A DNA stretch of 64,000 bases, from positions 1 to 64,000 of the forward strand of contig BDTR01000053.1 of the NCBI GenBank assembly GCA_002897775.1, given 5' to 3'. Below the pieces are notes generated by a model that worked only from the letters and a program-made list of their open reading frames with translations, made no database searches and had not been told where the DNA came from. Below, one piece after another: positions 1 through 64,000 of this stretch (position 1 is its first letter; every line of letters starts with the position of its first letter). The translations under genes and the position numbers were made by a program. This DNA comes from a bacterium BMS3Bbin08. GTDB lineage: Bacteria > Nitrospirota > Thermodesulfovibrionia > UBA6902 > BMS3Bbin08.

Positions 1-644
1 GTAACGGGACCGCGGCCGGAACAGTGATGATCTCGGATATTAATCCCGAAGGGGGCTCCTATCCCTGGGATTTTCTCCGCATAAACCCGCTTTATTTCTC
101 CGCGGATGACGGGACAAACGGCAGGGAGCTGTGGATAAGTGACCGCACGACCGGCGGTACGTTCATGGTTGATATATGCCCCGGCGCCTGCTCGTCAGAC
201 CCGTCTTATCTGACCAATGTAAACGGCACATTGTTTTTCAGGGCAAATGACGTGACAAACGGTTATGAGCTTTGGAAAAGTGACGGCACGCTTGCAGGCA
301 CGGTCATGGTCAAAGACATAAATCCCGGCGGTAGTTCGTATCCGTATGATCTAACCAATGTTAACGGTACTTTGTTTTTCCAGGCATATGATGTTTTAAA
401 CGGTTATGAACTATGAAAGAGCGACGGCACTGACGCAGGCACGGTTATGGTCAAAGACATAAATCCCGACAGTTCCAGTTCGTCACCGAATGATCTAACC
501 AATGTCAACGGAACATTATTCTTTAGTGCCGATGACGGAACAAACGGATGTGAACCGTGGAAGAGTGACGGCACAACAGCAGGCACAGTTATGATAGCTG
601 ATATCAACCCCGGACTTCCAAATGGGCTGAATTGTGTGAAATAG
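1..644 (+). pseudogene. ELWKSDGT-repeat protein (3' part), interrupted by in-frame TGA
   Basis: The window opens inside a gene paralogous to the one at 2322-4034; the first 200 bases are almost identical to the stretch from 2485 in that copy. Reading from base 3, the protein contains five repeats of about 47 residues with the core E-L-W-K-S-D-G-T-x-x-G-T-V-M-V-K-D. At 414-416 the codon expected to be TGG (Trp of ELW) is TGA. The frame then stays open to TAG at 642-644, so only this one codon breaks the gene. Compared with the downstream copy it has fewer repeats and lacks the insert-bearing unit, as expected from recombination between repeats. Such repeats are found in secreted or surface proteins and are likely beta-propeller blades. 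Function unknown. The 5' end, with any signal peptide, lies outside the window. Confidence 0.8.
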
Positions 645-719
645 TAGCGGATATCAGCAATTGCATGTAGAAAAATTCATATATTTCACAAATCTGTTCA
701 TAACAGAATTCTTTTTAAA

Positions 720-754
720 GTAAACACAGGGCATAAAGCCCTGTGTTTACTTTT
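720..754 (+). terminator. Rho-independent terminator, probably bidirectional
   Basis: A perfect 13-bp inverted repeat (GTAAACACAGGGC, loop ATAAA) is followed by TTTT on this strand. It is preceded by a T-rich/AAA stretch that would serve the opposite strand. It lies between the convergent ELWKSDGT gene and the ATPase gene at 784-2037. Almost the same hairpin follows the second ELWKSDGT copy (4133-4167), so the duplication included the terminator. Confidence 0.85.
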
Positions 755-783
755 GAGCTGAATTGCACGATTCTCAGGCTTTT

Positions 784-2037
784 TCAACAGCCAAACAACC
801 ACCAATCAGGCACTGCAAACACTTTTTCTGTAATTTTTATTATCTTCTCACCAGGATAAATGATGTACCCGTTTTTAATTTCCGGATAACACGATAAAAA
901 TGAATGTAATCCTGAGGCATCTCTGCGAGAGGGTTCTGTTGACCATTTAACTTCGAAAGGGATAAGCCCGTCTGTTGTTGACAGCACAATGTCAACCTCT
1001 GCTTTATCTTGTGTTCTCCAGGTGAAGCTCTCGGCATGAATATCGTAATTAACCAGTGTCTTTTTTATTTCACTGAAGATAAATGATTCGTAAATACGCC
1101 CAATTTGCCCGCGGGTTGCTGCTGATTGAAGAGAAAAGCCTGTTCCGAGAGGTTGATGCAGGAGGAGAGGATCTGTTACATAAAGTTTTGGTTGTTTTAC
1201 CAGACGCTTGGCCGGATTTCTTAAAAAAACATTTACTAACTCTATGACCATCATTGCCTTCAACTGGTATGTATAATTGGATGCAGTCGGCTGACTAACT
1301 CCAATCAATTGCGCTAATCTGCTGGAATTAATAAATTGCGCGTTCTGGGCAAATAAGACTTGCGCTGCCTGCTCAAATGCCGCCACATCACGTATATTAA
1401 ATTGCTCAACCACTATCGGGAGAATATAGGTTCTTACATAATCACTGCTCCAGATAATCCGTGCGTCCCTGTCAGTCACCAGACATGGTGTTGGATAACC
1501 ACCCCATAGAATCCTCTCCTCTCTTAGCCGGTTTGTCTCCACAGGCGATACAGGTGGTGAAATTTCAGCAGGTATATTATTGTTGATGATTGCAAAGAGG
1601 CCGGGTGTCTGTTTTTCGCCAGCCAATTCCTGCCAGGAAAGAGGATAAATTGGTAAAAGGCTGACCCTTCCGGCAAGCGACTCTTTAATCCTGCGGAGTA
1701 ATAAATAGTTCCCGGAGTTGGCAAGGCAGATACCCGTTGGCTCCGGGTCATAACGATCAATAAGGATTTTTACTGCACTGAAAATTTCCGGAACCTTGGC
1801 TGCCTCATCGATAAACAAATATCTTCCGGGTTGATACCAATGTTCCAGATACCTCAGGGGGTCTTTTGCGGCTTCTACTCTCTCCAGAGGGTCATCAAAT
1901 GACAGGATAGCGCCATTATGGCGCTTGAGAATCTTTTTTAAAAGGTACGACTTGCCCACCTGTCTCGAACCTAAAAGAGCAACTGAGCGCCATTTGGCAA
2001 GCCGGGAAATAATAACCTTTTCTACCTGTCTTTCCAT
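784..2037 (-). CDS. AAA+ ATPase with DUF4143 domain
   Basis: Product of 417 residues. The N-terminal AAA_14-type P-loop domain has Walker A GSRQVGKS (about residues 23-30) and Walker B LFIDEA (about 74-79). A winged-helix-like segment follows near LIGVSQPTASNYTYQL, then a C-terminal DUF4143 domain with a PD-(D/E)XK-like signature (EVDIVL...FEVKW, about residues 365-385). Members of this family are common, are often carried on mobile DNA, and have no settled function. It lies between the two ELWKSDGT copies, convergent with the first, and its start is 26 bp downstream of a decayed HEPN gene on the same strand. No Shine-Dalgarno is visible before the ATG. Confidence 0.85.
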   Translation of the reverse strand: MERQVEKVIISRLAKWRSVALLGSRQVGKSYLLKKILKRHNGAILSFDDPLERVEAAKDPLRYLEHWYQPGRYLFIDEAAKVPEIFSAVKILIDRYDPEPTGICLANSGNYLLLRRIKESLAGRVSLLPIYPLSWQELAGEKQTPGLFAIINNNIPAEISPPVSPVETNRLREERILWGGYPTPCLVTDRDARIIWSSDYVRTYILPIVVEQFNIRDVAAFEQAAQVLFAQNAQFINSSRLAQLIGVSQPTASNYTYQLKAMMVIELVNVFLRNPAKRLVKQPKLYVTDPLLLHQPLGTGFSLQSAATRGQIGRIYESFIFSEIKKTLVNYDIHAESFTWRTQDKAEVDIVLSTTDGLIPFEVKWSTEPSRRDASGLHSFLSCYPEIKNGYIIYPGEKIIKITEKVFAVPDWWLFGC

Positions 2038-2063
2038 TAAGTTCTATTTTTACATACTATACT

Positions 2064-2240
2064 TTAAAAAACAAGCTCTATTTTTAAAATATATAAAATG
2101 GAGTACGAGTTTAAACATACTGTCAGGATAATCTTTAGATCAATTCCGAAATATTCATGAGCGATCACGTTTCTCAATCCTGACATTCTGCGCCAGGGTA
2201 TTTCCGCGTATCCTATACTAGGCCCTTTTCCATTGACATA
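2064..2240 (-). pseudogene. DUF86/HEPN (HepT-like) C-terminal remnant
   Basis: On the minus strand this stretch translates to a short open segment containing EIPWRRMSGLRNVIAHEYFGID, ending in TAA at 2064-2066. The block E-I-P-W-(x)n-R-N-x-x-x-H-x-Y-F-G-(I/V)-D is the hallmark C-terminal motif of DUF86 HEPN proteins (HepT toxins of MNT/HEPN pairs), including the RxxxxH active-site pattern. Upstream the frame meets a stop within about 15 codons and no start is present, so only the last third survives. No partner nucleotidyltransferase is seen nearby. Too short for default gene calling. Confidence 0.75.
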
Positions 2241-2321
2241 CAAGGCTTTTTTATGTTAGTACATACATACGTATCTTTATGTCTGTTCTTAAAAAATCAT
2301 ACATAAATGGAGGTAGGAGTT

Positions 2322-4034
2322 ATGAAGAAGGCGGTATTGTTGTGGTTTGTTTTGTTAATGGCATTGATATTTACAGCATGTCAGGGCGGTCATACCGGGG
2401 AAGAGGGAGGTGCGGCATCCGGCGAACAAGGGTTTTACTATTTTGAAGGAAGCAATGGAGCGGACTCATGGGAGCCGTGGATAAGTAACGGGACCGCGGC
2501 CGGAACAGTGATGATCTCGGATATTAATCCCGAAGGGGGCTCCTATCCCTGGGATTTTCTCCGCATAAACCCGCTTTATTTCTCCGCGGATGACGGGACA
2601 AACGGCAGGGAACTGTGGATAAGTGACCGCACGACCGGCGGTACGTTCATGGTTGATATATGCCCCGGCACCTGCTCGTCAAGCCCGGATAATTTAACCA
2701 ATGTAAACGGCACATTGTTTTTCAGTGCAAATGACGGAACAGGCGGTGAAGGCACTGTATCTGATGGTTCAAATGGTTATAAACTCAGGGCATCTGAAGG
2801 TTCAAATAGTGAACTATGGAAAAGTGACGGCACTGAAACAGGCACGGTCATGGTCAAAGACATATATCCCGGCGGTAGCTCGTCACCGTCTTATCTGACC
2901 AATGTAAACGGCACTTTGTTTTTCAGGGCAAATGACGTGACAAACGGTTATGAGCTTTGGAAAAGCGACGGCACTGACGCAGGCACGGTCATGGTCAAAG
3001 ACATAGATCCCGGCGGTAGTTCGTTTCCGTCTTATCTGACCAATGTAAACGGCACATTGTTTTTCCAGGCATATGACGCAACAAACGGTTATGAACTATG
3101 GAAAAGCGACGGCACTGCCGCAGGCACGGTCATGGTCAAAGACATATATCCCGACGGTAGTTCGTATCCGCAGTATCTAACCAATGTTAACGGTACTTTG
3201 TTTTTCAGGGCAGATGATGGTTCAAACGGCAGAGAGCTTTGGAAAAGTGACGGCACTGACGCAGGCACGGTCATGGTCAAAGACATATATCCCGGCGATA
3301 GTTCGTATCCGCAGTATCTAACCAATGTAAACGGCACTTTGTTTTTCCAGGCATATGACGTGACAAACGGTTATGAGCTTTGGAAAAGCGACGGCACTGC
3401 CGCAGGCACGGTCATGGTCAAAGACATATATCCCGGCGATAGTTCGTATCCGCAGTATCTAACCAATGTAAACGGCACTTTGTTTTTCCAGGCATATGAC
3501 GCAACAAACGGTTATGAACTATGGAAAAGTGACGGCACTGAAACAGGCACGGTCATGGTCAAAGACATATATCCCGGCGGTAGTTCGTATCCGCAGTATC
3601 TAACCAATGTAAACGGCACTTTGTTTTTCAGGGCAAATGACGTGACAAACGGTTATGAGCTTTGGAAAAGCGACGGCACTGCCGCAGGCACGGTCATGGT
3701 CAAAGACATATATCCCGGCGATAGTTCGTATCTGTATAATCTAACCAATGTAAACGGCACTTTGTTTTTCAGTGCAAATGACAGTTTAAATGGTTATGAG
3801 CTTTGGAAAAGCGACGGCACTGAAACAGGCACGGTCATGGTCAAAGACATAAATCCCGACGGCGAAGATTCGTATCCGGATGATCTAACCAATGTAAACG
3901 GTACATTGTTTTTCAGCGCTGATAACGGGACAAACGGATGTGAGCCGTGGAAGAGTGACGGCACAACAGCAGGCACAGTTATGATAGCTGATATCAACCC
4001 CGGACCTCCAAATGGAATAGAATGTATAGACTAA
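2322..4034 (+). CDS. ELWKSDGT-repeat lipoprotein
   Basis: I place the start at ATG 2322, not the ATG 15 bases upstream: GGAGGTAGGAGTT sits directly before it, and the protein then begins with a clean lipoprotein signal (MKKAVLLW... with lipobox FTAC, Cys about residue 20). About 570 residues. The mature protein carries eleven ELWKSDGT-type motifs spaced about 47 residues apart. Repeats 3-10 are nearly identical; unit 2 carries an extra 20-odd residue Gly/Ser insert. The repeats probably form beta-propeller blades on an outer-membrane or surface-anchored protein. It has its own terminator (4133-4167). Paralogue of the broken gene at 1-644. Substrate or partner unknown. Confidence 0.88.
   Translation: MKKAVLLWFVLLMALIFTACQGGHTGEEGGAASGEQGFYYFEGSNGADSWEPWISNGTAAGTVMISDINPEGGSYPWDFLRINPLYFSADDGTNGRELWISDRTTGGTFMVDICPGTCSSSPDNLTNVNGTLFFSANDGTGGEGTVSDGSNGYKLRASEGSNSELWKSDGTETGTVMVKDIYPGGSSSPSYLTNVNGTLFFRANDVTNGYELWKSDGTDAGTVMVKDIDPGGSSFPSYLTNVNGTLFFQAYDATNGYELWKSDGTAAGTVMVKDIYPDGSSYPQYLTNVNGTLFFRADDGSNGRELWKSDGTDAGTVMVKDIYPGDSSYPQYLTNVNGTLFFQAYDVTNGYELWKSDGTAAGTVMVKDIYPGDSSYPQYLTNVNGTLFFQAYDATNGYELWKSDGTETGTVMVKDIYPGGSSYPQYLTNVNGTLFFRANDVTNGYELWKSDGTAAGTVMVKDIYPGDSSYLYNLTNVNGTLFFSANDSLNGYELWKSDGTETGTVMVKDINPDGEDSYPDDLTNVNGTLFFSADNGTNGCEPWKSDGTTAGTVMIADINPGPPNGIECID
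2811..3941 (+). repeat. 141-bp tandem coding repeat, eight units
   Basis: The codon for Glu of ELW recurs at 2811, 2952, 3093, 3234, 3375, 3516, 3657 and 3798, an exact 141-bp period. The next unit is 144 bp. Several units are nearly identical at the DNA level, so the array can expand or contract in frame by recombination. Confidence 0.9.
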
Positions 4035-4132
4035 ATGGGATGAATTGTGGAGGATCGTAATGGATATCAGCAATTGCATGTAGAAAAATTCATATAATTC
4101 ACAGATCCGTTCATAACAGGAGTTTTTTTAAA

Positions 4133-4167
4133 GTAAACACAGGGCATAACGCCCTGTGTTTACTTTT
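4133..4167 (+). terminator. Rho-independent terminator after ELWKSDGT lipoprotein gene
   Basis: A 13-bp perfect stem (GTAAACACAGGGC) with loop ATAAC is followed by TTTT. It matches the terminator at 720-754. Confidence 0.85.
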
Positions 4168-4407
4168 GAGCTGGATTCCGGCCTAAGGACCCGCCTACCG
4201 GCAGGCAGGCTGCCGGCTTGTCCCGGTTTATCCGTTCTCCGCATCTCCATTTTCCGTAGCGCTGCGAAGGATGAACCGTGGAATGACAAATTTCTTCATT
4301 AAAATATCCGGTAAGGGTATTTTAATGGGGTAAACACCATTAGAAATGTGCAATACAGGTTTTCTAACGGGGTTTACATTACATCCCTTTCTATTTACAA
4401 TTAACCG
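4168..4407. other. Intergenic region with two hairpins and a dispersed repeat
   Basis: No gene seen. It contains a GCCTACCGGCAGGCAGGC repeat (about 4193-4211) that recurs near 36889 and 52141. It also has a perfect 10-bp hairpin CATTAAAATA...TATTTTAATG (4297-4327) and a 17-bp near-perfect hairpin (4330-4346 with 4361-4377). Neither hairpin has a T-run, so they are not typical terminators. They lie just before the PAP2-GT39 gene and could be a leader structure or an operator. Confidence 0.5.
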
Positions 4408-6522
4408 ATGGATACATCCTTATTTGTCTTTATAAACCAGGGCCTGCAGAACTCTTTCCTTGATTACTTGATGCCTCTTATATCCCGCAAGTGGTATCTG
4501 TTTGTCATTGCCGTTGCAATTATATCAGCCATGAAGGACCGGAAGAAGGGCATAATGGTTTTTGTTCTTTGTCTGATAGCTGCGGCAGTCGCTGACGGAG
4601 GCGGTAATGTGCTTAAACATCTCATTGCGCGCCCAAGGCCGTGTCTTGTTCTTGAAAGTGTGAGACTTGTGGGCAGCGGCTGCGGCGGATCTTTTTCCCT
4701 GCCGTCCAATCACGCGCTTATCGCTTTTACAGTAGCAGCGGTATTCAGCCATTTTTTCAGAAGAGCTATTGTGCCAATGTTTCTGATCGCCGTGCTTGTG
4801 GCGCTTTCAAGAGTTTATATTGGAGTCCATTATCCCTCAGATGTGCTTGCAAGCGCGGCATTGGGAGGAGTTACGGCCGGGTGTATTCTTTTCCTGTACA
4901 AGTGGTCTACAGAGAGATATAAGGAAAAGCCTGATACAACCGTCATGATTATCAGTCTGCTTGCGCTCACACTGTTCCGCTATTATTACCTGGTGACAGG
5001 CCCGGTCGGCCTTGGCCCTGATGAGGCGCAATACTGGGACTGGTCACGCCGGCTGGATCTTAGTTATTATTCCAAGGGCCCTGTGATCGCCTATCTGATC
5101 GCGGCAAGCACATGGCTGACAGGAGATACTGTTTATGGCGTCAGGTTCTTTGCGCCTTTGCTGCTCCTGCTTGGATCAGTGTTTATTTACAGGCTCACAA
5201 TGGAGCTTTATCACGACACCAGAAAGGCAACTGCGGCAGCGCTTGTTTTTCAGATAACGCCCCTTTTTGCCGTGTTCGGAGTGATAATGACCATTGACGC
5301 TCCGTTCATATTCTTCTGGATACTCTCGCTTTATCTGTTCTGGAAAGCAGTAAGTGGACAAAAACCGGAAGATAAGAGCTTAAGAAGCTACGAAGATGAG
5401 AACCTCTCAGCCTCTCAACCTCTTAATTTCTCAACTTCCAGGCCGGACACTTTACAACGTGCCTCTCACGCTTCAAAGAGGTATTGGTATTTGCTTGGTC
5501 TCGCAGTCGGTCTTGGTTTGCTGACCAAATATACAATGGCTTTTTTCTATTTGTGCGCGTTTTTGTTCATTGTTACATCCAAAGACCACCGGTCCCAGCT
5601 GAAGACACCAGGGCCTTATCTTGCTTTTTTATTGAGCCTTGTTGTGTTCAGCCCTGTGTTGATATGGAACGCCGGACATGACTGGGTCACTTTTAAACAC
5701 ACCGCCGGCCAGACGCACATCGCTGAGGGGCTGAGGATATCGATAAAGGACTTTTTTGAATTTATTGGTTCGCAGATAGGTGTCCTTTCGCCCCTGCTGT
5801 TCTTTGCAGTGATGATCGGAGCGATAAGGAATTATGTCAATCGTCAATCGTCAATCGTCAATCGTTATTTGTTCTGGTTCTGGGCGCCTGTTCTGGTTTT
5901 TTTCGTATTAAAGAGCCTCCAGGCAAAAGTGCAGGCGAACTGGGCAATGTTCGCTTATATCGCGGTGTTCATAGCCTTCGCGGATTTTTTCTATAGTAAG
6001 ACGCATAAAAAGTGGGAAAAAATATTCGTGACTGTCGCGCTCTGCCTGGCATTTTTTCAAACGGCTGCCGCTCACTACCCAAAGATCCTTAACCTGCCTG
6101 TTAAGATGGATCCTTCATCGCGGCTAAGGGGATGGGTGGAATTGGGAATAAAAACAGGAGAGGTTTATAATAGTATGCTCTCCTCGGGAAGCAGTGAGGT
6201 GTTTATCTTTTCGGATAAGTACCAGGTGGCAGGCGAACTTGCTTTTTATACGCCGGGCCAACCATACACGTACTGTGTGAACCTGGGCAGGAGAATGAAC
6301 CAGTACGATATATGGGGCGGCTTTGACAGGCTTTTGGGTCAGGACGCGATCTTTGTTACAATAGGGGAGGGCGACATGCCGGAAGCGCTTGAGAAGGCCT
6401 TTGAGTCGCACGAAAAGGAAAGCTTTACAGTTAAAGAAGGGGACAGGATATTAAGGCAGTACTCGATCTTCAGGAGTTATGATTTTAAAGGACTCGAACC
6501 GAGAAAAACCGAAAGTTATTAA
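4408..6522 (+). CDS. PAP2 lipid phosphatase - GT39 (ArnT/PMT-like) fusion
   Basis: Product of 704 residues joining two membrane enzymes. Residues about 1-170 are a PAP2 phosphatase with the three motifs K-x6-RP (KHLIARPRP), PSNH (PSGH variant) and SRx5Hx3D (SRVYIGVHYPSD). Residues about 180-700 are a multi-spanning glycosyltransferase 39 domain with the catalytic-type loop GPDEAQYWDW. Inferred role: dephosphorylate a polyprenyl (pyro)phosphate and use a polyprenyl-linked sugar to modify an envelope lipid or protein. It starts a run with a GT2, a flippase and a sugar-kinase-like gene, consistent with making and moving a lipid-linked sugar. Two stretches of short degenerate repeat DNA lie inside the frame (5386-5450 and 5836-5863). 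No clear Shine-Dalgarno before the ATG. Confidence 0.85.
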   Translation: MDTSLFVFINQGLQNSFLDYLMPLISRKWYLFVIAVAIISAMKDRKKGIMVFVLCLIAAAVADGGGNVLKHLIARPRPCLVLESVRLVGSGCGGSFSLPSNHALIAFTVAAVFSHFFRRAIVPMFLIAVLVALSRVYIGVHYPSDVLASAALGGVTAGCILFLYKWSTERYKEKPDTTVMIISLLALTLFRYYYLVTGPVGLGPDEAQYWDWSRRLDLSYYSKGPVIAYLIAASTWLTGDTVYGVRFFAPLLLLLGSVFIYRLTMELYHDTRKATAAALVFQITPLFAVFGVIMTIDAPFIFFWILSLYLFWKAVSGQKPEDKSLRSYEDENLSASQPLNFSTSRPDTLQRASHASKRYWYLLGLAVGLGLLTKYTMAFFYLCAFLFIVTSKDHRSQLKTPGPYLAFLLSLVVFSPVLIWNAGHDWVTFKHTAGQTHIAEGLRISIKDFFEFIGSQIGVLSPLLFFAVMIGAIRNYVNRQSSIVNRYLFWFWAPVLVFFVLKSLQAKVQANWAMFAYIAVFIAFADFFYSKTHKKWEKIFVTVALCLAFFQTAAAHYPKILNLPVKMDPSSRLRGWVELGIKTGEVYNSMLSSGSSEVFIFSDKYQVAGELAFYTPGQPYTYCVNLGRRMNQYDIWGGFDRLLGQDAIFVTIGEGDMPEALEKAFESHEKESFTVKEGDRILRQYSIFRSYDFKGLEPRKTESY
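5836..5863 (+). repeat. Heptamer GTCAATC x4 inside the PAP2-GT39 gene
   Basis: Four perfect 7-bp units lie within the coding sequence, in a predicted loop between membrane segments (translated around NYVNRQSSIVNRYLF). Gain or loss of one unit would shift the frame. Confidence 0.85.
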
Positions 6523-6616
6523 GTTATTTAGTTATTAAGTCATTACAATAACTCAATGACTCAATTACTGAATGACCTGTTTGCTTCATGACTTGTATAA
6601 TTAAAGGGAGGAGAGT

Positions 6617-7588
6617 TTGTTCGTTTCCATAGTGGTGCCGCTTTACAATGAGGAAGAAAGCATAGAGCCCCTTCATAAGGCGCTTAAGTCTGTGATGGAC
6701 GCTGAAGGAAAAGATTATGAACTTATCTTTGTTGACGACGGCAGCACGGACAGCACATTTCAGAAGCTCGAAAAACTCGGGGCAGAGGACAGCAGGGTCA
6801 GGCCTTTAAGCTTCAGGCGCAACTTCGGGCAGACAGCGGCATTTGCAGCTGGTTTTGACCATGCAAAGGGTGACGTGATAGTGACCATTGACGGTGATCT
6901 TCAGAATGATCCCAAAGATATTCCTAAACTGCTTTCCCTGATAGGGAGAAACGACATTGTAAGCGGGTGGAGGCGCAAGAGAAGGGACCCTTTCCTTACC
7001 AGAAGGCTCCCATCAATGGCTGCCAACTGGATCATAAGCCGGGTGACAGGGGTAAAGCTCCATGATTATGGATGTACCCTTAAGGCGTATAAGGCCGAGG
7101 TTGTAAAAAACATTAATCTTTACGGTGAAATGCACAGGTTTATACCGGCAGTCGCGAGTTTGTATGGAGTAAAAATAGCAGAGGTAGAGACAATTCACCA
7201 TCCGAGGCTGTATGGTACTTCAAAATACGGGATATCAAGGACGATAAGAGTATTGCTGGACCTGATAACAGTCAAATTTCTGCAGAGCTTTTCAACAAGG
7301 CCTCTTCAGGCTTTCGGCCCCTTAGGCATGTTATGCGGGTTCGGTGGTTTTGTGATAAACCTTTATCTCGTTGTTTTAAAAATATTGGGTCAATCAATCG
7401 GCGGCAGGCCGTTACTTTTGTTCGGCACACTTCTTATAATAGTCGGCATTCAGCTTATAGGCATGGGGCTTCTTGGAGAAATGCTCGTCAGGGTATATCA
7501 TGAGAGCCAGAAAAAGCCAATATATGTATTAAAGGGCGTAGAATCTCTTGACGTCCCAAAGAGTCCTGAAATTGAAAAAGATCCTTAG
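6617..7588 (+). CDS. Family 2 glycosyltransferase (DPM1/GtrB/ArnC-like)
   Basis: Product of 323 residues, started by TTG at 6617 behind GGGAGGAGAG. The N-terminal GT-A domain has FVDDGSTDST and the DxD-type motif TIDGDLQND; two C-terminal membrane segments follow. This is the standard plan of enzymes that move a sugar from a nucleotide donor to undecaprenyl or dolichyl phosphate. Inferred role: supply the lipid-linked sugar used by the upstream GT39 domain. Degenerate ACTCAAT/GTTATT repeats fill the gap to the upstream gene. Confidence 0.9.
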   Translation: MFVSIVVPLYNEEESIEPLHKALKSVMDAEGKDYELIFVDDGSTDSTFQKLEKLGAEDSRVRPLSFRRNFGQTAAFAAGFDHAKGDVIVTIDGDLQNDPKDIPKLLSLIGRNDIVSGWRRKRRDPFLTRRLPSMAANWIISRVTGVKLHDYGCTLKAYKAEVVKNINLYGEMHRFIPAVASLYGVKIAEVETIHHPRLYGTSKYGISRTIRVLLDLITVKFLQSFSTRPLQAFGPLGMLCGFGGFVINLYLVVLKILGQSIGGRPLLLFGTLLIIVGIQLIGMGLLGEMLVRVYHESQKKPIYVLKGVESLDVPKSPEIEKDP

Positions 7589-8516
7589 TTTTACCCTGAA
7601 ATTCCTTGTCAGCGGCTCCCTCCTGCTGTACCTTTTCTATTTTTCAGGTATTGTGGACGTGCAGGAGGTGATCAAGACCCTCAGTCATACCCGGGTGTCG
7701 ATCTATATCCCGGCTTTTTTTGTTTATCTGGGTGCGGCGTTTGTTTCTACAAAACGCTGGTCGCTGTTCATCCCTGCCCGCCTGAAATATTCGAGGCTAG
7801 TCTCTTTATTTTTTATAGGTTCTTTTTTTAACACGTTTCTGCCCGGCCTTGTAGGCGGAGACGCTGTAAAGGCTTATTATCTCTACAAGGACATGGGCAA
7901 AGGCAGGGGCGGCGGTTCGCTGGCATCTGTTTTTATGGACAGGTATCTGGGTTTTATCGCAATGAGCACGATCGCGTTGATCGCTTTGATAGCCGGTTAT
8001 CCATATGTTAAAGGCACTGAAATAACGTGGTTTGTCCCGGTCCTGTGCGCCGTCGTCGTGGTGGCGAGCCTTGTCCTGTGGGGACTTAACTGGGGAAGGA
8101 TAAAGTTCCTTAAAGACTTTTACACGCCTCTGATGGGGTTCAAGGGTGAAAAGAAGAATATCTGCAAAGGTTTGCTGCTGGGAGCTGCCGTGCAGATACT
8201 CGGGATAACATGTATATATATACTCTCGCTCGCGATAGGGCTGAAGGTGCCGGTTATTTATTTTTTTATTTTTGTTCCGATAATAAATGCCCTTGCGGCG
8301 ATCCCTGTTTCGATTGCGGGCCTGGGTATAAGGGAGACCGGTTTTGCGGCCCTGTTTAAAATGGTCTTTGATCAGGTCGGCGTGACTTCCGGCCAGGCGG
8401 TAAGTCTTTCCATTCTTTTATTCCTGACCATATTCCTGATAAGTCTGATCGGCGGTATTGAATATCTGAGGCTGGGAAAACCTCCTGTACAGGAGACACA
8501 GACAAAGACGGGCTGA
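7572..8516 (+). CDS. Lysylphosphatidylglycerol synthase TM-region / UPF0104 flippase-like protein
   Basis: About 314 residues with roughly eight hydrophobic spans and the family's FLPGLVGGDAVKAYYL and IAGLGIRETGF motifs. Proteins of this family are the membrane half of MprF-type flippases, or free-standing homologues near glycosyltransferases. I choose TTG 7572 (MKKILSFTL...); a TTG at 7548 is also in frame and would increase the overlap with the GT2 gene. The overlap implies translational coupling. Probable role: flipping or handling the lipid-linked sugar, by context. Confidence 0.8.
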   Translation: MKKILSFTLKFLVSGSLLLYLFYFSGIVDVQEVIKTLSHTRVSIYIPAFFVYLGAAFVSTKRWSLFIPARLKYSRLVSLFFIGSFFNTFLPGLVGGDAVKAYYLYKDMGKGRGGGSLASVFMDRYLGFIAMSTIALIALIAGYPYVKGTEITWFVPVLCAVVVVASLVLWGLNWGRIKFLKDFYTPLMGFKGEKKNICKGLLLGAAVQILGITCIYILSLAIGLKVPVIYFFIFVPIINALAAIPVSIAGLGIRETGFAALFKMVFDQVGVTSGQAVSLSILLFLTIFLISLIGGIEYLRLGKPPVQETQTKTG

Positions 8517-8573
8517 AGACGCTAGCTCGGTCACGGTCGCTTCAGTTCCCGCCGGCAGGAGAAAAGGAGATTT

Positions 8574-9674
8574 ATGGGTTTTACTCGGGATTTTCTCGTT
8601 GCTGTCGCTGAAAACTTTGAATTTGAAGGAGATATCCTGGATGTCAGGGAATACGGTTCCGGAAGAATAAATGATACTTTTCTTGTGACCCTTAAGTCAG
8701 GGAAACAGGAAAGGGCTATCCTTCAACGCATAAATGAAAAGGTGTTTGCCCATCCGGAACAGGTTGTGTCCAATATGCGCACTGTTACGGACCATATCCG
8801 TGAACGGCTGAGGCATGAGCAGGGCCGCGGATGGGAAGTGCCAGGAATATTTCCGGCAAAAAACGGAAAAGATTACTTTCTTGATCAGGGCAATTCGTTC
8901 TGGAGGGCCATGAGCTTTATCAATGCCTCCACGTACGATAAAATAAAAAATATCGGTCAGGCGCGGGAGGTCGGCTATGGACTCGGCAGGTTCCACAACC
9001 TTATCAGCGACCTGAAAACTGACAGGCTTTTTGATACGCTGGAGGGATTTCACGTAACTCCGCGATACCTTCATGCCTTTGACAGGGCAGTAGAAGCAAA
9101 GGAGATTAATGAAGGGTCTTCTGAAATAAGATATTGTTTACAATTTGTAAACACCCGGAGAAAATGGGCATCTGTGCTGGAAGACGCAAAAGAACAAAAA
9201 AGGCTGTGCCTTCGTCCCATTCACGGAGACCCCAAGTTCGACAATATCATGTTTGATGAGGCAGGGCTGGCAATCGGTATGATTGACCTTGATACAGTAA
9301 AACCCGGCCTGGTTCAGTATGATATAGGCGATTGCCTGAGGTCCTGCTGTAATTCCGCCGGAGAAGAGACCGTGGATCTTGATGCTGTCCATTTCAGGAC
9401 AGATGTTTGCAGGGCTGTTTTGCAGGGCTATATCCCGGTTGCCAGCAGTTTCCTTGATAAGAGCGATTATGAATTTATTTATGATTCAGCGCGGCTTATC
9501 GCCTTTGAACTGGGGCTAAGGTTCTTAACCGATCACCTGGCAGGCAATAAATATTTCAAGGTGAAAAAGAAAGACGACAATCTCCTGAGGGCGCTTATTC
9601 AATTTAAATTAACAGAAAGCATAGAGTCCCGGGAATCAGATATCAGGTCGATCATAGAGGATCTAAAAACATAG
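8574..9674 (+). CDS. APH-fold kinase, N-acetylhexosamine kinase (NahK)-like
   Basis: Product of 366 residues behind a good AAAAGGAG site. It carries the phosphotransferase catalytic loop HGDPKFDNIMFD followed by IDLDTVKPGLVQYDIGD, which resembles N-acetylhexosamine 1-kinases more than aminoglycoside kinases. The nucleotide-binding N-lobe lies at about residues 20-110. By context with the GT39/GT2/flippase genes it may phosphorylate a sugar for nucleotide-sugar synthesis; the substrate cannot be read from sequence. It ends 29 bp before the mnmG reading frame opens. Confidence 0.75.
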   Translation: MGFTRDFLVAVAENFEFEGDILDVREYGSGRINDTFLVTLKSGKQERAILQRINEKVFAHPEQVVSNMRTVTDHIRERLRHEQGRGWEVPGIFPAKNGKDYFLDQGNSFWRAMSFINASTYDKIKNIGQAREVGYGLGRFHNLISDLKTDRLFDTLEGFHVTPRYLHAFDRAVEAKEINEGSSEIRYCLQFVNTRRKWASVLEDAKEQKRLCLRPIHGDPKFDNIMFDEAGLAIGMIDLDTVKPGLVQYDIGDCLRSCCNSAGEETVDLDAVHFRTDVCRAVLQGYIPVASSFLDKSDYEFIYDSARLIAFELGLRFLTDHLAGNKYFKVKKKDDNLLRALIQFKLTESIESRESDIRSIIEDLKT

Positions 9675-9727
9675 TAATATAGGTAGCAGGTCCGCAGTTT
9701 TTAATGCGTGTAACTTTAAAGAGTGAT

Positions 9728-11611
9728 ATGAAAACCAACAGCGATTACGACATTATTGTCATTGGCGCGGGACACGCGGGCTGTGAGGCGGCCCTGGCGT
9801 GCGCAAGGATGGGCCTTGCCACAGCTGTCTTTACCATGAGCATGGACACCATAGGGCAGATGTCCTGCAACCCGGCTATCGGCGGACTTGCCAAAAGCCA
9901 TCTGGTAAAGGAGATAGACGCCCTTGGCGGTGAGATGGCAAAGATCACTGACAGGGCAGGCATACAGTTCAAGGTCCTGAACAGGAGCAAGGGCCCTGCT
10001 GTGTGGTCAACCAGGGTCCAGGCGGACAGGGCGCTTTACAGGAAGTATATGAGACAGTCCCTTGAATCGCAGAAAGGTATTGACATCATCCAGCAAAGTG
10101 TTAAAAAGGTCCTTCTGGAGGACGACCGTGTCCGCGGGATCAAGACAACGGACCGCGATTACTTTGCAAAGGCAGTGATAATCGCGACAGGCACTTTTTT
10201 GAACGGGCTGATACATATAGGGCTGGAGAGCTTTCCGGCTGGCAGGGCAGGCGAGCCGGCGTCAACAGGGCTGTCAAAGAGCCTGCAGCACATGGGCCTC
10301 AGACTGGGAAGACTGAAGACCGGTACGCCTCCGCGTCTTGATGTGAAAGGCATTGATCTTTCGGTGATGAGCATACAGCAAGGAGATGTCCCGCCTCCTG
10401 CGATGTCCCTGTTCACACATGAGATAACCAACCCCCAGCTTCCATGCTACATGACCTATACAAATGAGAGCACTCATAAGATCATACTTGATAACCTTAA
10501 GCGCGCGCCGCTGTACGCGGGCAAGATCACAGGCATAGGCCCCAGGTATTGTCCCTCAATAGAAGACAAGGTCGTGAGGTTCAGGGACAAGCCCAGGCAC
10601 CAGGTATTTCTTGAGCCGGAGGGGATCGATACGGATGAGTATTATGCCAATGGTATCTCTACAAGCCTGCCCCATGAGGTCCAGGCGGATCTTGTACGCA
10701 GCATAAAGGGCCTTGAGCGCGCTGAGATAAAAAAACCGGGGTATGCCATTGAATATGATTTTGTCTTTCCGACCCAGCTTAAGCCCACGCTTGAGACAAA
10801 ACCGGTGCAAGGACTTTTCCTCGCGGGCCAGATCAACGGCACATCAGGCTATGAAGAAGCTGCTGCTCAGGGAATAATGGCCGGAATAAACGCGGCCCTT
10901 AAAATTAAGAAAAAAGAACCCCTTATACTCGGGCGCCATGAGGCTTATATAGGGGTGTTGATCGACGACCTTATAACAAAAGGCACAAAAGAGCCTTACA
11001 GGATGTTCACTTCAAGGGCAGAATACAGGCTCCTGCTCAGGCAGGACAATGCCGACCTCAGGCTCATGGAAAAGGGCCATGACCTTGGACTTATCAGCAA
11101 AGAGCAGTATGACGCACTGCTTGCAAAAAGGGCCGCGGTAGAGGCTGAGATCAAAAGGATAAGGTCTACGCGGGCCAAACCGGGCGTGATAAACCCTGTA
11201 CTGAAGAAACTTGGAGGCCCAGAGATAAAAGAGGATATTACTTTGTACCGGCTGCTTAAAAGACCGGAAGTGAAATACGCGCACATAGCAGATGTCCTGC
11301 CTGCCGAGAAAGCGCTTCCACAGGAGGTTATCAGCCAGGTGGAGATACAGACAAAATATAAGGGCTATATCAGGCGTCAGGCAGAGGCAGCAGAGAAGTT
11401 CAAAAAGATCGAGAAGAAAAAGATCCCTGAAGGTTTTATATATAAAGGTATCAGCGGTCTGTCAGCAGAGATCGTGGAAAAGCTGGAAGATATAAGGCCG
11501 GTGAGCCTGGGCCAGGCGAGCAGGGTGCCCGGTGTTACCCCTGCCGCGATATCCCTGCTCATGGTGTCAGTGGAAAAACACCGTAGAGAAGAAGTAGAGA
11601 GTAGAAAGTAG
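9728..11611 (+). CDS. mnmG: tRNA uridine-5-carboxymethylaminomethyl modification enzyme MnmG
   Basis: FAD-dependent subunit that, with MnmE, installs cmnm5 at the wobble uridine of tRNAs. Full length (about 627 residues). It has the Rossmann motif IVIGAGHAG at the N-terminus, the signature SCNPAIGGLAKSHLVKEIDALGG, the LKTGTPPRL block, and the C-terminal helical domain that binds MnmE/tRNA. ATG 9728 gives the usual short leader before the FAD motif; an in-frame ATG at 9704 would add eight residues. mnmE is not in the window, and no rsmG follows as in many genomes. Confidence 0.95.
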   Translation: MKTNSDYDIIVIGAGHAGCEAALACARMGLATAVFTMSMDTIGQMSCNPAIGGLAKSHLVKEIDALGGEMAKITDRAGIQFKVLNRSKGPAVWSTRVQADRALYRKYMRQSLESQKGIDIIQQSVKKVLLEDDRVRGIKTTDRDYFAKAVIIATGTFLNGLIHIGLESFPAGRAGEPASTGLSKSLQHMGLRLGRLKTGTPPRLDVKGIDLSVMSIQQGDVPPPAMSLFTHEITNPQLPCYMTYTNESTHKIILDNLKRAPLYAGKITGIGPRYCPSIEDKVVRFRDKPRHQVFLEPEGIDTDEYYANGISTSLPHEVQADLVRSIKGLERAEIKKPGYAIEYDFVFPTQLKPTLETKPVQGLFLAGQINGTSGYEEAAAQGIMAGINAALKIKKKEPLILGRHEAYIGVLIDDLITKGTKEPYRMFTSRAEYRLLLRQDNADLRLMEKGHDLGLISKEQYDALLAKRAAVEAEIKRIRSTRAKPGVINPVLKKLGGPEIKEDITLYRLLKRPEVKYAHIADVLPAEKALPQEVISQVEIQTKYKGYIRRQAEAAEKFKKIEKKKIPEGFIYKGISGLSAEIVEKLEDIRPVSLGQASRVPGVTPAAISLLMVSVEKHRREEVESRK

Positions 11612-11669
11612 AGAGAAAACTGAAAATGAGAGTCTAAAGTCTCTCTGCTCTCTACTCGTTGCCCGCTAC

Positions 11670-12116
11670 TTAAGTTTTAAAGATGAGGTTCAGAAAAACC
11701 CTTATATATCTAATGCTTGAAAGGATCATTGCGCCGCCAAAGCCGATATAAATAATCGATAGATAGGGCTTTGGTAAAGACGAGTGCCTCAAGGTTATTC
11801 CCATTGCCACCATTATCACAATGATCAGGTAGCTCTTCCATGGCTGAAACGCGAAGAAACACACCTTGTCCTTTTTGGAGAGGATGCGGCTGATATTACT
11901 GTCAACAAGCCTTAAAAAACCGAAATGGTGTATAAGCAGGGCAAGAACTACCCCGGCCGGGCCGAAAAGCAGGGTCTTTTGATCGGTCGTCTGCATCAGC
12001 CAGCTTACGGCAAGATTACAGAGGAAGATGCCCACGATGCTCCACACAAGCCCTGAAATGGCGACAAGGAACCTCTTGTCCACCGCAGGGTCGAATTTCT
12101 CAAGTTTAGGGTCCAT
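11670..12116 (-). CDS. Conserved hypothetical membrane protein, four TM segments
   Basis: Product of 148 residues with four hydrophobic spans (about 20-40, 50-70, 92-110, 120-140) and a charged loop. I do not recognise a named family. It stands alone on the minus strand between mnmG and rpmE. The gap to mnmG (11612-11669) is made of degenerate CTCTCTACTC-type repeats. Confidence 0.65.
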   Translation of the reverse strand: MDPKLEKFDPAVDKRFLVAISGLVWSIVGIFLCNLAVSWLMQTTDQKTLLFGPAGVVLALLIHHFGFLRLVDSNISRILSKKDKVCFFAFQPWKSYLIIVIMVAMGITLRHSSLPKPYLSIIYIGFGGAMILSSIRYIRVFLNLIFKT

Positions 12117-12270
12117 AGGGAACGTAATGATTAGATTTTAGCCTTTTCCGGAGTTTCTTGCAATCAGGGGAGGGCCCTGAACCATACGGTACAGGGCAAG
12201 CGTATTGAAAACCTCCCTGTCTTTCTGCTATACTTAAAACCTTGTTATTTTCAATACGGAGGTTATGGCT

Positions 12271-12486
12271 GTGAAACAGGGAATTCACCCGGAATATAAG
12301 GAAGTCAAGGTGGTCTGTATCTGCGGAGAGAGTTTTACCGCCAAATCCGCAGTACCGTCGATACACGTGGATATCTGCTCCAGGTGTCACCCTTTCTTTA
12401 CCGGCAAACAGAAGCTGGTTGACGCTGAAGGAAGGGTTGAGAAGTTCAGGAAGAAGTACGCCAAAAAAGCCGCTAGCAAAAAGTAG
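12271..12486 (+). CDS. rpmE: 50S ribosomal protein L31 (zinc-binding form)
   Basis: About 71 residues. Four cysteines in the C-x-C ... C-x-x-C arrangement (VVCICGESF and DICSRCHPF), followed by FTGKQKLVD, mark the zinc form of bL31. ACGGAGG ends two bases before ATG 12265, which is too close. GTG 12271 has good spacing and gives the family start MKQGIHPEY, so I prefer it. It is followed by its own terminator and then by DUF1385-prfA-prmC-murA, a common order in several phyla. Confidence 0.93.
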
Positions 12487-12502
12487 CTGTACTAACAATC
12501 TT

Positions 12503-12546
12503 AAGGAAACCCGCTTTAATATTCGTGCGCAGGGTTTCCTTTTTTA
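12503..12546 (+). terminator. Rho-independent terminator after rpmE
   Basis: The stem AAGGAAACCC (12503-12512) pairs with GGGTTTCCTT (12532-12541), followed by a T-run. It lies 17 bp after the rpmE stop and ends 14 bp before the DUF1385 start. Confidence 0.8.
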
Positions 12547-12559
12547 TTGGGACGAAAAA

Positions 12560-13453
12560 ATGAAACACATAGGCGGACAGGCTGTGATCGAGGGAGTAAT
12601 GATGAGGTCCCCGGGGGCATGGACCGTTGCTGTAAGAGGGCCTGATAAGGAGATCTTTCTCAAAAAGAAAAGTATACGCGCCCTGCCAAAGATATTTAAA
12701 AAGCCCGTGCTCAGGGGTTTTATCGCTCTTGCGGAGGCCCTGGTCATAGGTATCAAGGCCCTTACATTTTCCTCTGAAAAGGCAGTGGAAGACGAAGAAA
12801 AACTCTCTTCGTTCTCCATGGGGATGACGGTTTTTGTGTCATTTGCGCTGGGTATCCTGTTGTTTGTGCTTCTGCCGCTTTACGGCACCAAACTGCTCGG
12901 GGCGGTGTTTCAGTCAATAGCTGAAAGCTCTCTTGTATTTAACTTTGTTGATGGTATTATCAGGATCATATTTTTTCTCGCGTATATTTTATCCATGAAT
13001 TTCAGCAAGGACATAAGAAGGGTATTTGAATACCATGGAGCCGAGCATAAGACAGTTCATGCCTATGAGGCAGGGGTCGAGCTTACACCCCAAAATATCG
13101 ATAATTACAGTATCACCCACCCCAGGTGCGGGACAAGCTTTCTGATCATAGTCATGATCTTGAGTATTTTGATATTCTCTTTTATTCCCAGGGACTGGTC
13201 TTTTACGTGGAAATTCCTTTCAAGGATCATTCTGCTGCCTCTGGTGGCCGGTATTTCCTATGAGTTCGTGAAGTTCTCGTCAAAAAACATGGGCAATCCT
13301 TTTGTTCGGGCGTTGACAGCGCCCGGGATCTGGCTGCAACGATTGACAGCCAGGGAGCCGTCCCTTGATCAGATAGAGGTAGCTGTCGAGGCGTTAAAAG
13401 AGGTCATAAAGATGGATCCCGCAATGAAACGCAAAGAAGAAGGTAACAGCTAA
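12560..13453 (+). CDS. DUF1385 membrane protein
   Basis: About 297 residues starting at ATG 12560 with the family-typical [18 protein letters not shown]. The frame is open further upstream but that part reads through rpmE and its terminator. It has several membrane spans and the motif [13 protein letters not shown], with histidines that suggest a metal site, plus HPRCGTSF. Function unknown; the gene is nearly always found beside prfA. Its stop overlaps the prfA start (TAATG). Confidence 0.9.
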
Positions 13454-14520
13454 TGCTGCTTGAAAGGCTTAAGGCAATCGAGGATAAGTATAACGAGCTG
13501 ACAAATTTAATGTCAGACCCTGAAGTACTGGCAGATTTCCCCCGGTATCAAAAGTACTCCACAGAACAGGCCGAGATATCGGAGATCGTGGAGAAATACA
13601 AAGAGTACAAAAAAGTGCTTGCGGATATCAAGGATGCCGAGGATATTTTAAAAGAAGGCGGAGATGAAGGATTAAAAGAACTGGCCAGCGCCGAACTTTC
13701 TGAATTAAAGGGGAAAAAGCCGAAGATCGAGGACGCAATCAAACTGCTCCTTATTCCCACTGACCCCCGTGACAAAAAGAACATCATTCTTGAGATCAGG
13801 GCCGGTACAGGAGGAGAGGAGGCAGGACTTTTCGCGGCAGTACTTTTCAGGATGTACTCCAAGTACGCCGAAAGTAAGCGGTGGAGTGTGGAAATAATAG
13901 ATATTAACTCTACCGGGATCGGCGGAATAAAGGAAGTAGTCGCGTCTATACAGGGTAAGAACGCTTACAGCCGGCTTAAATACGAAAGCGGGGTGCACCG
14001 CGTTCAAAGAGTACCGGCAACAGAAGGCTCTGGCAGGGTGCACACGTCAGCAGCGACTGTCGCAGTCCTGCCTGAGGCAGAGGACGTTGACATAAAAGTA
14101 AACGAAAAAGAACTGCGAATAGATACATATTGCGCGTCCGGGCCCGGAGGACAGGGCGTTAATACTACATATTCCGCAGTAAGGATAGTGCACGAACCCA
14201 CAGGTTTGACCGTCCAGTGCCAGGACAGCCGGTCGCAGATCAAGAACAGGGAAAAGGCCATGAAGGTCCTGCGGTCAAGGTTATATGATCTGGAAATTGG
14301 AAAGCAGGAAAAAGAAAGGTCAGAGGAGAGAAAATCACAGGTGGGTAAGGGTGACAGAAGCGAAAGGATCAGGACCTACAATTATCCGCAGAACAGGGTC
14401 TCAGATCACAGGACAGGGCTTACCCTTTACAAACTGGAGTCAGTGCTTGAAGGCGACTTCGACGAAATAATAGACAGCCTTATGACTCATTTTCAGACAG
14501 AGAAACTGAAGGGAATATAA
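13453..14520 (+). CDS. prfA: Peptide chain release factor 1
   Basis: Product of 355 residues, full length. The stop-codon recognition motif PAT is present (RVPATEGSG), which identifies RF1 (UAA/UAG) and not RF2. The catalytic GGQ lies in [17 protein letters not shown]. Translationally coupled to DUF1385 by the TAATG overlap. It is followed by prmC, whose product methylates the GGQ glutamine. Confidence 0.96.
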
Positions 14521-14598
14521 AGAGAAAGTTAATCGTTAAAAGTTAATAGTTATTCGAATAATGGGAAAAATCTCTCTACTTGCTACTTCAACAGACAA

Positions 14599-15510
14599 AT
14601 GAAAGCAATTGATAAATTAAGGGAAATTACAACGTCTCTGAAAAACCGCGGTTTCGGGTCTGCCGGGAAAGAGGCTGAGATACTTGTAAGCCGGTGTTTT
14701 GACTTTACACTGCTTGATATCTATAAGGACAATCCTGATATTGACGAGAACCGGCTGGAGACTGTTGAACAAATGCTGGAGAGAAGGCTGCGGCATGAAC
14801 CTTTGCAGTACATATTCGGGTTTGAAGAGTTCCTGGGGCTTAAGCTATCAATCGGACCCGGCGTCCTGATCCCAAGGCCTGAAACAGAGCTGATGGCAGG
14901 AAAAGCCATAGAGGCCGTGAAACGTGAAACGTTAAACGTGAATCGCAATACAGAAAAAACTGAAAGTCTCAACTCACAATTCTCCATTCACAATTCTCCA
15001 TTCACAGTTCTTGACATGTGTACTGGAAGCGGGTGCCTGGCGCTTGCTATTGCAAAAGAATTCCCGGAATCGCGGGTTATCGGCTCCGACATTTCAGAGG
15101 CAGCGATCAAATACGCGAAAAAGAACGCCGAAATAAACAATATCAATAACGCGGCCTTTCTTACAGGCGACCTGTTCGAGCCGATCGGGAAACAGTTAGT
15201 TTTTGATGTAATTATTTCTAACCCTCCCTATATAAAGAGTAAAGACATACATACCCTCCAGCCCGAGATAAAGGACTGGGAACCTGTTGCCGCGCTTGAC
15301 GGAGGTGAGGACGGGCTTGAATTTTACAGGAAACTGATACCTCAGGCTAAAGGATTCCTGAAACAGAACGGGCTTTTAATGCTTGAACTGGGGATCGGGC
15401 AGGCTGAAAGTGCCGCGGCTATAATGGGGTCCTCAGGCTATGCAGATATACAGACCATAAAAGATTACGCGGGCGTACAAAGGATAATTCAGGCAAAGTG
15501 GAAAAAATAA
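14599..15510 (+). CDS. prmC: Peptide chain release factor N5-glutamine methyltransferase
   Basis: Product of 303 residues. Helical N-terminal domain, SAM motif [15 protein letters not shown], and catalytic NPPY (ISNPPYIKS). It methylates the GGQ glutamine of RF1/RF2. Odd feature: about 28 extra residues (around 113-140) lie between PRPETELM and the SAM motif. They are encoded by degenerate repeat DNA, including CACAATTCTCCATT in tandem, of the kind otherwise seen between genes here. Its last 13 bases overlap the murA start. Confidence 0.93.
14930..15010 (+). repeat. Minisatellite-like insert inside prmC
   Basis: Contains CGTGAAAC/GTTAAACGTGAA units followed by CACAATTCTCCATT at 14975-14988 and 14989-15002 and a third partial copy. 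Reads in frame through prmC. Confidence 0.75.
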
Positions 15511-16748
15511 TAATTGACGGCGGTGTAAAGCTGAAGGGCGAGGTGCCTGTAAGCGGCGCAAAGAACGCCGCCCTTCCTATTATGGCTGCCTCGATCCTGA
15601 GTCCCGGCCAGAGCAGTATTGCAAATATCCCGCAGTTAAGAGATATAACGACCATGGGAGACCTCCTCACCAGGCTTGGCATTGGTTTCCAGGCTGAAGG
15701 GGGCCGGGTCTCGCTCAATACAGAAAACATAAGCTCTGTGGAGGCGCAGTACGACCTGGTCAGGACAATGCGCGCTTCTGTGCTTGTGCTCGGGCCGCTG
15801 CTTGCCAGGATGGGAGAGGCGATCATTTCACTTCCGGGCGGATGCGCCATCGGGGCCAGGCCCATAAACCTGCATGTAATGGGGCTTAATAAAATGGGTG
15901 CTGAAATAACACTGTCCGAAGGTTATATAAAGGTCAGGGCAAAAAGGCTTAAAGGGGCTAATATTTATTTTGATATCCCCACTGTTACAGGCACTGAGAA
16001 CATTATGATGGCCGCGGCCCTTGCAGACGGTGTAACTGTTATTGAGAACGCCGCGTGTGAACCTGAGGTTGTTGACCTGGCAGACGCGCTTATATCAATG
16101 GGCGCGGAAATTCAGGGCGCGGGGACAAATGTTATTAAGATAAAAGGCAAGGATTCTTTAAGGCCGCTTGACTATAAGATCATACCTGACCGGATAGAGG
16201 CCGGGACCTTTGTTGTCGCGGCCGGAATAACCAGGGGTGAGGTAAGGATAAAAGACTGTAACTCTGGTCATATGGACGCGGTTATAGATAAATTGTCACA
16301 GGCAGGGGTTAAGATCGATCAGGAAAAAGACGCGTTAACAGTAAAAGGCCCTGACATGCTAAAGCCAGTTGATATAAGGACAACGCCCTATCCCGGGTTT
16401 CCCACCGATATGCAGGCGCAGTTCATGGCTTTAATGGCTGTCTCCCATGGCACGAGCCTTATTACAGAGAACATATTTGAGAACAGGTTCATGCATGTGG
16501 CAGAGATGAGAAGGATGGGCGCTGACATAAAAGTAGAAGGCGCGACAGCCACGGTCAGGGGGGGCAAAGCGCTAAAGGGTGCTCCTGTTATGGCCACTGA
16601 TCTGAGGGCAAGCGCGTCCCTGGTGCTCGCGGGTCTCGCGGCAGAAGGAACGACTGTTATTGACAGGGTGTATCACCTTGACAGGGGTTATCAGAGGATA
16701 GAAGAGAAATTAAAACCCTTGGGCGCAAAAATAACAAGAGTAAAATAA
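15498..16748 (+). CDS. murA: UDP-N-acetylglucosamine 1-carboxyvinyltransferase
   Basis: Product of 416 residues, GTG start at 15498 inside the end of prmC. It transfers enolpyruvyl from PEP to UDP-GlcNAc, the first committed step of peptidoglycan synthesis. Seen: SGAKNAALP (catalytic Lys), the active loop [11 protein letters not shown] with the catalytic cysteine (so likely fosfomycin-sensitive), and the C-terminal [15 protein letters not shown]. Full length. Confidence 0.96.
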
Positions 16749-16834
16749 CTCTTTTAATTCTATAGCTTTTTCTCTCTACTTTCTACTCGCTACTCTCTAC
16801 TTTTCTGATATAATGAGCTGTATCAGGAGAACAG

Positions 16835-18145
16835 ATGAAACTTATTAAAGAGACAGGACAAGGCAGCATGTCGCCACAGCTTAAGAAGTTCTTAAGCTCC
16901 CTGGAGAAACGGGCATCCTTTAACTCCGGAACCAGCAAGGTGCGGGCTGTTGTTGAGAGGATCATCAATGATGTCAGGAAAAACGGCGACAAGGCTGTTC
17001 GAAAATATACTGAAAGATTTGATTCAGTTAAAATAAAAAGCCTTTCTATCAGCAAAAAAGAGATCTACGCATCCGCTAAAAAGGCGGGCAAAGAGTTCTT
17101 AAGCGCGTTAAATATTTCAGCAAAAAGGATAAAGACATATCACGAGCTTCAAAAAGACGGGTCGTGGTACTTCTCTGAAAAAGGTGGAAATATTCTGGGG
17201 TGCCTGATAATGCCGATCGAGCGGGTTGGTGTTTATGTGCCCGGCGGAAAGGCGTTATATCCTTCAACAGTGCTTATGAACGTGATCCCCGCGCAGGTAG
17301 CAGGTGTTAAGGACATTGCTTTGTGCATGCCCTTTTCAGGCCGAATAGACCCGCAGGTCGCTGCCGCGATCAAACTGCTGGGCATAAAAGAGGTTTACAG
17401 GATAGGAGGGGCCCAGGCAATAGCTGCGATGGCTTACGGCACAAGGACCATTAAAAAAGTGGACAAGATCGTGGGGCCGGGCAATATATATGTTGCAACA
17501 GCAAAGAAGATCGTGTTCGGCGACGTTGGCATCGATATGATAGCAGGCCCGAGCGAGGTACTGATAATTGCCGACAGTACTGCTGATCCGTCATTTATCG
17601 CGGCTGACCTGCTCGCGCAGGCAGAGCATGATGAGCTGGCGTTGTCGGTCCTGGTCACCAATTCAGAGTCTCTGGCTAAAAAAACAGCAAAGGAACTCAG
17701 TCTTCAGCTTAAAGGCCTTAAGAGAAAAGGCATTGCTAAAAAGTCCATTGATAAATACGGCGCGATAATTGTGACAAAGAGCCTGAACGCGGCGATCGAT
17801 CTGTCGAACCGCATAGCGCCCGAACACCTGGAACTAATGACAAAAACACCTCCCAAACTCCTTAAGAAGATAAAGCATGCCGGTGCTATATTCATGGGCG
17901 AGTGGAGCCCGGTGACAATAGGAGACTACGCCGCAGGCCCTAATCACACGCTTCCAACAGCAGGCACCGCAAGGTTTTCCTCGCCCCTTGGGATACATGA
18001 TTTCATAAAGCGCTCAAGCGTGGTCCATTTCAATCAACAGGGCTTTATGGGTATTGCAAAGGCGGTCGAGACATTTGCCGACCTTGAGGGACTTGAAGCG
18101 CACGCGAACACCATTCGCATAAGGTCAAAAGCTGCCCGCTCTTAG
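16835..18145 (+). CDS. hisD: Histidinol dehydrogenase
   Basis: Product of 436 residues behind AGGAGA. It catalyses the last two oxidations to histidine. Zn/substrate motifs LAQAEHDELA (Gln/His ligands), the catalytic pair in IAPEHLEL, and YAAGPNHTLPTAGTARF are all present. No other his genes are in the window. The gap to murA is degenerate CTACTTTCTACTCGCTACT repeat. The next gene starts 3 bp after the stop. Confidence 0.95.
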   Translation: MKLIKETGQGSMSPQLKKFLSSLEKRASFNSGTSKVRAVVERIINDVRKNGDKAVRKYTERFDSVKIKSLSISKKEIYASAKKAGKEFLSALNISAKRIKTYHELQKDGSWYFSEKGGNILGCLIMPIERVGVYVPGGKALYPSTVLMNVIPAQVAGVKDIALCMPFSGRIDPQVAAAIKLLGIKEVYRIGGAQAIAAMAYGTRTIKKVDKIVGPGNIYVATAKKIVFGDVGIDMIAGPSEVLIIADSTADPSFIAADLLAQAEHDELALSVLVTNSESLAKKTAKELSLQLKGLKRKGIAKKSIDKYGAIIVTKSLNAAIDLSNRIAPEHLELMTKTPPKLLKKIKHAGAIFMGEWSPVTIGDYAAGPNHTLPTAGTARFSSPLGIHDFIKRSSVVHFNQQGFMGIAKAVETFADLEGLEAHANTIRIRSKAARS

Positions 18146-18148
18146 ACA

Positions 18149-18868
18149 GTGGAACTCACCCTTGATAGCATTAAAGATATAAAGCTGTATCAGCCGAAAC
18201 GCGGGTACCGCTTCAGTGTGGACGCGCTCCTTCTTTTTGATTTTATCTCTTTAACAAAACCATCCAGAGGCGTTGAGCTTGGAACAGGCTCAGGCATCAT
18301 ATCGCTCCTTGTGGCCAGGAAATTCAAAAAAGCAGAGATAACCGGGATCGAGATCCAGAAGATGCTTGCCGGATGTGCTGAGAAAAATATTAAACTTAAT
18401 AGAGTTGATGACCGGGTCAGGATCATCAATGAAGATATCAGAAACATTAAAAAGGTCCTGCCTGCCAATAAATTCGATCTTGTATTCTCAAACCCTCCGT
18501 TCAGAAAGACAAAGACCGGCAGGCTTAGCGCTGATAACGGCCGCGCTGTGGCAAGGCACGAGATAAAGATATCGCTTCCTGATATTATTGAGGCCGCGTC
18601 ATACCTGCTAAAGCATGCTGGAAAATTCTATCTGATATATCATCCGTTCAGGCTGGCAGAATTAATAAGTTTGCTTCAGAAAGAAGGGCTTGAGCCAAAG
18701 AGAATGAGATTTGTGCACTCAAGAGAAGGAGAGGAGGCCAAGATGGTCCTGATCGAGGCTGTAAAAGGTTCTGGCACCTGGCTTAAAATAGAGCCGCCTT
18801 TGTATATTCACAAAAAAGGCAAAGAATACACTGATGAGATGAAGAGAGTATACGGCGATTTATCCTGA
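18149..18868 (+). CDS. tRNA1(Val) A37 N6-methyltransferase-like protein
   Basis: Product of 239 residues, GTG start at 18149, 3 bp after hisD. SAM motif VELGTGSGIISLLVAR and the N6-adenine/carboxyl-type NPPF motif (FSNPPFRKT). The N-terminal YQPKRGYRFSVDALLLFDF block is typical of TrmN6/YfiC-type enzymes that methylate A37 of tRNA-Val. Probably cotranscribed with hisD. Confidence 0.85.
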   Translation: MELTLDSIKDIKLYQPKRGYRFSVDALLLFDFISLTKPSRGVELGTGSGIISLLVARKFKKAEITGIEIQKMLAGCAEKNIKLNRVDDRVRIINEDIRNIKKVLPANKFDLVFSNPPFRKTKTGRLSADNGRAVARHEIKISLPDIIEAASYLLKHAGKFYLIYHPFRLAELISLLQKEGLEPKRMRFVHSREGEEAKMVLIEAVKGSGTWLKIEPPLYIHKKGKEYTDEMKRVYGDLS

Positions 18869-18939
18869 AATATTTTAAAACTCATTCATTTTAAGGGGTT
18901 ACGTTCCCAGATATTTTTTATTATAGTGTAAAAAAAATC

Positions 18940-18967
18940 TTGACAAAAAAAGAACATTCGTGATAAG
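18940..18967 (+). promoter_or_regulatory. Sigma70-type promoter for the PEP-CTERM gene
   Basis: Perfect -35 TTGACA (18940-18945), 16-bp spacer, -10-like GATAAG (18962-18967), about 70 bp before the start codon. The ribosome site AAGGAGA precedes the ATG at 19037. Confidence 0.6.
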
Positions 18968-19036
18968 GTTGTTAACACAACACTTTATTTTTGTAAAATC
19001 CGCCCTTTTTAAATAGCTAATATAAGGAGAAGTGTC

Positions 19037-19807
19037 ATGAAAAAAATCGGTTTTGTCTTTACTTTCTTAATAATAATTATATGCTTTGCATTACCGGCAA
19101 GTGCTACTCTTCTCTTGTCTCAGCCCAAAGTTATGCCAGCTCCTTCTCCAAATACCGGAATAATTAGTGTACCTGCTGCTCCCTGGGATGATGCTGACAT
19201 AACAGGTGGCAATTGGCAGTCTCTTGCTGAAGATTTCAATGTGACTTCTTCTACGAAGGTAACCGAGATCAAGTTATGGGGGGGGTACTGGTGGCAAGAT
19301 AAGGCGCCTGCAAATGATAATTTTACAGTTAACTTTTATAATGACTCCGGTGGTTCTATCGGGACAAATTTAGCTGCCCCTGATTTTACGACAAGCCGGC
19401 TTGCTGGCGACTGGGTTTCAATGGAATGGTGGGATGGGAAGAATCAACTATGGAACTATGGAAATACACTCGAGTTTGAATACACATTAACCTTGGATCC
19501 TCTTACCCTTGACCCCGGAACCTACTGGGTTGAGATTTTCAATGACACAACTGGTCATAGTGAAAAAAATGACTGGTTCTGGAGCTGGGGCAATCCTGAC
19601 CTGGTCAATGGAATCGATGGCTTGGCATGGACAGGCTCATGGGTTCCTAATCCTCCATATGTGCCTGGAGACTGGGTGTATGATTCAACAGGCACCCTCG
19701 CAATGGAAATTAACGGGATACCTGTACCTGAACCATCCACAATGCTCCTTTTATTCTCAGGTATGGTAGGGCTTGTTACATTCAGAAAGAAGTTCAGAAA
19801 GATATAA
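19037..19807 (+). CDS. PEP-CTERM sorting domain protein
   Basis: Product of 256 residues. N-terminal signal peptide (MKKIGFVFTFLIIIICFALPASA), a Trp/Gly/Asp-rich extracellular domain with several WxWG-like patches, and the C-terminal tripartite sorting signal: VPEPST motif, hydrophobic span, basic tail RKKFRK. Such proteins are processed by an exosortase and usually accompany exopolysaccharide. No exosortase gene is in the window. Own promoter and terminator indicate a single-gene unit. Ligand unknown. Confidence 0.88.
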   Translation: MKKIGFVFTFLIIIICFALPASATLLLSQPKVMPAPSPNTGIISVPAAPWDDADITGGNWQSLAEDFNVTSSTKVTEIKLWGGYWWQDKAPANDNFTVNFYNDSGGSIGTNLAAPDFTTSRLAGDWVSMEWWDGKNQLWNYGNTLEFEYTLTLDPLTLDPGTYWVEIFNDTTGHSEKNDWFWSWGNPDLVNGIDGLAWTGSWVPNPPYVPGDWVYDSTGTLAMEINGIPVPEPSTMLLLFSGMVGLVTFRKKFRKI

Positions 19808-19830
19808 CCAATTTTACAATCAGTATATCC

Positions 19831-19866
19831 AAAGCAGGGTGCCGGAAATGACCCTGCTTTTTTTAT
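19831..19866 (+). terminator. Rho-independent terminator after PEP-CTERM gene
   Basis: AAAGCAGGGT (19831-19840) pairs with ACCCTGCTTT (19851-19860), followed by a T-rich run. Confidence 0.85.
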
Positions 19867-19878
19867 TTTCTCCTGAGT

Positions 19879-20070
19879 TTAAATGAATTTTAACAGGAAA
19901 AACAGGATATACCCTGCAATTGTATTTTTATATTCTGCAACCAAAGACAATTCAGGAACAAAGTCAGGATTTCTTCTCAATTGATTGAAGCATAATGCAT
20001 CCCAGGAAAAGCCGCTCTTATCATTTAGAACGGGTTGATAAAATATAACCTTCTCAATTAAACTAAACAC
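19879..20070 (-). pseudogene. GNAT acetyltransferase N-terminal remnant
   Basis: A 63-codon open stretch with GFSWDALCFNQLRRNPDFVPELSLVAEYKNTIAGYILF reads like the N-terminal third of a GNAT N-acetyltransferase (FxPELSLVAe-x-x-x-IxGyI). The acetyl-CoA-binding half is absent and the frame ends soon after, so it is most likely a decayed fragment. Confidence 0.55.
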
Positions 20071-20115
20071 GCGTTATTAGAGTCTGTTTGTAATTTGTGA
20101 TTTATCTTTGATTTT

Positions 20116-20168
20116 GGGGCTGTAGCTTCCCGACAAGTCGGGACAGGCAGTTGGCCTATGGCTCGTCT

Positions 20169-20193
<25 letters not shown>
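20116..20193 (+). pseudogene. Degenerate 5' copy of tRNA-Ala, interrupted by inserts
   Basis: Matches tRNA-Ala positions 1-12 (20116-20127), then a palindrome TCCCGACAAGTCGGGA plus a few bases, then CAGTTGG (20148-20154), a second insert, then GAGCGCTTGA (20184-20193), ending in the 5' strand of the anticodon stem. The GIY-YIG reading frame continues directly from here. The intact tRNA lies about 250 bp downstream. Confidence 0.75.
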
Positions 20194-20507
<314 letters not shown>

Positions 20508-20519
<12 letters not shown>

Positions 20520-22057
20520 TTTTTGATTTATAGCGGTGACCGCCTCGTTCCGATAAGTCGGAACTCGGACGGAACTATGCAGTTTATATAAATAATCCCA
20601 AGGTTTTTTAAAGTCAACAGACAGCGTGCCCGCCGCAAGGCGGCGGTTCGAGCCGATTTTCTGAAGGAATTCTTTCATTCCTCTATAGTCTTCCTGCAAA
20701 GCGAGATTCTCCGCTGAGTTAGCTTCTAAAATCCAGTTCCTTGTGAGTTCGAGCCAATGATTGCCTTTTCGCTCAAAATCAGATAGTTTCTCCTCAATGT
20801 CCTTTTTCTGCCCCATCAGAGAGTTTTTCTTTTCCTGAAATTCCTTGAGATTCAGGGTTTGATCAAGATAGGCGTCTGTAAGACGGTCTATCCTGGTTTT
20901 AACCCTGCTCAATTCCGCTTTCAGCTTTTGAGCGATAAGGTCTGATGAGTGGCGGGAGTCCTTTTCCCATGTTTCAAGCTTTTTAAGATACCTGTCACGC
21001 CATTTATCAGACAAAGAAACTTTTTGAATGTAATCCTTCACCTGATCAGCAAATGCATTGTCTCGCAAAAAGCCCTGATTGCACTTTTTGGTTTTGCTCC
21101 TCTTGGTGCATCGATAATAGACAAACTCACGCCCGCTTTTTTTGATATGACGCTCTGCTGTTATGGAATAGCCACACTCTCCGCACTGAGCAAAGTTCAA
21201 AAAGAGAAATGGCTTTTTATCAGGCTGTTTTTTGCGGGGCTTGCACTTGTCTTTTAACGTCTGTTGTATCCGATCAAAAAGTTTCTTTGAAATCATTGGC
21301 TTGTGGGTTCCCTCGTGTAGTTCGCCGCGATAAAGAAAATGTCCGTAGTAAAAAGGATTTTTCAAAGTATGTTCAATGGACGATAAGGCGAATTTCTTTC
21401 GGCTTCTTGCTCCAATCAAGCCAAGAGAAAACATTTTGTCGCAGATTTGGGTTAAGGTGTAATTTCCAGTGGCGAAAGCTTCTAAAGCTTTCTTTGTTTT
21501 CCTGAAAGTTTTAGGGTCAGGCTCAATCGTCCGTAATCTCGGCTCATTAAAATATCCTAAGGGTGCTCTTGCTGGAAGTTCACCGCGCCTTAATTTTTGT
21601 CTTATTCCCCTCCAAATATTCTCCCTCAAGTTGTCTGTATAGTATTTTGCCTGTCCGAATGCTACAGAGAGCATGAATTTCCCCTGTGGAGTCGGTTCAA
21701 ACCAGAATGTTGGGAATTTCAGGGATTGGATCTTACCTGTATCAACAAGATAAATGATTCGTCCGCCGTCTACAGAATTGCGAGCAAGTCTGTCAGGATT
21801 CCACGCCAAGATGCCCTGTCCCCCTGTTTTCTTTGTGAAAACAAAGAAGGGGGACCCTGTTCGATTTCAGATAACATCTGATTGAACACAGGGCGGCCCG
21901 GCTCTTTGGCTGTCTTGCTTTCAGTAAATTCTTTTAATACAAGAAGCCCTTCTCTTTTGGCGTATTCCCTTAATTCAGTTAACTGCGCCTCAATAGAGAG
22001 AATCTGCCGTTCTTCTTCCTCAGTGGACTTCCTGCAATAGATGAAATATTTAAACAT
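20508..22057 (-). pseudogene. Large serine recombinase, frameshifted by a palindromic insert
   Basis: The N-terminal part (22057 to about 21860) has the resolvase start YFIYCRKSTEEEERQILSIEAQ with the catalytic Ser. The rest (from about 21815) continues with ILAWNPDRLARNS, the recombinase domain, a Cys-pair zinc ribbon (CGECGY...CTKRSKTKKCNQG) and a coiled coil. The two parts are in different frames because of a 36-bp palindrome with a CCCTG duplication (21814-21859). The last codons (NQKWWS) and stop lie across the tRNA-Ala 3' end, which makes this the likely attachment end. It would have integrated the island at 20.5-40 kb. Confidence 0.85.
21814..21859. mobile_element. 36-bp palindromic insertion with CCCTG target duplication
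   Basis: Bases 21819-21854 form an imperfect palindrome (CCCCC...CTTTGTG...ACAAAG...GGGGG) flanked by CCCTG at 21814-21818 and 21855-21859. Removing insert plus one flank (41 bp) joins EIEQG to ILAWNPDRLA and restores the recombinase frame. Confidence 0.7.
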
Positions 22058-22072
22058 GGTAACCTCTCAGTT

Positions 22073-22522
22073 TTAGAACAAATCCTTCTGAGGACTCGCT
22101 TGCTTAACAAGAGCAGTAATTCTATTAATCAGCTTTTTAGCTGCTTCTAAAGAAGATTTGGCTTCTTGAGAAGTTATGTGATTTTTAGACTCATAGATGA
22201 AATCATGTCGTTGCCTTCTCATTCTGTTAAACCTGCCAGTAATACTTGAATACTCCTCACCAAGTGTTAATTTAGTAAATTCAACTATTGTTTTATGCGA
22301 TTGTTTTGCTGTCGGTAAATACCCCTTGGAATACATAAGTGCCCTACCAGCCCTGATCATCGAATGATAAGCAATAGTGTACGACCATGTTCGATCAATT
22401 TTAAGATTAGTCTCTGCGGTTTTTATATCTTTAAAAGATCTTTCTAATTGATGGGCTATTTGCTTAAAATCCGGTTTCTGTTTCTTTATAAGTTTATCCC
22501 TTAGAAATTTTTCGTAACTCAT
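22073..22522 (-). CDS. HEPN-domain protein (toxin-like) of an MNT-HEPN pair
   Basis: Product of 149 residues, helical, with the HEPN signature: a Tyr-rich helix (TWSYTIAYHSMIRAGRALMYSKGY) and RxxxxH near RMRRQRHDFIYE. Such proteins are RNases or AMP-acceptor toxins. It overlaps the nucleotidyltransferase gene upstream by 29 bp, the usual linkage of this toxin-antitoxin class. It lies directly upstream of the recombinase. Confidence 0.8.
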   Translation of the reverse strand: MSYEKFLRDKLIKKQKPDFKQIAHQLERSFKDIKTAETNLKIDRTWSYTIAYHSMIRAGRALMYSKGYLPTAKQSHKTIVEFTKLTLGEEYSSITGRFNRMRRQRHDFIYESKNHITSQEAKSSLEAAKKLINRITALVKQASPQKDLF

Positions 22523-23072
22523 TTTTATCTCCTATAAGCACAATTTGCTTATCTCTTAAAATCTCTAAAATGAAGGGCACTTGCTCTTTAATCTCTTTCT
22601 TGAGTTTTTGTAATGTGTAAAGTTTATAGTTTATTTCACGCTGGAATTTTTCTTCTAATCTGTCCAGTTTATTAATTAATCTATCTTCATCTGGATTTCC
22701 TATAATTGCAAGGTCAATGTCTGAGAAATAATCCGCTTTTGCTTTAGCATAAGACCCATAAATGAAAGCAAATTTTATACTGCCGACTTCTTCTAATACG
22801 TCTCTTATGCTTCCCTGAACACCAACCGTCTTAAACACAATACTCTTTAACTCCTTATATATAGGGCATTTTTTATTAGCTTTAAAAAACCGAGCATTAG
22901 CCTTATATTCACTTGTCAATATACCCTCTGAGACCATATTGTTAAGGGTGCGTTGAAATGTACCGGGTTTCTTACCTAAAATCCGTCCAATTTCCTGCAT
23001 GTAAAACGAGCGTTCGGGATTGGTAAAAAATAGTTTTAATAATTCTGCTCTAGTTTTCCTTAGTGGTTTCAT
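22494..23072 (-). CDS. wHTH-nucleotidyltransferase (MNT) antitoxin-like protein
   Basis: Product of 192 residues. An N-terminal winged helix (SFYMQEIGRILGKKPGTFQRTLNNMVSEGIL) is followed by a minimal nucleotidyltransferase domain with GSYAKAKADYFSDIDLAII (GS...DxD). In known pairs the MNT protein adenylylates and silences the HEPN toxin; the fused HTH suggests it also represses the operon through the palindrome at 23099-23112. Confidence 0.85.
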   Translation of the reverse strand: MKPLRKTRAELLKLFFTNPERSFYMQEIGRILGKKPGTFQRTLNNMVSEGILTSEYKANARFFKANKKCPIYKELKSIVFKTVGVQGSIRDVLEEVGSIKFAFIYGSYAKAKADYFSDIDLAIIGNPDEDRLINKLDRLEEKFQREINYKLYTLQKLKKEIKEQVPFILEILRDKQIVLIGDKNELRKISKG

Positions 23073-23098
23073 ATTGCTCAGATTTTATATACCTTATA

Positions 23099-23112
23099 CA
23101 TACAATTGTATG
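23099..23112. promoter_or_regulatory. Candidate operator of the MNT-HEPN operon
   Basis: Perfect 14-bp palindrome CATACAATTGTATG, 26 bp before the MNT start codon, in AT-rich promoter-like DNA. Confidence 0.5.
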
Positions 23113-23139
23113 CATTTAGCATAATTTTGTCAATATTTT

Positions 23140-23820
23140 TATAAGGGGGAAAGCAGGCTCCCTCCTCCACTATCGCTTCGGCGGGTAAACTCCGCTTTAA
23201 AAATCTGCCTGTCCTGAGCGGTGCCGAAGGAAGCATTAAGACGGCTTTGCCCTCTGCCTCTCTGCTTTCTTACGAAAGCAAGAAGAGAGGCGAGGATTAA
23301 GTCCCGGGAATTTTTCCCTCAGAAATGCACAGCATTTCAAGGACTAAGTACCCAAAATTTTCTTAATATTTCTGGGTGCAAATTCCACGGGAGGCGGCGT
23401 CCCGTAAAGTCCCGCACCCACAGTTTTGCTACCAGTTGTTTTGCTTGCAAAACAAGACACGGGTACAGAGCAAATCTAAGAATGGGTAGAACGTATGCAA
23501 AACTAGACGTGGGGGCTAAAAAGGACTTGGGCAACGGGACAAGGGGAAGTGTGGTTTTAAAACTTTTTTAAATTAAGTCTCGCTTTGCCCTGTACCAGAC
23601 GGTGCAGGGCTTTGCCTGAGGCCGGAGGCGGAAGCAGAAAATCGGCTCATTGTCTTTAGTCTATAGTCCGCGTAAGCGGTAGAACCGCCGCCTTGCGGCG
23701 AGCACCCTGTCTGTAGACTTTAGTGGTCACCCTTCGGGTAAACACAATGTAAGGAATGATTATTATCACATTCACTCACTATAGTTCGCTATGCATTCAT
23801 AAAACCGTGGAATCTAATCG
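23140..23820 (+). repeat. Non-coding island tail, repeat copy A
   Basis: No convincing gene. It starts with AAGGGGGAAAGCAGGCTC. About 23250-23410 is almost identical to 39310-39475, and homology resumes up to the GCAGAAAATCGGCTCATTGTC block and the small mobile repeat at 23719-23800. A third, shorter and more diverged copy begins near 36608. These direct repeats mark the ends of separately acquired units. Confidence 0.75.
23719..23800 (+). mobile_element. Small mobile repeat (about 83 bp), copy 1
   Basis: Core TTAGTGGTCACCCTTCGGGT ... AATGTAAGGAAT ... TCGCTATGCATTCA. Related copies at 24767-24849 (minus), 36525-36580 (partial), 39770-39874 (with a 25-30 bp insert) and 63857-63939. Confidence 0.7.
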
Positions 23821-23824
23821 CAAA

Positions 23825-24120
23825 AATGACCGCCGAGTCCCGCAGGGGCTCGGCGTCAACCGCTAAAAATCAAAAATGGCCTATGGCTCGGTCTATGACC
23901 CGTGGGTCACGACCCATAGGGAGCCAACGGCTCATAGAGTGGTCCTTATTGGAAAAAGTTCGAACTCATTTTGAACAGAACCCCTGAGCGCCTGCCCCGT
24001 TGTCTAAGTGCTTTAAAGGACTTTACGGGGGCTCCGCCCCTCTCTCCGCCTTTCGTTAAAACTCAAGACTCCGCTCAGGGCGTGCGTCCGAATCCCTCGC
24101 CTTAAAAAATCCTGAGTATA
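23825..24120. other. Island end sequence (inverted copy of recombinase 3' end)
   Basis: AAATCAAAAATGG at 23867-23879, an insert, then TGGTCCTTATTGGAAAAAG and about 40 further bases (23939-23996). The same block runs on the minus strand at 36899-36960 and, in shorter form, on the plus strand at 40021-40070. The GGATTCGGACGCACGC segment near 24078-24095 (minus) matches 36845-36865. Interpreted as a terminal inverted repeat or attachment-site remnant. Confidence 0.6.
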
Positions 24121-24206
24121 ATCGAAGGATCACATGGGGGCGTCGCTTTTAAGGTAGGCTTGCTTTCGTCCGCAGTGGAAGCATACGATAAACATTAGCT
24201 TTGCGG

Positions 24207-24761
24207 TCAGCAAAATCCGGTGGTGTCGGTTTGTTGTAAAACGTCAAGCATAATTCCCGAGCGGGAATTATTATTATCGCTCAACAGTTTGTCTCTGGTT
24301 ACTTCAATTATCCCCGTCTCCTCAAGCTCCAGCAGTGCCGAGGAGATGGTATTGTCGCTTATGCCGTAAAGCTCTTCCATATCTTTCTGACTGCGAAACC
24401 AGAAAGGATATTTTGTCGAACGGGATGCTTCATATAAGCAAATCAGGTATATATACTTTGCCCGCATGGATAAACTGTCTGAATATCCATATTCCCAGTA
24501 TTCAAAAGGGATGGTTATCAATGAAGAGCCTTTCCCCACAACAATATTAGCCATTAAGGTAACCTTCCCTTTTTTGTAATCTATAAGGCCGTAACCGCTG
24601 AGGCGTTTAAGTGAGCGGTGAATCCTTTCATAATAATATTCATGTTCATTGCGGTATTCGCCTAATGGCTGGGGTGCGTGATACCCCATCCTCTCAGCTA
24701 ATGCGTCATAGTTAATGTCGAGATACGATTTGCCTGTCTCCTGCTGAATTCTGCATAACAA
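24207..24761 (-). pseudogene. Winged-helix C-terminal part of a split PLD-wHTH gene
   Basis: 184 codons open, with LLCRIQQETGKSYLDINYDALAERMGY, RIHRSLKRLSGYGLIDY and MEELYGISDNTISSALLELEETGII, two winged-helix-like units of the replication-initiator or regulator type. No proper start: the frame enters from a mobile repeat (24767-24849). Deleting that insert plus one TTTAT joins FDLY of the PLD gene to LLCRIQQE in frame, so this was the C-terminal half of that protein. Confidence 0.65.
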
Positions 24762-24766
24762 ATAAA

Positions 24767-24849
24767 TGGATAGCGAGTGTAAGTGAGCGAATATAATAAT
24801 AGATATTCCTTACATTAGATTCCCTGTGGTCGTGCCGAAGGGAAGATCA
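24767..24849 (-). mobile_element. Small mobile repeat (83 bp), copy 2, with TTTAT target duplication
   Basis: On the minus strand it reads TGATCTTCCCTTCGG ... AATGTAAGGAAT ... TCGCTATCCA and is flanked by TTTAT (24850-24854 and 24762-24766, shown here as ATAAA). It interrupts the PLD-wHTH gene with a TGA stop and a frameshift, which shows that the repeat moves. Confidence 0.75.
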
Positions 24850-25494
24850 ATAAAGATCGAACTGCTTGTCAGCCTGCGCCTTAAGGAGCTTACGTCCCAA
24901 TTCAGGAGAGAGAAGGAAATCTTTTGAAATAGATACGCCTTTTGTCTGTGGAAGAAATATATCATTTTCCTGAACAGGAATATTATCAACATACTTCTTA
25001 AAAGCGAGAGCGTCCTGAGGAGAGTCTTCAAAATATGTAGCTTCGTAATTGTCTTGAATGGCTGCTTTAGACCAATTCGCGCTTCCTAAAAATATATACC
25101 TGTCATCAATGGCAACTCCCTTTATATGCAAAAGATGCTCCGGCGTATCAAAATATACAGCTATATTGTTCTCCCTCAGTTTCTCATACGCAAGACGGTT
25201 TTCTTTAAGTTTGGAATCCTCCAAGACGACCTTTACCTGAACCCCTCGGTTGTGAGCATCAATAATATCATCAACCAATTCATTGATCGGGCCCGCCCCC
25301 TCCGGCTCCAGAATAATAAAGTACATTGCTACGGTAATTGAAGTGTCGGCCTCTCTTAAATAGGTGTGGACGGTTTCATGGTAGGATTTGCCAAAAAGGA
25401 CATCAGCGGAGGCGTAAAAGGGGAATGAAACAATTAAAAGACAAACAATGAACGTCAACCGCAGACTTGCAGACCTCAAGGTAACCCGGCGCAT
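24847..25494 (-). pseudogene. Phospholipase D-family nuclease, N-terminal part of split gene
   Basis: 215 residues. Signal peptide or membrane anchor (LRLTFIVCLLIVSFPFYASA) then a single PLD/Nuc domain with HIKGVAIDDRYIFLGSANWS, the HxK(x)4D(x)6GSxN motif. Nuc-type enzymes act as dimers on DNA, so this piece may still be active. It ends at FDLY-TGA where the 83-bp repeat entered; the lost extension is the wHTH part at 24207-24761. Confidence 0.75.
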
Positions 25495-25619
25495 TATAAT
25501 GGTTAACCCCCTCTACCGCTATGAGGGATTTATGGGAAGCTTTGAAGATCCGGTTGAATAAGTATGCTGTTCCCGGAAACCCCTGATTTTAATATTACCG
25601 TTATGTAATTAGATAGTGA

Positions 25620-26747
25620 TTAATTGCCTCTTGTTAGAATTATGTCCATTTCTCCTGAATTTTTTGTTTTGTTACCACAAATTTCAGTTTGCGTCCTATT
25701 TTGAAAAGGTTTAGAAATTATTTTGACTTTGTGATTCGGAAAATGATTAATCAAAATATTAAGAGTTGAATTTAAAGTAAACTCTCTAGCATCTGTTCGT
25801 ACATATATGGTGCTTTTTTTATCCATTATAGTTGCACAATTATAAAAAACATCATCAAGGAGGTTATAATACTCTTCTTGAGAAACAAATCTTCCTTTAT
25901 ACTTTTCTTGTTGTGCTTTAGGGTTCTCAGAGCCACCTAGAAGCCAAAGACGAATCCATTGATCTGTATGGTAGTCTGTTACAGAACAATATGGTGGTGA
26001 AGTAAATAATAATGAGAACCGTATACCTGTCGCTTTTGTTATTTGAACAATTTGTTCTAGTTCATTTGTACTATCTCCAAAAATTACATAACTTTTTGCT
26101 AAATTAGGCGTGCCTTTTTCATATCGCCATTCAATTTTTTTTAGTATAAATTTATAAGGATCAATTATTGGCGGCTTAGTCATTTTATGTTCTTTCCACC
26201 AATGTACAGAATAGTTAATGCCCATTGCTTTAGTCATTCTCAGCTGATTGGAAAGAGCTTCGCCAAGTTTCCCGTGAAGATAAACTAAAATGATAGACAT
26301 TAATGTTGCATCAACATTATTATTTTTCCAGTCAAGATGCTTTCGAGCAGCAAGAAGAAACATTAATACTTCATCGCAATAACACATCCTGTAGAATTTA
26401 TGCATTAGTTCAACGGCTCTCTTATAGTAGTTCCGTTTCGAATAGATTTCCAGTAGTCGTTTTATTACCGCTTCTTTATCCCCTGGTTTCATCTTTACTG
26501 AACCATAGAGCCAACCAACAGGGTTGATCTCAATCCCTAGGCTTTGCCTGCCTAGAACTCCACCAGCATAAATGCTTGAACATCTACCAGCAAAAGGATC
26601 AATAATAAAATCACCTTCTTTGGAATATTTCTCAACTACTTCAAAGGCAAAATCGAGAGGAAACATAGCATAATAAGGCCCAAATCTTGCCCAACGGGAC
26701 TCAGCACTTTTAAAACCTTTTACTATATCTTCTGTTTTTATCATCAT
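25620..26747 (-). CDS. DNA methyltransferase (TSPPY type, N4-cytosine-like)
   Basis: Product of 375 residues. SAM motif near the N-terminus (DPFAGRCSSIYAGGVLGRQSLGIEINP) and the catalytic TSPPY at about residue 250, the form usual for N4-cytosine enzymes. Last gene of the co-directional defence run; its ATG overlaps the nurA stop by 4 bp. Probable role: self-marking for the HerA-NurA module, or a second modification activity. Target sequence unknown. Confidence 0.82.
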   Translation of the reverse strand: MMIKTEDIVKGFKSAESRWARFGPYYAMFPLDFAFEVVEKYSKEGDFIIDPFAGRCSSIYAGGVLGRQSLGIEINPVGWLYGSVKMKPGDKEAVIKRLLEIYSKRNYYKRAVELMHKFYRMCYCDEVLMFLLAARKHLDWKNNNVDATLMSIILVYLHGKLGEALSNQLRMTKAMGINYSVHWWKEHKMTKPPIIDPYKFILKKIEWRYEKGTPNLAKSYVIFGDSTNELEQIVQITKATGIRFSLLFTSPPYCSVTDYHTDQWIRLWLLGGSENPKAQQEKYKGRFVSQEEYYNLLDDVFYNCATIMDKKSTIYVRTDAREFTLNSTLNILINHFPNHKVKIISKPFQNRTQTEICGNKTKNSGEMDIILTRGN

Positions 26748-28129
26748 TCTTTATATGATTTAGCTCTAATTTCTCTAGCGATATCGTCAAATATCCGTTT
26801 ACCAAGATTCAAGGGTATTGCTGCTTCTGCATGGGCAGAAACAAGTGGTGAAACTGAATTAGGATATCGACTAGAGACTAACTCATCCAACATATTCATT
26901 AAATCCGCTAATCGAGGAAATTGGTCTGACCTTGCCGTTTTTAAATTTTGCTGATGCTCATTGAAAAACGCAAGAACAGGGATAATTCTATATCCTATCT
27001 TTGTTTTATAAAATAGCTTTCTCCCAAAATAAGTGTCTTGGCCGTATAGCTTGTCACTTTCAGAAAAAATAATATTCTTTTTGATGTAGCCATCAGAAAG
27101 CAGAAATGCCGACTGATTTGGGAAACAGTCGGTTGTACCATCAACTTTGGTATCAACTTCCTCAAAATGGTTATAAAAAGTGCCTGACTTTTCAATACCG
27201 AATATCAAAAGATCTTTTCCCGTTTGTTTTTTTTGGAGTCCATTTATTCGAGCTAATTCCGTAATTATAGATTTGTTAATCCAAGACCAGGTACTGAAGC
27301 AAGCCAAAGGACCGTCAAGTACAAAAGAAACTCGATCTAACAGGTTTAACCAATCCTTTTTCTCAAATGATCTTAAAATGTGAACAAGCCAAAGCTTCTC
27401 AAACATCTGCATTACTTGACCATACATTTCGCCATTTGTTCCACCCGAATTCATTAACTCGTGCAAACGCATTGCATCTGTTGAGTACAATAGTTCACCG
27501 CTATGGGGACAAACGTATTGACCAAAATCGTAAGTCATTTCTTGGTCAACTCCATCAATAGGACTTCTTGGTTTTCTTCTATCTCCAAGTTCTTTATCCT
27601 TTTCAAGTTTAATTCGAAAAAGATGTTCGAAGGTTTCCAATAAAGTTTCACCTTCTTCAAACGCTCTTGTGTTTTGAAGCTCCTCAAACAGCACTCTGCG
27701 CATTGATGTTTTAGCCGATTTCTCGTTATCAATGATGACATTACAACCGGGAATCACTGTGTCAATAGCTGATGCCTTTTCGGTCTCTCTAAACTTCTTC
27801 GGATCAATAAATTCCTGCCTGGCAAATTCGCGGACGGATTTCTCAACTATCAAAACAGCAGAAATAGTTATATAACCAAATTCTGCTCCAGGAAATCCAT
27901 TTTCAGCTTTCGCTGGCTGGTAACTTCCATCAATAGCAATAACGTAATCAGGGATAAAATCGCTCCTCATGTCAGCCTTGCTGATGATGTTGCTTTTAAA
28001 TTCTTCTTGCCCGCTTCCTTGCGCATCTTTTTTTCTTATTTTCAGCCTATCCTGCAGTGACTTAACCTTTGAACTGTCTAGAATTCTACGGAGAGGCTCA
28101 TAACTGGCAAATTCGCTTTCAAATCCCAT
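26744..28129 (-). CDS. NurA-domain nuclease
   Basis: Product of 461 residues. NurA domain with the metal-binding aspartates in VIAIDGSYQ (about residue 67) and FVLDGPLACFS (about 270), and a C-terminal YPNSVSPLVSAHAEAAI block. NurA is a nuclease that works inside a HerA hexamer. It sits 12 bp after the HerA gene and overlaps the methyltransferase gene, so the three are probably translated together. Bacterial HerA-NurA pairs in islands are associated with phage defence. Confidence 0.85.
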   Translation of the reverse strand: MGFESEFASYEPLRRILDSSKVKSLQDRLKIRKKDAQGSGQEEFKSNIISKADMRSDFIPDYVIAIDGSYQPAKAENGFPGAEFGYITISAVLIVEKSVREFARQEFIDPKKFRETEKASAIDTVIPGCNVIIDNEKSAKTSMRRVLFEELQNTRAFEEGETLLETFEHLFRIKLEKDKELGDRRKPRSPIDGVDQEMTYDFGQYVCPHSGELLYSTDAMRLHELMNSGGTNGEMYGQVMQMFEKLWLVHILRSFEKKDWLNLLDRVSFVLDGPLACFSTWSWINKSIITELARINGLQKKQTGKDLLIFGIEKSGTFYNHFEEVDTKVDGTTDCFPNQSAFLLSDGYIKKNIIFSESDKLYGQDTYFGRKLFYKTKIGYRIIPVLAFFNEHQQNLKTARSDQFPRLADLMNMLDELVSSRYPNSVSPLVSAHAEAAIPLNLGKRIFDDIAREIRAKSYKE

Positions 28130-28141
28130 ACATTACCCTCA

Positions 28142-30301
28142 TTATACGGTTACATCAAATTTATCCACTTGCACTGGAATTACAAATGGATTGCTCAATG
28201 TTTTTACTCTCAAAAATCCTTTGTCTTGCGCACGCCTTATTGACAGATCAAAATCAACAAAATCATAATATTTGCAAAGCTCCCTTGTTTCATCAGTATT
28301 ATTAAGATGAGAAATGAACCAATTAGCTGTATTTTTCAAAATATTCTTCTGAATGCTACTAACTTCCTGAGTAGCATAAACCATACCAAGGCAATACTTT
28401 GCCCCCTCTTTTGCAGTTCTAACCCAAACATCTTTCAAATCAAGATCGCTGCCACTTGGCAAAAGATTGTGCGCTTCCTCAATATAAATTATAATTTCTG
28501 TTGGCGTCTGCCCTTCTCGGAACAACTTTTGATTTGCTCGAAATATGTGCCACATAACCCGTTCTGCAGTGGCTTGGTTTATTTCAGGCTCACCGCTAGA
28601 TTGATCAATAATGACTAATTTCCCATTTTTCAGATCATTATAAATATCTTCCGCATAATCAGAGCTTCTAGTAGGAGAATGATTCTCTATTACCTTAGCA
28701 ATTTGTTTAGGACCATTGCTTCTCGAAACCATTTCAAGAATTTTCACAAAATTTTCATCCGCCCAATTATCACCAGAAGGGTTTGGCCTGTCATCAACGT
28801 ACCATCTTTCAAATGCTTTGTATTCTGCTGTCTTCATATAATCAGATAACGTTGCAAAAGCAGTTGCCAAACTATGCAAGGAAGGACTTGCTGTTTGAAA
28901 AACTCTTGCAGCAGCAGCAAATTTATCGGCATTGTCCGGATCTCTTTGAACATTCAACATTCCATCAAACCGTGTACTTGCATTTCTCGCACTTGGACGC
29001 CCGTTAATTAATTCATTGCTAAAGAGCCCTGTTGTCGTAATAGTTAAATCTGCTGGCACAGGGAACCCTGCCTTAGCCAATAATGCCCGATACGCAAGAA
29101 CCCTTCTATTGTAACGAGTCATTGCACTTCTATCCACTGCATCGGGAGCTATAAACTCAACTTGTTGAAAATTCTCAATAAATTTAGATTCACCTTTTTT
29201 GAATGAGTTATCAATAATTTCTTTACCTATTTGCAAGTTTTCCTCCAAATAGAAATTAATAAGCATTCGGTTTCGTTCAGGGTCATTAGGATGAGATGTT
29301 ATGCCATAAGTAACAACTTCATCTGATTTATTCTTACCTGCACGGATTTTCCAGATATTCTTTAAGGCGTTAGGATTATTCATTCCATCAGCATCCTGAA
29401 CATTCTCATTGGCATACTCACCGTTTGGGTCGAAGATGATTTGACCAATCTGTAACGCTTTATCCTCTGGCTGAGCAGGGTACCGCAATTCATAAACAGA
29501 TTTTGCAATGATTTTGGTAGTATTTGATTTCCCTGTTCTAGTCATTCCAAACAATGCTGACTTTTGCGAGAGTAAGTCTGCAGGATACATATAAACCGGA
29601 ACATCATCTATATTCTGAAATTTCCTATTGGTTGATGCGTACCGGATGAAGCCAAGTTTCACGTTCTCGGACGTTCCGTATTTTTTGATATGTTCTTGTC
29701 TATTACTCGGGTCTGTATAATTTACAATTAGCTCCAGCGCTTTAGCATTTGGCTTATAAACTTTAAGTCCTCTATTCGGATAGAAATTGGAGATGTCACT
29801 CCCAAATTTTAAATATAACTGGCCATTTTGTTCTTCAGCTGATACATCCAGATAAAATGTACCAATGATTCTACATTGTACCCCTGCATAACCTAGATAG
29901 ACGCGGGTTTTCGTATCCATTATTCCTTCACCGTCCCAATGTCTATCAGTCTCTCCACTAACTCGTTGGGCCGTTTCAACCCTTATTCTTTCTGCTTCTG
30001 AACTATTTGGTAATTGTGCTGCATCCATTACTCTGAGTAAAATAAATGAAGAATCCTCTGTCTTGAAATCAATATCAGCATCATCTGGATCAACTCGTGT
30101 GGCAATAAGAAAACTCAAACTTGGAATCCCCCCTACTTTTTTTCGCTCGTTATCGTGTATTTGTACTTTCGCATTCTCATAATTTATAGAGTAAAGTTCG
30201 CCCACATATTGGTCTTTTTGGACTATTTTTTCAAACCATGTTTGAGCATCTTTTATCTGCATGTTTTTAAGCTCTTGAGCTAATTTTTTTTCTAGTGTCA
30301 T
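28142..30301 (-). CDS. HerA-like DNA translocase ATPase
   Basis: Product of 719 residues. An N-terminal HAS-barrel-like region is followed by the P-loop GMTRTGKS (about 252-259), FDPNGEYANEN, and the Walker B region IIIYIEEAHNLLPSG. This is the FtsK/HerA hexameric translocase fold. With NurA it would form a DNA-end-processing or DNA-degrading machine. Lower-GC composition than the flanking core genes suggests transfer. Confidence 0.88.
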   Translation of the reverse strand: MTLEKKLAQELKNMQIKDAQTWFEKIVQKDQYVGELYSINYENAKVQIHDNERKKVGGIPSLSFLIATRVDPDDADIDFKTEDSSFILLRVMDAAQLPNSSEAERIRVETAQRVSGETDRHWDGEGIMDTKTRVYLGYAGVQCRIIGTFYLDVSAEEQNGQLYLKFGSDISNFYPNRGLKVYKPNAKALELIVNYTDPSNRQEHIKKYGTSENVKLGFIRYASTNRKFQNIDDVPVYMYPADLLSQKSALFGMTRTGKSNTTKIIAKSVYELRYPAQPEDKALQIGQIIFDPNGEYANENVQDADGMNNPNALKNIWKIRAGKNKSDEVVTYGITSHPNDPERNRMLINFYLEENLQIGKEIIDNSFKKGESKFIENFQQVEFIAPDAVDRSAMTRYNRRVLAYRALLAKAGFPVPADLTITTTGLFSNELINGRPSARNASTRFDGMLNVQRDPDNADKFAAAARVFQTASPSLHSLATAFATLSDYMKTAEYKAFERWYVDDRPNPSGDNWADENFVKILEMVSRSNGPKQIAKVIENHSPTRSSDYAEDIYNDLKNGKLVIIDQSSGEPEINQATAERVMWHIFRANQKLFREGQTPTEIIIYIEEAHNLLPSGSDLDLKDVWVRTAKEGAKYCLGMVYATQEVSSIQKNILKNTANWFISHLNNTDETRELCKYYDFVDFDLSIRRAQDKGFLRVKTLSNPFVIPVQVDKFDVTV

Positions 30302-30338
30302 AGATTTACTATACCTCCCCCTTTAATAATTTCATCAC

Positions 30339-31196
30339 TTATATACATTTTTCCAGACGATGCAATAGGTTACTTATTAGAAATAATCTCCCTAACGCTT
30401 CGTGATGCGAGATTTGCTTCTCATCACCATGGCTTAGAGTATTACGCCACCACTGCATTATGCCCATAGCAATATACATAAAACCTTCCTGCTCATTTTG
30501 ATCGGAGCTAGTACGCAAAGCGTTGAGCTTAATAACTTGCTTTTTCAAACTGAATACCTGAGCCATCAAATCTTTTCCAATGGCAATGACGCCGGACTTT
30601 TTTTGAACATAAACCTCATATTTTTCTAATGCTTTACGAACCGACTCATTTATATGCCCACCCATAAACAATTTTTGACATTCCGGCATCAGAATAGGAT
30701 GCATTTTAAATTTGTTCAATATCTCTTGGATATCATAGGGCGGCGGAACAACCTTAGGTCTTTCTTTGGGAAATCTTAATCCTCTTATTTCTTTTTTAAG
30801 ATCAATCCCTATTTTAAATAACTGTTCGCTTAAAGCATCGGCTTCTTTAAGTAATATTGGATTACCTTGCTGATGTCTTCGTTCAATAGCTCTTGGAATA
30901 ATCTCTCGAATAACTTTCTTCATCATTCTAGGATGCTTTTTCTGAACATCTTGAATAAAAAAAGAAAATGTTTCTTTCTTGTTATGATGTTTTGATGGAA
31001 AGCATTTCGTTAGATTAAATCTCTTTGCGATATTCTGTAGATTGAAATTACCCCTGCCGGAATAAGGAACCAATTCTCCAAGCATCTCAGCTAAAGTTCT
31101 CATGTTTTGTATATCTACGGCCGTAAGTCGCTTGGATGCTCGTTTCGTTTTCGTATTCTTTCTTTTTGCTCTCTTTTTCTCTGCTCTCTTCTTCAT
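30339..31196 (-). CDS. Ymh/TIGR02391-family HEPN-like protein
   Basis: Product of 285 residues. Very basic N-terminus (KKRAEKKRAKRKNTKTKR). The C-terminal half matches the Ymh pattern: MPECQKLFMGGHINESVRKALEKYE, GFMYIAMGIMQWWRNTLSHGD. The R-N-x-x-x-H ending is HEPN-like. Family members are widespread in restriction and defence loci and are suspected RNases or abortive-infection effectors. It lies 20 bp after res and 37 bp before the HerA gene, inside the operon. Confidence 0.7.
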   Translation of the reverse strand: MKKRAEKKRAKRKNTKTKRASKRLTAVDIQNMRTLAEMLGELVPYSGRGNFNLQNIAKRFNLTKCFPSKHHNKKETFSFFIQDVQKKHPRMMKKVIREIIPRAIERRHQQGNPILLKEADALSEQLFKIGIDLKKEIRGLRFPKERPKVVPPPYDIQEILNKFKMHPILMPECQKLFMGGHINESVRKALEKYEVYVQKKSGVIAIGKDLMAQVFSLKKQVIKLNALRTSSDQNEQEGFMYIAMGIMQWWRNTLSHGDEKQISHHEALGRLFLISNLLHRLEKCI

Positions 31197-31216
31197 ATTA
31201 TTATCCTATCAAATTA

Positions 31217-34200
31217 TTATTCCAACACCCCAACAAACTCTGCTATGACTTTAAAATCTTCACCGCTGACATTTTCAAGTACAATATCATCAAAGTTTTT
31301 GTTATCAGGCGACAAAATTATTTTTTTATGCCGCCACTGGTCTCCTTCAAGTGTCTTCTTCTCACTTTTGTATCTTTTTACTGTAAATTTTTGATTTGTT
31401 TCTGGGTCTGCTACTTGACGCGACTCAACAAGTACAACTAAGCCATTTCTGGACCCCCCCTGATCAAAGCGGAATATACAATAACTACCGTCTGGAATTG
31501 TCGGCTCCATTGATCTACCAACAACTTTGGCGATAAACATATACTTATCAAGCTTCTTGCCAATATTCATCATTTTCCAACCCAACAATTCTGGCTTCTG
31601 TTCCTCACTGAATACCGTCGCAACAGCCTGCAAAGAGAACACCGGCAGATGCGTTGAATACTTATCTTTTTTCGGCATATCTGCATTCGGAATGACATCA
31701 CTAAAAAATAAATCCGACTTTTCCACCCATGCAAGACTTGCTTTTATGACTCTATCAAATGCGGCAGTAAATTCTTGTTTTTTAACTGCTTCGTTGTAGA
31801 AAGGTAGACCTATAAGCCTGTATTTAGCAGACTCAAATAAAGTATGAATCTTAAAATGCTTCTCTATTTCATTCAGGAATTCTTCTTTCCACTGATCAGA
31901 CTTTATTAAATGCTGTCCCTTCGGTTCAACAAAGAGTTGTAAGGATAAAGACGTCTTCGTGTCCTTTTCAGTAAGGAATAATACAAAATCTGGAGCAAAG
32001 GCCTTACCATCAGAAAAACGGTATATTTTAAAAACTTGTTCATTTCTCAGAAGGTAAATATCCGAGCATTTCTTTTTAATTTCTTCTATGGCATGCCGGA
32101 CAAACTGTATAAAATACTTTTCCTCTGATGTACCGTAATTCTCATCATACATGTACCAGTCGTGATTTTTAAGGTGTAAACGCAAGTCGTCTCTGCTCGT
32201 GTAGCTCATAGCAATACCAAATTCTTTATCCTCGCCACCGATTAAAACCTCGCCTGTCCTTGACGACTCAACCACTTTGCAAATATTATGACCCTTAAAT
32301 TCTTTCGTTCCGATGTATTCCGATGTGCTGGATTCAATTTTATTCGCCAACTCTTTAAAAACATCTAAAGCGATTTCATATTTATCGTGGTGGTTTAGAT
32401 TATCTAACCTCTCTTTTAAACCATAAATCTCAACATCAACCTCACCGAGATAATCATCCGATGTTAAAAACTCATCAATGGAATTAAGAGATGGAAAATA
32501 CCGTTGAAGATTGATAAAACGATAAAAATCAACTTTATCAAGAGCTTTTCTATTTATGTGTTTTTCAATCTGATTAAATTTAATAGTGTGTTGTATTATA
32601 TCTTGATATTGACTGCCGTTTTCCGCTGCCTCATCAAAAACACTTATTTCGGTTGTCTTGCCAATTCTCAGTTTATGTTTAAATATGGTCTCCGAAATCA
32701 GGTCACACATTTGTTTAACTTTTTCTCGGCTATTTTCCTTTTTTTCATTGAGGAAAAGAAGACCGTCTTTCCAGAACATCGTTTTCTTAATGTGGTCTTT
32801 AATCGAAACGGTTATTTGTTTCCGTCGGTCATCCGGCGGAGAGATACCACTTTTCACAAGCTCTGCTTTAATTTCATTAATATAGCGAGAATCGTTAAGG
32901 CTATGGTAGTGAAGTTCTTCTAAAACCCTTAATTCGTTATTTATATCTTCATCATATTTACGCTTAAATTTGTCCTGATCTCCTTTAATAACAAAAGGGA
33001 AATACCTTGCACCACGCCCAATAAGTTGAGCTTCTGAAATAGTAGTACCTCCAGCTTTGCTGTGTCTCGTGTCTCTTGTTTCATATAGCCTGACAATATC
33101 ATATAAATTAAGTACATCCCATCCTTCGTTTAGCATATTCACGGTAAAAATAACACGGGTTTCATTATGCTCAGACTCGAGAGTATTTACCTTGATCTGT
33201 TTTTCTTCGCTATCAGCTTTTGAGTTAACAGCAATACACTTTTCCTCTGAGAAATCACTCTTAATCTCTCTGACTAAATTCTCATATGTTATGCCGTTTT
33301 TCTTGAAGAATTTAAACGCCATGTTTATAATTCCGTTACTGCTACTTTTCTCGATTTTCTTTATATCACTAACCTTGAGTTTTCTTATCATTTCCTTAAA
33401 TTTGTATTCGGCAACCTCTGACTGGGCGATTGTCCTTTGTGATTTAACCAATATTACTGGCTTAAGCTGTATTTTGTATTTTTCGGCAACTTTACGCCTA
33501 TACTGGCTTAATATAACCGCCTGCAAGGCCCTTTCCATAATATTGAGGTCGGACTGCAATATTTGAATATCCTTTGAAAACTTATCCTCTCTAAATTCTT
33601 TCAAAGTGTATTGATAAACAATCTTATCTTCATATTTTGTCCGAATAGCTTTGTCTGATAGATCAATGGTCGCAGTATATTCCAGCATTATATTTTCACT
33701 TTCACTCTGGAATATCTTATTGACCGTATTTTCCCAGCTTGTGCTTTCTTCACGTTCATCTTTCGTCATCTTCGCAAAATTCTTTGTCAAAGCGTTTATA
33801 TGATGAGCTTCGTCCGAAAGAAAAACGATTTTCTTATTTTTGAAATCTTCCAACGTAATTGCATTTTCTTGCGGAGTCCAAATCCGTGAATGAAGTCCCT
33901 GAATGGTCGTAAATAGGATATTGATATTATCAGGATTAATCCCTTCAAAATTATCGACTTCCTGAATATTTATTTCTTTATCGTTAAAGACAACTTTTTC
34001 AGCAAAGAGGTATTTTGGCGAGGACTTATCCAGAAAATTCGCCTTTGTCTTTTTTATAATAGTCCTACTGTTAACAAAGAAAATAAAATGCCGATACCCA
34101 AGCTTATAGAGATAAAGGATATTTGACGCCATCAGAAATGTTTTGCCGCTACCAGTTGCCATATTACATAGCAGGTGAATAGGAAGAGTTTTATCCGGAT

Positions 34201-34372
34201 AGTCTGTTAAATAGTAGATAAGGCGGGCAATGGCTTCCTGTTGGTATTCCCTGATCGAAAACCGCTGATTAAGGTTATTAACGATATATTCAGGTAATAC
34301 TTTATACTGCTTAAGAAACCCTAATTGCGAGACAGAATGTAATTTTTCAACTAATGTCTGACCGTTTGCCAT
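31217..34372 (-). CDS. Type III restriction enzyme Res subunit fused to S24/LexA-like peptidase
   Basis: Product of 1051 residues. SF2 helicase core: Walker A NMATGSGKTFLM, DEAH box FLSDEAHHI, motif VI AQLIGRGARYFPF. A PD-(D/E)XK nuclease segment follows (FAPDFVLFL...LFVEPKG, about 795-825). The last 140 residues are a peptidase S24 domain: VGRSMEPTIPDGSYCIFR with the nucleophile-type Ser (about 954) and FTVKRY with the Lys (about 999). Res cleaves DNA after translocation, guided by Mod. The S24 tail is not part of the classical Res subunit. The gene starts 2 bp after mod. Confidence 0.87.
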   Translation of the reverse strand: MANGQTLVEKLHSVSQLGFLKQYKVLPEYIVNNLNQRFSIREYQQEAIARLIYYLTDYPDKTLPIHLLCNMATGSGKTFLMASNILYLYKLGYRHFIFFVNSRTIIKKTKANFLDKSSPKYLFAEKVVFNDKEINIQEVDNFEGINPDNINILFTTIQGLHSRIWTPQENAITLEDFKNKKIVFLSDEAHHINALTKNFAKMTKDEREESTSWENTVNKIFQSESENIMLEYTATIDLSDKAIRTKYEDKIVYQYTLKEFREDKFSKDIQILQSDLNIMERALQAVILSQYRRKVAEKYKIQLKPVILVKSQRTIAQSEVAEYKFKEMIRKLKVSDIKKIEKSSSNGIINMAFKFFKKNGITYENLVREIKSDFSEEKCIAVNSKADSEEKQIKVNTLESEHNETRVIFTVNMLNEGWDVLNLYDIVRLYETRDTRHSKAGGTTISEAQLIGRGARYFPFVIKGDQDKFKRKYDEDINNELRVLEELHYHSLNDSRYINEIKAELVKSGISPPDDRRKQITVSIKDHIKKTMFWKDGLLFLNEKKENSREKVKQMCDLISETIFKHKLRIGKTTEISVFDEAAENGSQYQDIIQHTIKFNQIEKHINRKALDKVDFYRFINLQRYFPSLNSIDEFLTSDDYLGEVDVEIYGLKERLDNLNHHDKYEIALDVFKELANKIESSTSEYIGTKEFKGHNICKVVESSRTGEVLIGGEDKEFGIAMSYTSRDDLRLHLKNHDWYMYDENYGTSEEKYFIQFVRHAIEEIKKKCSDIYLLRNEQVFKIYRFSDGKAFAPDFVLFLTEKDTKTSLSLQLFVEPKGQHLIKSDQWKEEFLNEIEKHFKIHTLFESAKYRLIGLPFYNEAVKKQEFTAAFDRVIKASLAWVEKSDLFFSDVIPNADMPKKDKYSTHLPVFSLQAVATVFSEEQKPELLGWKMMNIGKKLDKYMFIAKVVGRSMEPTIPDGSYCIFRFDQGGSRNGLVVLVESRQVADPETNQKFTVKRYKSEKKTLEGDQWRHKKIILSPDNKNFDDIVLENVSGEDFKVIAEFVGVLE

Positions 34373-34374
34373 AT

Positions 34375-36075
34375 TTAAATAACTGTTTTATGAAATTCCT
34401 TATTGAGCTTCTTATCATCTGCACTAACCTTGTACATGGTGTCATTAATCTCACTCAAAGCAACGTAAAGATGATTTTTATCGAGGCACTCACATAATAC
34501 TTGTTTCTGCTCTTTAAGAGTCAATTTCTTAAATTCTTGTTCCTCGAATTTAGACAAATCAATGTCATATCTAAAAAACGACTCTTTTCTCATCCTCCCA
34601 TAGATTTTTAAAAGTTTGAGTGTAGTGTTGGCGTCTTCTATATCAGTCATGTATTGTTCGTTCCATTCCTTAAGCTCCGCATAAACGAAAGAACCGCCAC
34701 CCTTCCATTTTCGTTTTTTAGCGATGGCACCTTCATCTTTTCCTTTTACAACTTTTTTCAACCGATTTTTTAATACCTCAGCTTGTTTCTCTATTTGCTC
34801 TACCAATATGTATTGCCTTTTTAATTTGTGAGCGACCGTGCCCGTGGTCCCACTGCCCGCAAAAAAATCTAAAACAATGTCTCCATCATTTGATGAGGCT
34901 TGAATAATTCGCTCTAATAAGGCCTCCGGCTTTTGAGTATCAAAATCTACTCTTTCTTTAGCTGTCGGTATTTGTTGAAATGACATAATGTCATACCACA
35001 CATCACCCACTGGCTTGCCTTTCTTTATAACCTCATCCAAGTATAATTTATCTCCTCTACCATCAAAATACTTCCGACCATCTTTATCAGTTTTATTGAA
35101 CCTGTCCAGATATTCTTTTCGATGGGCCATTTTTTGCTTATTGAAAATGAAATTGTTACGATCTTTGGAATAAAACAATATTGTATCGTGTCCTCTAATC
35201 CAATTATTCGCAATGGTTTTGAATCCAGACAATACTGAAATGTCCCATACAATTTCTCTTTGAAAACTTTCCCTTCCAAAAACCTCGTCCATTAAAACCT
35301 TAAAGTAATGGACTTCATTATAATCAAGTTGGACATATATTGAACCATCATAAGATAAAAGTTCCTTTGCTATCTCAAGACGGTTTTTCATGAAAGTTAA
35401 CCAAGTCGAATGTGTAAATTTATCATTATATTTAAAACTATCATTCTCTGTGTTGTACGGCGGATCAATAAAAATTAGTTTCACCTGTCCTCTATATTTT
35501 TGCTTTAAACAATGCAGGGCAAGGAGATTATTTCCCTTAATAATTAAATTATCATCGTCATTAAATCCAGTTACGGTGAGAGCTTTTTTACCGTCGTATC
35601 GCATAAAATTCGTTAAGACCTTCGGCTCGAATAACCTGTCTATCTCATCCGGGGAAAGGGTTTCGTTATGAAAAATCTCATCCCGCTTTTGATCTTCCTT
35701 GTCCTGCCCGCCTTCGAGCACACAGTCCTTATATGCCCACGTAAGGACAACATCACCTTTTTCTTTTAAATAGTCGCCATTTGTCATTAAGCCAATCTTA
35801 TTCTTGAACCTGGTAAAAGAATCAGGGAGAAACTCTTTATTGTTCACGAAAGAAATAAATTTATCCTTATCGAATATGAGAATTTTGTCTTTCTTAACTA
35901 TCTTGTCAACGAAGAAATGCCCTTTTGCTTTTTTATCTGACAAAAGCAATTCAATAAGAGACTGATCAAGTTTAAGGGCTAATTCGGTAAGCTTATTTTT
36001 TAACAGCTTTCCATTAGCAAAAATCCGAGAGTCTTTCTGAAACAATTTCATTAAATCATTCATTAAATTTTGCAT
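34375..36075 (-). CDS. Type III restriction-modification Mod methyltransferase
   Basis: Product of 566 residues. Beta-class N6-adenine methyltransferase: catalytic IFIDPPYNTEND precedes the SAM motif VLDFFAGSGTTGTVAHKL. The region between and after carries the target recognition domain. It modifies one strand and gives sequence specificity to Res. It follows the small HTH gene by 1 bp and precedes res by 2 bp. No simple-sequence repeat that would suggest phase-variable mod is seen. Confidence 0.93.
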   Translation of the reverse strand: MQNLMNDLMKLFQKDSRIFANGKLLKNKLTELALKLDQSLIELLLSDKKAKGHFFVDKIVKKDKILIFDKDKFISFVNNKEFLPDSFTRFKNKIGLMTNGDYLKEKGDVVLTWAYKDCVLEGGQDKEDQKRDEIFHNETLSPDEIDRLFEPKVLTNFMRYDGKKALTVTGFNDDDNLIIKGNNLLALHCLKQKYRGQVKLIFIDPPYNTENDSFKYNDKFTHSTWLTFMKNRLEIAKELLSYDGSIYVQLDYNEVHYFKVLMDEVFGRESFQREIVWDISVLSGFKTIANNWIRGHDTILFYSKDRNNFIFNKQKMAHRKEYLDRFNKTDKDGRKYFDGRGDKLYLDEVIKKGKPVGDVWYDIMSFQQIPTAKERVDFDTQKPEALLERIIQASSNDGDIVLDFFAGSGTTGTVAHKLKRQYILVEQIEKQAEVLKNRLKKVVKGKDEGAIAKKRKWKGGGSFVYAELKEWNEQYMTDIEDANTTLKLLKIYGRMRKESFFRYDIDLSKFEEQEFKKLTLKEQKQVLCECLDKNHLYVALSEINDTMYKVSADDKKLNKEFHKTVI

Positions 36076-36076
36076 A

Positions 36077-36265
36077 TTATAAACCCCTTTTCTTGAGAAA
36101 CTTCTCTATGTGATATTGCTGTACCTTGCTTGGTTTAGTCTTTCCGCTGAACCATCGGCTAATTGTAGAAAATGAGACACCTAAATAATCTGCAAGCTTC
36201 TGTAGAGATACTCTGTTTTCCAAACGATATGTTTCTAAACGTTTTACTATTTGCATATTTTGCAT
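36077..36265 (-). CDS. Small XRE-type HTH regulator
   Basis: Product of 62 residues, essentially one helix-turn-helix: VSLQKLADYLGVSFSTISRWFSGKTKPSKVQQ. First gene of the defence operon, 1 bp before mod. Likely the operon's transcriptional regulator. It lacks any sensor domain; an S24 peptidase domain of the kind usually attached to such an HTH is found on Res instead. Confidence 0.8.
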   Translation of the reverse strand: MQNMQIVKRLETYRLENRVSLQKLADYLGVSFSTISRWFSGKTKPSKVQQYHIEKFLKKRGL

Positions 36266-36890
36266 TTTATATCAAATCAGGTGCGAATGCAATCAATATA
36301 TTATTTTTAAGTAAGGGGGAAGCTGGCACATAAAAGGCGTTGCGGAAGACCCCATAGGGGATGAAGCCGCCTGAGTGTGACTGCTGGGTGGGCGGGGTAA
36401 ATATTCATCAAGGTCGGATCGACTCTCCGATTCTGACGAATCTCCGACAATACTCAACTTTTGGTGCGTCCTTTACGCCTGCTTAAGGCGTAAGGGTGAT
36501 GAATATTAAATTGCACTGCGTGCACTTCAATGATAGGAATTGCACTATCACATTCGCTCATTGACACTCGCTATGCATTGGTAAAGTGGCGGTCAGCTTT
36601 TTTTGCCTTTAAAGGGGGAAAGAAGGCTCAGAGCGGAAGTAACGGAAGACAGCCGACAGGCTGGCTGTAGGCTGAGCACTGAGACGGCTTTGGGTTCCCG
36701 TAAAGTCCAAGTGGACTTGGACTACGGGACAGGGGTGGGGATAGAGTGGCTCATCCAGCCGACAGGCTGGGCGGACGAAACCGAGCAAATAAAAACCTTC
36801 ATTATTAACGCCGCCGAAATATAAAAATACAAAAAATTTTGCGAGGGATTCGGACGCACGCACCGAACGTAGTGAGGGGCGGAGCCCTGC
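36266..36890. other. Non-coding island tail, repeat copy B
   Basis: No gene supported. It contains a partial copy of the small mobile repeat (36525-36580), a start-of-tail block AAAGGGGGAAAGAAGGCTC (from 36608), and from about 36845 an end segment that is the inverted match of 23941-24095, including a GCCTACCGGCAGGCAGGC repeat (near 36889). Confidence 0.6.
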
Positions 36891-37097
36891 CTACCGGCAG
36901 GCAGGCGCTTCAGGGGTTCTGTTCAAAATGAGTTCGAACTTTTTCCAATAAGGACCACCAGCCTTCGCTTCGAATAAAACAAAAAGTCCTTCTCGTTTTG
37001 CATATTCTCTCAGTTCGGCTAATTGCGCCTCGATAGAGAGTACCTGTCTTTCTTCGTCTTCTGTTGATTTTCTGCAATAGATAAAATATTTAGTCAT
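36891..37097 (-). pseudogene. Serine recombinase N-terminal remnant
   Basis: The first 40-odd residues (YFIYCRKSTEDEERQVLSIEAQLAELREYAKREGL) match the recombinase at 20508-22057, including its upstream sequence. The reading then passes straight into the GGTGGTCCTTATTGGAAAAAG end block. An internal deletion has removed nearly the whole gene, leaving the element without its own integrase. Confidence 0.85.
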
Positions 37098-37138
37098 AGT
37101 AACCTCTCAATCTTAGAACAAAACTATTTATAGCGATT

Positions 37139-37990
37139 TTATATTATTTCTTCACTCCATTCAGAAATTTTGAGTATATCAAGGAATTCTGTTACTTTCT
37201 CATATGCACTTCTTATCATTATTTCTCTATCCTCCCTATCGGCTAATTCCAGAAAATCTGCCACCCATTTAGGCCCGACATGATCTATCGAAATAAACTT
37301 AGACCTAATTTTTTCAAGCCCCTCTATGACAAGCCTATTTTTTAAATGCGACACAAATACATTGGCGAGTTCTTCAGCGCCTCCATGAAAATGAACAACA
37401 CAATAGAAAATATCATAGGCGTCTTTTTCCTTCATCCTCTCAAACATTACCATACCTTTCATTACAAGGAATGGAACAATTCCTGCAACCTTAAAACTTA
37501 CTTTATCTTTGCCCCCTTCTGGTAGTTCTCCTTCAAGAGATACAATAATTGAGGAATCAAAAGCAAGATCACAGCCTCTGGCCTTTCTTGCTCTAACATC
37601 CTGAACCGTTTGTGTCCTATGCGATTTGCCTGTTCCGCCATATTCTCCGGCCATAAGATCAATTTCGACATTTACAGGTCCGGTTCCTTCTACTTCAACT
37701 TTTCTAAAGAACTTAAAGGGCTGTTCTTTGTCCTGTATATAGCCACGTTTAAGAAATGTATTTAAAATGGTCTGATAGGTGTCATCGTGGATTTTAGAAA
37801 AATTGAGAGCAAGGTCTATGTCAAGGCTTCCTACGTGTGGATCGTCGGATTTGGGGAATAAAAACGAAGGTATCCATCCACCTATCAAGACCATATCATC
37901 TTTGAACTCCCCCATTAGACGAACAAGTTCCAAAAGTACCGACTTGCAGGCATTAATCTCTCTTTCTCCATAATTACTTATACTCACCAT
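37139..37990 (-). CDS. AbiEii-like nucleotidyltransferase (toxin)
   Basis: Product of 283 residues. Nucleotidyltransferase fold with VLIGGWIPSFLF...GSLDIDLALNF (GG...DxD) and the AbiEii-type second half with KGMVMFERMKEKDAYDIFYC. AbiEii toxins add nucleotides to tRNA or other targets. Paired with the upstream gene (7-bp overlap), as in type IV AbiE systems. Confidence 0.8.
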   Translation of the reverse strand: MVSISNYGEREINACKSVLLELVRLMGEFKDDMVLIGGWIPSFLFPKSDDPHVGSLDIDLALNFSKIHDDTYQTILNTFLKRGYIQDKEQPFKFFRKVEVEGTGPVNVEIDLMAGEYGGTGKSHRTQTVQDVRARKARGCDLAFDSSIIVSLEGELPEGGKDKVSFKVAGIVPFLVMKGMVMFERMKEKDAYDIFYCVVHFHGGAEELANVFVSHLKNRLVIEGLEKIRSKFISIDHVGPKWVADFLELADREDREIMIRSAYEKVTEFLDILKISEWSEEII

Positions 37991-39054
37991 TTTGGCTTTA
38001 ACCTCTGTTCAAATATCGCCTGCGCCGCTTCTTCGCCCCTCCCTTTAAAACCTTTTAGGTCAAGGTAAAGCTGGAGGTCAGAGACAACGTTAATGCCGTT
38101 TATTTCCTGAAGGCCATAAAAGACCCCTTCATCATATGGCTTTAAGAGTGTAACATTTGGGCCACTATCAACCTTTTTAAGCTGGAGAGCATTTGCAATT
38201 TCTTCGATATCTGCATCGATATAAGTGAAGAACCTTAAAAACCTAACGAATGGAGCCACCTTTCTTGCCCCCGAAAATAACGCTAAACCATACCGCCAGT
38301 TTCTTTTTTCAGATTCCTTTCTGATCGCCGCTTCAAGCTGATCTTCAGAAAGACCGGAATAAAATGAGAAACTCAAGTTTCTTGTATAAGAGTAGTTCAT
38401 AAGCCACTCATTAAGCGGTTCTTCAGGCTTAACGAGATAAAATCTTTTCTTTTCCTCTTTAACCCACTCATTTGCTAAAAGAGCCTGCTTGACTCTTGAA
38501 ACAAGACCAATACTGATACTGGCCTCCCGAGACATCTCTTCCACATACCATCTTTTGGTCGGGTCTGATAAAAGAACTCTCAGAATACGGCTTGATTTTG
38601 GTGAAAATAGAGATTTTGAAATCCGTTTAACACGGAATGGATTCGGTATGCCACTTCTATCAATATAGATATTTTTAAAGGACAGAAAGGCATTTCCGGC
38701 AAGGTCAATACATCCTATACCTGCCTCTTTGCAAATCTGTCTGCTTGCATCGCTTAGATATGGAGCAACCAGTATGCCATAGGAATCAGGATAGTCTTGA
38801 AGATAGGTCTGGAACTGAGCAACCGCCACCCTTACCAATCGTGGTTCACCCTGAGACTTGACCTCTACAATAAAATCTACGAGCTTACCTGAAACAAGCA
38901 CTTCAAAAATCAAATCGATTTCTTTATTGTCAATTCTCACATTAGACCGCATTTTTTTTATTTCAACAAAAGGAACCTTAGACAGAACAGCCTCAAGACT
39001 CTTTCTGGCTTTTTTGATCAGATCAGATTCTGCGTTTTGCTTCACTCTTATCAT
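37984..39054 (-). CDS. AbiEi-like antitoxin with N-terminal PD-(D/E)XK-type domain
   Basis: About 356 residues. An N-terminal nuclease-fold region (EIDLIFEV...DFIVEVKSQGEPR, with GILVAPYLSDASRQICKEAGIGCIDLAGNA) is followed by a winged helix (RWYVEEMSREASISIGLVSRVKQAL) and a C-terminal AbiEi-like part ending GRGEEAAQAIFEQRL. AbiEi proteins repress their own operon by binding inverted repeats. I prefer ATG 39054; the GTG at 39063 lies inside the operator palindrome. Confidence 0.75.
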   Translation of the reverse strand: MIRVKQNAESDLIKKARKSLEAVLSKVPFVEIKKMRSNVRIDNKEIDLIFEVLVSGKLVDFIVEVKSQGEPRLVRVAVAQFQTYLQDYPDSYGILVAPYLSDASRQICKEAGIGCIDLAGNAFLSFKNIYIDRSGIPNPFRVKRISKSLFSPKSSRILRVLLSDPTKRWYVEEMSREASISIGLVSRVKQALLANEWVKEEKKRFYLVKPEEPLNEWLMNYSYTRNLSFSFYSGLSEDQLEAAIRKESEKRNWRYGLALFSGARKVAPFVRFLRFFTYIDADIEEIANALQLKKVDSGPNVTLLKPYDEGVFYGLQEINGINVVSDLQLYLDLKGFKGRGEEAAQAIFEQRLKPKW

Positions 39055-39056
39055 AT

Positions 39057-39076
39057 GTTTCACCGTATGGTGAAAC
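39057..39076. promoter_or_regulatory. Operator palindrome of the AbiE-like operon
   Basis: Perfect inverted repeat GTTTCACC-N4-GGTGAAAC ending 2 bp before the ATG at 39054, next to a TATAGT -10-like sequence (minus strand). A natural site for autorepression by the winged-helix antitoxin. Confidence 0.65.
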
Positions 39077-39129
39077 TATACAAATTAGTGAATTAAATGT
39101 CAAGATTTAATTTTTGGGAGGGTAAGTGT

Positions 39130-39985
39130 GGGGGTTTTAATAAAATTCTTTCTTCCTTTAAGGGGAAATGCAGGTAAGGGGAAATGCAGGCTCAGAGCAT
39201 CCCGTAAAAGGTGATTGGAAACCTGTCTCGATTCTTCGTGATTTGCTACAACAAGCTCAGAACTACCTGTCCCGTACTGCATAGATTTACGGGAAGTACT
39301 GAGACTGCTTAGCCCTCTGCCTCTCTGCTTTCTTGCGAAAGCAAGAAGAGAGGCGAGGATTAAGTCCCGGGAATTTTTCCCTTAGAAATGCACAGCATTT
39401 CAAGGACTAAGTACCCGAAATTTTCTTAATATTTCTGGGTGCAAATTCCACGGGAGACGGCGTCCCGATAGTCCCGAAAGGGCAACAGGACAAGGGGAAA
39501 TACGGTTTTGACTGCCTTTTTAATTTATCTCGCCTGTCCCGTAAAGTTAGAAGTTAATACTTCTATCGGGGCTTTGCCTTACGCCGGAGGAGGAAGCAGA
39601 AAATCGGCTCATTGTCTTTAGCCAATATTCCCGACACTTCGGGAAAGAACCGCCGCCCTGCTTTCTTGCTTGCCTCTGCGACTCACGTCGCAAGACGTGG
39701 CAGCAGGCGAAAGCAAGAAGGGGGACGGGCACCTAAAAAGAATCTAAGACAATCACCCTGTCTGTGGAGTTAGTGGTCGTCCTTCGGACAAGCCCTCCAA
39801 AAGAACCGGCGGGTAAACACAATGTAAGGAATGATTATTATCACATTCGCTCACTACCACTCGCTATGCATTCAAAAAAACCGTGGGATTTAATGTTCCC
39901 TTCGGAACCTGAAAGTAAGGATTCTACTTATTTTTTAGATTCGTTCGCCTCTGGCTCACTGGGCATTCTCTCGCATAATTTATCC
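39130..39985 (+). repeat. Non-coding island tail, repeat copy C
   Basis: Homologous to 23140-23820. 39310-39475 is nearly identical to 23250-23410. It contains the small mobile repeat copy (39770-39874) with an extra insert, and palindromes such as TTCCCGACACTTCGGGAA (39628-39645) where copy A has a different hairpin. No gene seen. Confidence 0.75.
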
Positions 39986-40020
39986 GCCTCGTCCCTGCGG
40001 GACTCGGCGACTACTGCTAC

Positions 40021-40090
40021 AAATCAAAAATGGTGGTCCTTATTGGACAAAGTTCGAACTCATTTTGTGAAATCCTATCACAAAGATTAA
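40021..40090 (+). other. Right end of the island (attachment-like)
   Basis: AAATCAAAAATGGTGG (40021-40036) is the reverse complement of the tRNA-Ala/recombinase junction at 20514-20529. It is followed by TCCTTATTGGACAAAG and a 7-bp hairpin (TTTGTGA...TCACAAA). Core genes resume immediately after. Confidence 0.6.
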
Positions 40091-40148
40091 AAGTTTATCA
40101 AGATTGATTGAATCCTGAACGTAACAAAAAAAGAACCCCGGTATTGAT

Positions 40149-40177
40149 TTGCAATTTTTTCGAATAGATGTTATTAT
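40149..40177 (+). promoter_or_regulatory. Promoter of the 5S rRNA gene
   Basis: TTGCAA (40149-40154), 17-bp spacer, TATTAT (40172-40177); predicted start is about 10 bp before the 5S. Confidence 0.55.
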
Positions 40178-40194
40178 TTTTGCGATAACAAGTT

Positions 40195-40310
<116 letters not shown>

Positions 40311-40322
40311 TTAAAATTTAAA

Positions 40323-40356
40323 AAGGCCCGGATTTCTGAAATCCGGGCCTTTTTTA
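40323..40356 (+). terminator. Rho-independent terminator after 5S rRNA
   Basis: AAGGCCCGGATTT pairs with AAATCCGGGCCTT around a CTG loop, followed by six T. Confidence 0.92.
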
Positions 40357-40473
40357 TGGGGAAAAGCGATAATTTCCCAATAAAACTATAAGATTTTTAA
40401 ATTTCCAAATTTGCGACTTGACATGTAATAATACCGTGAATTACCATACGATTTAGTTTTTGGAGAAAATTCC

Positions 40474-41154
40474 ATGCATGGACCGCCTTTATTTTTACAG
40501 TTTATAACAGACGCGACAGGCGTACCCGAGTATGTGGTCTATTCCTGGGCAGTTATACTTTTTATCCTGGTAGTAGCGCTCATTGTCAGGTCATCTCTAA
40601 AGCTGGTGCCCCGGGGGACCCAGAACCTGGTAGAAGTTATTGTAGAGTTTCTGCTCGATCTTGTGGATACCTCGATCGGGCACATGGGCAGATACTTCTT
40701 CCCCCTTATCGCGACGATCTTTATATACATCCTTGTATGCAACCTTTTCGGCCTGATTCCAGGCTTTGAGGCGCCAACCGCAAACCTTAATACAAACGCC
40801 GCGATGGCCATACCTGTTTTTCTGGCTACGCATTATTACGGTTTTAAGCTGAACAAATTAGGCTATATCAAACATTTTGTTGGACCGATCAGGTCAGTCA
40901 TGGCCCTGCCTCTTATGATGCTTATCTTTGCTATTGAGGTCATAGGGCATATTGCAAGGCCGTTAACATTATCTGTCAGATTATTCGGCAATATGTTCGC
41001 AAAACATATTCTTCTGGCTATTTTGTTATCGTTGGCGCCATTCGCGGTTCTGCCGATCTATATGCTCGGCTTACTTGTAAGCGTGGTACAGGCTCTGGTT
41101 TTCGCTCTTTTAGCTGCACTTTACCTGGCAGGCGCAGTTGAAGAAGCACATTAA
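40474..41154 (+). CDS. atpB: F0F1 ATP synthase subunit a
   Basis: Product of 226 residues, multi-spanning. The essential stator arginine lies in LTLSVRLFGNMFA, preceded by AIEVIGHIARPLTL. It forms the ion half-channels against the c-ring. Followed 36 bp later by atpE. The b, delta and F1 genes are not here, so the ATP synthase is encoded at two or more loci, as in several Nitrospirota and deltaproteobacteria. Confidence 0.95.
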   Translation: MHGPPLFLQFITDATGVPEYVVYSWAVILFILVVALIVRSSLKLVPRGTQNLVEVIVEFLLDLVDTSIGHMGRYFFPLIATIFIYILVCNLFGLIPGFEAPTANLNTNAAMAIPVFLATHYYGFKLNKLGYIKHFVGPIRSVMALPLMMLIFAIEVIGHIARPLTLSVRLFGNMFAKHILLAILLSLAPFAVLPIYMLGLLVSVVQALVFALLAALYLAGAVEEAH

Positions 41155-41190
41155 CCAAAACTATAAAGAATTCATGAGAAAGGAGGAAAA

Positions 41191-41532
41191 ATGAAAAAAA
41201 TCCTATCAATAATCATCCTCTCCCTTATCCTGTTGTGTTTTTCAGCCCCTCTCGCTCTTGCTGCCGCTGAAGCTGCCGGTGAAATAACCGATGCTCAATT
41301 CGGCTATTACAGCATGGCGGTTATAGGCGCCGGCATAGCAGTAGGTATAGCGGCTGTCGGCGCAGGGCTTGGACAGGGTATTGCGACAGGCAAAGCAGTT
41401 GAGGGAATCGCAAGAAACCCCGGCGCAGCGGGCAAGATAATGACGCCTCTTATCATCGGTCTTGCAATGATGGAGTCACTTACCATCTATGGCTTTGTTA
41501 TCGCCGCGCTCATCCTGTTCGTAAAGTGGTAA
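41191..41532 (+). CDS. atpE: F0F1 ATP synthase subunit c
   Basis: Product of 113 residues behind AAAGGAGG. It begins with a signal-like leader ([24 protein letters not shown]) before the two-helix c-subunit. Helix 1 has [19 protein letters not shown]; helix 2 has the ion-binding Glu in MMESLTIYG. The Gln, Glu, Ser and Tyr that line the sodium site in Ilyobacter-type rings are all in place, though the neighbouring Thr is Leu. Ion use is therefore open. Confidence 0.95.
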
Positions 41533-41616
41533 GATATCATTGCATGGCAAAAAGGCTGATACAGGACTCTGGTTCTGTTTGCCTTTGCCTGATTTACTGA
41601 TGTTTCAATGCGATCG

Positions 41617-41656
41617 AAAAGAAAGGCAGGATTAGACATTCCTGCCTTTCTTTTGC
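41617..41656 (+). terminator. Terminator after atpE
   Basis: A 15-bp perfect stem, AAAAGAAAGGCAGGA (41617-41631) with TCCTGCCTTTCTTTT (41640-41654), ending in T-rich sequence. Confidence 0.8.
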
Positions 41657-41761
41657 TTTATCAGGGAAAATATTCCAGGTTAATAACAGGAACCCTTAAT
41701 TCTGTTTCAGTAATTCGGGTAAATTCCTGCCATAGCCTCTTCTAACCGTCAGGAGAAAAAA

Positions 41762-42667
41762 TTGGGATTTTTCGAAAAACTTAAGCGGGGTTTATCCAAA
41801 ACAAGGAAAACCCTTATAGAAAATACTACAGCCATTTTTTCAGGACAGGCTATTGATGAAAGCCTTTTGGAAGAGCTTGAAGAACTCCTGATAATGGCTG
41901 ATGTCGGTCCGCAGGCAGCAGTATCCATCACAGACGCCCTGAGAGAAAAGGTAAAAGGCGGCAAGATACGCAATGCCGACGCACTCAGGCCCGCTCTAAA
42001 AGAGGAGATCAAAAAGATCCTTAAGCAGGGCAATAAAGTGATGTGCGCGGGCGAAAAACCGTACGTGATCCTCACGATCGGAGTAAACGGCGTAGGCAAA
42101 ACCACCACAATAGGTAAGCTTGCGCGGCGTTTTACTGACAATGGGTTTACAGTGATCCTTGCCGCCGGAGACACGTTCCGGGCGGCAGCCATTGAACAGC
42201 TTGAGATATGGGCCCAGAGAGCAGGCTCTCAGATCGTAAAACACAAAAGAGGCGCTGACTCAGCCGCGGTAGCGTTCGACGCGATAGTATCCGCCAGGAC
42301 CAGGAATATCGATACTGTAATAATTGATACTGCCGGAAGGCTCCATACCAAGACAAACCTCATGGAGGAACTCAAGAAGATAAAGCGCGTTATCAGCAGG
42401 GAAATACCTTCTGCCCCGCACGAGGTACTGCTTGTGGTTGACGCCACATCAGGACAGAACGCGATAAGCCAGGCAAAGATATTCAATGAGGCCGTTGGTG
42501 TGACCGGTATCGCGCTTACGAAACTCGACGGTACGGCAAAAGGCGGTATCATCCTGGCAATAAACAAAGAACTCGGCATCCCGGTCAAATTAATAGGCGT
42601 GGGCGAGGGAGTTGACGATCTGCATGACTTCAATGCCCGGGAGTTCGTGGACGCGCTGTTCGAATAA
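41762..42667 (+). CDS. ftsY: Signal recognition particle receptor FtsY
   Basis: Product of 301 residues, TTG start at 41762 right after AGGAGAAAAAA. SRP-type GTPase: G1 GVNGVGKTTTIGKLA, DTFRAAAIEQL, G3 DTAGRLHTK, G4 TKLDGTAKGG, and C-terminal GVGEGVDDLHDF. The acidic N-terminal A domain is short, as in many bacteria. It docks ribosome-SRP complexes at the membrane. Confidence 0.95.
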   Translation: MGFFEKLKRGLSKTRKTLIENTTAIFSGQAIDESLLEELEELLIMADVGPQAAVSITDALREKVKGGKIRNADALRPALKEEIKKILKQGNKVMCAGEKPYVILTIGVNGVGKTTTIGKLARRFTDNGFTVILAAGDTFRAAAIEQLEIWAQRAGSQIVKHKRGADSAAVAFDAIVSARTRNIDTVIIDTAGRLHTKTNLMEELKKIKRVISREIPSAPHEVLLVVDATSGQNAISQAKIFNEAVGVTGIALTKLDGTAKGGIILAINKELGIPVKLIGVGEGVDDLHDFNAREFVDALFE

Positions 42668-42778
42668 GCAAAACAATTACCTGTACCCGATTACTTTTGC
42701 TGATCCCTGCCCTACGTCTTCTATAGACTGTCGGACCTGCCAATCAACTGAAAGTGGTATAATCAGAAAAGGTAAGTT

Positions 42779-44107
42779 ATGAAAAAAGTGACGTTATTCG
42801 TATTTATATGCCTGCTTGTTCTTCTCCCATGTATCCTGCACGCGGAAGAATATTCACTTGCTGACCTCTGGCAGATCGCCCTTGAAAGAAGCGAAACCAT
42901 AAAGATCGCGGAAGAAGAGCTTTACATCTCAAAGGTCGGGAAACAAAAGGCAGCAGCAACGCTTTTGCCTACCCTTTCCGCGTTCGGAGACCATACCCGG
43001 TACAGTGAGGAAAAAAACAGGACCGGTTTCACTCTACAGCCAAAATATACCAATCAATGGGGGCTCAGGCTTGATCAGTCCTTTTCCCTTAGCGGAAGGG
43101 AAATGACCGGGTACAGGATCAGCAGGGACAGGATAGTAAAGAGCGATTTTGACCTGAGCGCCGTCAAAGGGGAATATCTTCTGAGCATTGCCTCTGCTTA
43201 TTATGACGCCCTTAAGTCAAAAAAAACGCTGGAAATAGCCGCTGCAAACGTTAAAAGGCTGACAAAACACAGAGACGCCGCCGGGATAAGGCTTGAGGTC
43301 GGCAAGGCTACAAGGACAGACCTGTTGAGGGCAAAAGCAGAGCTGGCAGGCGCCCAGTCAGAGCTGATAAAGGCTGAAAACAATCTAAGGCTTGCTAAGG
43401 CCATACTGGCAAGAACCGCCGGCATAACAGGGGATTATGATATAAGGGAAGACAGCAGGCCGGTTGACCTGGATTCTTTATCCGCGGGATGCGAATTATC
43501 CGCTGTAGAATGCCTGAAAGAGCGGACATTTGCAGAGAGGGCAGAAATAAAAGCCCTTACAATGCAAAAGAATATTGCCGAGGATGAGGTCAGGTACGCA
43601 AAAGGCTTATATTGGCCGACCCTTTCGGTGGAAGGTGTTTATCTGAGAGAGGAAAATGAGCCATCAGCCACTTTTTCACTTGACGAGAGGATCTACGGAG
43701 TATTAAAGCTTGATTTTCCTTTTTTTGAAGGCGGCTTAAGAAGGGCTGAGGTAAGGGAGGCAAAGGCAAAACTCAGACAGGCGCAGTACAGCCTTCAGGA
43801 TCTGAAAGACTCCATAGCTGTAGAGGTTGAAAATTATTATCTGGACCTCATAACCCAGTCAGGGATCATCGCCATGCTTAAGGCAGAGGTGGAGTATTCC
43901 CGGGATAACTACAATGCAGTGTCAAAGCAGTTCAAGTACGGCCTTGCGGACAGCATTGATGTCATGGACGCGAACACCCTTCTTGTTACCGCGGAAAAGG
44001 AACTTGCCAATGAAGAATATAACTACTACCTGGCATTCTTAAAGTTAAAAAGGGCCACAGGGACACTTTTAGAAACAGTGGTCGGTGAAAATCAAATTGA
44101 CAATTGA
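42779..44107 (+). CDS. TolC-family outer membrane efflux protein
   Basis: Product of 442 residues. Signal peptide (MKKVTLFVFICLLVLLPCILHA), then the repeated TolC helices (AYYDALKSKKTLEIAAANVKRLTKHRDAAGIRLEVGKATRTDLLRAKAEL and its C-terminal counterpart around VENYYLDLITQSG). Forms the outer-membrane channel for the RND pump encoded next. Start of a three-gene efflux operon. Confidence 0.92.
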   Translation: MKKVTLFVFICLLVLLPCILHAEEYSLADLWQIALERSETIKIAEEELYISKVGKQKAAATLLPTLSAFGDHTRYSEEKNRTGFTLQPKYTNQWGLRLDQSFSLSGREMTGYRISRDRIVKSDFDLSAVKGEYLLSIASAYYDALKSKKTLEIAAANVKRLTKHRDAAGIRLEVGKATRTDLLRAKAELAGAQSELIKAENNLRLAKAILARTAGITGDYDIREDSRPVDLDSLSAGCELSAVECLKERTFAERAEIKALTMQKNIAEDEVRYAKGLYWPTLSVEGVYLREENEPSATFSLDERIYGVLKLDFPFFEGGLRRAEVREAKAKLRQAQYSLQDLKDSIAVEVENYYLDLITQSGIIAMLKAEVEYSRDNYNAVSKQFKYGLADSIDVMDANTLLVTAEKELANEEYNYYLAFLKLKRATGTLLETVVGENQIDN

Positions 44108-44144
44108 TAATTGTCGATTGTCCATTGTAACGGAGTAAAAAACT

Positions 44145-45131
44145 ATGAAACTATTCCATCAGTTTATCGGCGTCAGCTTAATTATTCTCTTGAATCTTTC
44201 CATTCTTTACGCGCAGGAGAAAAAACCGCGAGGAGGTGGTATGCCTCCGGCAAATGTTGTTGTATCAGAGGTGAGTACCGGAATGGTAGCGCCCGAGGCT
44301 GAATTTATCGGAACGGTCTATTTTCAGGAAGTCTCTGATGTTTCCTGTGAAGTGGACGGAAAGGTAGAGGAGGTCAATTTTGAGGAGGGGCAGAGAGTAA
44401 AAAAGGGAACTGTGCTCGTCAGGCTCAATACAGACCTGCTGCTGTCTGATCTTAAAAAGGCCACGTTAAACTTTAACAGGGCGGAACATCTTTACAAAGA
44501 AGAACTTATATCAGAAGAGGTATACGACGAGCACAGGTTCGAGCTGGAACGCCTTGAAATAAGCCTCGGCAAGAAAACCATAGTGGCTCCGTTTGAAGGT
44601 GTAATTATCAAAAAACACGTCGAAATTGGCGAATGGATTTCTCCGGGATCCACTGTAGCGACCATTGCAATGGTTGATATGGTAGACATTGTCGTGGACG
44701 TGCCTGAGAGCATCGTCAGCTTTATAAAGCAGGATATGAACGTTTTGGTAAAAGCAGGGGGAAAGGAAATAAAGGGCAGGGTTTTTGCGGTCATACCAAG
44801 CGGAGACATATCAACAAGGACATTCCCTGTAAAGATAAGAACCATGAACCGCATTTCTCTTAAAGAGGGTATGGAGGCAAGGGTGATCCTTCCTGTCGGC
44901 GATAAACAGCAAACATTGAGCGTGCCAAGAGACGCGGTCATATCAAAGTTCGGTATGATGGTTGTCTTCGCGGTAATAGATTCCAGGGCAAAGATGCTGT
45001 CTGTAAAAGTCGCGGGCTATGAAGGCCTGAAGGCCGGGGTCTTTGCCGAAGGCCTGTCAGAAGGCATGAAAGTAGTTATCAAAGGAAACGAACGCCTCAT
45101 GGACGGACAGCCAGTCATTGAGAGGAAGTAG
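44145..45131 (+). CDS. RND efflux periplasmic adaptor (membrane fusion protein)
   Basis: Product of 328 residues. Signal peptide, lipoyl/barrel-sandwich halves (VDGKVEEVNFEEGQRVKKGTVLVRL and IVAPFEGVIIKKHVEIGEWISPGS), a short hairpin, and the beta-barrel. Links the TolC-like protein and the inner-membrane pump. The 37-bp gap to the tolC gene is mostly CAATTGACAATTGATAATTGTC-like degenerate repeat. Confidence 0.92.
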   Translation: MKLFHQFIGVSLIILLNLSILYAQEKKPRGGGMPPANVVVSEVSTGMVAPEAEFIGTVYFQEVSDVSCEVDGKVEEVNFEEGQRVKKGTVLVRLNTDLLLSDLKKATLNFNRAEHLYKEELISEEVYDEHRFELERLEISLGKKTIVAPFEGVIIKKHVEIGEWISPGSTVATIAMVDMVDIVVDVPESIVSFIKQDMNVLVKAGGKEIKGRVFAVIPSGDISTRTFPVKIRTMNRISLKEGMEARVILPVGDKQQTLSVPRDAVISKFGMMVVFAVIDSRAKMLSVKVAGYEGLKAGVFAEGLSEGMKVVIKGNERLMDGQPVIERK

Positions 45132-45201
45132 CGAGTAACAAGTAGAGTGATTTGTTTTTTCTCTCTACTCGCTACCCTCTACTCTCTACTTTTTTAAAAT
45201 T

Positions 45202-48200
45202 ATGGATATCGTTCAATTCTCAATAAAAAAACCTGTTACCGTGATCGTGGGAGTTATCTTTCTGCTCCTGTTCGGGCTTTTAGGCCTTTACAAGATGCCC
45301 TACCAGCTGAGCCCCGATGTAACAGAGCCTGAGATATCAGTAACTACAACATGGATAGGCGCAACTCCTTACGAGGTGGAGCGCGAGATAATAGAGGAGC
45401 AGGAAAAGGTCCTCAAGGGCATTCCCGGCCTTATAGAAATGGAAAGCTCATCCTTTAATTCCCAGGGGACCGTTACCCTGAGGTTCAAAATAGGCACTGA
45501 TGTTGACGATGCCCTTTTGCGGGTGTCCAACAAGCTCAATGAGGTCCGTTCATATCCTGAAAATGTTGACAGGCCTGTTATAAACGCCACCGGAGCGGCA
45601 ACATCTCCTGTCATCTGGATGATAATGAAGCCTCTTAAAGACAACCCGGTCCCTATCAATACATTCAGGACCTATTTTGAAAATGAGATAAGGCAATACC
45701 TTGAAAGGGTCGACGGGGTCGCTGACCTCTTTGTGGGCGGAGGCACAAAGAAAGAACTGCACATAGTGGTCAAACCTGGAAAACTGGCCGCCCACGGGCT
45801 CACCATCAATGACGTGATCAATGTCCTGAACAGCGAGAACATTAACGTATCAGCAGGCACCATGGGAGTTGGAAGAAGAGACTACAGGATAAGGACCGTT
45901 GCTGAATTCAAGTCACCCGAGGACATCAAAAACATCGTGATCAGATCAACAGGCCAGAGGCGCGTTACAGTGTCTGATATAGCGACAGTTGATTTTGGTT
46001 ATGAAAAACCGGCTGTCTCAATGATCCATAACGCGGAAGCCGGCATCGCGGTTGGTATCAAGCCTGAGCCCGGCGCCAACATTCTTGATATGACAGACAG
46101 GGTTGAGACGACCGTTGAATGGCTTAATAAAAATAAGCTTGCGCATGAAAAAATTTACCTTGACTGGGTTTATGACCAGAGGCCTTATATCAACGGCGCT
46201 ATCGATCTTGTCAAAAAAAATATTCTTATCGGCGGTATACTGGCCATTCTGGTACTGCTTATCTTTTTAAGGAGTGTTTCTTCAACCATAATAGCCGCCT
46301 CTGCAATTCCAATAAGCATAATCGGAACCTTCATATTTATGAACGCCCTCGGCAGAAACCTGAATGTCGTAAGTCTGGCCGGCATCGCGTTTGCCGTTGG
46401 CATGCTTGTTGACAATGCCATAGTCGTCCTTGAAAACATAGACCGCCACAGAAAACTGGGTAAATCTCCGTATGATGCGGCATATGACGGCACCATGGAA
46501 GTCCGCGGCGCGATAATCGCTTCAACACTTACAACGGTGGCTGTGTTCCTGCCTGTTATTTTCATTCAGGAAGAGGCGGGCCAGTTGTTCAGGGATATAG
46601 CCATTGCCGTTACATGCGCCGTATCACTAAGTCTTTTTGTCTCGATCTCAGTGATCCCGATGCTCTCAAAAAAACTGTTTGAGTTGTCCCCTGAAAAAAC
46701 CGTTCTGAAAGATAATGTCATTACCAGATTCGGTAAAAAGACAATAGAAGCCATTATGGGGTTGGTCACGCTGACCACTAAAAACTGGAAGACACGGCTT
46801 GTTACAGTATTAATTCTTACTTCTTTGTCTTTTTTGTCAGTCATATTATTGCTGCCCAAGACAGAATATCTGCCCCAGGGCAACCGGAACCTCATTATAA
46901 ATATACTGATCCCGCCGCCCGGTCTTTCTTATGAAGAGAAAAAAGAGATCGGCGAGGACATCTTTGAAGCCATCGGACCATATATGGGGAAGGACAAGGA
47001 TAATTTCCCGGGGATAGAGAATATGTTCTATGTAGGTGCAGAGCAATTCAATATATTAGGTGCGATAAGCACGCATGAACAGCGCGCGGGCGAACTTATA
47101 CCACTGTTCATGAGAACCATCCAGCAGATCCCCGGTATGTTCGGTATAAGCCTGCAGGCAGGTATATTTCAGACCAGGCTGGGCAGGGGAAGGACAGTTG
47201 AGGTCGACATAAGCGCTGATGATCTGAACAAAGCTGTTCAGATCGGAGGAATGATGTACGGGATACTCAGCCAGGAGATCCCGGGCGCGCAGATCAGGCC
47301 TGTCCCGTCGCTTGAACTGCTTTTCCCTGAAGTGCAGTTGATCCCGAAAAGGGACCGCCTGAAGGCCTCGGGCATGAGCGCAAGCGATATCGGTATAGCG
47401 CTTGACGTGCTTATGGACGGCAGGAAAATAGGCGAGTTCAAGCAGGAAGGCCGGAAAAAGATCGACCTTGTGCTAAAGGCGTCTGAACAGGACATCTCAA
47501 CTCCGGAAGAGCTTTACCGCTCAATGATAGCAACTCCCGGAGGAAAGATAGTTCCTGTTTCATCTCTTACTGACCTTGAAAGGACTTACGGAATAACAGA
47601 GATAAGGCATCTTGAGAGAAAACGTACTATCACACTTCAGGTCACACCTCCTATGGACATGGCTCTTCAGGAGGCAATGGAGATCATTGACAACAAAGTG
47701 ATCACAACCCTGAAAACACAGGGAATGCTTGAAGGCACTGATGTGGGTCAGAGCGGGGTCGCGGACAAGCTTACCGAGACAAGAGAAATGCTCCAGTGGA
47801 ACTTCCTGCTGGCCGCTGTTATCGCTTATCTTTTGATGGCAGCCCTGTTCGGGAACTTTATATACCCCCTGATCATCATGTTTACTGTACCGCTTGCCGG
47901 CGCCGGAGGGTTCATGGGCCTTAGCCTGGTAAACCTGTTCGCTTCCAGGCACCAGCCCTTTGACATACTTACAATGCTCGGTTTTGTCATATTGATCGGC
48001 GTGGTCGTTAACAACGCGATCCTTATCGTGCATCAGTCGCTTAATAACATACGTTATCACGGGATGGACCACAGGGAAGCAGTGCTTGAGTCAACAAGAA
48101 CAAGGCTCAGACCGATATATATGAGCGCGTCAACAAGTATATTCGGGATGCTCCCGCTTGTAGTAGCCCCCGGCCCTGGTTCAGAGCTTTACCGGGGGCT

Positions 48201-48315
48201 TGGAAGCGTTATCCTGGGAGGCCTTGCCCTTTCAACAGTGTTTACGGTCTTTGTGATCCCTTCGCTGTTGATGTTCGCAATAAAAATGGAAAAAAGAGAA
48301 CCCAGGGCAGGCTGA
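45202..48315 (+). CDS. RND efflux transporter permease (AcrB family)
   Basis: Product of 1037 residues with the twelve-span RND plan and two large periplasmic loops. Starts MDIVQFSIKKPVTVIV. In the proton-relay helices the motif is GMLVDNAIVVLENI (Asp407 kept, Asp408 replaced by Asn in AcrB numbering) and GVVVNNAILIVHQ (Lys940 replaced by Asn). This is a recurrent variant, not the classical AcrB triad. Substrate unknown. Confidence 0.93.
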   Translation: MDIVQFSIKKPVTVIVGVIFLLLFGLLGLYKMPYQLSPDVTEPEISVTTTWIGATPYEVEREIIEEQEKVLKGIPGLIEMESSSFNSQGTVTLRFKIGTDVDDALLRVSNKLNEVRSYPENVDRPVINATGAATSPVIWMIMKPLKDNPVPINTFRTYFENEIRQYLERVDGVADLFVGGGTKKELHIVVKPGKLAAHGLTINDVINVLNSENINVSAGTMGVGRRDYRIRTVAEFKSPEDIKNIVIRSTGQRRVTVSDIATVDFGYEKPAVSMIHNAEAGIAVGIKPEPGANILDMTDRVETTVEWLNKNKLAHEKIYLDWVYDQRPYINGAIDLVKKNILIGGILAILVLLIFLRSVSSTIIAASAIPISIIGTFIFMNALGRNLNVVSLAGIAFAVGMLVDNAIVVLENIDRHRKLGKSPYDAAYDGTMEVRGAIIASTLTTVAVFLPVIFIQEEAGQLFRDIAIAVTCAVSLSLFVSISVIPMLSKKLFELSPEKTVLKDNVITRFGKKTIEAIMGLVTLTTKNWKTRLVTVLILTSLSFLSVILLLPKTEYLPQGNRNLIINILIPPPGLSYEEKKEIGEDIFEAIGPYMGKDKDNFPGIENMFYVGAEQFNILGAISTHEQRAGELIPLFMRTIQQIPGMFGISLQAGIFQTRLGRGRTVEVDISADDLNKAVQIGGMMYGILSQEIPGAQIRPVPSLELLFPEVQLIPKRDRLKASGMSASDIGIALDVLMDGRKIGEFKQEGRKKIDLVLKASEQDISTPEELYRSMIATPGGKIVPVSSLTDLERTYGITEIRHLERKRTITLQVTPPMDMALQEAMEIIDNKVITTLKTQGMLEGTDVGQSGVADKLTETREMLQWNFLLAAVIAYLLMAALFGNFIYPLIIMFTVPLAGAGGFMGLSLVNLFASRHQPFDILTMLGFVILIGVVVNNAILIVHQSLNNIRYHGMDHREAVLESTRTRLRPIYMSASTSIFGMLPLVVAPGPGSELYRGLGSVILGGLALSTVFTVFVIPSLLMFAIKMEKREPRAG

Positions 48316-48354
48316 TCTTCATATATGAATTAATCGACGGGCCCAAAAAACACC

Positions 48355-49506
48355 ATGAACACCTTTTTATCTACATTCATATTCTTTTACTCGGTCTATG
48401 GTACAGCGCATGTCTACGCATTTTTAAAAGTAAAATATACCTTTCATCCTGATGTCCCTGAAAGTGTGTCGCTGGGCCTGTTCCTTGCGCTCATGATGTT
48501 CTCACCGTCACTGATGAGGTTCTGCAGTCTCAGGTTTTCAAAAAGGTTCTCCAGAACGGTTGCGTACGTATCCTACTCCTGGATGGCGTTGCTTCTTTTC
48601 TTTTTCTCATGCGGCCTTATCTTCGATCTGTATAATCTCGTCCTGCTCGCGCTGGGTTACACGCTTCAAAAAAACCTGGATAGTCTGTTCATCCCCGGCC
48701 CGCACGCTTTTTATATACCTCTTTTGCTGGCCATACCGCTAAGCATTTACAGTTATTATGAAGCAACGGACCTTAGGACAGGCAAATTGATCTTAAAAAC
48801 TTCAAAACTGCCTGAAGAGATCAGGAAATTAACTGTCGCCCATATATCTGATCTGCATCTGGGTATTATGGTCAAAGATGAAATGCTGGATAAAATAGCC
48901 GAAGAAATTCAAAGGGCAAAACCAGACATAATAGTATCTACCGGTGATATGCTGGAAGAAGAGGTAGATCATGTGACCCACCTCTCTGGAAAGTTAAAAA
49001 ATCTTGACGCAAGGCTGGGTAAATTCGCTGTTACAGGCAATCATGATTTTTTCACTGACGTCTCACATTCTGTAAAGTTTATGAAAGATTCAGGATTTAA
49101 ACCGTTACGGGGAGAAGGAATAACCGTGCAGAACATGATAAACATAGCCGGTATTGACGACCCGCTTGTAAAGAATACCGAAGATCAGGGGGGCCGGACC
49201 TCTGAAAAAGAGATCTTATCCAGGCTTCCTTCAGGAATGTTCACCCTTTTACTTAAACACAGGCCTGAGATAGAGAAAGAGAGTCTGGGGATGTTCGATC
49301 TGCAGCTTTCAGGGCATACTCATGGAGGGCAGTTTATGCCGATACGGTTTATCCTGAAACTGCTTTATGGTTATGAGTCAGGTTACAGAAGCCTGGCCAA
49401 AGGCTCCGCCATATATGTAAGCCGCGGAGCAGGTACGGCATGTGCACCCATACGTTTTCTTGCTCCTCCGGAAATAACATTTATTGAAATAATAAAAGAA
49501 CAGTAA
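48355..49506 (+). CDS. Membrane-anchored metallophosphoesterase (YkuE-like)
   Basis: Product of 383 residues. About four N-terminal membrane spans, then a calcineurin-like phosphoesterase with the metal motifs VAHISDLHLG, STGDMLEE, TGNHDF and SGHTHGGQF. YkuE-type members act at the membrane, possibly on UDP-sugars or lipid phosphates; the substrate here is not known. Confidence 0.9.
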   Translation: MNTFLSTFIFFYSVYGTAHVYAFLKVKYTFHPDVPESVSLGLFLALMMFSPSLMRFCSLRFSKRFSRTVAYVSYSWMALLLFFFSCGLIFDLYNLVLLALGYTLQKNLDSLFIPGPHAFYIPLLLAIPLSIYSYYEATDLRTGKLILKTSKLPEEIRKLTVAHISDLHLGIMVKDEMLDKIAEEIQRAKPDIIVSTGDMLEEEVDHVTHLSGKLKNLDARLGKFAVTGNHDFFTDVSHSVKFMKDSGFKPLRGEGITVQNMINIAGIDDPLVKNTEDQGGRTSEKEILSRLPSGMFTLLLKHRPEIEKESLGMFDLQLSGHTHGGQFMPIRFILKLLYGYESGYRSLAKGSAIYVSRGAGTACAPIRFLAPPEITFIEIIKEQ

Positions 49507-49800
49507 AAACCGTTCAAACCGTTTAACCTGTTTAAACAGTTCAAAACAGACAAGATAATGATCGGTGAACAGCCAAAAAACTACGGTTGTTTATAGACGC
49601 TCGTTTAACGTTGTCGATGCTGGTATCGGTATAGATGCTCGTTGTAGAAGCTCGCCACACTACAAGGTGAGTAAACCTGACTGCCGTTAAGTAGGCCCGA
49701 CCAGCCTCGTGCATCGAATTCCGAGCTTCCATACTAGCCTCCATAACGTCAAACGTCCTTACGTTTTCATGAACTATGAGCTATGAGCTACGAGCTATTA
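49507..49800. repeat. Intergenic degenerate repeat region
   Basis: No gene supported. It contains CCGTTCAAACCGTTTAACCTG units (49509-49545), GAxGCTCGTT-like units (about 49597-49655) and TATGAGCTATGAGCTACGAGCT (49774-49797), all degenerate tandem oligonucleotides. Confidence 0.6.
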
Positions 49801-50796
49801 TTATACCCCGACCAGGTCCTCGAGTGATTTAAGCTGTTTTGTCTCACCCATTGCGATAAGCGTATCTCCCTGTCTTATCACGCTTGTAGAGGTAGGATTG
49901 AATTCCATTTCACCTGTTGCCCTTTTTATAGCAACTACTATTATGCCGAGTTCCTTTCGTATGCCGCACTCATCAAGACCTTTGTCCACAATATGAGAGC
50001 TGTCCTTTACCTGGATCTCCTCTATCTGCAGTTCGAGGTTCCCGCTTCTTGTGGCAAATTCAAGGAAATCAACAACAGCCGGTTTTAAAACCGTATGAGC
50101 GATCCTTAAACCGCCCAGATTATAAGGAGAGATCACATTGTCCGCGCCGGCCCGGATGAGTTTCTGTTCCACCCCTTCCTCGCCTGCCCTTGCCACTATT
50201 TTTAGCTTCGGGTTCAGGCCCCTGGCAGACAGAACAACATAAAGGTTATCAGCGTCAGACGAAAGCACGGAGATCAGGCCGCGCGCCCTCTCAATTCCCA
50301 CTAACTTGAGCACATCGTCCTGAGTTGAATCTCCCTGAACCGAGAGTATATCCTTGTCCATAGCAGCAAGGATCTCCGGGCTCTTCTCAACTACCACAAA
50401 CGGAGAACCGTGTGATATCATTTCCCTGGCAATTATTTTCCCCATCCTTCCATAACCGCATATTATGTAATGATTTTTTGTGTTTTCAATTCTTTTGCTC
50501 AATTTTTTCCTCCCTAAGATCTCTCTTATCTTTCCCTCAAGCAGTGCCTTGGTCGCGACACTCAGCGCGTACAGCATCGCGCCTACACCTGTTAATATAA
50601 GGATAATTGTAAAAGACTTTCCGGCTTTTGACAGCAAATGAACTTCCTCATACCCCACGGTGGTCAGGGTAATGACCGTCATGTAAAGGGCGTCGAATAT
50701 GCTCCAGTCCTCGATTAACGCGTAACCGACCGTTCCAAAAGATATTACGCCGATTATGGCAATGACCGGCCACATTATCTGCTGTCTTGTCATCAC
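49801..50796 (-). CDS. Potassium channel with TrkA-N/TrkA-C (RCK) domains
   Basis: Product of 331 residues. Two membrane spans around a pore with the selectivity filter TVGYE (TLTTVGYEEV), then a Rossmann RCK domain (IICGYGRMGKIIAREM) and TrkA-C ending PTSTSVIRQGDTLIAMG. Ligand-gated K+ channel of the MthK/Kch type. Near TrkH-TrkA, so potassium transport is over-represented in this stretch. Confidence 0.92.
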   Translation of the reverse strand: MMTRQQIMWPVIAIIGVISFGTVGYALIEDWSIFDALYMTVITLTTVGYEEVHLLSKAGKSFTIILILTGVGAMLYALSVATKALLEGKIREILGRKKLSKRIENTKNHYIICGYGRMGKIIAREMISHGSPFVVVEKSPEILAAMDKDILSVQGDSTQDDVLKLVGIERARGLISVLSSDADNLYVVLSARGLNPKLKIVARAGEEGVEQKLIRAGADNVISPYNLGGLRIAHTVLKPAVVDFLEFATRSGNLELQIEEIQVKDSSHIVDKGLDECGIRKELGIIVVAIKRATGEMEFNPTSTSVIRQGDTLIAMGETKQLKSLEDLVGV

Positions 50797-50983
50797 AAGT
50801 ATAATTATAAAGAATTCCCGATATTTTTTTTCATGGGGCGGAGCTTTGCCCTGAAGTATTTGAAAAATTAACCCTCACGGTTCATTTTGCAAAGCAAAAT
50901 GGTGAGGGCTGGGGGGGGGAAGAAGTTAATAATTGCTAATTGTTAATTTTAGATTTTGCATTATTTAGTTAATTAGCTGTCAG
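50797..50983. other. Intergenic hairpin and degenerate repeats
   Basis: CCCTCACGGTTC-ATTTTGC-aaa-GCAAAAT-GGTGAGGG (about 50873-50908) is a hairpin nested in a hairpin. It is followed by a run of nine G and AATTGCTAATTGTTAATT repeat. No gene. Confidence 0.55.
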
Positions 50984-51913
50984 CTATGAGCTATTCGTAC
51001 TATCCTCTTGGTCTTCATCCCTGTACGCCCGTTTCCTGATAAGGAGCCTTACAAAACCATAGAACGTCAGGACCCCGGCCAAAGAGAACAGGATCGTATA
51101 AAGATTATTGCTCAGGTACGTAAACCAGGTAGTTTTTTTCCTGAGATAGCCGTGCCACCTGTTCTCCAGCTCCTCTGCGGAGATCGCCAGGGCCCTTTGG
51201 ACCGAGGTATCAATATCGTTTCCTTCACCTATATGGTCCAGTATTTCCAGTATCGCGGCAGTTCCGAACTCTTTATCAATATATTCTACAATACTCCTGC
51301 TCTGCTCATAAGCCAGCACAAGGTATTTTTCATTTGCCGGGAATGTTTCTGACAGATCCCTTAAACTTATAAATCTTCCTGATAACGCCGCCTGTTTTAG
51401 AAGATCTCTGTTATCTCCGGTCATTATCTCCGCGATACCCCCGCTTACCCACTGTGATATACCCTCATTAAGCCATTTAGGCAGTTTTTTCTCTTTGACA
51501 TAGTAATGGAGGAAAAGGTGGCACAGCTCATGTTTGAGTGTTACCTTTGTGCTAAACAAATGTCTGCTCATCTTTGAAGAGTCAATTACTATGAGATTTT
51601 TTTGAGGGACCGCGAACGCGGTAATGATCTTACTGCCGGTCATCTTCTGAAATGCCTTTTCATCCTTAATGATCACAACTGTAGGCCTGAAGACCGGTTC
51701 AGGACCAAAGACCTGCTCAAGTTCAGCCTTAACATAAGGATAAACATCCGCAATCTCTTTCGCCGCGTTTCTCAGGGGTTCTTCAAACTGTACAGTTAGT
51801 TCTTCGCTCCGGATAGTAGCTGTCTCAGAAGCGTAAAGCGGGCGGAAAAGAGTGATAATAATAACGAGGTAAAGGCAGAGATGGATACATATCCTCCTGG
51901 GATTAAGCATCAA
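50984..51913 (-). CDS. Secreted/anchored peptidase-MA-like metallohydrolase
   Basis: Product of 309 residues. Signal peptide, zinc motif TLKHELCHLFLHYY (HExxH variant HELCH) with downstream WLNEGISQWVSG supplying the third ligand region, and a C-terminal membrane span (YTILFSLAGVLTFYGFVRLLI). Probable periplasmic, membrane-tethered peptidase; substrate unknown. Confidence 0.85.
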   Translation of the reverse strand: MMLNPRRICIHLCLYLVIIITLFRPLYASETATIRSEELTVQFEEPLRNAAKEIADVYPYVKAELEQVFGPEPVFRPTVVIIKDEKAFQKMTGSKIITAFAVPQKNLIVIDSSKMSRHLFSTKVTLKHELCHLFLHYYVKEKKLPKWLNEGISQWVSGGIAEIMTGDNRDLLKQAALSGRFISLRDLSETFPANEKYLVLAYEQSRSIVEYIDKEFGTAAILEILDHIGEGNDIDTSVQRALAISAEELENRWHGYLRKKTTWFTYLSNNLYTILFSLAGVLTFYGFVRLLIRKRAYRDEDQEDSTNSS

Positions 51914-51928
51914 TTCCCTGAAGCAACA

Positions 51929-52083
51929 CTATTTTCCTTCATGCTTTCCATGAAACTCCTCGGTCTCTTCTTCCATTTTCGTGAGCCTTGTGTAGTAATC
52001 TGGGAACTCGTTTAAATGCGCAAGGGCGATCTTGCCTGTCATCAGGGGATCATCGCCGGTAACATTGGTATGAATGTATATTC
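51929..52083 (-). pseudogene. DUF5661-like C-terminal remnant
   Basis: The minus strand reads NVTGDDPLMTGKIALAHL followed by NEFPDYYTRLTKMEEETEEF, ending in TAG at 51929-51931. This is the conserved C-terminal half of small DUF5661-like proteins. Upstream the frame soon meets TGA, with no start or N-terminal half. Confidence 0.55.
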
Positions 52084-52124
52084 AACATTATATCAAATGA
52101 GGGCAGATACTCCTGAGAACATGG

Positions 52125-52172
52125 AGCCCCACGGTCAAGCCCGCCTACCGGCAGGCAGGCCCGTGGTACCTT
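52125..52172. repeat. Dispersed GCCTACCGGCAGGCAGGC repeat nested in a CCCCACGG/CCGTGG hairpin
   Basis: The repeat is placed exactly in the loop position of a hairpin whose plain form (CCCCACGGGTAAACCCGTGG) occurs at about 53271-53290. Other copies near 4193 and 36889. Confidence 0.6.
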
Positions 52173-52276
52173 CCTGAATACCCTCCTGCGCCAAGGCTAC
52201 GGAGGGTTATCCGCCAATTGCGAAATCCACCGAAGCATAGACACTTAGACTTAGATCTGTGCGTCTGCGTAGGCAC

Positions 52277-52310
52277 ATAAAAAACCCCCGGATGTTATTC
52301 CAGGGGTTTA
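52277..52310 (-). terminator. Terminator of the 35-residue protein gene
   Basis: On the minus strand AAACCCCTGG...CCGGGGGTT is followed by a T-run. Confidence 0.75.
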
Positions 52311-52340
52311 GTGATCGAAAAAATCAGCCTTGCGGCCTGG

Positions 52341-52448
52341 TCAGCATTTCTTTCCTTTATGAGAAGCGCAGGTCTTGGCCTTTGCCCTTGCCGTATTCTT
52401 GCACCTTTTCCCTTCTTTTGTTTTTGCTACACATCTTGCTTTTGCCAT
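52341..52448 (-). CDS. 35-residue cysteine/lysine-rich small protein
   Basis: A strong ribosome site (GAAAGGAGGAGG) sits just before ATG 52448. The product has four Cys in a CVAKTKEGKRC ... TCASHKGKKC pattern and is highly basic. The spacing C-x9-C ... C-x2-H resembles small zinc-binding DUF5763-like peptides. It has its own promoter-like sequence (52492-52519) and terminator, so I regard it as real although very short. Confidence 0.7.
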   Translation of the reverse strand: MAKARCVAKTKEGKRCKNTARAKAKTCASHKGKKC

Positions 52449-52491
52449 TTTCCTCCTCCTTTCAAGTTAGAGAATTTTACAGATCACAATG

Positions 52492-52519
52492 ATTATAACA
52501 CAGAAAACGAGGAGCGCAA
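52492..52519 (-). promoter_or_regulatory. Promoter of the 35-residue protein gene
   Basis: On the minus strand: TTGCGC (52514-52519), 16-bp spacer, perfect TATAAT (52492-52497), about 45 bp before the start codon. Confidence 0.6.
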
Positions 52520-52524
52520 GATTT

Positions 52525-53067
52525 TTATTTGCTCGCGATACCTCCGGATACAACGAACTTCATTACTTCACTGCTCATTGAGTCGATGGGACTTACCTGT
52601 TCTTTAGGCACAATAATAAGGTTCCCCGCGAAGGTGTATGACTGAGGAAGGTATACGGCTACACTGCCGGATAGCCCTAAATTCTCAAGATCGTCTCTCG
52701 TAACAAAGCCGACCATCCTTATATTGCTTCCCGGAGACAGGAGAACGGTTACAGGTTCATTAAACCCCTTTTTGTCGCCCACAAAAGCGCCTATCAGGTC
52801 TTTTACGGAAGTATAAACAAGCTTTATAAACGGCAGCCTGCTAAACATGATATCCACAAGGTGCATCAGTTTCCTTGTCAGAAAATTTGATCCGATAAAG
52901 CCGATGAGAGTGATCGCCGTAATTGTGACGACAAATCCCATCCCGCGTACCGGGAACGCGAACATGCTGTCGATCTTGATAAAAATGATATAGACAACAT
53001 ATATCGCGGCTACAAGCGGTACAATAAATATCAGACCGTTAAGGAAATATTTTGTAAGCCTTTTCAT
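52525..53067 (-). CDS. DUF502 membrane protein
   Basis: Product of 180 residues with two N-terminal membrane spans (FLNGLIFIVPLVAAIYVVYIIF, GFVVTITAITLIGFIGSNFL) and the conserved soluble part KKGFNEPVTVLLSPGSN...VAVYLPQSYTFAGNLIIVP. Function unknown; widespread in Gram-negatives and plants. Confidence 0.9.
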   Translation of the reverse strand: MKRLTKYFLNGLIFIVPLVAAIYVVYIIFIKIDSMFAFPVRGMGFVVTITAITLIGFIGSNFLTRKLMHLVDIMFSRLPFIKLVYTSVKDLIGAFVGDKKGFNEPVTVLLSPGSNIRMVGFVTRDDLENLGLSGSVAVYLPQSYTFAGNLIIVPKEQVSPIDSMSSEVMKFVVSGGIASK

Positions 53068-53360
53068 GCCTGCCCCCTTTCGAATACAGTAATATTATAA
53101 TCAACCACTTCGACTTTGCTCAGGATTGGACATTCGGCTGAGCTCAGTCGAAGCCATACTGAGCGGTGTTTTTTATCCCTGTCATAAATGACAGTGATTG
53201 AACACTGCCGAATGTATCAAGTTTAATCTATATCTTCTCAAATCATCAATCAGAGAAAAAACCATGCGGAACCCCACGGGTAAACCCGTGGTTTTCTGCG
53301 AAGGCGGATAAAAAATGATTGTCCGGTAAATCCATGATACAATAGAATGCAGGTCGCAGC
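53068..53360. other. Intergenic region with dispersed palindromes
   Basis: Contains CTTCGACTTTGCTCAGG...CTGAGCTCAGTCGAAG-type inverted units (53108-53155) and the CCCCACGGGTAAACCCGTGG hairpin (53271-53290). No gene. Confidence 0.6.
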
Positions 53361-54239
53361 ATGAAGATCTTCTTCTCAGAAAAATGCCTGGAGTATTCGC
53401 AGCCCGGACATCCTGAATCTCCGGCAAGGGTGAGTTCAACGTACCGTTTTCTTAAGGAAAAAGGTCTTGAGTTCATTGAGCCTGCCCCATGCGGTGACGA
53501 AGATATTCTGCTTGCCCATACGCCTGAGCTTCTGAATGCGGTAAAGGGAGAGAGCTTTTTTGATATGGATACCCCTGCCCTGCCCGGTATATTTGAACAC
53601 GCCCGGCTGGCAGCCGGCAGTGCAATTGATGCCGCCCGGCAGTGCCTGAAAGGAGAAATGACCTTTTCCCTTATGAGACCGCCGGGCCATCACGCGACCG
53701 GAAACAGACTTGGCGGCTTCTGCTACTTTAATAACATTGCCATTGCCGTATTGAAAATTAAAGAGCAGGCCGGAGAGTCGGATCGACCGGGGAAAATAGC
53801 AATTATTGATTTTGACTGTCATCACGGAAACGGCACAGAAGACATATTCCTTAACAGAAATGACTTCCTGTATGTTTCCTTACACCAGAGCCCACTGTAT
53901 CCGGGCACCGGTCTTTCAAGCAGGGGAAACTGTGTTAATTACCCCCTGCCCGCCGATACATCGCCTGATGAATACCTTGCCGTGCTTGGCAAAGCCCTTA
54001 AAAAGGTGGCGGAGTTCGGTGCAGACCTGCTCGCTGTATCAGCGGGGTTTGATACCTACAGGCTTGACCCAATAACCAATATTTCCCTGGAAAAAGACAC
54101 TTACAAAGAGATCGGGGAAATGCTGTCAAAACCCGGCCTGCCGCTTTTTGCCGTGCTTGAAGGCGGCTATAGCAGGGACATACCTGAATGTATCTACCAA
54201 TTCTTAACCGGCTTAGAGAAAAAAGGAGGTAAGACATGA
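53361..54239 (+). CDS. Histone deacetylase/acetylpolyamine amidohydrolase family protein
   Basis: Product of 292 residues. Zinc deacetylase core: HPESPAR, RPPGHHA (catalytic His pair), DFDCHHGNGTEDIF (metal Asp/His), SAGFDTY and the Tyr-containing EGGY. In bacteria these enzymes act on acetylated polyamines, acetoin-related or protein substrates; the substrate here is unknown. Its stop overlaps the next start (ATGA). Confidence 0.9.
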   Translation: MKIFFSEKCLEYSQPGHPESPARVSSTYRFLKEKGLEFIEPAPCGDEDILLAHTPELLNAVKGESFFDMDTPALPGIFEHARLAAGSAIDAARQCLKGEMTFSLMRPPGHHATGNRLGGFCYFNNIAIAVLKIKEQAGESDRPGKIAIIDFDCHHGNGTEDIFLNRNDFLYVSLHQSPLYPGTGLSSRGNCVNYPLPADTSPDEYLAVLGKALKKVAEFGADLLAVSAGFDTYRLDPITNISLEKDTYKEIGEMLSKPGLPLFAVLEGGYSRDIPECIYQFLTGLEKKGGKT

Positions 54240-55000
54240 AAACAATCGTAAAAATAGTAATTGCCCTGCTTATTATTGTTGTCATACTTTTTGTTAGTAA
54301 GAACTTCATTGCAAAGGCGGCTGTAACAGGCGGAGTAAAGGCTGTAACCGGTCTTGAGATGGATATTAAGAGTATGGATGTAGGGATACTAAAGACCCTT
54401 GTAGGCATTAATTCCATGAAGCTTTATAACCCGCCCGGTTACACGGACAGGGTTATGATAGACATGCCTGAGATCTATATAGACTATGACCTGGCCGCGT
54501 TCCTTAAAAGAAAAGCGCACCTGGAAGAGATAAGAATAAACCTGAAAGAGCTGACTGTCATAAAAGACAGGGACGGAAAACTTAACCTTGACGCGCTAAA
54601 GGTCGTGGAAGAAGAGAAGGAAGCCGCGAAAACAGAGAAAAAAGAAAAGATCGAAATGCAAATTGACGAGCTTGACCTAAAGATCGGAAAGGTCATATAC
54701 AAGGATTTTTCAAAAGGCAAAGAACCAAAGATAAGGGAATATAATATTAACCTTCACGAGAAATTTCATAATATCACAGACCTCAAAGATCTTGGCAAGA
54801 TCATCCTGGTGAAAGCGCTGTTGAACACCGGAATAGCCGGTCTCGCTAATTTTGACCTTGGATCTCTTAAATCAGGAATTTCCGACACATTGAAAGGAAC
54901 CGCGGGTGCAGTAGGCGATATAGGTAAAAAAGCAGCTGATACCATTGAAAAAACAACAAAAGGGATAACAGACAAAATAAAACTGCCGTTTGGGGACTAG
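54236..55000 (+). CDS. AsmA/DUF748-like periplasmic protein
   Basis: Product of 254 residues. N-terminal membrane anchor, then KAAVTGGVKAVTGLEMDIKSMDVGIL and KERKAHLEEIRINLKEL-like strands typical of AsmA/TamB-type bridge proteins, a Glu/Lys-rich segment, and a C-terminal helical GTAGAVGDIGKKAADTIEKTTKG tail. Possible role in envelope lipid transport. Overlaps the deacetylase gene by 4 bp. Confidence 0.75.
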   Translation: MKTIVKIVIALLIIVVILFVSKNFIAKAAVTGGVKAVTGLEMDIKSMDVGILKTLVGINSMKLYNPPGYTDRVMIDMPEIYIDYDLAAFLKRKAHLEEIRINLKELTVIKDRDGKLNLDALKVVEEEKEAAKTEKKEKIEMQIDELDLKIGKVIYKDFSKGKEPKIREYNINLHEKFHNITDLKDLGKIILVKALLNTGIAGLANFDLGSLKSGISDTLKGTAGAVGDIGKKAADTIEKTTKGITDKIKLPFGD

Positions 55001-55036
55001 TGAAAGGAACGATGGAAGATAGACGAGGGTTGTCTT

Positions 55037-56485
55037 TCACTTCTTCCAGAAGTGCGGCACGAACAGAATAACAACCGTGTAGATTTCGAGCCTGCCAATA
55101 AGCATGCAGAAGATAAGCACCCATTTGCCTGCTGTTGGGATCGAAGCATAGTTGTCAGTAGGCCCGGCCGCTCCCAGCGCTGGGCCGACATTGGCCATCG
55201 CTGAAAATACCGTACTGGCTGAAGTTATAACGTCCATTCCCAGAGCGCTCATGCACAGCGTTGCTATCACAGTAATTAAAATGAAAAGGAACAGAAAACC
55301 CCAGATGCCCCCGAGTGTCTCCTTGCGAACATTCCTGCCGTCAAGCTTCAGCGCTGTAAGGGCATGCGGATGGATCAACTGATAAAGCTCCCTGTAAGCC
55401 TGTTTGAACATAAGAAGTACCCTGACCTGTTTCATGCCTCCGCCTGTTGAACCTATCATGCCGCCGAAGAACATAAGCCCTAAAAGAAGTATCTGGACAA
55501 AAGCAGGCCATAACTCGTAATCCGCGGTCGCATACCCGGTCGTGGTCACTATCGATACGACCTGAAACGACGCATACCTCAGGGCCTCTGGAATTGAATT
55601 ATAGCCGGAAGCCATAAGAGCGATCGTAACGGCGGTTATTGACAGGAATATGATCATTACATAGAATCTGAACTCACTGCTCCTTGTAAACCTTGAGAAC
55701 TTCCCCCTTAGAGCGTAAAAATGCAGGCCAAAGTTTATGCCCGCGAAAAACATGAAGACAGTGATGATAACGTCGATATAAGCGTTATTAAAGTGGGCTA
55801 TGCTCAGGGTTTTAGTTGAAAATCCGCCTGTAGCCATGGTCGTAAAGGCATGGCATACCGCGTCAAAAATGCTCATGCCGCAAAATGTCAGAAGGACCGC
55901 CAGTACCGCTGTGAGTCCTGCGTATATATACCAGAGAGATTTCGCGGTATCAAGTATCCTTGGCCTTAATTTTTCGACCCCGATGTCAGGCACCTCTGCC
56001 TTGAACAGCTGCATCCCACCGACACCCAGCATGGGAAGGATAGCGATCGAGAAAACGATTATTCCCATACCGCCCATCCACTGCGTAAGGCTCCTCCACA
56101 GCAGGATCCCGTTTGGAATGCTCTCCAGATTGTCCAGGACAGACGCGCCTGTGGTTGTGAAACCGGCCATTGCCTCAAAATACGCATTGGTAAAATTCAG
56201 AGTAGCGCCTGATAAAATATAGGGCAAAGAGCCGAACAGGGATATGGCCATCCAGCTCGCGGTAACAACAGCAAAACCGTCCCTGTGCCTTATCTCCAGT
56301 TTTTTCTGTCCCTTGGTGAAAAAATACAGCAGAAGGCCGGAGAAAAAAGTTATTAAAAAAGTTACGCCCAGCGCGGACGTATCATCACCCCTGTATATCA
56401 CAGACGCAGCAACAGGCAGGAGTATGAAGGCCGAGGAAAACATAAGGACAACCCCAACAAGATTGCAAACAAGAAGAATGTTCAT
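55037..56485 (-). CDS. trkH: Trk-type potassium uptake membrane subunit
   Basis: Product of 482 residues with the repeated M1-P-M2 pore units; filter-like segments TTTGASVLD, TMATGGFST, TTTGYATAD and ANVGPALGA each keep the Gly. Acts with TrkA, encoded directly upstream (4-bp overlap). Confidence 0.93.
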   Translation of the reverse strand: MNILLVCNLVGVVLMFSSAFILLPVAASVIYRGDDTSALGVTFLITFFSGLLLYFFTKGQKKLEIRHRDGFAVVTASWMAISLFGSLPYILSGATLNFTNAYFEAMAGFTTTGASVLDNLESIPNGILLWRSLTQWMGGMGIIVFSIAILPMLGVGGMQLFKAEVPDIGVEKLRPRILDTAKSLWYIYAGLTAVLAVLLTFCGMSIFDAVCHAFTTMATGGFSTKTLSIAHFNNAYIDVIITVFMFFAGINFGLHFYALRGKFSRFTRSSEFRFYVMIIFLSITAVTIALMASGYNSIPEALRYASFQVVSIVTTTGYATADYELWPAFVQILLLGLMFFGGMIGSTGGGMKQVRVLLMFKQAYRELYQLIHPHALTALKLDGRNVRKETLGGIWGFLFLFILITVIATLCMSALGMDVITSASTVFSAMANVGPALGAAGPTDNYASIPTAGKWVLIFCMLIGRLEIYTVVILFVPHFWKK

Positions 56486-57825
56486 TGAAGGATCTTCGCT
56501 ACCTGCTTAATAGACTCTTTAAGGGTAAAGATTATAAGTTTGTCTCCTTTAGAGATCTTATCCAGGCCGGATGGGATTATAACCTCATCACCCCTTATGA
56601 TAGCGCCTATCAGGGATTTTTTAGGCAGTTCTACCGCAACAAGGGTCTTACCTACAAGCACTGAGTCCTCACTGACCTGCGCCTCCATTATCTCGGCCTT
56701 GCCGTCAGCCACTGTTGTAAGTGAAATAATATTACCGGGCCTGACGTATTTCAGGATAGTATCCGCAGTGATCAGACGCGGGCTGAGCACAGCCTCTATA
56801 CCGAGGCTATTGGCAAGCGGCAGGTAATCAGTCCTGTTGACAACGGTTATGACCTTTTTAGCTCCAAGGCTTTTCGCCAGCAAAGAGGCCATTATGTTAA
56901 GCTCCTCATTATTTGATATAGCGGCAAATACATCCATGTCATGAATATTTTCCTCTTCAAGCAGTTTCTGGTCTGAGCCGTCTCCATGCAGTATGACGCT
57001 CTTTTTAAGGGACTTGAGCAGGAACTTGCATCTTTCAGTGTCCCTTTCTATAATTTTTACCCTTATATCCCTTTCTTCCAGCGTCTTTGCCACGTAAAAA
57101 CCGACCCTTCCTCCACCGACTATCATGACATTTTTCACAGGTTCCGCGACACCGCCAACTACCTTACAAACCTGGTCAACATCCTCCACTTTCACAGGCA
57201 CAAAGATTATGTCATCTTTTTTTATTCTGTCATTGCCTGTAGGGATAATAATCTGGTCAGCGCGCTGAATCGCTCCGATCAGGATCTTTGGGCTGGTGCT
57301 GCCGAGATTCTTAAGAGTCTTGCCTATGAACTTTGAATTGGATAGTATCTTGAAGCCAATGACCTTGACCTTCCCGGCCTCGAAATCCTCGCAGTCAACA
57401 GCAAAAGCGACCTCAAGCAGTCTTACAATGGCCTTTGCCAATTCGATCTCAGGACTAATGGCAGGATTAATGCCCAGGCTGTTAAGAAGGGTTTCATTAT
57501 CAATATACTCAAGGTTTCTGATCCTGGCAACGATCCTGGGCACCTGGAACATTGCCTTGGCGACAAGGCAGGCGATCATGTTGGTCTCGTCCATATCCGT
57601 GACAGCCAGGAGTATGTCCGCGTTCTTGGCGCCTGCTTCCTCAAGGATCGATGGAGAACCGCCCTCCCCTTCGATCACAGCAACGTCAAGCTCGCCGGTG
57701 ATCCTCTTCAGCTTTTCCTTGTCCTTATCAACTACCACAACATCAACGTTCTCAGCTGACAGGACCTTTGCTATCTGAAAACCTACCTCTCCTGAGCCTA
57801 CTACAATAACTCGCATCGCCAACAT
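56482..57825 (-). CDS. trkA: Trk system regulatory NAD-binding protein
   Basis: Product of 447 residues, two RCK units: VVGSGEVGFQIAKVLS ... and IVGGGRVGFYVAKTL ..., each followed by a TrkA-C domain. Binds nucleotides and gates TrkH. First gene of the pair on the minus strand. Confidence 0.93.
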   Translation of the reverse strand: MLAMRVIVVGSGEVGFQIAKVLSAENVDVVVVDKDKEKLKRITGELDVAVIEGEGGSPSILEEAGAKNADILLAVTDMDETNMIACLVAKAMFQVPRIVARIRNLEYIDNETLLNSLGINPAISPEIELAKAIVRLLEVAFAVDCEDFEAGKVKVIGFKILSNSKFIGKTLKNLGSTSPKILIGAIQRADQIIIPTGNDRIKKDDIIFVPVKVEDVDQVCKVVGGVAEPVKNVMIVGGGRVGFYVAKTLEERDIRVKIIERDTERCKFLLKSLKKSVILHGDGSDQKLLEEENIHDMDVFAAISNNEELNIMASLLAKSLGAKKVITVVNRTDYLPLANSLGIEAVLSPRLITADTILKYVRPGNIISLTTVADGKAEIMEAQVSEDSVLVGKTLVAVELPKKSLIGAIIRGDEVIIPSGLDKISKGDKLIIFTLKESIKQVAKILQ

Positions 57826-58203
57826 TATATCACAAGGAAATTAAGAAAAAGCAAATCAAGGGGACTTAAAACCGCCCCTTGATTACACCGATCAAAAGAC
57901 ACGATTTCACAGATAGACACTTTTTACATCTGTGTCATCATAATAAATCTGTGTAATCATAAGATAGGGCGGGTCGCCTCTAGCTTATTGATTTAATTAA
58001 GAAATTTCCTTAAGATAAGTTTAGAATCTGGCGAGCCACTAAAGCGATTGCAGATCTCAGATTGTAGATTTTAGATTGAGTATAATAGTGAAAGTTTTAA
58101 TTTTGTTACAATTCACATTTCACAATTCTCGATTCACGATTAGGCCGCTGTTAGTATTTGGTTGTTAGCTATGAGCTATCAGCCATCAGCTATGAACTAT
58201 ATT
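57826..58203. repeat. Intergenic degenerate tandem repeats
   Basis: Contains CAGATTGTAGATTTTAGATTGAG, CAATTCACATTTCACAATTCTCGATTCACGATTA and AGCTATGAGCTATCAGCCATCAGCTATGAACTA. No gene. Confidence 0.65.
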
Positions 58204-58271
58204 GGGCGATTAGCTCCCCGACACTTCGGGGCAGGCACGTGGAGAGCGTCCCGATTTATCGGGAAGGTCGC
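58204..58271 (+). pseudogene. Degenerate tRNA-Val copy with arms replaced by palindromes
   Basis: Matches tRNA-Val positions 1-12 (58204-58215), then palindrome CCCCGACACTTCGGGG (58216-58231), then GGAGAGCG, then palindrome TCCCGATTTATCGGGA (58249-58264) exactly where the anticodon stem-loop should be, then AGGTCGC (58265-58271). The GIY-YIG gene starts 12 bp later. Confidence 0.75.
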
Positions 58272-58283
58272 ATTTATAAACCA

Positions 58284-58550
58284 ATGTATTACATGTATAT
58301 CCTCAAAAGCGATATAGATGGTTCTTTCTATACGGGACAGTGTCAAAATATTCAGGAGAGAGTTCAACGCCATAACCAGGGATATACTAAATCAACAAAA
58401 GCAAGAATACCCTGGCAACTGGTATATTATGAATCGTTTCGAACTCGCCGTGAAGCTATAAAGAGAGAGATACAAATTAAAAGGCAAAAAAGCCATTCAT
58501 ATATAGAAGAACTAATATCTCAAATATCAAATAATGGTACGGGCGATTAG
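58284..58550 (+). CDS. GIY-YIG nuclease (URI type) between tRNA-Val copies
   Basis: 88 residues from ATG 58284: MYYMYILKSDIDGSFYTGQ...RVQRHNQGYTKSTKARIPWQLVYYESFRTRREAIKREIQIKRQ. GIY-YIG core with Arg and the Glu of RREAIKRE; the second motif reads FYTG in place of YIG. The stop TAG (58548-58550) is U8-A9-G10 of the intact tRNA-Val, as in the tRNA-Ala element. Homologous to the protein at 20169-20453 but clearly diverged, so the two events are independent or old. Confidence 0.87.
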   Translation: MYYMYILKSDIDGSFYTGQCQNIQERVQRHNQGYTKSTKARIPWQLVYYESFRTRREAIKREIQIKRQKSHSYIEELISQISNNGTGD

Positions 58551-58615
58551 CTCAGGGGGAGAGCGCTGCCTTCACACGGCAGAGGTCGCTGGTTCGAAAC
58601 CAGCATCGCCTACCA
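58541..58615 (+). tRNA. tRNA-Val (CAC)
   Basis: 75 nt, CCA encoded. Acceptor GGGCGAT/ATCGCCT, D arm GCTC-AGGGGGA-GAGC, anticodon stem CTGCC/GGCAG with loop TTCACAC (anticodon CAC), T arm GCTGG-TTCGAAA-CCAGC. Confidence 0.97.
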
Positions 58616-58629
58616 TTATTTTATAATCA

Positions 58630-58671
58630 CAGAGGTCGTCCCGATGTATCGGGGCATCGCCTACCATTATT
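58630..58671 (+). pseudogene. 3' tRNA-Val fragment with T arm replaced by a palindrome
   Basis: CAGAGGTCG (58630-58638) and CATCGCCTACCATTATT (58655-58671) match the tRNA-Val 3' part and its trailer. Between them the T stem-loop is replaced by TCCCGATGTATCGGGG (58639-58654). Confidence 0.75.
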
Positions 58672-59012
58672 CCCCTGAGGGCAGAGCCGAATGTTAAGAT
58701 ACAAGACCTGACCCCTATTCCTACTTCCTACTAACAGTTCTTTGCACTTTTTGAAGTGTCATTCCGGCTTGACCGGAATCTTTCCCCTTTTAAAAGAAGG
58801 ATTCCCGACATGCGGGAATGACAGAATTATGTAAATTTATTTATGAGACAGTGCACTAGTAGTAGTAGAGTAGTGCTTACTCTTGTATAAATTGCACATC
58901 TTAATTTGACTTGTATTTTGGCCTCCCAAGCATTAACATAGCAATAAATTAGATGGAATATATTAAGACAATATAATTATAGCAATTTATTGTAATATGT
59001 CAAGGAAATAAA
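58672..59012. other. Intergenic region with palindromes
   Basis: Contains ATTCCGGCTTGACCGGAAT (58761-58779) and ATTCCCGACATGCGGGAAT (58801-58819), members of the same palindrome class, then AT-rich DNA. No gene. Confidence 0.6.
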
Positions 59013-59223
59013 ATGCTTTCTGCTTTCTGAAAATATTAAAAGATATCGGAAGAAAAAAGGATTATCTCAGGATAAGTTAGCAAAATTAGCTGACGTAACA
59101 CATACGACACTTATAAAGATTGAATCCGGTGCAAATGATAATCCTACAATTAAAACTTTAAGGAAAATCGCTGATGCATTAGGTGTAAGTTTAGATAAGT
59201 TGGTGGGGAGAGGACGATATTAA
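59013..59223 (+). pseudogene. XRE-family HTH regulator, frameshifted near its start
   Basis: The main frame reads ENIKRYRKKKGLSQDKLAKLADVTHTTLIKIESG followed by TIKTLRKIADALGVSLDKLV, a complete XRE helix-turn-helix ending TAA at 59221. The ATG at 59013 is out of frame because CTTTCTG is duplicated in tandem (59016-59029). With one copy the start would read ATG CTT TCT GAA AAT, in frame. It may be inactive, variable by slippage, or started from a non-ATG codon. It precedes the DUF4062 gene by 19 bp. Confidence 0.75.
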
Positions 59224-59242
59224 AACTTGATACTGAAAGATA

Positions 59243-60694
59243 TTGATTATGAAGTATAAAATATTCGTAAGCGGAGTTCAGAAGGAACTTAAGAAAGAAC
59301 GGCGTACTGTTAAGGAACTTGTTTCAGGCAATGTCCTTTTGAATGAGCATTTTGATATATTCCTGTTTGAAGATATGCCCGCTCAAAGTAAGTCTGCTAA
59401 AAAATTGTATCTGGATAAAGTCGGCAACAGTTCTATTTATATGGGTATATTAGGGGATCAGTACGGAACTACTGTTACGAACAATCTCTCAGCGACAGAA
59501 GCTGAATTTTGGGAGGCAAAGAAAAAGGACAAAGAGATTTATGTCTATATAAAAGGCCGCAATGATTCCAGGAGGGACAAAAGAGTTCAGAAATTAATAG
59601 CGGAAATCAAGAACCCTGAAACCGGATACAGTTATAAAAGATTTCAGTCCACTGATGAACTGAAAAATAACATCTATGAAAGTCTTATAGATTTATTACG
59701 GGAGAAAGGCATTGTCGGAAAAACAGCTTTTGACATGGCCGTATGTGAAGATGCGTCTTCAAACGATATTGACAAAGAAAAAGTGAAATGGTTTTTACGC
59801 ATGGCAAAAGACAAACGGAATTATCCGCTCTCAGAAAAAACACCGGTTAAAGACATATTTGCGCATCTGAACCTGATGCACAAAGGGGCTTTAACAAACG
59901 CTGCCGTTCTTTTGTTTGGCAAAAATCCTCAGAAGTACCATTTACAGGCAGAAATCAAATGTCTACAATTTCACGGGACAGAAGTCAAAAAGCCTTTTGC
60001 GTCATACCATATTTACAAAGGCAATCTTTTTGAGCAGATTGACCGGGCTGTTGCGTTTGTGTTAAGCAGCATACGAATGCCGGTTATTCAACAGGCAGAG
60101 ACAGCGCAGGTCAAACGTCCGCTTGAAATACCTGTTTTTGCAGTTCAGGAAGCGATTGTTAACGCCGCTGCTCATAGAGATTATAATCCAAGTGCGGCGG
60201 TGCAAGTAATGGTATTTATAGATCGGGTGGAAGTATGGAATCCGGGAAGATTGCCGTCACAGCTTAGTATAGACGACCTTAAGAAGCCTCATACCTCGTA
60301 TCCCGGTAATCCATTATTAGCGGAAGTATTATATCTGTCTGATTATATTCAAAAGGCAGGGTCTGGAACGATAGAGATGATCAAGCAATGTAAACAGAAA
60401 GGATTGCCTGAACCGAATTTTGTATCATTACGGGGAATGGAATTCAGAACAATACTGGCGCGGGATATTTTGACGGAGGATATGCTGATTAATCTTGATC
60501 TGAATGAACGACAAATGCAAGCAGTTAAGTATGTAAAAGAAAAAGGGAAAATTACGAATAAAGAGTATCAGGAACTGACAGGTGTTTCAAAACCAACTGC
60601 CACGCGCGATCTTCAAGAACTTATTAAGAAGTCAATTTTGCAAAAATCCGGTATTACAGGAAAAGGGACCTCATATAAAGTAAAGGGCTCATAA
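59243..60694 (+). CDS. DUF4062 - HATPase_c_4 - wHTH protein
   Basis: Product of 483 residues. The N-terminal DUF4062 domain (KIFVSGVQKELKKERR...YMGILGDQYG...SATEAEFWEA, about 1-130) is TIR-like in fold. A middle region with a GHKL-type ATP-binding domain follows (PVFAVQEAIVNAAAHRDY, VEVWNPGRLPSQL, about 285-400), then a C-terminal winged helix (ITNKEYQELTGVSKPTATRDLQEL). Related to AlbA_2/Schlafen-like RecG-related regulators, with DUF4062 at the front. Likely stress or defence related; activity unknown. Confidence 0.8.
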   Translation: MIMKYKIFVSGVQKELKKERRTVKELVSGNVLLNEHFDIFLFEDMPAQSKSAKKLYLDKVGNSSIYMGILGDQYGTTVTNNLSATEAEFWEAKKKDKEIYVYIKGRNDSRRDKRVQKLIAEIKNPETGYSYKRFQSTDELKNNIYESLIDLLREKGIVGKTAFDMAVCEDASSNDIDKEKVKWFLRMAKDKRNYPLSEKTPVKDIFAHLNLMHKGALTNAAVLLFGKNPQKYHLQAEIKCLQFHGTEVKKPFASYHIYKGNLFEQIDRAVAFVLSSIRMPVIQQAETAQVKRPLEIPVFAVQEAIVNAAAHRDYNPSAAVQVMVFIDRVEVWNPGRLPSQLSIDDLKKPHTSYPGNPLLAEVLYLSDYIQKAGSGTIEMIKQCKQKGLPEPNFVSLRGMEFRTILARDILTEDMLINLDLNERQMQAVKYVKEKGKITNKEYQELTGVSKPTATRDLQELIKKSILQKSGITGKGTSYKVKGS

Positions 60695-60745
60695 ACGGCT
60701 CAAAGGAATCATGAAGGGCTCATAAACGGCTTAAGGGAAACAAGA
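60695..60745 (+). repeat. Short direct repeat after the DUF4062 gene
   Basis: GGGCTCATAAACGGCT is present twice, the first copy spanning the stop codon (from about 60687) and the second from about 60716. Minor tandem duplication. Confidence 0.6.
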
Positions 60746-60855
60746 GAAAATCTTGTGAAACTCTCCCTTTATCCTTTTGAACAGCGAGCGACAGTTTCTA
60801 ATAAACAAAAGACTTGCAGAGCGATTTGTTGTAGTAAATCATCTAAACTTACCTC

Positions 60856-63270
60856 ATGTCAAAAAACAAAAATAAGATATTAACGACTATTACCCTTCTG
60901 GAATCACGATTGCAGGAAATAGACATTGAGCGGGGGAATATTGTTAATGAAATTAATAAACTTAAAAAAACACTCTCAAAAATTGTGGATTCACAACCAG
61001 GACAGTCCACTCACCTTCCTTCATTAACCGCCCGACCGTTGAGCAACGAAAAGATAGCTTTGTTTCGTTCCCTGTTCCGCGGTCGAGAAGATGTTTTTCC
61101 AAAGCTTTGGGTCAGTAAAAAGACCAGGAAAACAGGATATAGTCCGGTTTGTGAAAATGAGTGGATAAGAGGGGTCTGCAATAAGGGATCAATAAAATGT
61201 GGAGAATGTGAAAATCGCAAGTTTTCTCTATTGACTAATGAGATTATTCGCAAGCACCTGGATGGGGAAGTGATCATTGGTGTTTATCCTTTGATGAAGG
61301 ATGAGACCTGCTGGTTTCTTGCTGTGGATTTTGACGGACAAAGCTGGCAAGATGATGTCTTGGCATTCTTTTCCATATGCAAGAAAAATAATGTGCCGGT
61401 TACTCTTGAAAGGTCAAGATCGGGAAATGGAGGACATGTCTGGATATTTTTTTCTGAACCTGTTAGCGCTGCGCTTGCCAGACAAATGGGAAGCTATCTG
61501 ATTACTCTAACGATGTCTCATAGGCATGAACTGGATATGAAGAGTTATGATCGTTTATTTCCAAACCAGGATACTTTACCCAGAGGTGGATTCGGAAGCC
61601 TTATTGCCCTCCCTCTCCAGAAGGAACCTATGAAAAAAGGGAACAGTGTGTTCATTAATGAAAGCTTTATTCCATATATAGACCAGTGGGATTATCTGTC
61701 AAAAAATAAGAAGCTGAGTCTCAATGAAGTCCAGACTATTGTTACTGGTGCAGAAAGATCAAGAAATGTTATGGGAGCATTTCTGAGAGAACCCGACGAA
61801 GAAGTCAGACCTTGGGAAAAACCCACATCAAACAGGAAATCATTTCAGAAACTTACCTGTAAACTTCCATCGGAAATTCACACGGTGCTTGCGAATAGAA
61901 TTTATATAAATAAATCTGGATTGCCGTCTCAACTTATCAATCAAATTAAAAGACTGGCTGCTTTTCAAAACCCTGAATTTTATAAGAAGCAGAGAATGCG
62001 GCTATCAACTGCTCTGACGCCGAGAATTATATTTTGCGCTGAAGATATTCAAGGCTATATTACTATCCCCCGCGGATGCCTGGAAGACCTTGGAGAACTT
62101 TTGACACTGAATAAAATAGCGTTTAATTTAAAGGATAAACGATTTAACGGAAACGATATCAATTATAATTTTTATGGAAAACTCACAGAAGCACAGGAAA
62201 AGGCTTGCGATGAATTACTCAAACAGGAGTTTGGTATTTTTGTAGCACCGCCTGGCGTTGGCAAGACTGTTTTAGGAATCAATCTGCTTGTGTCAAGAAA
62301 AGTAAATACACTTATACTTGTTCACCGTAAGCCGCTACTTGAACAATGGCGTACACAAATAGCTTCATTTTTGCAATTGCCAATAAAAGAAATAGGGCAA
62401 ATTGGCGGCGGTAGAGATAAATCAACCAACATAATTGATGTTGCAATGATTCAAAGCCTTGACAAAAAAGAAGGGGTAGACAGAAGGATCAAAAATTACG
62501 GGTATATTATCGTAGATGAATGTCATCATGTTTCAGCTTTTTCCTTTGAAAAGGTTATGATGGAGGCAAATGCTAAATACATAACTGGTTTAACTTCTAC
62601 ACCATACAGACGCGATGGTCATCATCCAATCATCGCCATGCAGTGCGGACCGATACGGTATAAAATAATACGCAACAAATATGTTGACAGCAAACCTTTA
62701 CAACACAAACTCATTAAGAGAATCACCGCCTTTTCCTGTTCATTCAATGATAAGGATAATATTCATACTCTGTGGCCACAGTTAATTGTAAATGAAGAGC
62801 GAAACCAAATGATATTCAATGACATTCTTAAGGCTCTCGAAGATAAGCAATCACCGATAGTCTTAACGGAAAGAAAAGAGCATCTGGAGATACTAAAACA
62901 AAAACTTGAAAATTTTGTTAAGAATATCATTATCCTGCATGGCGGAATGAGGGCGAAAAAAAGGAAAGAAATGATAGCAATGTTGACTGATATTCATGAT
63001 TCGGAAGAACGATTGATTTTAGCTACTGGTCAATATATTGGCGAAGGATTTGATGACCCAAGACTTGATACGCTCTTTCTGACAATGCCGTTTTCCTTCA
63101 GTGGGAAAATGATTCAATATGCAGGGAGACTCCATCGCCTTCATCCAGGTAAAACTGAGACAAAAATATATGATTACGTAGATGAAAGTATCCCTGTTCT
63201 GTCAAGAATGTATAAACGAAGACTTAAAGCGTATAGAGCATTGGGGTATGAGGAAAACATTCCGCAATAA
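60856..63270 (+). CDS. TOTE-type archaeo-eukaryotic primase fused to SF2 helicase
   Basis: Product of 804 residues. A short N-terminal coiled coil is followed by an AEP primase domain with LAVDFDGQSW (metal DxD-like), SRSGNGGHVWIFF and DRLFPNQD...GGFGSLIALPLQ (about 65-290), the pattern of TOTE conflict-system primases. The C-terminal SF2 helicase has VAPPGVGKTVLG, VDECHHVSAFSF, LTSTPYRRDG and YAGRLHRLHPG. TOTE modules usually carry an added nuclease (Vsr, URI or others); none is fused here, though the wider window has separate GIY-YIG genes. Inferred role: mobile-element or phage conflict. Confidence 0.85.
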   Translation: MSKNKNKILTTITLLESRLQEIDIERGNIVNEINKLKKTLSKIVDSQPGQSTHLPSLTARPLSNEKIALFRSLFRGREDVFPKLWVSKKTRKTGYSPVCENEWIRGVCNKGSIKCGECENRKFSLLTNEIIRKHLDGEVIIGVYPLMKDETCWFLAVDFDGQSWQDDVLAFFSICKKNNVPVTLERSRSGNGGHVWIFFSEPVSAALARQMGSYLITLTMSHRHELDMKSYDRLFPNQDTLPRGGFGSLIALPLQKEPMKKGNSVFINESFIPYIDQWDYLSKNKKLSLNEVQTIVTGAERSRNVMGAFLREPDEEVRPWEKPTSNRKSFQKLTCKLPSEIHTVLANRIYINKSGLPSQLINQIKRLAAFQNPEFYKKQRMRLSTALTPRIIFCAEDIQGYITIPRGCLEDLGELLTLNKIAFNLKDKRFNGNDINYNFYGKLTEAQEKACDELLKQEFGIFVAPPGVGKTVLGINLLVSRKVNTLILVHRKPLLEQWRTQIASFLQLPIKEIGQIGGGRDKSTNIIDVAMIQSLDKKEGVDRRIKNYGYIIVDECHHVSAFSFEKVMMEANAKYITGLTSTPYRRDGHHPIIAMQCGPIRYKIIRNKYVDSKPLQHKLIKRITAFSCSFNDKDNIHTLWPQLIVNEERNQMIFNDILKALEDKQSPIVLTERKEHLEILKQKLENFVKNIIILHGGMRAKKRKEMIAMLTDIHDSEERLILATGQYIGEGFDDPRLDTLFLTMPFSFSGKMIQYAGRLHRLHPGKTETKIYDYVDESIPVLSRMYKRRLKAYRALGYEENIPQ

Positions 63271-64000
63271 AGAATACGCATTCCTTCGAATGGGAAGACA
63301 CACCCCGAAATATTCCGACAATGGCGGGAATACGGGGCCCCGAAATGTCGGGATTTCCGCTTTGCTACAACAGGCGCCGGGCGCTGAGAGACGGACTGCC
63401 TGTCACGTTTTGCAATGCACTACACGTGATAACTGTTCGGGTGGCTGATATTGGTTAATCTATACCCTGCTTTTCAAAGGCTTGGCAGTTTAAGCTTTTG
63501 AAATGCAGTATATACCGATTTTCTCAGGGAGTCCCCAGGGGGATGGAAGGGGCTGGCAAGTCTTAACTGGCAACGGCGTTGCCATTATTTAGCAAGGACT
63601 TTGACAGATATGTCTTGACAGCTTGGGTGGGCAAGGGGATATGGATAAAATTCACGGGTAAGTGTTGCTTTACGTCCGTTTTGTAAGGCAACTCTTAGAC
63701 GTACTTCCGCATGGCAAACCCTTCAACTCTTTGTAAAAGGTATCTCTGAAAGAAAAGGAATTGAAAAAAATCTTTGGGCGAAAAAATTCATCAAAAATAT
63801 TATTTATTCAAAATCCGACATTCAAATAAATCTTTATTATTCAATCAGTTCTGACATTAGTGGTCACCCTTCGGGTAAGCACAATGAAAGGAATAATTAT
63901 TATTTAGATTCACTCACTTACCGCTCGTTATGCATTCAAAAATCTTCTGATTTTGTTGGGCGTTCTGACATGAGTCGGGGGAAACCCCTCGATGGGATTT
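63271..64000. other. Non-coding, hairpin-rich region with mobile-repeat copy
   Basis: No convincing gene. It holds GGCAAC-ggc-GTTGCC (63569-63583), a 15-bp interrupted hairpin TAAGTGTTGCTTTAC/GTAAGGCAACTCTTA (63659-63697), and small mobile repeat copy 5 (63857-63939). Structured-RNA potential between 63440 and 63720 cannot be assigned to a known family by eye. Confidence 0.5.
63857..63939 (+). mobile_element. Small mobile repeat (about 83 bp), copy 5
   Basis: TTAGTGGTCACCCTTCGGGT ... ACAATGAAAGGAAT ... TCGTTATGCATTCA. Same length and order as copy 1 but in unrelated flanking DNA, 24 kb beyond the island's right end. Confidence 0.7.

Follow-up and report, generated by a model that had tools for sequence, protein, structure and literature searches.

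A LexA-type S24 module on a type III restriction subunit and on other defence enzymes, a candidate self-cleavage switch acting in cis

The Res subunit of a type III restriction-modification operon was found to end in an S24 domain of the LexA fold with a conserved Ser-Lys dyad, predicted from sequence and modelling to be a protease, and this domain belongs to a portable module that is present on at least six unrelated kinds of DNA-defence enzyme. As the best explanation, which we put forward tentatively, the module would be a cis-acting, RecA-triggered self-cleavage switch that shuts off restriction. The operon lies in a stretch of 64,000 nucleotides, analysed at its full length and called the window hereafter. 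Its genes are on the minus strand in the order HTH, Mod, Res, with one or two bases between genes:

36077 to 36265, minus strand: small Cro/XRE-type HTH protein of 62 aa, first gene of the operon (HTH_3, PF01381, 1.4e-9)
34375 to 36075, minus strand: Mod, type III DNA methyltransferase, 566 aa (Pfam, PADLOC)
31217 to 34372, minus strand: Res, type III restriction-modification subunit with a C-terminal S24 module, 1051 aa (Pfam, PADLOC)

The coordinates given in the original prediction were correct, and the lone HTH that it described as encoded separately at the operon start is borne out by the Pfam match. Mod and Res form a complete type III pair with intact core motifs and a predicted enzymatic function. 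Mod matched PF12564 (8.5e-18) and PF01555 (5.2e-54) in Pfam and MTase_III (7.5e-163) in PADLOC, while Res matched ResIII at its N-terminal start (Pfam, 4.3e-27) and REase_III (PADLOC, 2.6e-135). The motor motifs of Res are a Walker A (GSGKT) at residues 74-78 and DEAH at 187-190, and its nuclease motif of the PD-(D/E)XK type reads P794-D795...E816-x-K818; upon alignment, GSGKT, DEAH and PD...ExK were retained in tailed as well as in tail-less Res homologues. Ordinary type III systems likewise consist of a Mod and a Res with the full set of core motifs; the window system differs from them by an extra S24 module of about 165 residues on Res and by the leading HTH gene.

To the C-terminus of Res the original prediction had assigned a complete S24 domain, with its Ser in GRSMEP and its Lys in TVKRY, and it had suggested structure prediction of this region as a check. 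All of this held. Peptidase_S24 (PF00717) matched residues 941-1046 (1e-7) with 32.1 bits against a cut-off of 23.3, and with 35.6 bits in the genome search. An AlphaFold2 model of residues 889-1051, computed from an alignment of 73 sequences, reached a pLDDT of 85.7 and had as its best PDB match the LexA catalytic domain including the cleavage region (Foldseek 1.1e-5; VIA Z 13.3, rmsd 3.0, 123 residues aligned, LexA 69-197). LexA in the RecA filament was among the best solved matches, and lambda CI and UmuD' came next. The assignment to S24 was made by Pfam and fold comparison only; when the PDB was searched by sequence, neither phmmer nor a profile yielded a significant S24 match. A model of full-length Res was of low confidence (pLDDT 50, eight sequences). 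The predicted catalytic residues are:

31511 to 31513, minus strand: Ser954 of Res (GRSMEP)
31376 to 31378, minus strand: Lys999 of Res (TVKRY)

Both residues were found in 84/84 tails, a set that derives partly from pattern searches including Ser or Lys and that alone overstates invariance. A second set was assembled by a profile search of Omnitrophota genomes, independent of Ser/Lys motifs, plus a handle search, and 39 tails were aligned. Ser and Lys were present in 37/37 full-length tails of this set, some of which are genes already contained in the first set; the other two were fragments.

No cleavage site had been obvious in the original prediction. One became identifiable once relatives were aligned:

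31616 to 31621, minus strand: predicted scissile bond Ala918-Thr919 of Res, context SLQAVA/TVF with the slash at the bond (alignment with relatives; loop with the lowest pLDDT)

In the tail alignment Ala918-Thr919 falls in line with the Ala-Gly of most relatives, and the site is held by the loop with the lowest pLDDT of the model (model residues 28-35). The P1 residue was Ala in 84/84 tails and the P1' residue was Gly in 63, Thr in 19 and Ser in 2, Ala-Thr being also the dominant site type in the Omnitrophota set. From P1 to Ser the distance is 36 residues in the window Res, compared to 35-38 in most of the Nitrospirota LexA proteins that were read, and in ordinary LexA proteins P2-P1 is often likewise AA or VA. 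The conservation of P1 Ala, Ser and Lys and the spacing between P1 and Ser would be hard to explain otherwise, and the bond is presumably cut. That the module cleaves itself thus appears quite likely from these sequence comparisons. The weakest point of the cleavage reading is the Thr at P1'. Repressors of the LexA/CI type have an Ala-Gly or Cys-Gly bond, from which the window Res differs, and in LexA the known mutation G85D, which replaces the Gly of the scissile bond, blocks cleavage.

The Thr at P1' is also what a structural role would have in its favour: the S24 module would stay uncut and dimerise, as the S24 domains of LexA, UmuD and CI do, or dock on RecA or on other proteins. However, docking alone would not need the dyad and the P1 Ala, which are invariant in every Ala-Thr tail included, and we consider this role improbable. 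Of the 163 columns in an alignment of 73 tails, only 11 were invariant, and P1 Ala, Ser and Lys are three of these, which weakens the original view that binding is as likely as autocleavage. A further possibility is that cleavage occurs independently of RecA, or that the domain serves as a sensor or decoy for phage proteins acting on LexA-like repressors. The nearest structural matches are RecA-dependent proteins and no positive sign of another trigger was seen, and we regard this possibility as quite improbable. By analogy with those proteins, RecA is the probable trigger.

We propose that the C-terminus of Res is a self-cleaving switch of the LexA/UmuD type, acting in cis on the restriction enzyme. 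The S24 module would cut its own chain between Ala918 and Thr919, as its conservation suggests, and, as in the LexA family, the cut would be promoted by RecA-ssDNA filaments upon damage to the host DNA, for example when the enzyme attacks its own chromosome. The cut Res would end in ...LQAVA (in relatives ...KAAA), an ssrA-like end resembling the tail of cleaved LexA that is recognised by ClpXP. ClpXP might then destroy the motor-nuclease and turn restriction off, in what would amount to a self-contained restriction alleviation. The LQAVA C-terminus is a plausible ClpXP degron by this resemblance, and the same Ala-rich residues could serve cleavage alone.

The outcome of cleavage might also be the opposite. 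The intact tail would then restrain the motor-nuclease, and self-cleavage after DNA damage or upon phage-induced ssDNA would turn the enzyme on. The cut product would indeed look like the tail-less, presumably active Res homologues, the module is found on several proteins of anti-phage systems, and cleavage of its S24 domain is known to activate UmuD. Restriction-modification enzymes, however, have modification-based self-protection and must restrict constitutively, and the reason for an inactive state is not obvious; we hold activation to be unlikely. Shut-off by self-cleavage is favoured because of what is known from two other cases: according to PMC10584840, citing Neher 2003, cleavage of LexA uncovers ClpX signals and the two fragments are degraded, and during restriction alleviation the HsdR of EcoKI is broken down by ClpXP (PMC4231737). 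On balance, cleavage would somewhat more probably shut off the enzyme than activate it.

Classical SOS machinery is present in the genome to which the window belongs, which encodes RecA, ClpX, two LexA proteins and a third S24 protein. A coupling of restriction to DNA damage, as had been suggested originally, is therefore reasonable, given a genuine S24 domain with its dyad and this machinery in the same genome. A search around the operon promoter gave no LexA-box-like site, so that SOS control, if there is any, would act on the protein. In the promoter region of the genome's own lexA a perfect palindrome, ACTGTAAATATTTACAGT, was observed. The third S24 gene has GTGAACAATCGTTCAC near its start, which together with ACTGTAAATATTTACAGT suggests two kinds of SOS box in one genome; the two sites were seen on G000:C53 and G000:C32 (L155, L158).

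When 296 genomes from the phylum to which the window belongs were searched with the whole Res, tail-less full-length Res proteins were returned, as well as the tail alone on other proteins. The tail-less proteins are 45-47% identical to the window Res up to residue 880-887 and, in the alignment, stop just where the window tail starts. The following boundaries result:

31217 to 31720, minus strand: portable S24 module of Res, residues 885-1051, comprising the linker KSDLFFSDVIP and the LexA-like domain (tail-less homologues; tails on other hosts)
31688 to 31720, minus strand: linker motif KSDLFFSDVIP, residues 885-895 (shared by Res-type and HsdR hosts)

The module is thus a C-terminal unit of about 165 residues made of linker plus S24. 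A linker of the form L[FY][FVL]xD[VIL] was present in 9/11 Res-type and 22/24 HsdR tails of the Ala-Thr type, the clade of the window, and in just 1/35 HsdR tails of the Ala-Gly type. As the motif is common to Res-type and HsdR hosts, the linker belongs to the unit that moves.

A profile of eight tails identified 169 confirmed relatives in the genome collection, of which 80 were kept. Host families were assigned by BLAST clustering and by Pfam/PADLOC on representatives, with the following numbers of loci:

HsdR of type I systems: 44
DruE/YprA-like helicases with an MrfA zinc-binding domain (Druantia DruE-like): 10
SLFN-g3 (DUF2075-type) helicases: 9
type III Res and related helicase-nucleases: 5
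type ISP single-chain enzymes: 4
Eco57I-type methylases matching DrmMI (class-1 DISARM-like): 3
another DEAD protein: 1
HTH_3-S24 protein: 1

A PIN-like start joined to a tail (L060) and three other cases (L042, L044, L070), probably broken or misassembled genes, were left out as host families. One DrmMI-like host (L081) adjoins a DpdE/DrmD-like SNF2 gene. Nearly all hosts carry the tail at their very C-terminal end. In two type ISP-like proteins (L087:1661-6145 and L088:4926-9527) the S24 module is internal and is followed by 199 more residues.

The S24 tail is therefore a portable module on at least six unrelated kinds of DNA-defence enzyme. At least 23 changes of host family were counted in a tree built from 105 tails, for which 7 would have been the minimum; in this tree, Omnitrophota tails from HsdR, Res, ISP and SLFN proteins cluster together. 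Such repeated host changes are the pattern of a domain moving between enzymes. Tails are spread over many phyla; profile searches detected tailed genomes in 40/285 Omnitrophota and in 5/388 Pseudomonadota, the known reference being one of the latter. Three genomes (G296, G298, G486) each contain at least two S24-tailed proteins, which fits a genome-wide use of the module. The phage and viral collections contained no tails at the sensitivity used and the plasmid search gave one record, and the idea of a phage anti-restriction device was dropped on these results.

The 23 changes of host family, among unrelated hosts of which nearly all are DNA motors, nucleases or modification-restriction proteins, are as expected of a generic safety switch. 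In its widest form, our proposal would make one interchangeable LexA-type module a general DNA-damage switch, cutting itself on RecA filaments and exposing ssrA-like ends on defence enzymes of six families, which would in this way bear the signal for their own destruction; this extension is possible and, for the present, doubtful.

The small HTH protein at the head of the operon raises the question of a split repressor of the LexA/CI type, in which Res would give the S24 half and the 62-aa protein the DNA-binding half, together controlling the operon. The Res chain consists of ResIII and S24 and lacks the HTH that repressors of the LexA/CI type carry on the same chain. The survey of Res-S24 fusions for a co-encoded HTH, proposed in the original prediction, gave a divided answer. 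An HTH gene accompanies 4/6 type III Res-S24 cases: in the window and in L160 and L189 it is of the window type and precedes Mod (the Res frame of L189 being interrupted), and in L163 a different XRE gene, not of the window type, is ahead of Mod. In the two other loci, L021 and L024, Mod and Res-S24 are preceded by a RhuM-like gene and no HTH gene is present. Upstream sequence was available for 60 further tailed loci, and only 6 of these have an XRE-type HTH ORF within 7 kb upstream. No HTH gene was seen in the three tail-less relatives (L093-L095), the contig of L093 stopping near Mod.

A split repressor thus has on its side the HTH gene at the operon head in the window, L160, L189 and L163, and one tail homologue (L069) that is joined to HTH_3 in the usual repressor order. 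Two operons do without the HTH gene, the HTH of L163 is of another type, 54 of the 60 other loci have no XRE-type HTH ORF within 7 kb upstream, and the same module is carried by HsdR, DruE-like and other proteins without HTH; we judge the split repressor very improbable. The original prediction had named Res-S24 fusions without HTH neighbours as evidence against its reading, and L021 and L024 are such cases. The notion that the HTH is the general partner of the S24 domain is refuted by these two operons and by the 6/60 count, and S24 as half of a split LexA repressor was rejected as a general rule, the neighbourhoods speaking against it. An HTH-S24 link within the type III subfamily is possible. 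Because an HTH gene stands before Mod in L160, L189 and L163, the HTH would be a lineage-specific operon regulator, and in the lineage of the window it is, judging from these gene orders, probably a separate regulator of the operon. The L069 protein itself (L069:9635-10471) is an HTH_3-S24 protein whose S24 domain is of the tail family, and the module thus occurs in the classical repressor order too. Just upstream of the window's HTH gene lies the truncated N-terminus of a serine recombinase (36891-37097, minus strand). Near the HTH-Mod-Res-S24 operon of L163 a 494-aa recombinase of similar start is encoded, which hints at mobility of such operons.

In the known CapH-CapP system, defence operons are connected to DNA damage through proteolysis and a small HTH regulator. 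CapP is a separate metallopeptidase cutting the HTH protein CapH, whereas the window protease would be a serine-lysine domain on the effector itself. With LexA the Res tail shares the catalytic fold including the cleavage region, the Ser-Lys dyad, a loop about 35 residues before the Ser and the P1 Ala; it differs in that its chain is without HTH, that the S24 domain stands behind a restriction motor-nuclease and that P1' is Thr (Gly in most relatives). UmuD, of DNA polymerase V, is likewise an S24 protein without HTH whose processing controls enzyme activity and not transcription; UmuD is, however, a separate small protein, whereas the Res module is covalently part of the enzyme that it would control. 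The proposed removal of a restriction motor when the host DNA is at risk has its likeness in the alleviation of EcoKI restriction by ClpXP (PMC4231737, PMC11109961). There, HsdR has no described built-in protease and ClpXP acts on the translocating complex, whereas in Res a protease encoded in cis would create the signal.

In the open-access literature on S24 or LexA with restriction, helicase or defence, no description of this architecture was found; in a long review of restriction systems from 2025 (PMC12707154) neither LexA nor peptidase is mentioned, and a preprint on the YprA family (PMC12458937) is silent on S24 and on LexA. The S24 domain and the type III system are each familiar, and as the Pfam model detects their fusion directly, the architecture may already be listed in databases. 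The module shared across families is more interesting than the window system itself. It has long been asked how restriction and other nuclease defences spare the cell that carries them once its DNA is damaged, and the matter has been worked out mainly for type I systems of E. coli, in which ClpXP degrades HsdR. A LexA-like protease built into the enzyme, and used again in one unrelated defence family after another, would make the answer general and simple to test. It would also place immunity under direct, post-translational SOS control, without a transcription factor. Should cleavage activate instead, the result would be an immune response triggered by DNA damage. The module with its linker is also a candidate transplantable RecA-responsive switch.

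Genes next to the tailed enzymes were also recorded. Directly behind the window Res, at 25620-31196 on the minus strand, are encoded a Hypoth_Ymh/HEPN-like protein, a HerA-like ATPase, a NurA nuclease and a second N6/N4 DNA methylase. This HerA-NurA-methylase set may be a separate defence system; it was not beside the other type III Res-S24 operons examined. In four loci (L029, L097, L098, L099) the gene for the SLFN-g3 (DUF2075-type) helicase-S24 protein is preceded by a short MazG-like gene, named by eye, and two of them (L098, L099) have a conserved gene in common behind the helicase-S24 gene.

Follow-up and report, generated by a model that had tools for sequence, protein, structure and literature searches.

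Insertion into a tRNA gene with restoration of the displaced half is seen in the tRNA-gene integrative elements, and the anticodon region of bacterial tRNAs is invaded by group I introns that carry endonuclease genes. A mobile element that duplicates part of its host gene resides in the mitochondrial atp6 gene of Allomyces. In the mitochondria of Tremella, an endonuclease element that has entered a gene comes with a part-copy, which replaces the displaced part (PMC7315562). Phages T4 and T6 encode SegB, a free-standing GIY-YIG homing endonuclease located beside tRNAs that makes cuts within tRNA genes and drives tRNA-segment amplification (PMC13096335). So could any of these systems help understanding the small nuclease genes that adjoin tRNA genes in the DNA analysed here?

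The window, that is, the whole stretch of 64,000 nucleotides from the Nitrospirota bacterium BMS3Bbin08 that was analysed, contains two tRNA genes, tRNA-Ala(GGC) and tRNA-Val(CAC), each with a small GIY-YIG ORF on its 5' side (ARAGORN, ORF and Pfam analysis). The Val locus (58204-58671) reads, in order, 5'-partial tRNA-Val copy, GIY-YIG ORF, intact tRNA-Val(CAC) and 3'-partial tRNA-Val copy. The degenerate left copy (58204-58271, plus strand), delineated from the sequence and picked up as a left copy in two further analyses, covers tRNA positions 1-13, 18-25 and 43-49 and is composed of GGGCGATTAGCTC, a palindrome, GGAGAGCG, TCCCGATTTATCGGGA at the place of the anticodon arm and AGGTCGC. The first palindrome, CCCGACACTTCGGGG (58217-58231, unstranded, from the sequence), occupies the D-loop position, the same place at which different palindromes are found in L086 and L188; the second, which substitutes for the anticodon arm (58249-58264, unstranded), conforms to the pattern GAGCGTCCCG-N3-9-CGGGAAGGTC. 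The ORF (58284-58550, plus strand) encodes a minimal GIY-YIG nuclease of about 88 aa (PF01541, E 7.6e-14) and runs into the intact tRNA-Val (58541-58615, plus strand; ARAGORN; Rfam 64.4 bits), which is followed by the degenerate right copy (58630-58671, plus strand, from the sequence), likewise picked up in the two further analyses and consisting of CAGAGGTCG, TCCCGATGTATCGGGG at the place of the T arm and CATCGCCTACCATTATT. In both partial copies, a perfect palindrome substitutes for one tRNA arm. The ORF has no stop codon of its own; the TAG is supplied by positions 8-10 of the tRNA, with an overlap of ten bases, and the same borrowed stop is found at the Ala locus and at four other upstream-type loci. 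The GIY-YIG ORF is the sole ORF between the tRNA copies, and the Val unit lacks an integrase or recombinase gene. An Rfam intron search yielded no intron model match in 57800-59100 even at E 5, and the nuclease gene lies outside any intron or intein; a group I intron reading of the unit is ruled out by the absence of an intron core around the ORF. A preliminary description of this DNA had placed a GIY-YIG gene between a degenerate and an intact tRNA-Val, and the ARAGORN tRNA, the Pfam ORF and the degenerate left copy bear this out; it included neither the 3'-partial copy nor the stop codon inside the tRNA.

The Ala unit (20118-20519), for which the same architecture had been claimed, indeed matches the Val unit: a 5'-partial copy of tRNA-Ala whose D-loop holds palindromes (20118-20194, plus strand, from the sequence) precedes the GIY-YIG ORF (20190-20453, plus strand; ORF and Pfam analysis), which takes its stop from the TAG at positions 8-10 of the intact tRNA-Ala(GGC) (20444-20519, plus strand; ARAGORN). 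On the minus strand, a broken serine recombinase gene (20508-22057) ends within the 3' end of this tRNA-Ala.

With a PF01541 score of 52.2 bits against a curated cut-off of 22.6, the Val-unit protein qualifies as a member of the GIY-YIG superfamily, and it is catalytically complete, with the motif residues GIY, YIG, Arg, His and Glu all retained. Comparison of the Val ORF with relatives gives dN/dS values of 0.17-0.27, and the measurable, unsaturated pairs taken together give 0.14-0.27, demonstrating, at the level of sequence, that the ORF is under purifying selection. The closest solved structures are those of the UPF0213 proteins PDB 1zg2 (E 3e-8) and 1ywl (E 1.5e-6); small GIY-YIG proteins of the UPF0213/URI type are sequence relatives that likewise consist of a single catalytic domain, but 1zg2 and 1ywl are stand-alone hypothetical proteins. 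No separate DNA-binding domain is visible in the protein of about 88 aa, which comprises the catalytic domain alone. To our knowledge, homing enzymes possess a DNA-binding domain distinct from the catalytic one, so the absence of a visible domain of this kind sets the nuclease apart from SegB and I-TevI-like enzymes. That the nuclease cleaves DNA and is mobile is inferred rather than demonstrated.

How, then, does the cassette compare with the described systems? It shares with SegB a GIY-YIG nuclease adjoining tRNA genes of many isotypes, and it satisfies the criteria for an element of this kind in that its gene lies outside an intron or intein and adjoins the presumed target tRNA genes, cleavage being inferred. 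However, SegB is phage-borne and larger, whereas the cassette resides in a cellular host, encodes the catalytic domain alone, and appears to have its tRNA split and restored. Copies of half of the same tRNA and palindromic arm swaps, both present in the cassette, are not described for SegB in the sections of its account that were considered (PMC13096335). Because the test for a GIY-YIG domain is met and those for an intron, an integrase and a DNA-binding domain fail, a SegB-like mode of action appears likely, yet we do not class the nuclease as a member of the SegB family. The fungal mitochondrial elements are similar in that an endonuclease element brings along a copy of part of the invaded gene, but they inhabit protein genes of organelles, and those of Tremella are predicted introns, whereas the cassette occupies bacterial chromosomal tRNA genes without an intron. 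Unlike the tRNA-gene integrative elements, the cassette has no integrase, forms a unit of only about 0.35 kb, leaves a scar with the anticodon arm replaced and uses either side of the tRNA. In contrast to the group I introns of bacterial tRNAs, the cassette has no intron; one was found only at tRNA-Asn (L008/L055), and none at the Val unit or the other scanned GIY-YIG loci.

In the home genome, there are nine PF01541 matches, seven of which adjoin a tRNA gene or, in one case, a tRNA fragment (Gln, Ala twice, Ser, Leu, Val and Asn); the other two are a fragment of 53 codons (L009) and a long ORF (650 aa) that probably encodes UvrC. Six of these seven are 0-145 bp from a tRNA detected by ARAGORN (Gln-CTG, Ala-GGC twice, Leu-GAG, Val-CAC and Asn-GTT), and the seventh, that of Ser, sits at the end of a contig with a copy of the same tRNA-Ser 5' fragment on either side. 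An eighth tRNA, tRNA-Ser(CGA), carries a C-terminal GIY-YIG remnant fused to its front. The preliminary description had held chance to be an unlikely cause of the recurrence, and this judgement is now supported in quantitative terms: six of the eight small GIY-YIG ORFs in the genome have an ARAGORN tRNA no farther than 150 bp away, compared with an expectation of 0.6% for each (P ~2e-12). Partial tRNA copies accompany four of the seven tRNAs with a nuclease and only two of the 38 without one (Fisher P 0.003); this within-genome test replaces a comparison of mixed loci in which the nuclease-free set, containing tRNA clusters and loci picked for the scar pattern, was a poor control. At the contig end mentioned above (L003; G000 contig C30, 192.5-193.0 kb), the unit formed by the tRNA-Ser 5' fragment with its palindrome and the GIY-YIG gene starts an exact repeat, as would result from a tandem array or from a loop in the assembly. 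Several further contigs terminate at tRNA repeats.

The association extends far beyond a single genome. The order to which the bacterium belongs, sampled with 41 genomes, has 81 GIY-YIG matches; for 25 of them a tRNA is at most 400 bp away, and these 25 are all on the tRNA strand. A scan with a profile of the Val type, for which the sample consisted of named genomes and one viral contig, yielded 59 loci, of which 27 have a tRNA no more than 400 bp away, here too without exception on the strand of the nuclease gene; the tRNA-linked loci include representatives of Patescibacteria lineages, Bacteroidota and Ignavibacteria as well as a Dehalococcoidia bacterium and a TM6 bacterium. When the relatives and the named genomes are taken together, all 62 tRNAs with a GIY-YIG gene within 500 bp, from several phyla, have that gene on their own strand, although not all of these pairs are independent because a single nuclease gene can lie near more than one tRNA of a cluster. 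The gene is upstream of the tRNA in 25 cases, mostly within 44 bp, and downstream in 37. The suggestion that the two units represent a class of elements recognizing tRNA genes in general can accordingly be upheld insofar as many tRNAs are involved (seven and a remnant in the home genome, about 25 loci in the 41 genomes and 27 of 59 in the named-genome scan); biochemical recognition remains unproven, and there is no obvious DNA-binding domain. Among 20 named loci without a tRNA, relatives of the nuclease are found near two tmRNAs (L169 and L164) and one 23S rRNA (L141), whereas none of the 20 non-tRNA loci of the order shows such a link, so that an association with other structured RNAs is suggestive only. 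The case for a phage origin is weak, the only pointers being a distant viral contig and four phage records that are likewise distant.

In the nuclease tree, the tRNA-linked proteins make up almost a single clade, 23 of whose 25 members are tRNA-linked (3 label changes compared to 21 in shuffled data). Val-CAC proteins from a different family join the Val protein of the window (support 98/93), and an Ala-GGC protein from a different genus joins the Ala protein (support 100/99), whereas the two window proteins are only about 46% identical to each other; Ala proteins located downstream of the tRNA form a separate clade (support 99/95). Since the Val and Ala copies group with the same-tRNA copies of other genomes and not with each other, a local segmental duplication of the two units is ruled out. 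The preliminary description would have been refuted if these were the only two cases and both arose by one segmental duplication including the tRNA; with seven cases, a remnant and this pattern of grouping, the refutation fails. The comparison of the nuclease tree with tRNA identity that it had proposed shows that identity is clustered: 31 changes are needed where shuffling gives 38.8, and not one of 200 shuffles came as low. Because identity is clustered yet far from fixed, either switching is frequent or the short alignment of about 80 aa is misleading. Viewed locally, individual nuclease lineages appear to keep to one tRNA instead of accepting any.

The partial copies follow a regular pattern. 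Left copies retain the 5' end of the tRNA and the D arm (mean coverage 0.81 for the 5' acceptor strand, 0.87 for the D arm and 0.34 for the anticodon arm), and right copies retain the variable region, the T arm and the 3' end (0.85, 0.75 and 0.90 for the 3' acceptor strand, with 0.37 for the anticodon arm), the anticodon arm being poorly represented in both. In several phyla, the replacement for the arm is a hairpin of like size, mostly TCCCG-N-CGGGA, or GTCG-N3-CGAC in the downstream type at Ala. The swapped-arm pattern defined at the Val unit matches 12 times in 47 genomes, always at tRNAs, whereas the reversed control pattern gives 0 matches, ruling out a chance alignment artefact as the source of the partial copies. 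Eight of the 11 non-redundant pattern loci lack a nuclease gene, which implies that the scars are more widespread than the nuclease. At one of these eight, L195, the pattern belongs to a complete tRNA-Val with a TCCCG/CGGGA anticodon stem. This apparently functional tRNA-Val(CAC) with a scar-type stem and no nuclease nearby (L195/L200, G002 contig C77) may be a converted, possibly cut-resistant allele. A pattern match in the wider phylum (L253) was discarded as a chance match in apparent coding DNA. At many tRNA-linked loci, no more than a single partial copy, and sometimes not even one, can be detected; at the other extreme, L127 and L136 contain repeated units, a further nuclease gene beginning after the right partial copy, and L256 has three scars in succession. 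At the tRNA-Ala loci L235 and L231, the left and right copies share the same palindrome, and at a third tRNA-Ala locus, L084, the loop is exactly inverted. An identical 17-mer, TCCCGATTGCATCGGGA, occupies the anticodon-arm position of the tRNA-Ala scars at L073, L254, L255 and L256, in three families of the phylum; its 7-base loop includes TGC, an alanine anticodon, possibly by chance.

Gain and loss can be followed at a single orthologous tRNA, owing to the methyltransferase gene upstream of the window tRNA-Ala, a gene that accompanies tRNA-Ala(GGC) in numerous genomes of the order. At this locus, L217, L226, L227, L244 and L249 are empty, with neither a copy nor a nuclease; L235, L242 and L243 are filled, with the nuclease downstream of tRNA-Ala, and so is the window, with the nuclease upstream; L231 is decayed, its nuclease being broken and enclosed by a left and a right partial copy; L213 and L216 contain a short right scar alone. 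The filled L242 and the empty L244 belong to one genus and agree in sequence up to the tRNA, after which L242 continues with the nuclease and then GAGAGCG-GTCGTATCGAC-AGGTCG...CCA. On sequence grounds this, like the split copies, is consistent with an insertion at the anticodon arm with the tRNA restored, but the downstream flanks are too diverged to prove this or to fix the right boundary.

The hypothesis that we favour, and to which we assign a probability of roughly 0.6, is that of a selfish, free-standing, homing-type cassette living in tRNA genes, for which SegB is the closest precedent and the Tremella elements offer a parallel to the carried part-copy of a broken gene. The sequences establish the architecture, the recurrence, the strand rule, the purifying selection and the filled, empty, remnant and scar states at one orthologous tRNA, whereas cleavage, homing, promoter sharing and the origin of the palindromes are inferred. 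The minimal endonuclease would break a tRNA gene at the anticodon arm or close to it, and homologous repair off a cassette-bearing copy, guided by the tRNA halves, would import the nuclease together with the missing tRNA half; both steps are conjectural. The outcome would be one complete tRNA and one or two partial copies, these being directly observed, with the displaced half of the target staying behind as a 5'-partial copy at the left or a 3'-partial copy at the right, its scar anticodon arm turned into a palindrome. The homology of the tRNA would dictate the orientation of the cassette, which is indeed fixed. In the upstream form, the nuclease would probably be expressed from the native tRNA promoter, an inference drawn from the lack of room for a promoter between ORF and tRNA, and after decay of the nuclease gene, the tRNA scars would persist. 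Several considerations go against this scenario: the bare catalytic domain, whereas known homing enzymes have a separate DNA-binding domain; the intact tRNA beside the nuclease, which should be a target as well; the numerous tRNA-linked loci with at most one partial copy; the diverged downstream flanks of L242 and L244, which leave the right boundary unfixed; and the palindrome-armed partial copies without a nuclease at 8 of the 11 pattern loci.

These nuclease-free copies imply that tandem tRNA duplication alone could precede the nuclease. Could ordinary recombination have duplicated the tRNA genes first, the spare copies then decaying and gathering palindromes while a small nuclease gene was tolerated and merely carried along? 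Palindrome-armed partial copies without a nuclease at L185, L187, L188, L190-L192 and L194, a 40-bp half copy of tRNA-Arg separated from the intact gene by hicAB and a 3'-partial copy of tRNA-Met without a nuclease are all compatible with such a history. We nevertheless consider it unlikely, if worth keeping in mind, given that partial copies in the home genome track the nuclease (4/7 against 2/38), that the strand rule without exceptions, the tRNA-linked nuclease clade and the series of remnants and scars better fit lost cassettes, and that the nuclease-free scars of L213 and L216 lie at a locus that is filled in relatives.

The replacement or invasion of tRNA arms by palindromes in several phyla, along with the palindromes shared or inverted between left and right copies (L235, L231, L084), might instead indicate that the nuclease acts on hairpin DNA, with tRNA genes as hairpin donors and the TCCCG-N-CGGGA hairpins mobile in the manner of REP hairpins and RAYT transposases; this is quite improbable, inasmuch as TCCCG-N3-9-CGGGA exceeds the control only about 2.4-fold genome-wide (80 vs 33) and no test links palindrome copy number to the nuclease. 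Even less can be said for a domesticated host gene that helps maintaining or expressing tRNA genes: purifying selection and the shared orientation with the tRNAs would be expected of it, but the patchy gain and loss at one orthologous tRNA, the decayed copies and the different tRNAs used in different species would not. Hardly credible is a toxin-antitoxin system at the RNA level, in which the nuclease would cleave tRNA and an extra tRNA or arm-swapped fragment would protect the cell; although the anticodon arm is the part most consistently absent from the partial copies, GIY-YIG enzymes are known as DNases, the left copies are half tRNAs unable to fold as tRNA, and no conserved decoy structure has been demonstrated.

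In its most general form, the homing-cassette hypothesis implies a widespread, undescribed class of cellular selfish element. Its one minimal nuclease gene would split tRNA genes of several bacterial phyla at the anticodon arm, and the element would make good the loss with a copy of the missing half that it carries, borrow the promoter and the stop of the tRNA and leave palindrome-armed scars as a record of invasions, a tentative proposition to which we would give slightly less than even odds. We found no account of a tRNA-splitting nuclease cassette in the open literature, a search that left out most subscription papers. If the proposition is true, the cassette, with its single ORF of less than 100 codons, would be among the smallest selfish elements known, persisting in essential genes without splicing, by rebuilding what gets broken. 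It would further account for many odd tRNA fragments, changes in tRNA copy number and assembly breaks at tRNAs, as well as for nuclease ORFs annotated as running into tRNA genes. The testable question that it raises is how a bare GIY-YIG domain locates tRNA genes.

Several additional features of these loci deserve mention. Directly downstream of the Val unit, the region 59020-63270 encodes a helix-turn-helix-like small ORF, a DUF4062/HATPase_c_4 protein and a TOTE-type primase-helicase, possibly a defence island next to tRNA-Val. The same split-tRNA layout, but with other cargo, occurs at L039 (around 108.0-108.7 kb of G000 contig C45): the intact tRNA-Arg(CCT) is preceded, at a distance of 628 bp, by an exact 40-bp copy of its 5' half, and the DNA in between holds a pair of HicA/HicB-like genes, an identification made by eye. 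At L055 (3651-4356; G000 contig C42, about 83.7-84.4 kb), the anticodon loop of tRNA-Asn(GTT) contains a group I intron (Rfam 79.5 bits) that includes an ORF of the HNH type and, in one of its hairpins, a palindrome, and a small GIY-YIG gene lies 145 bp downstream; in a relative (L094), the intron-bearing tRNA-Asn is flanked by two GIY-YIG genes.
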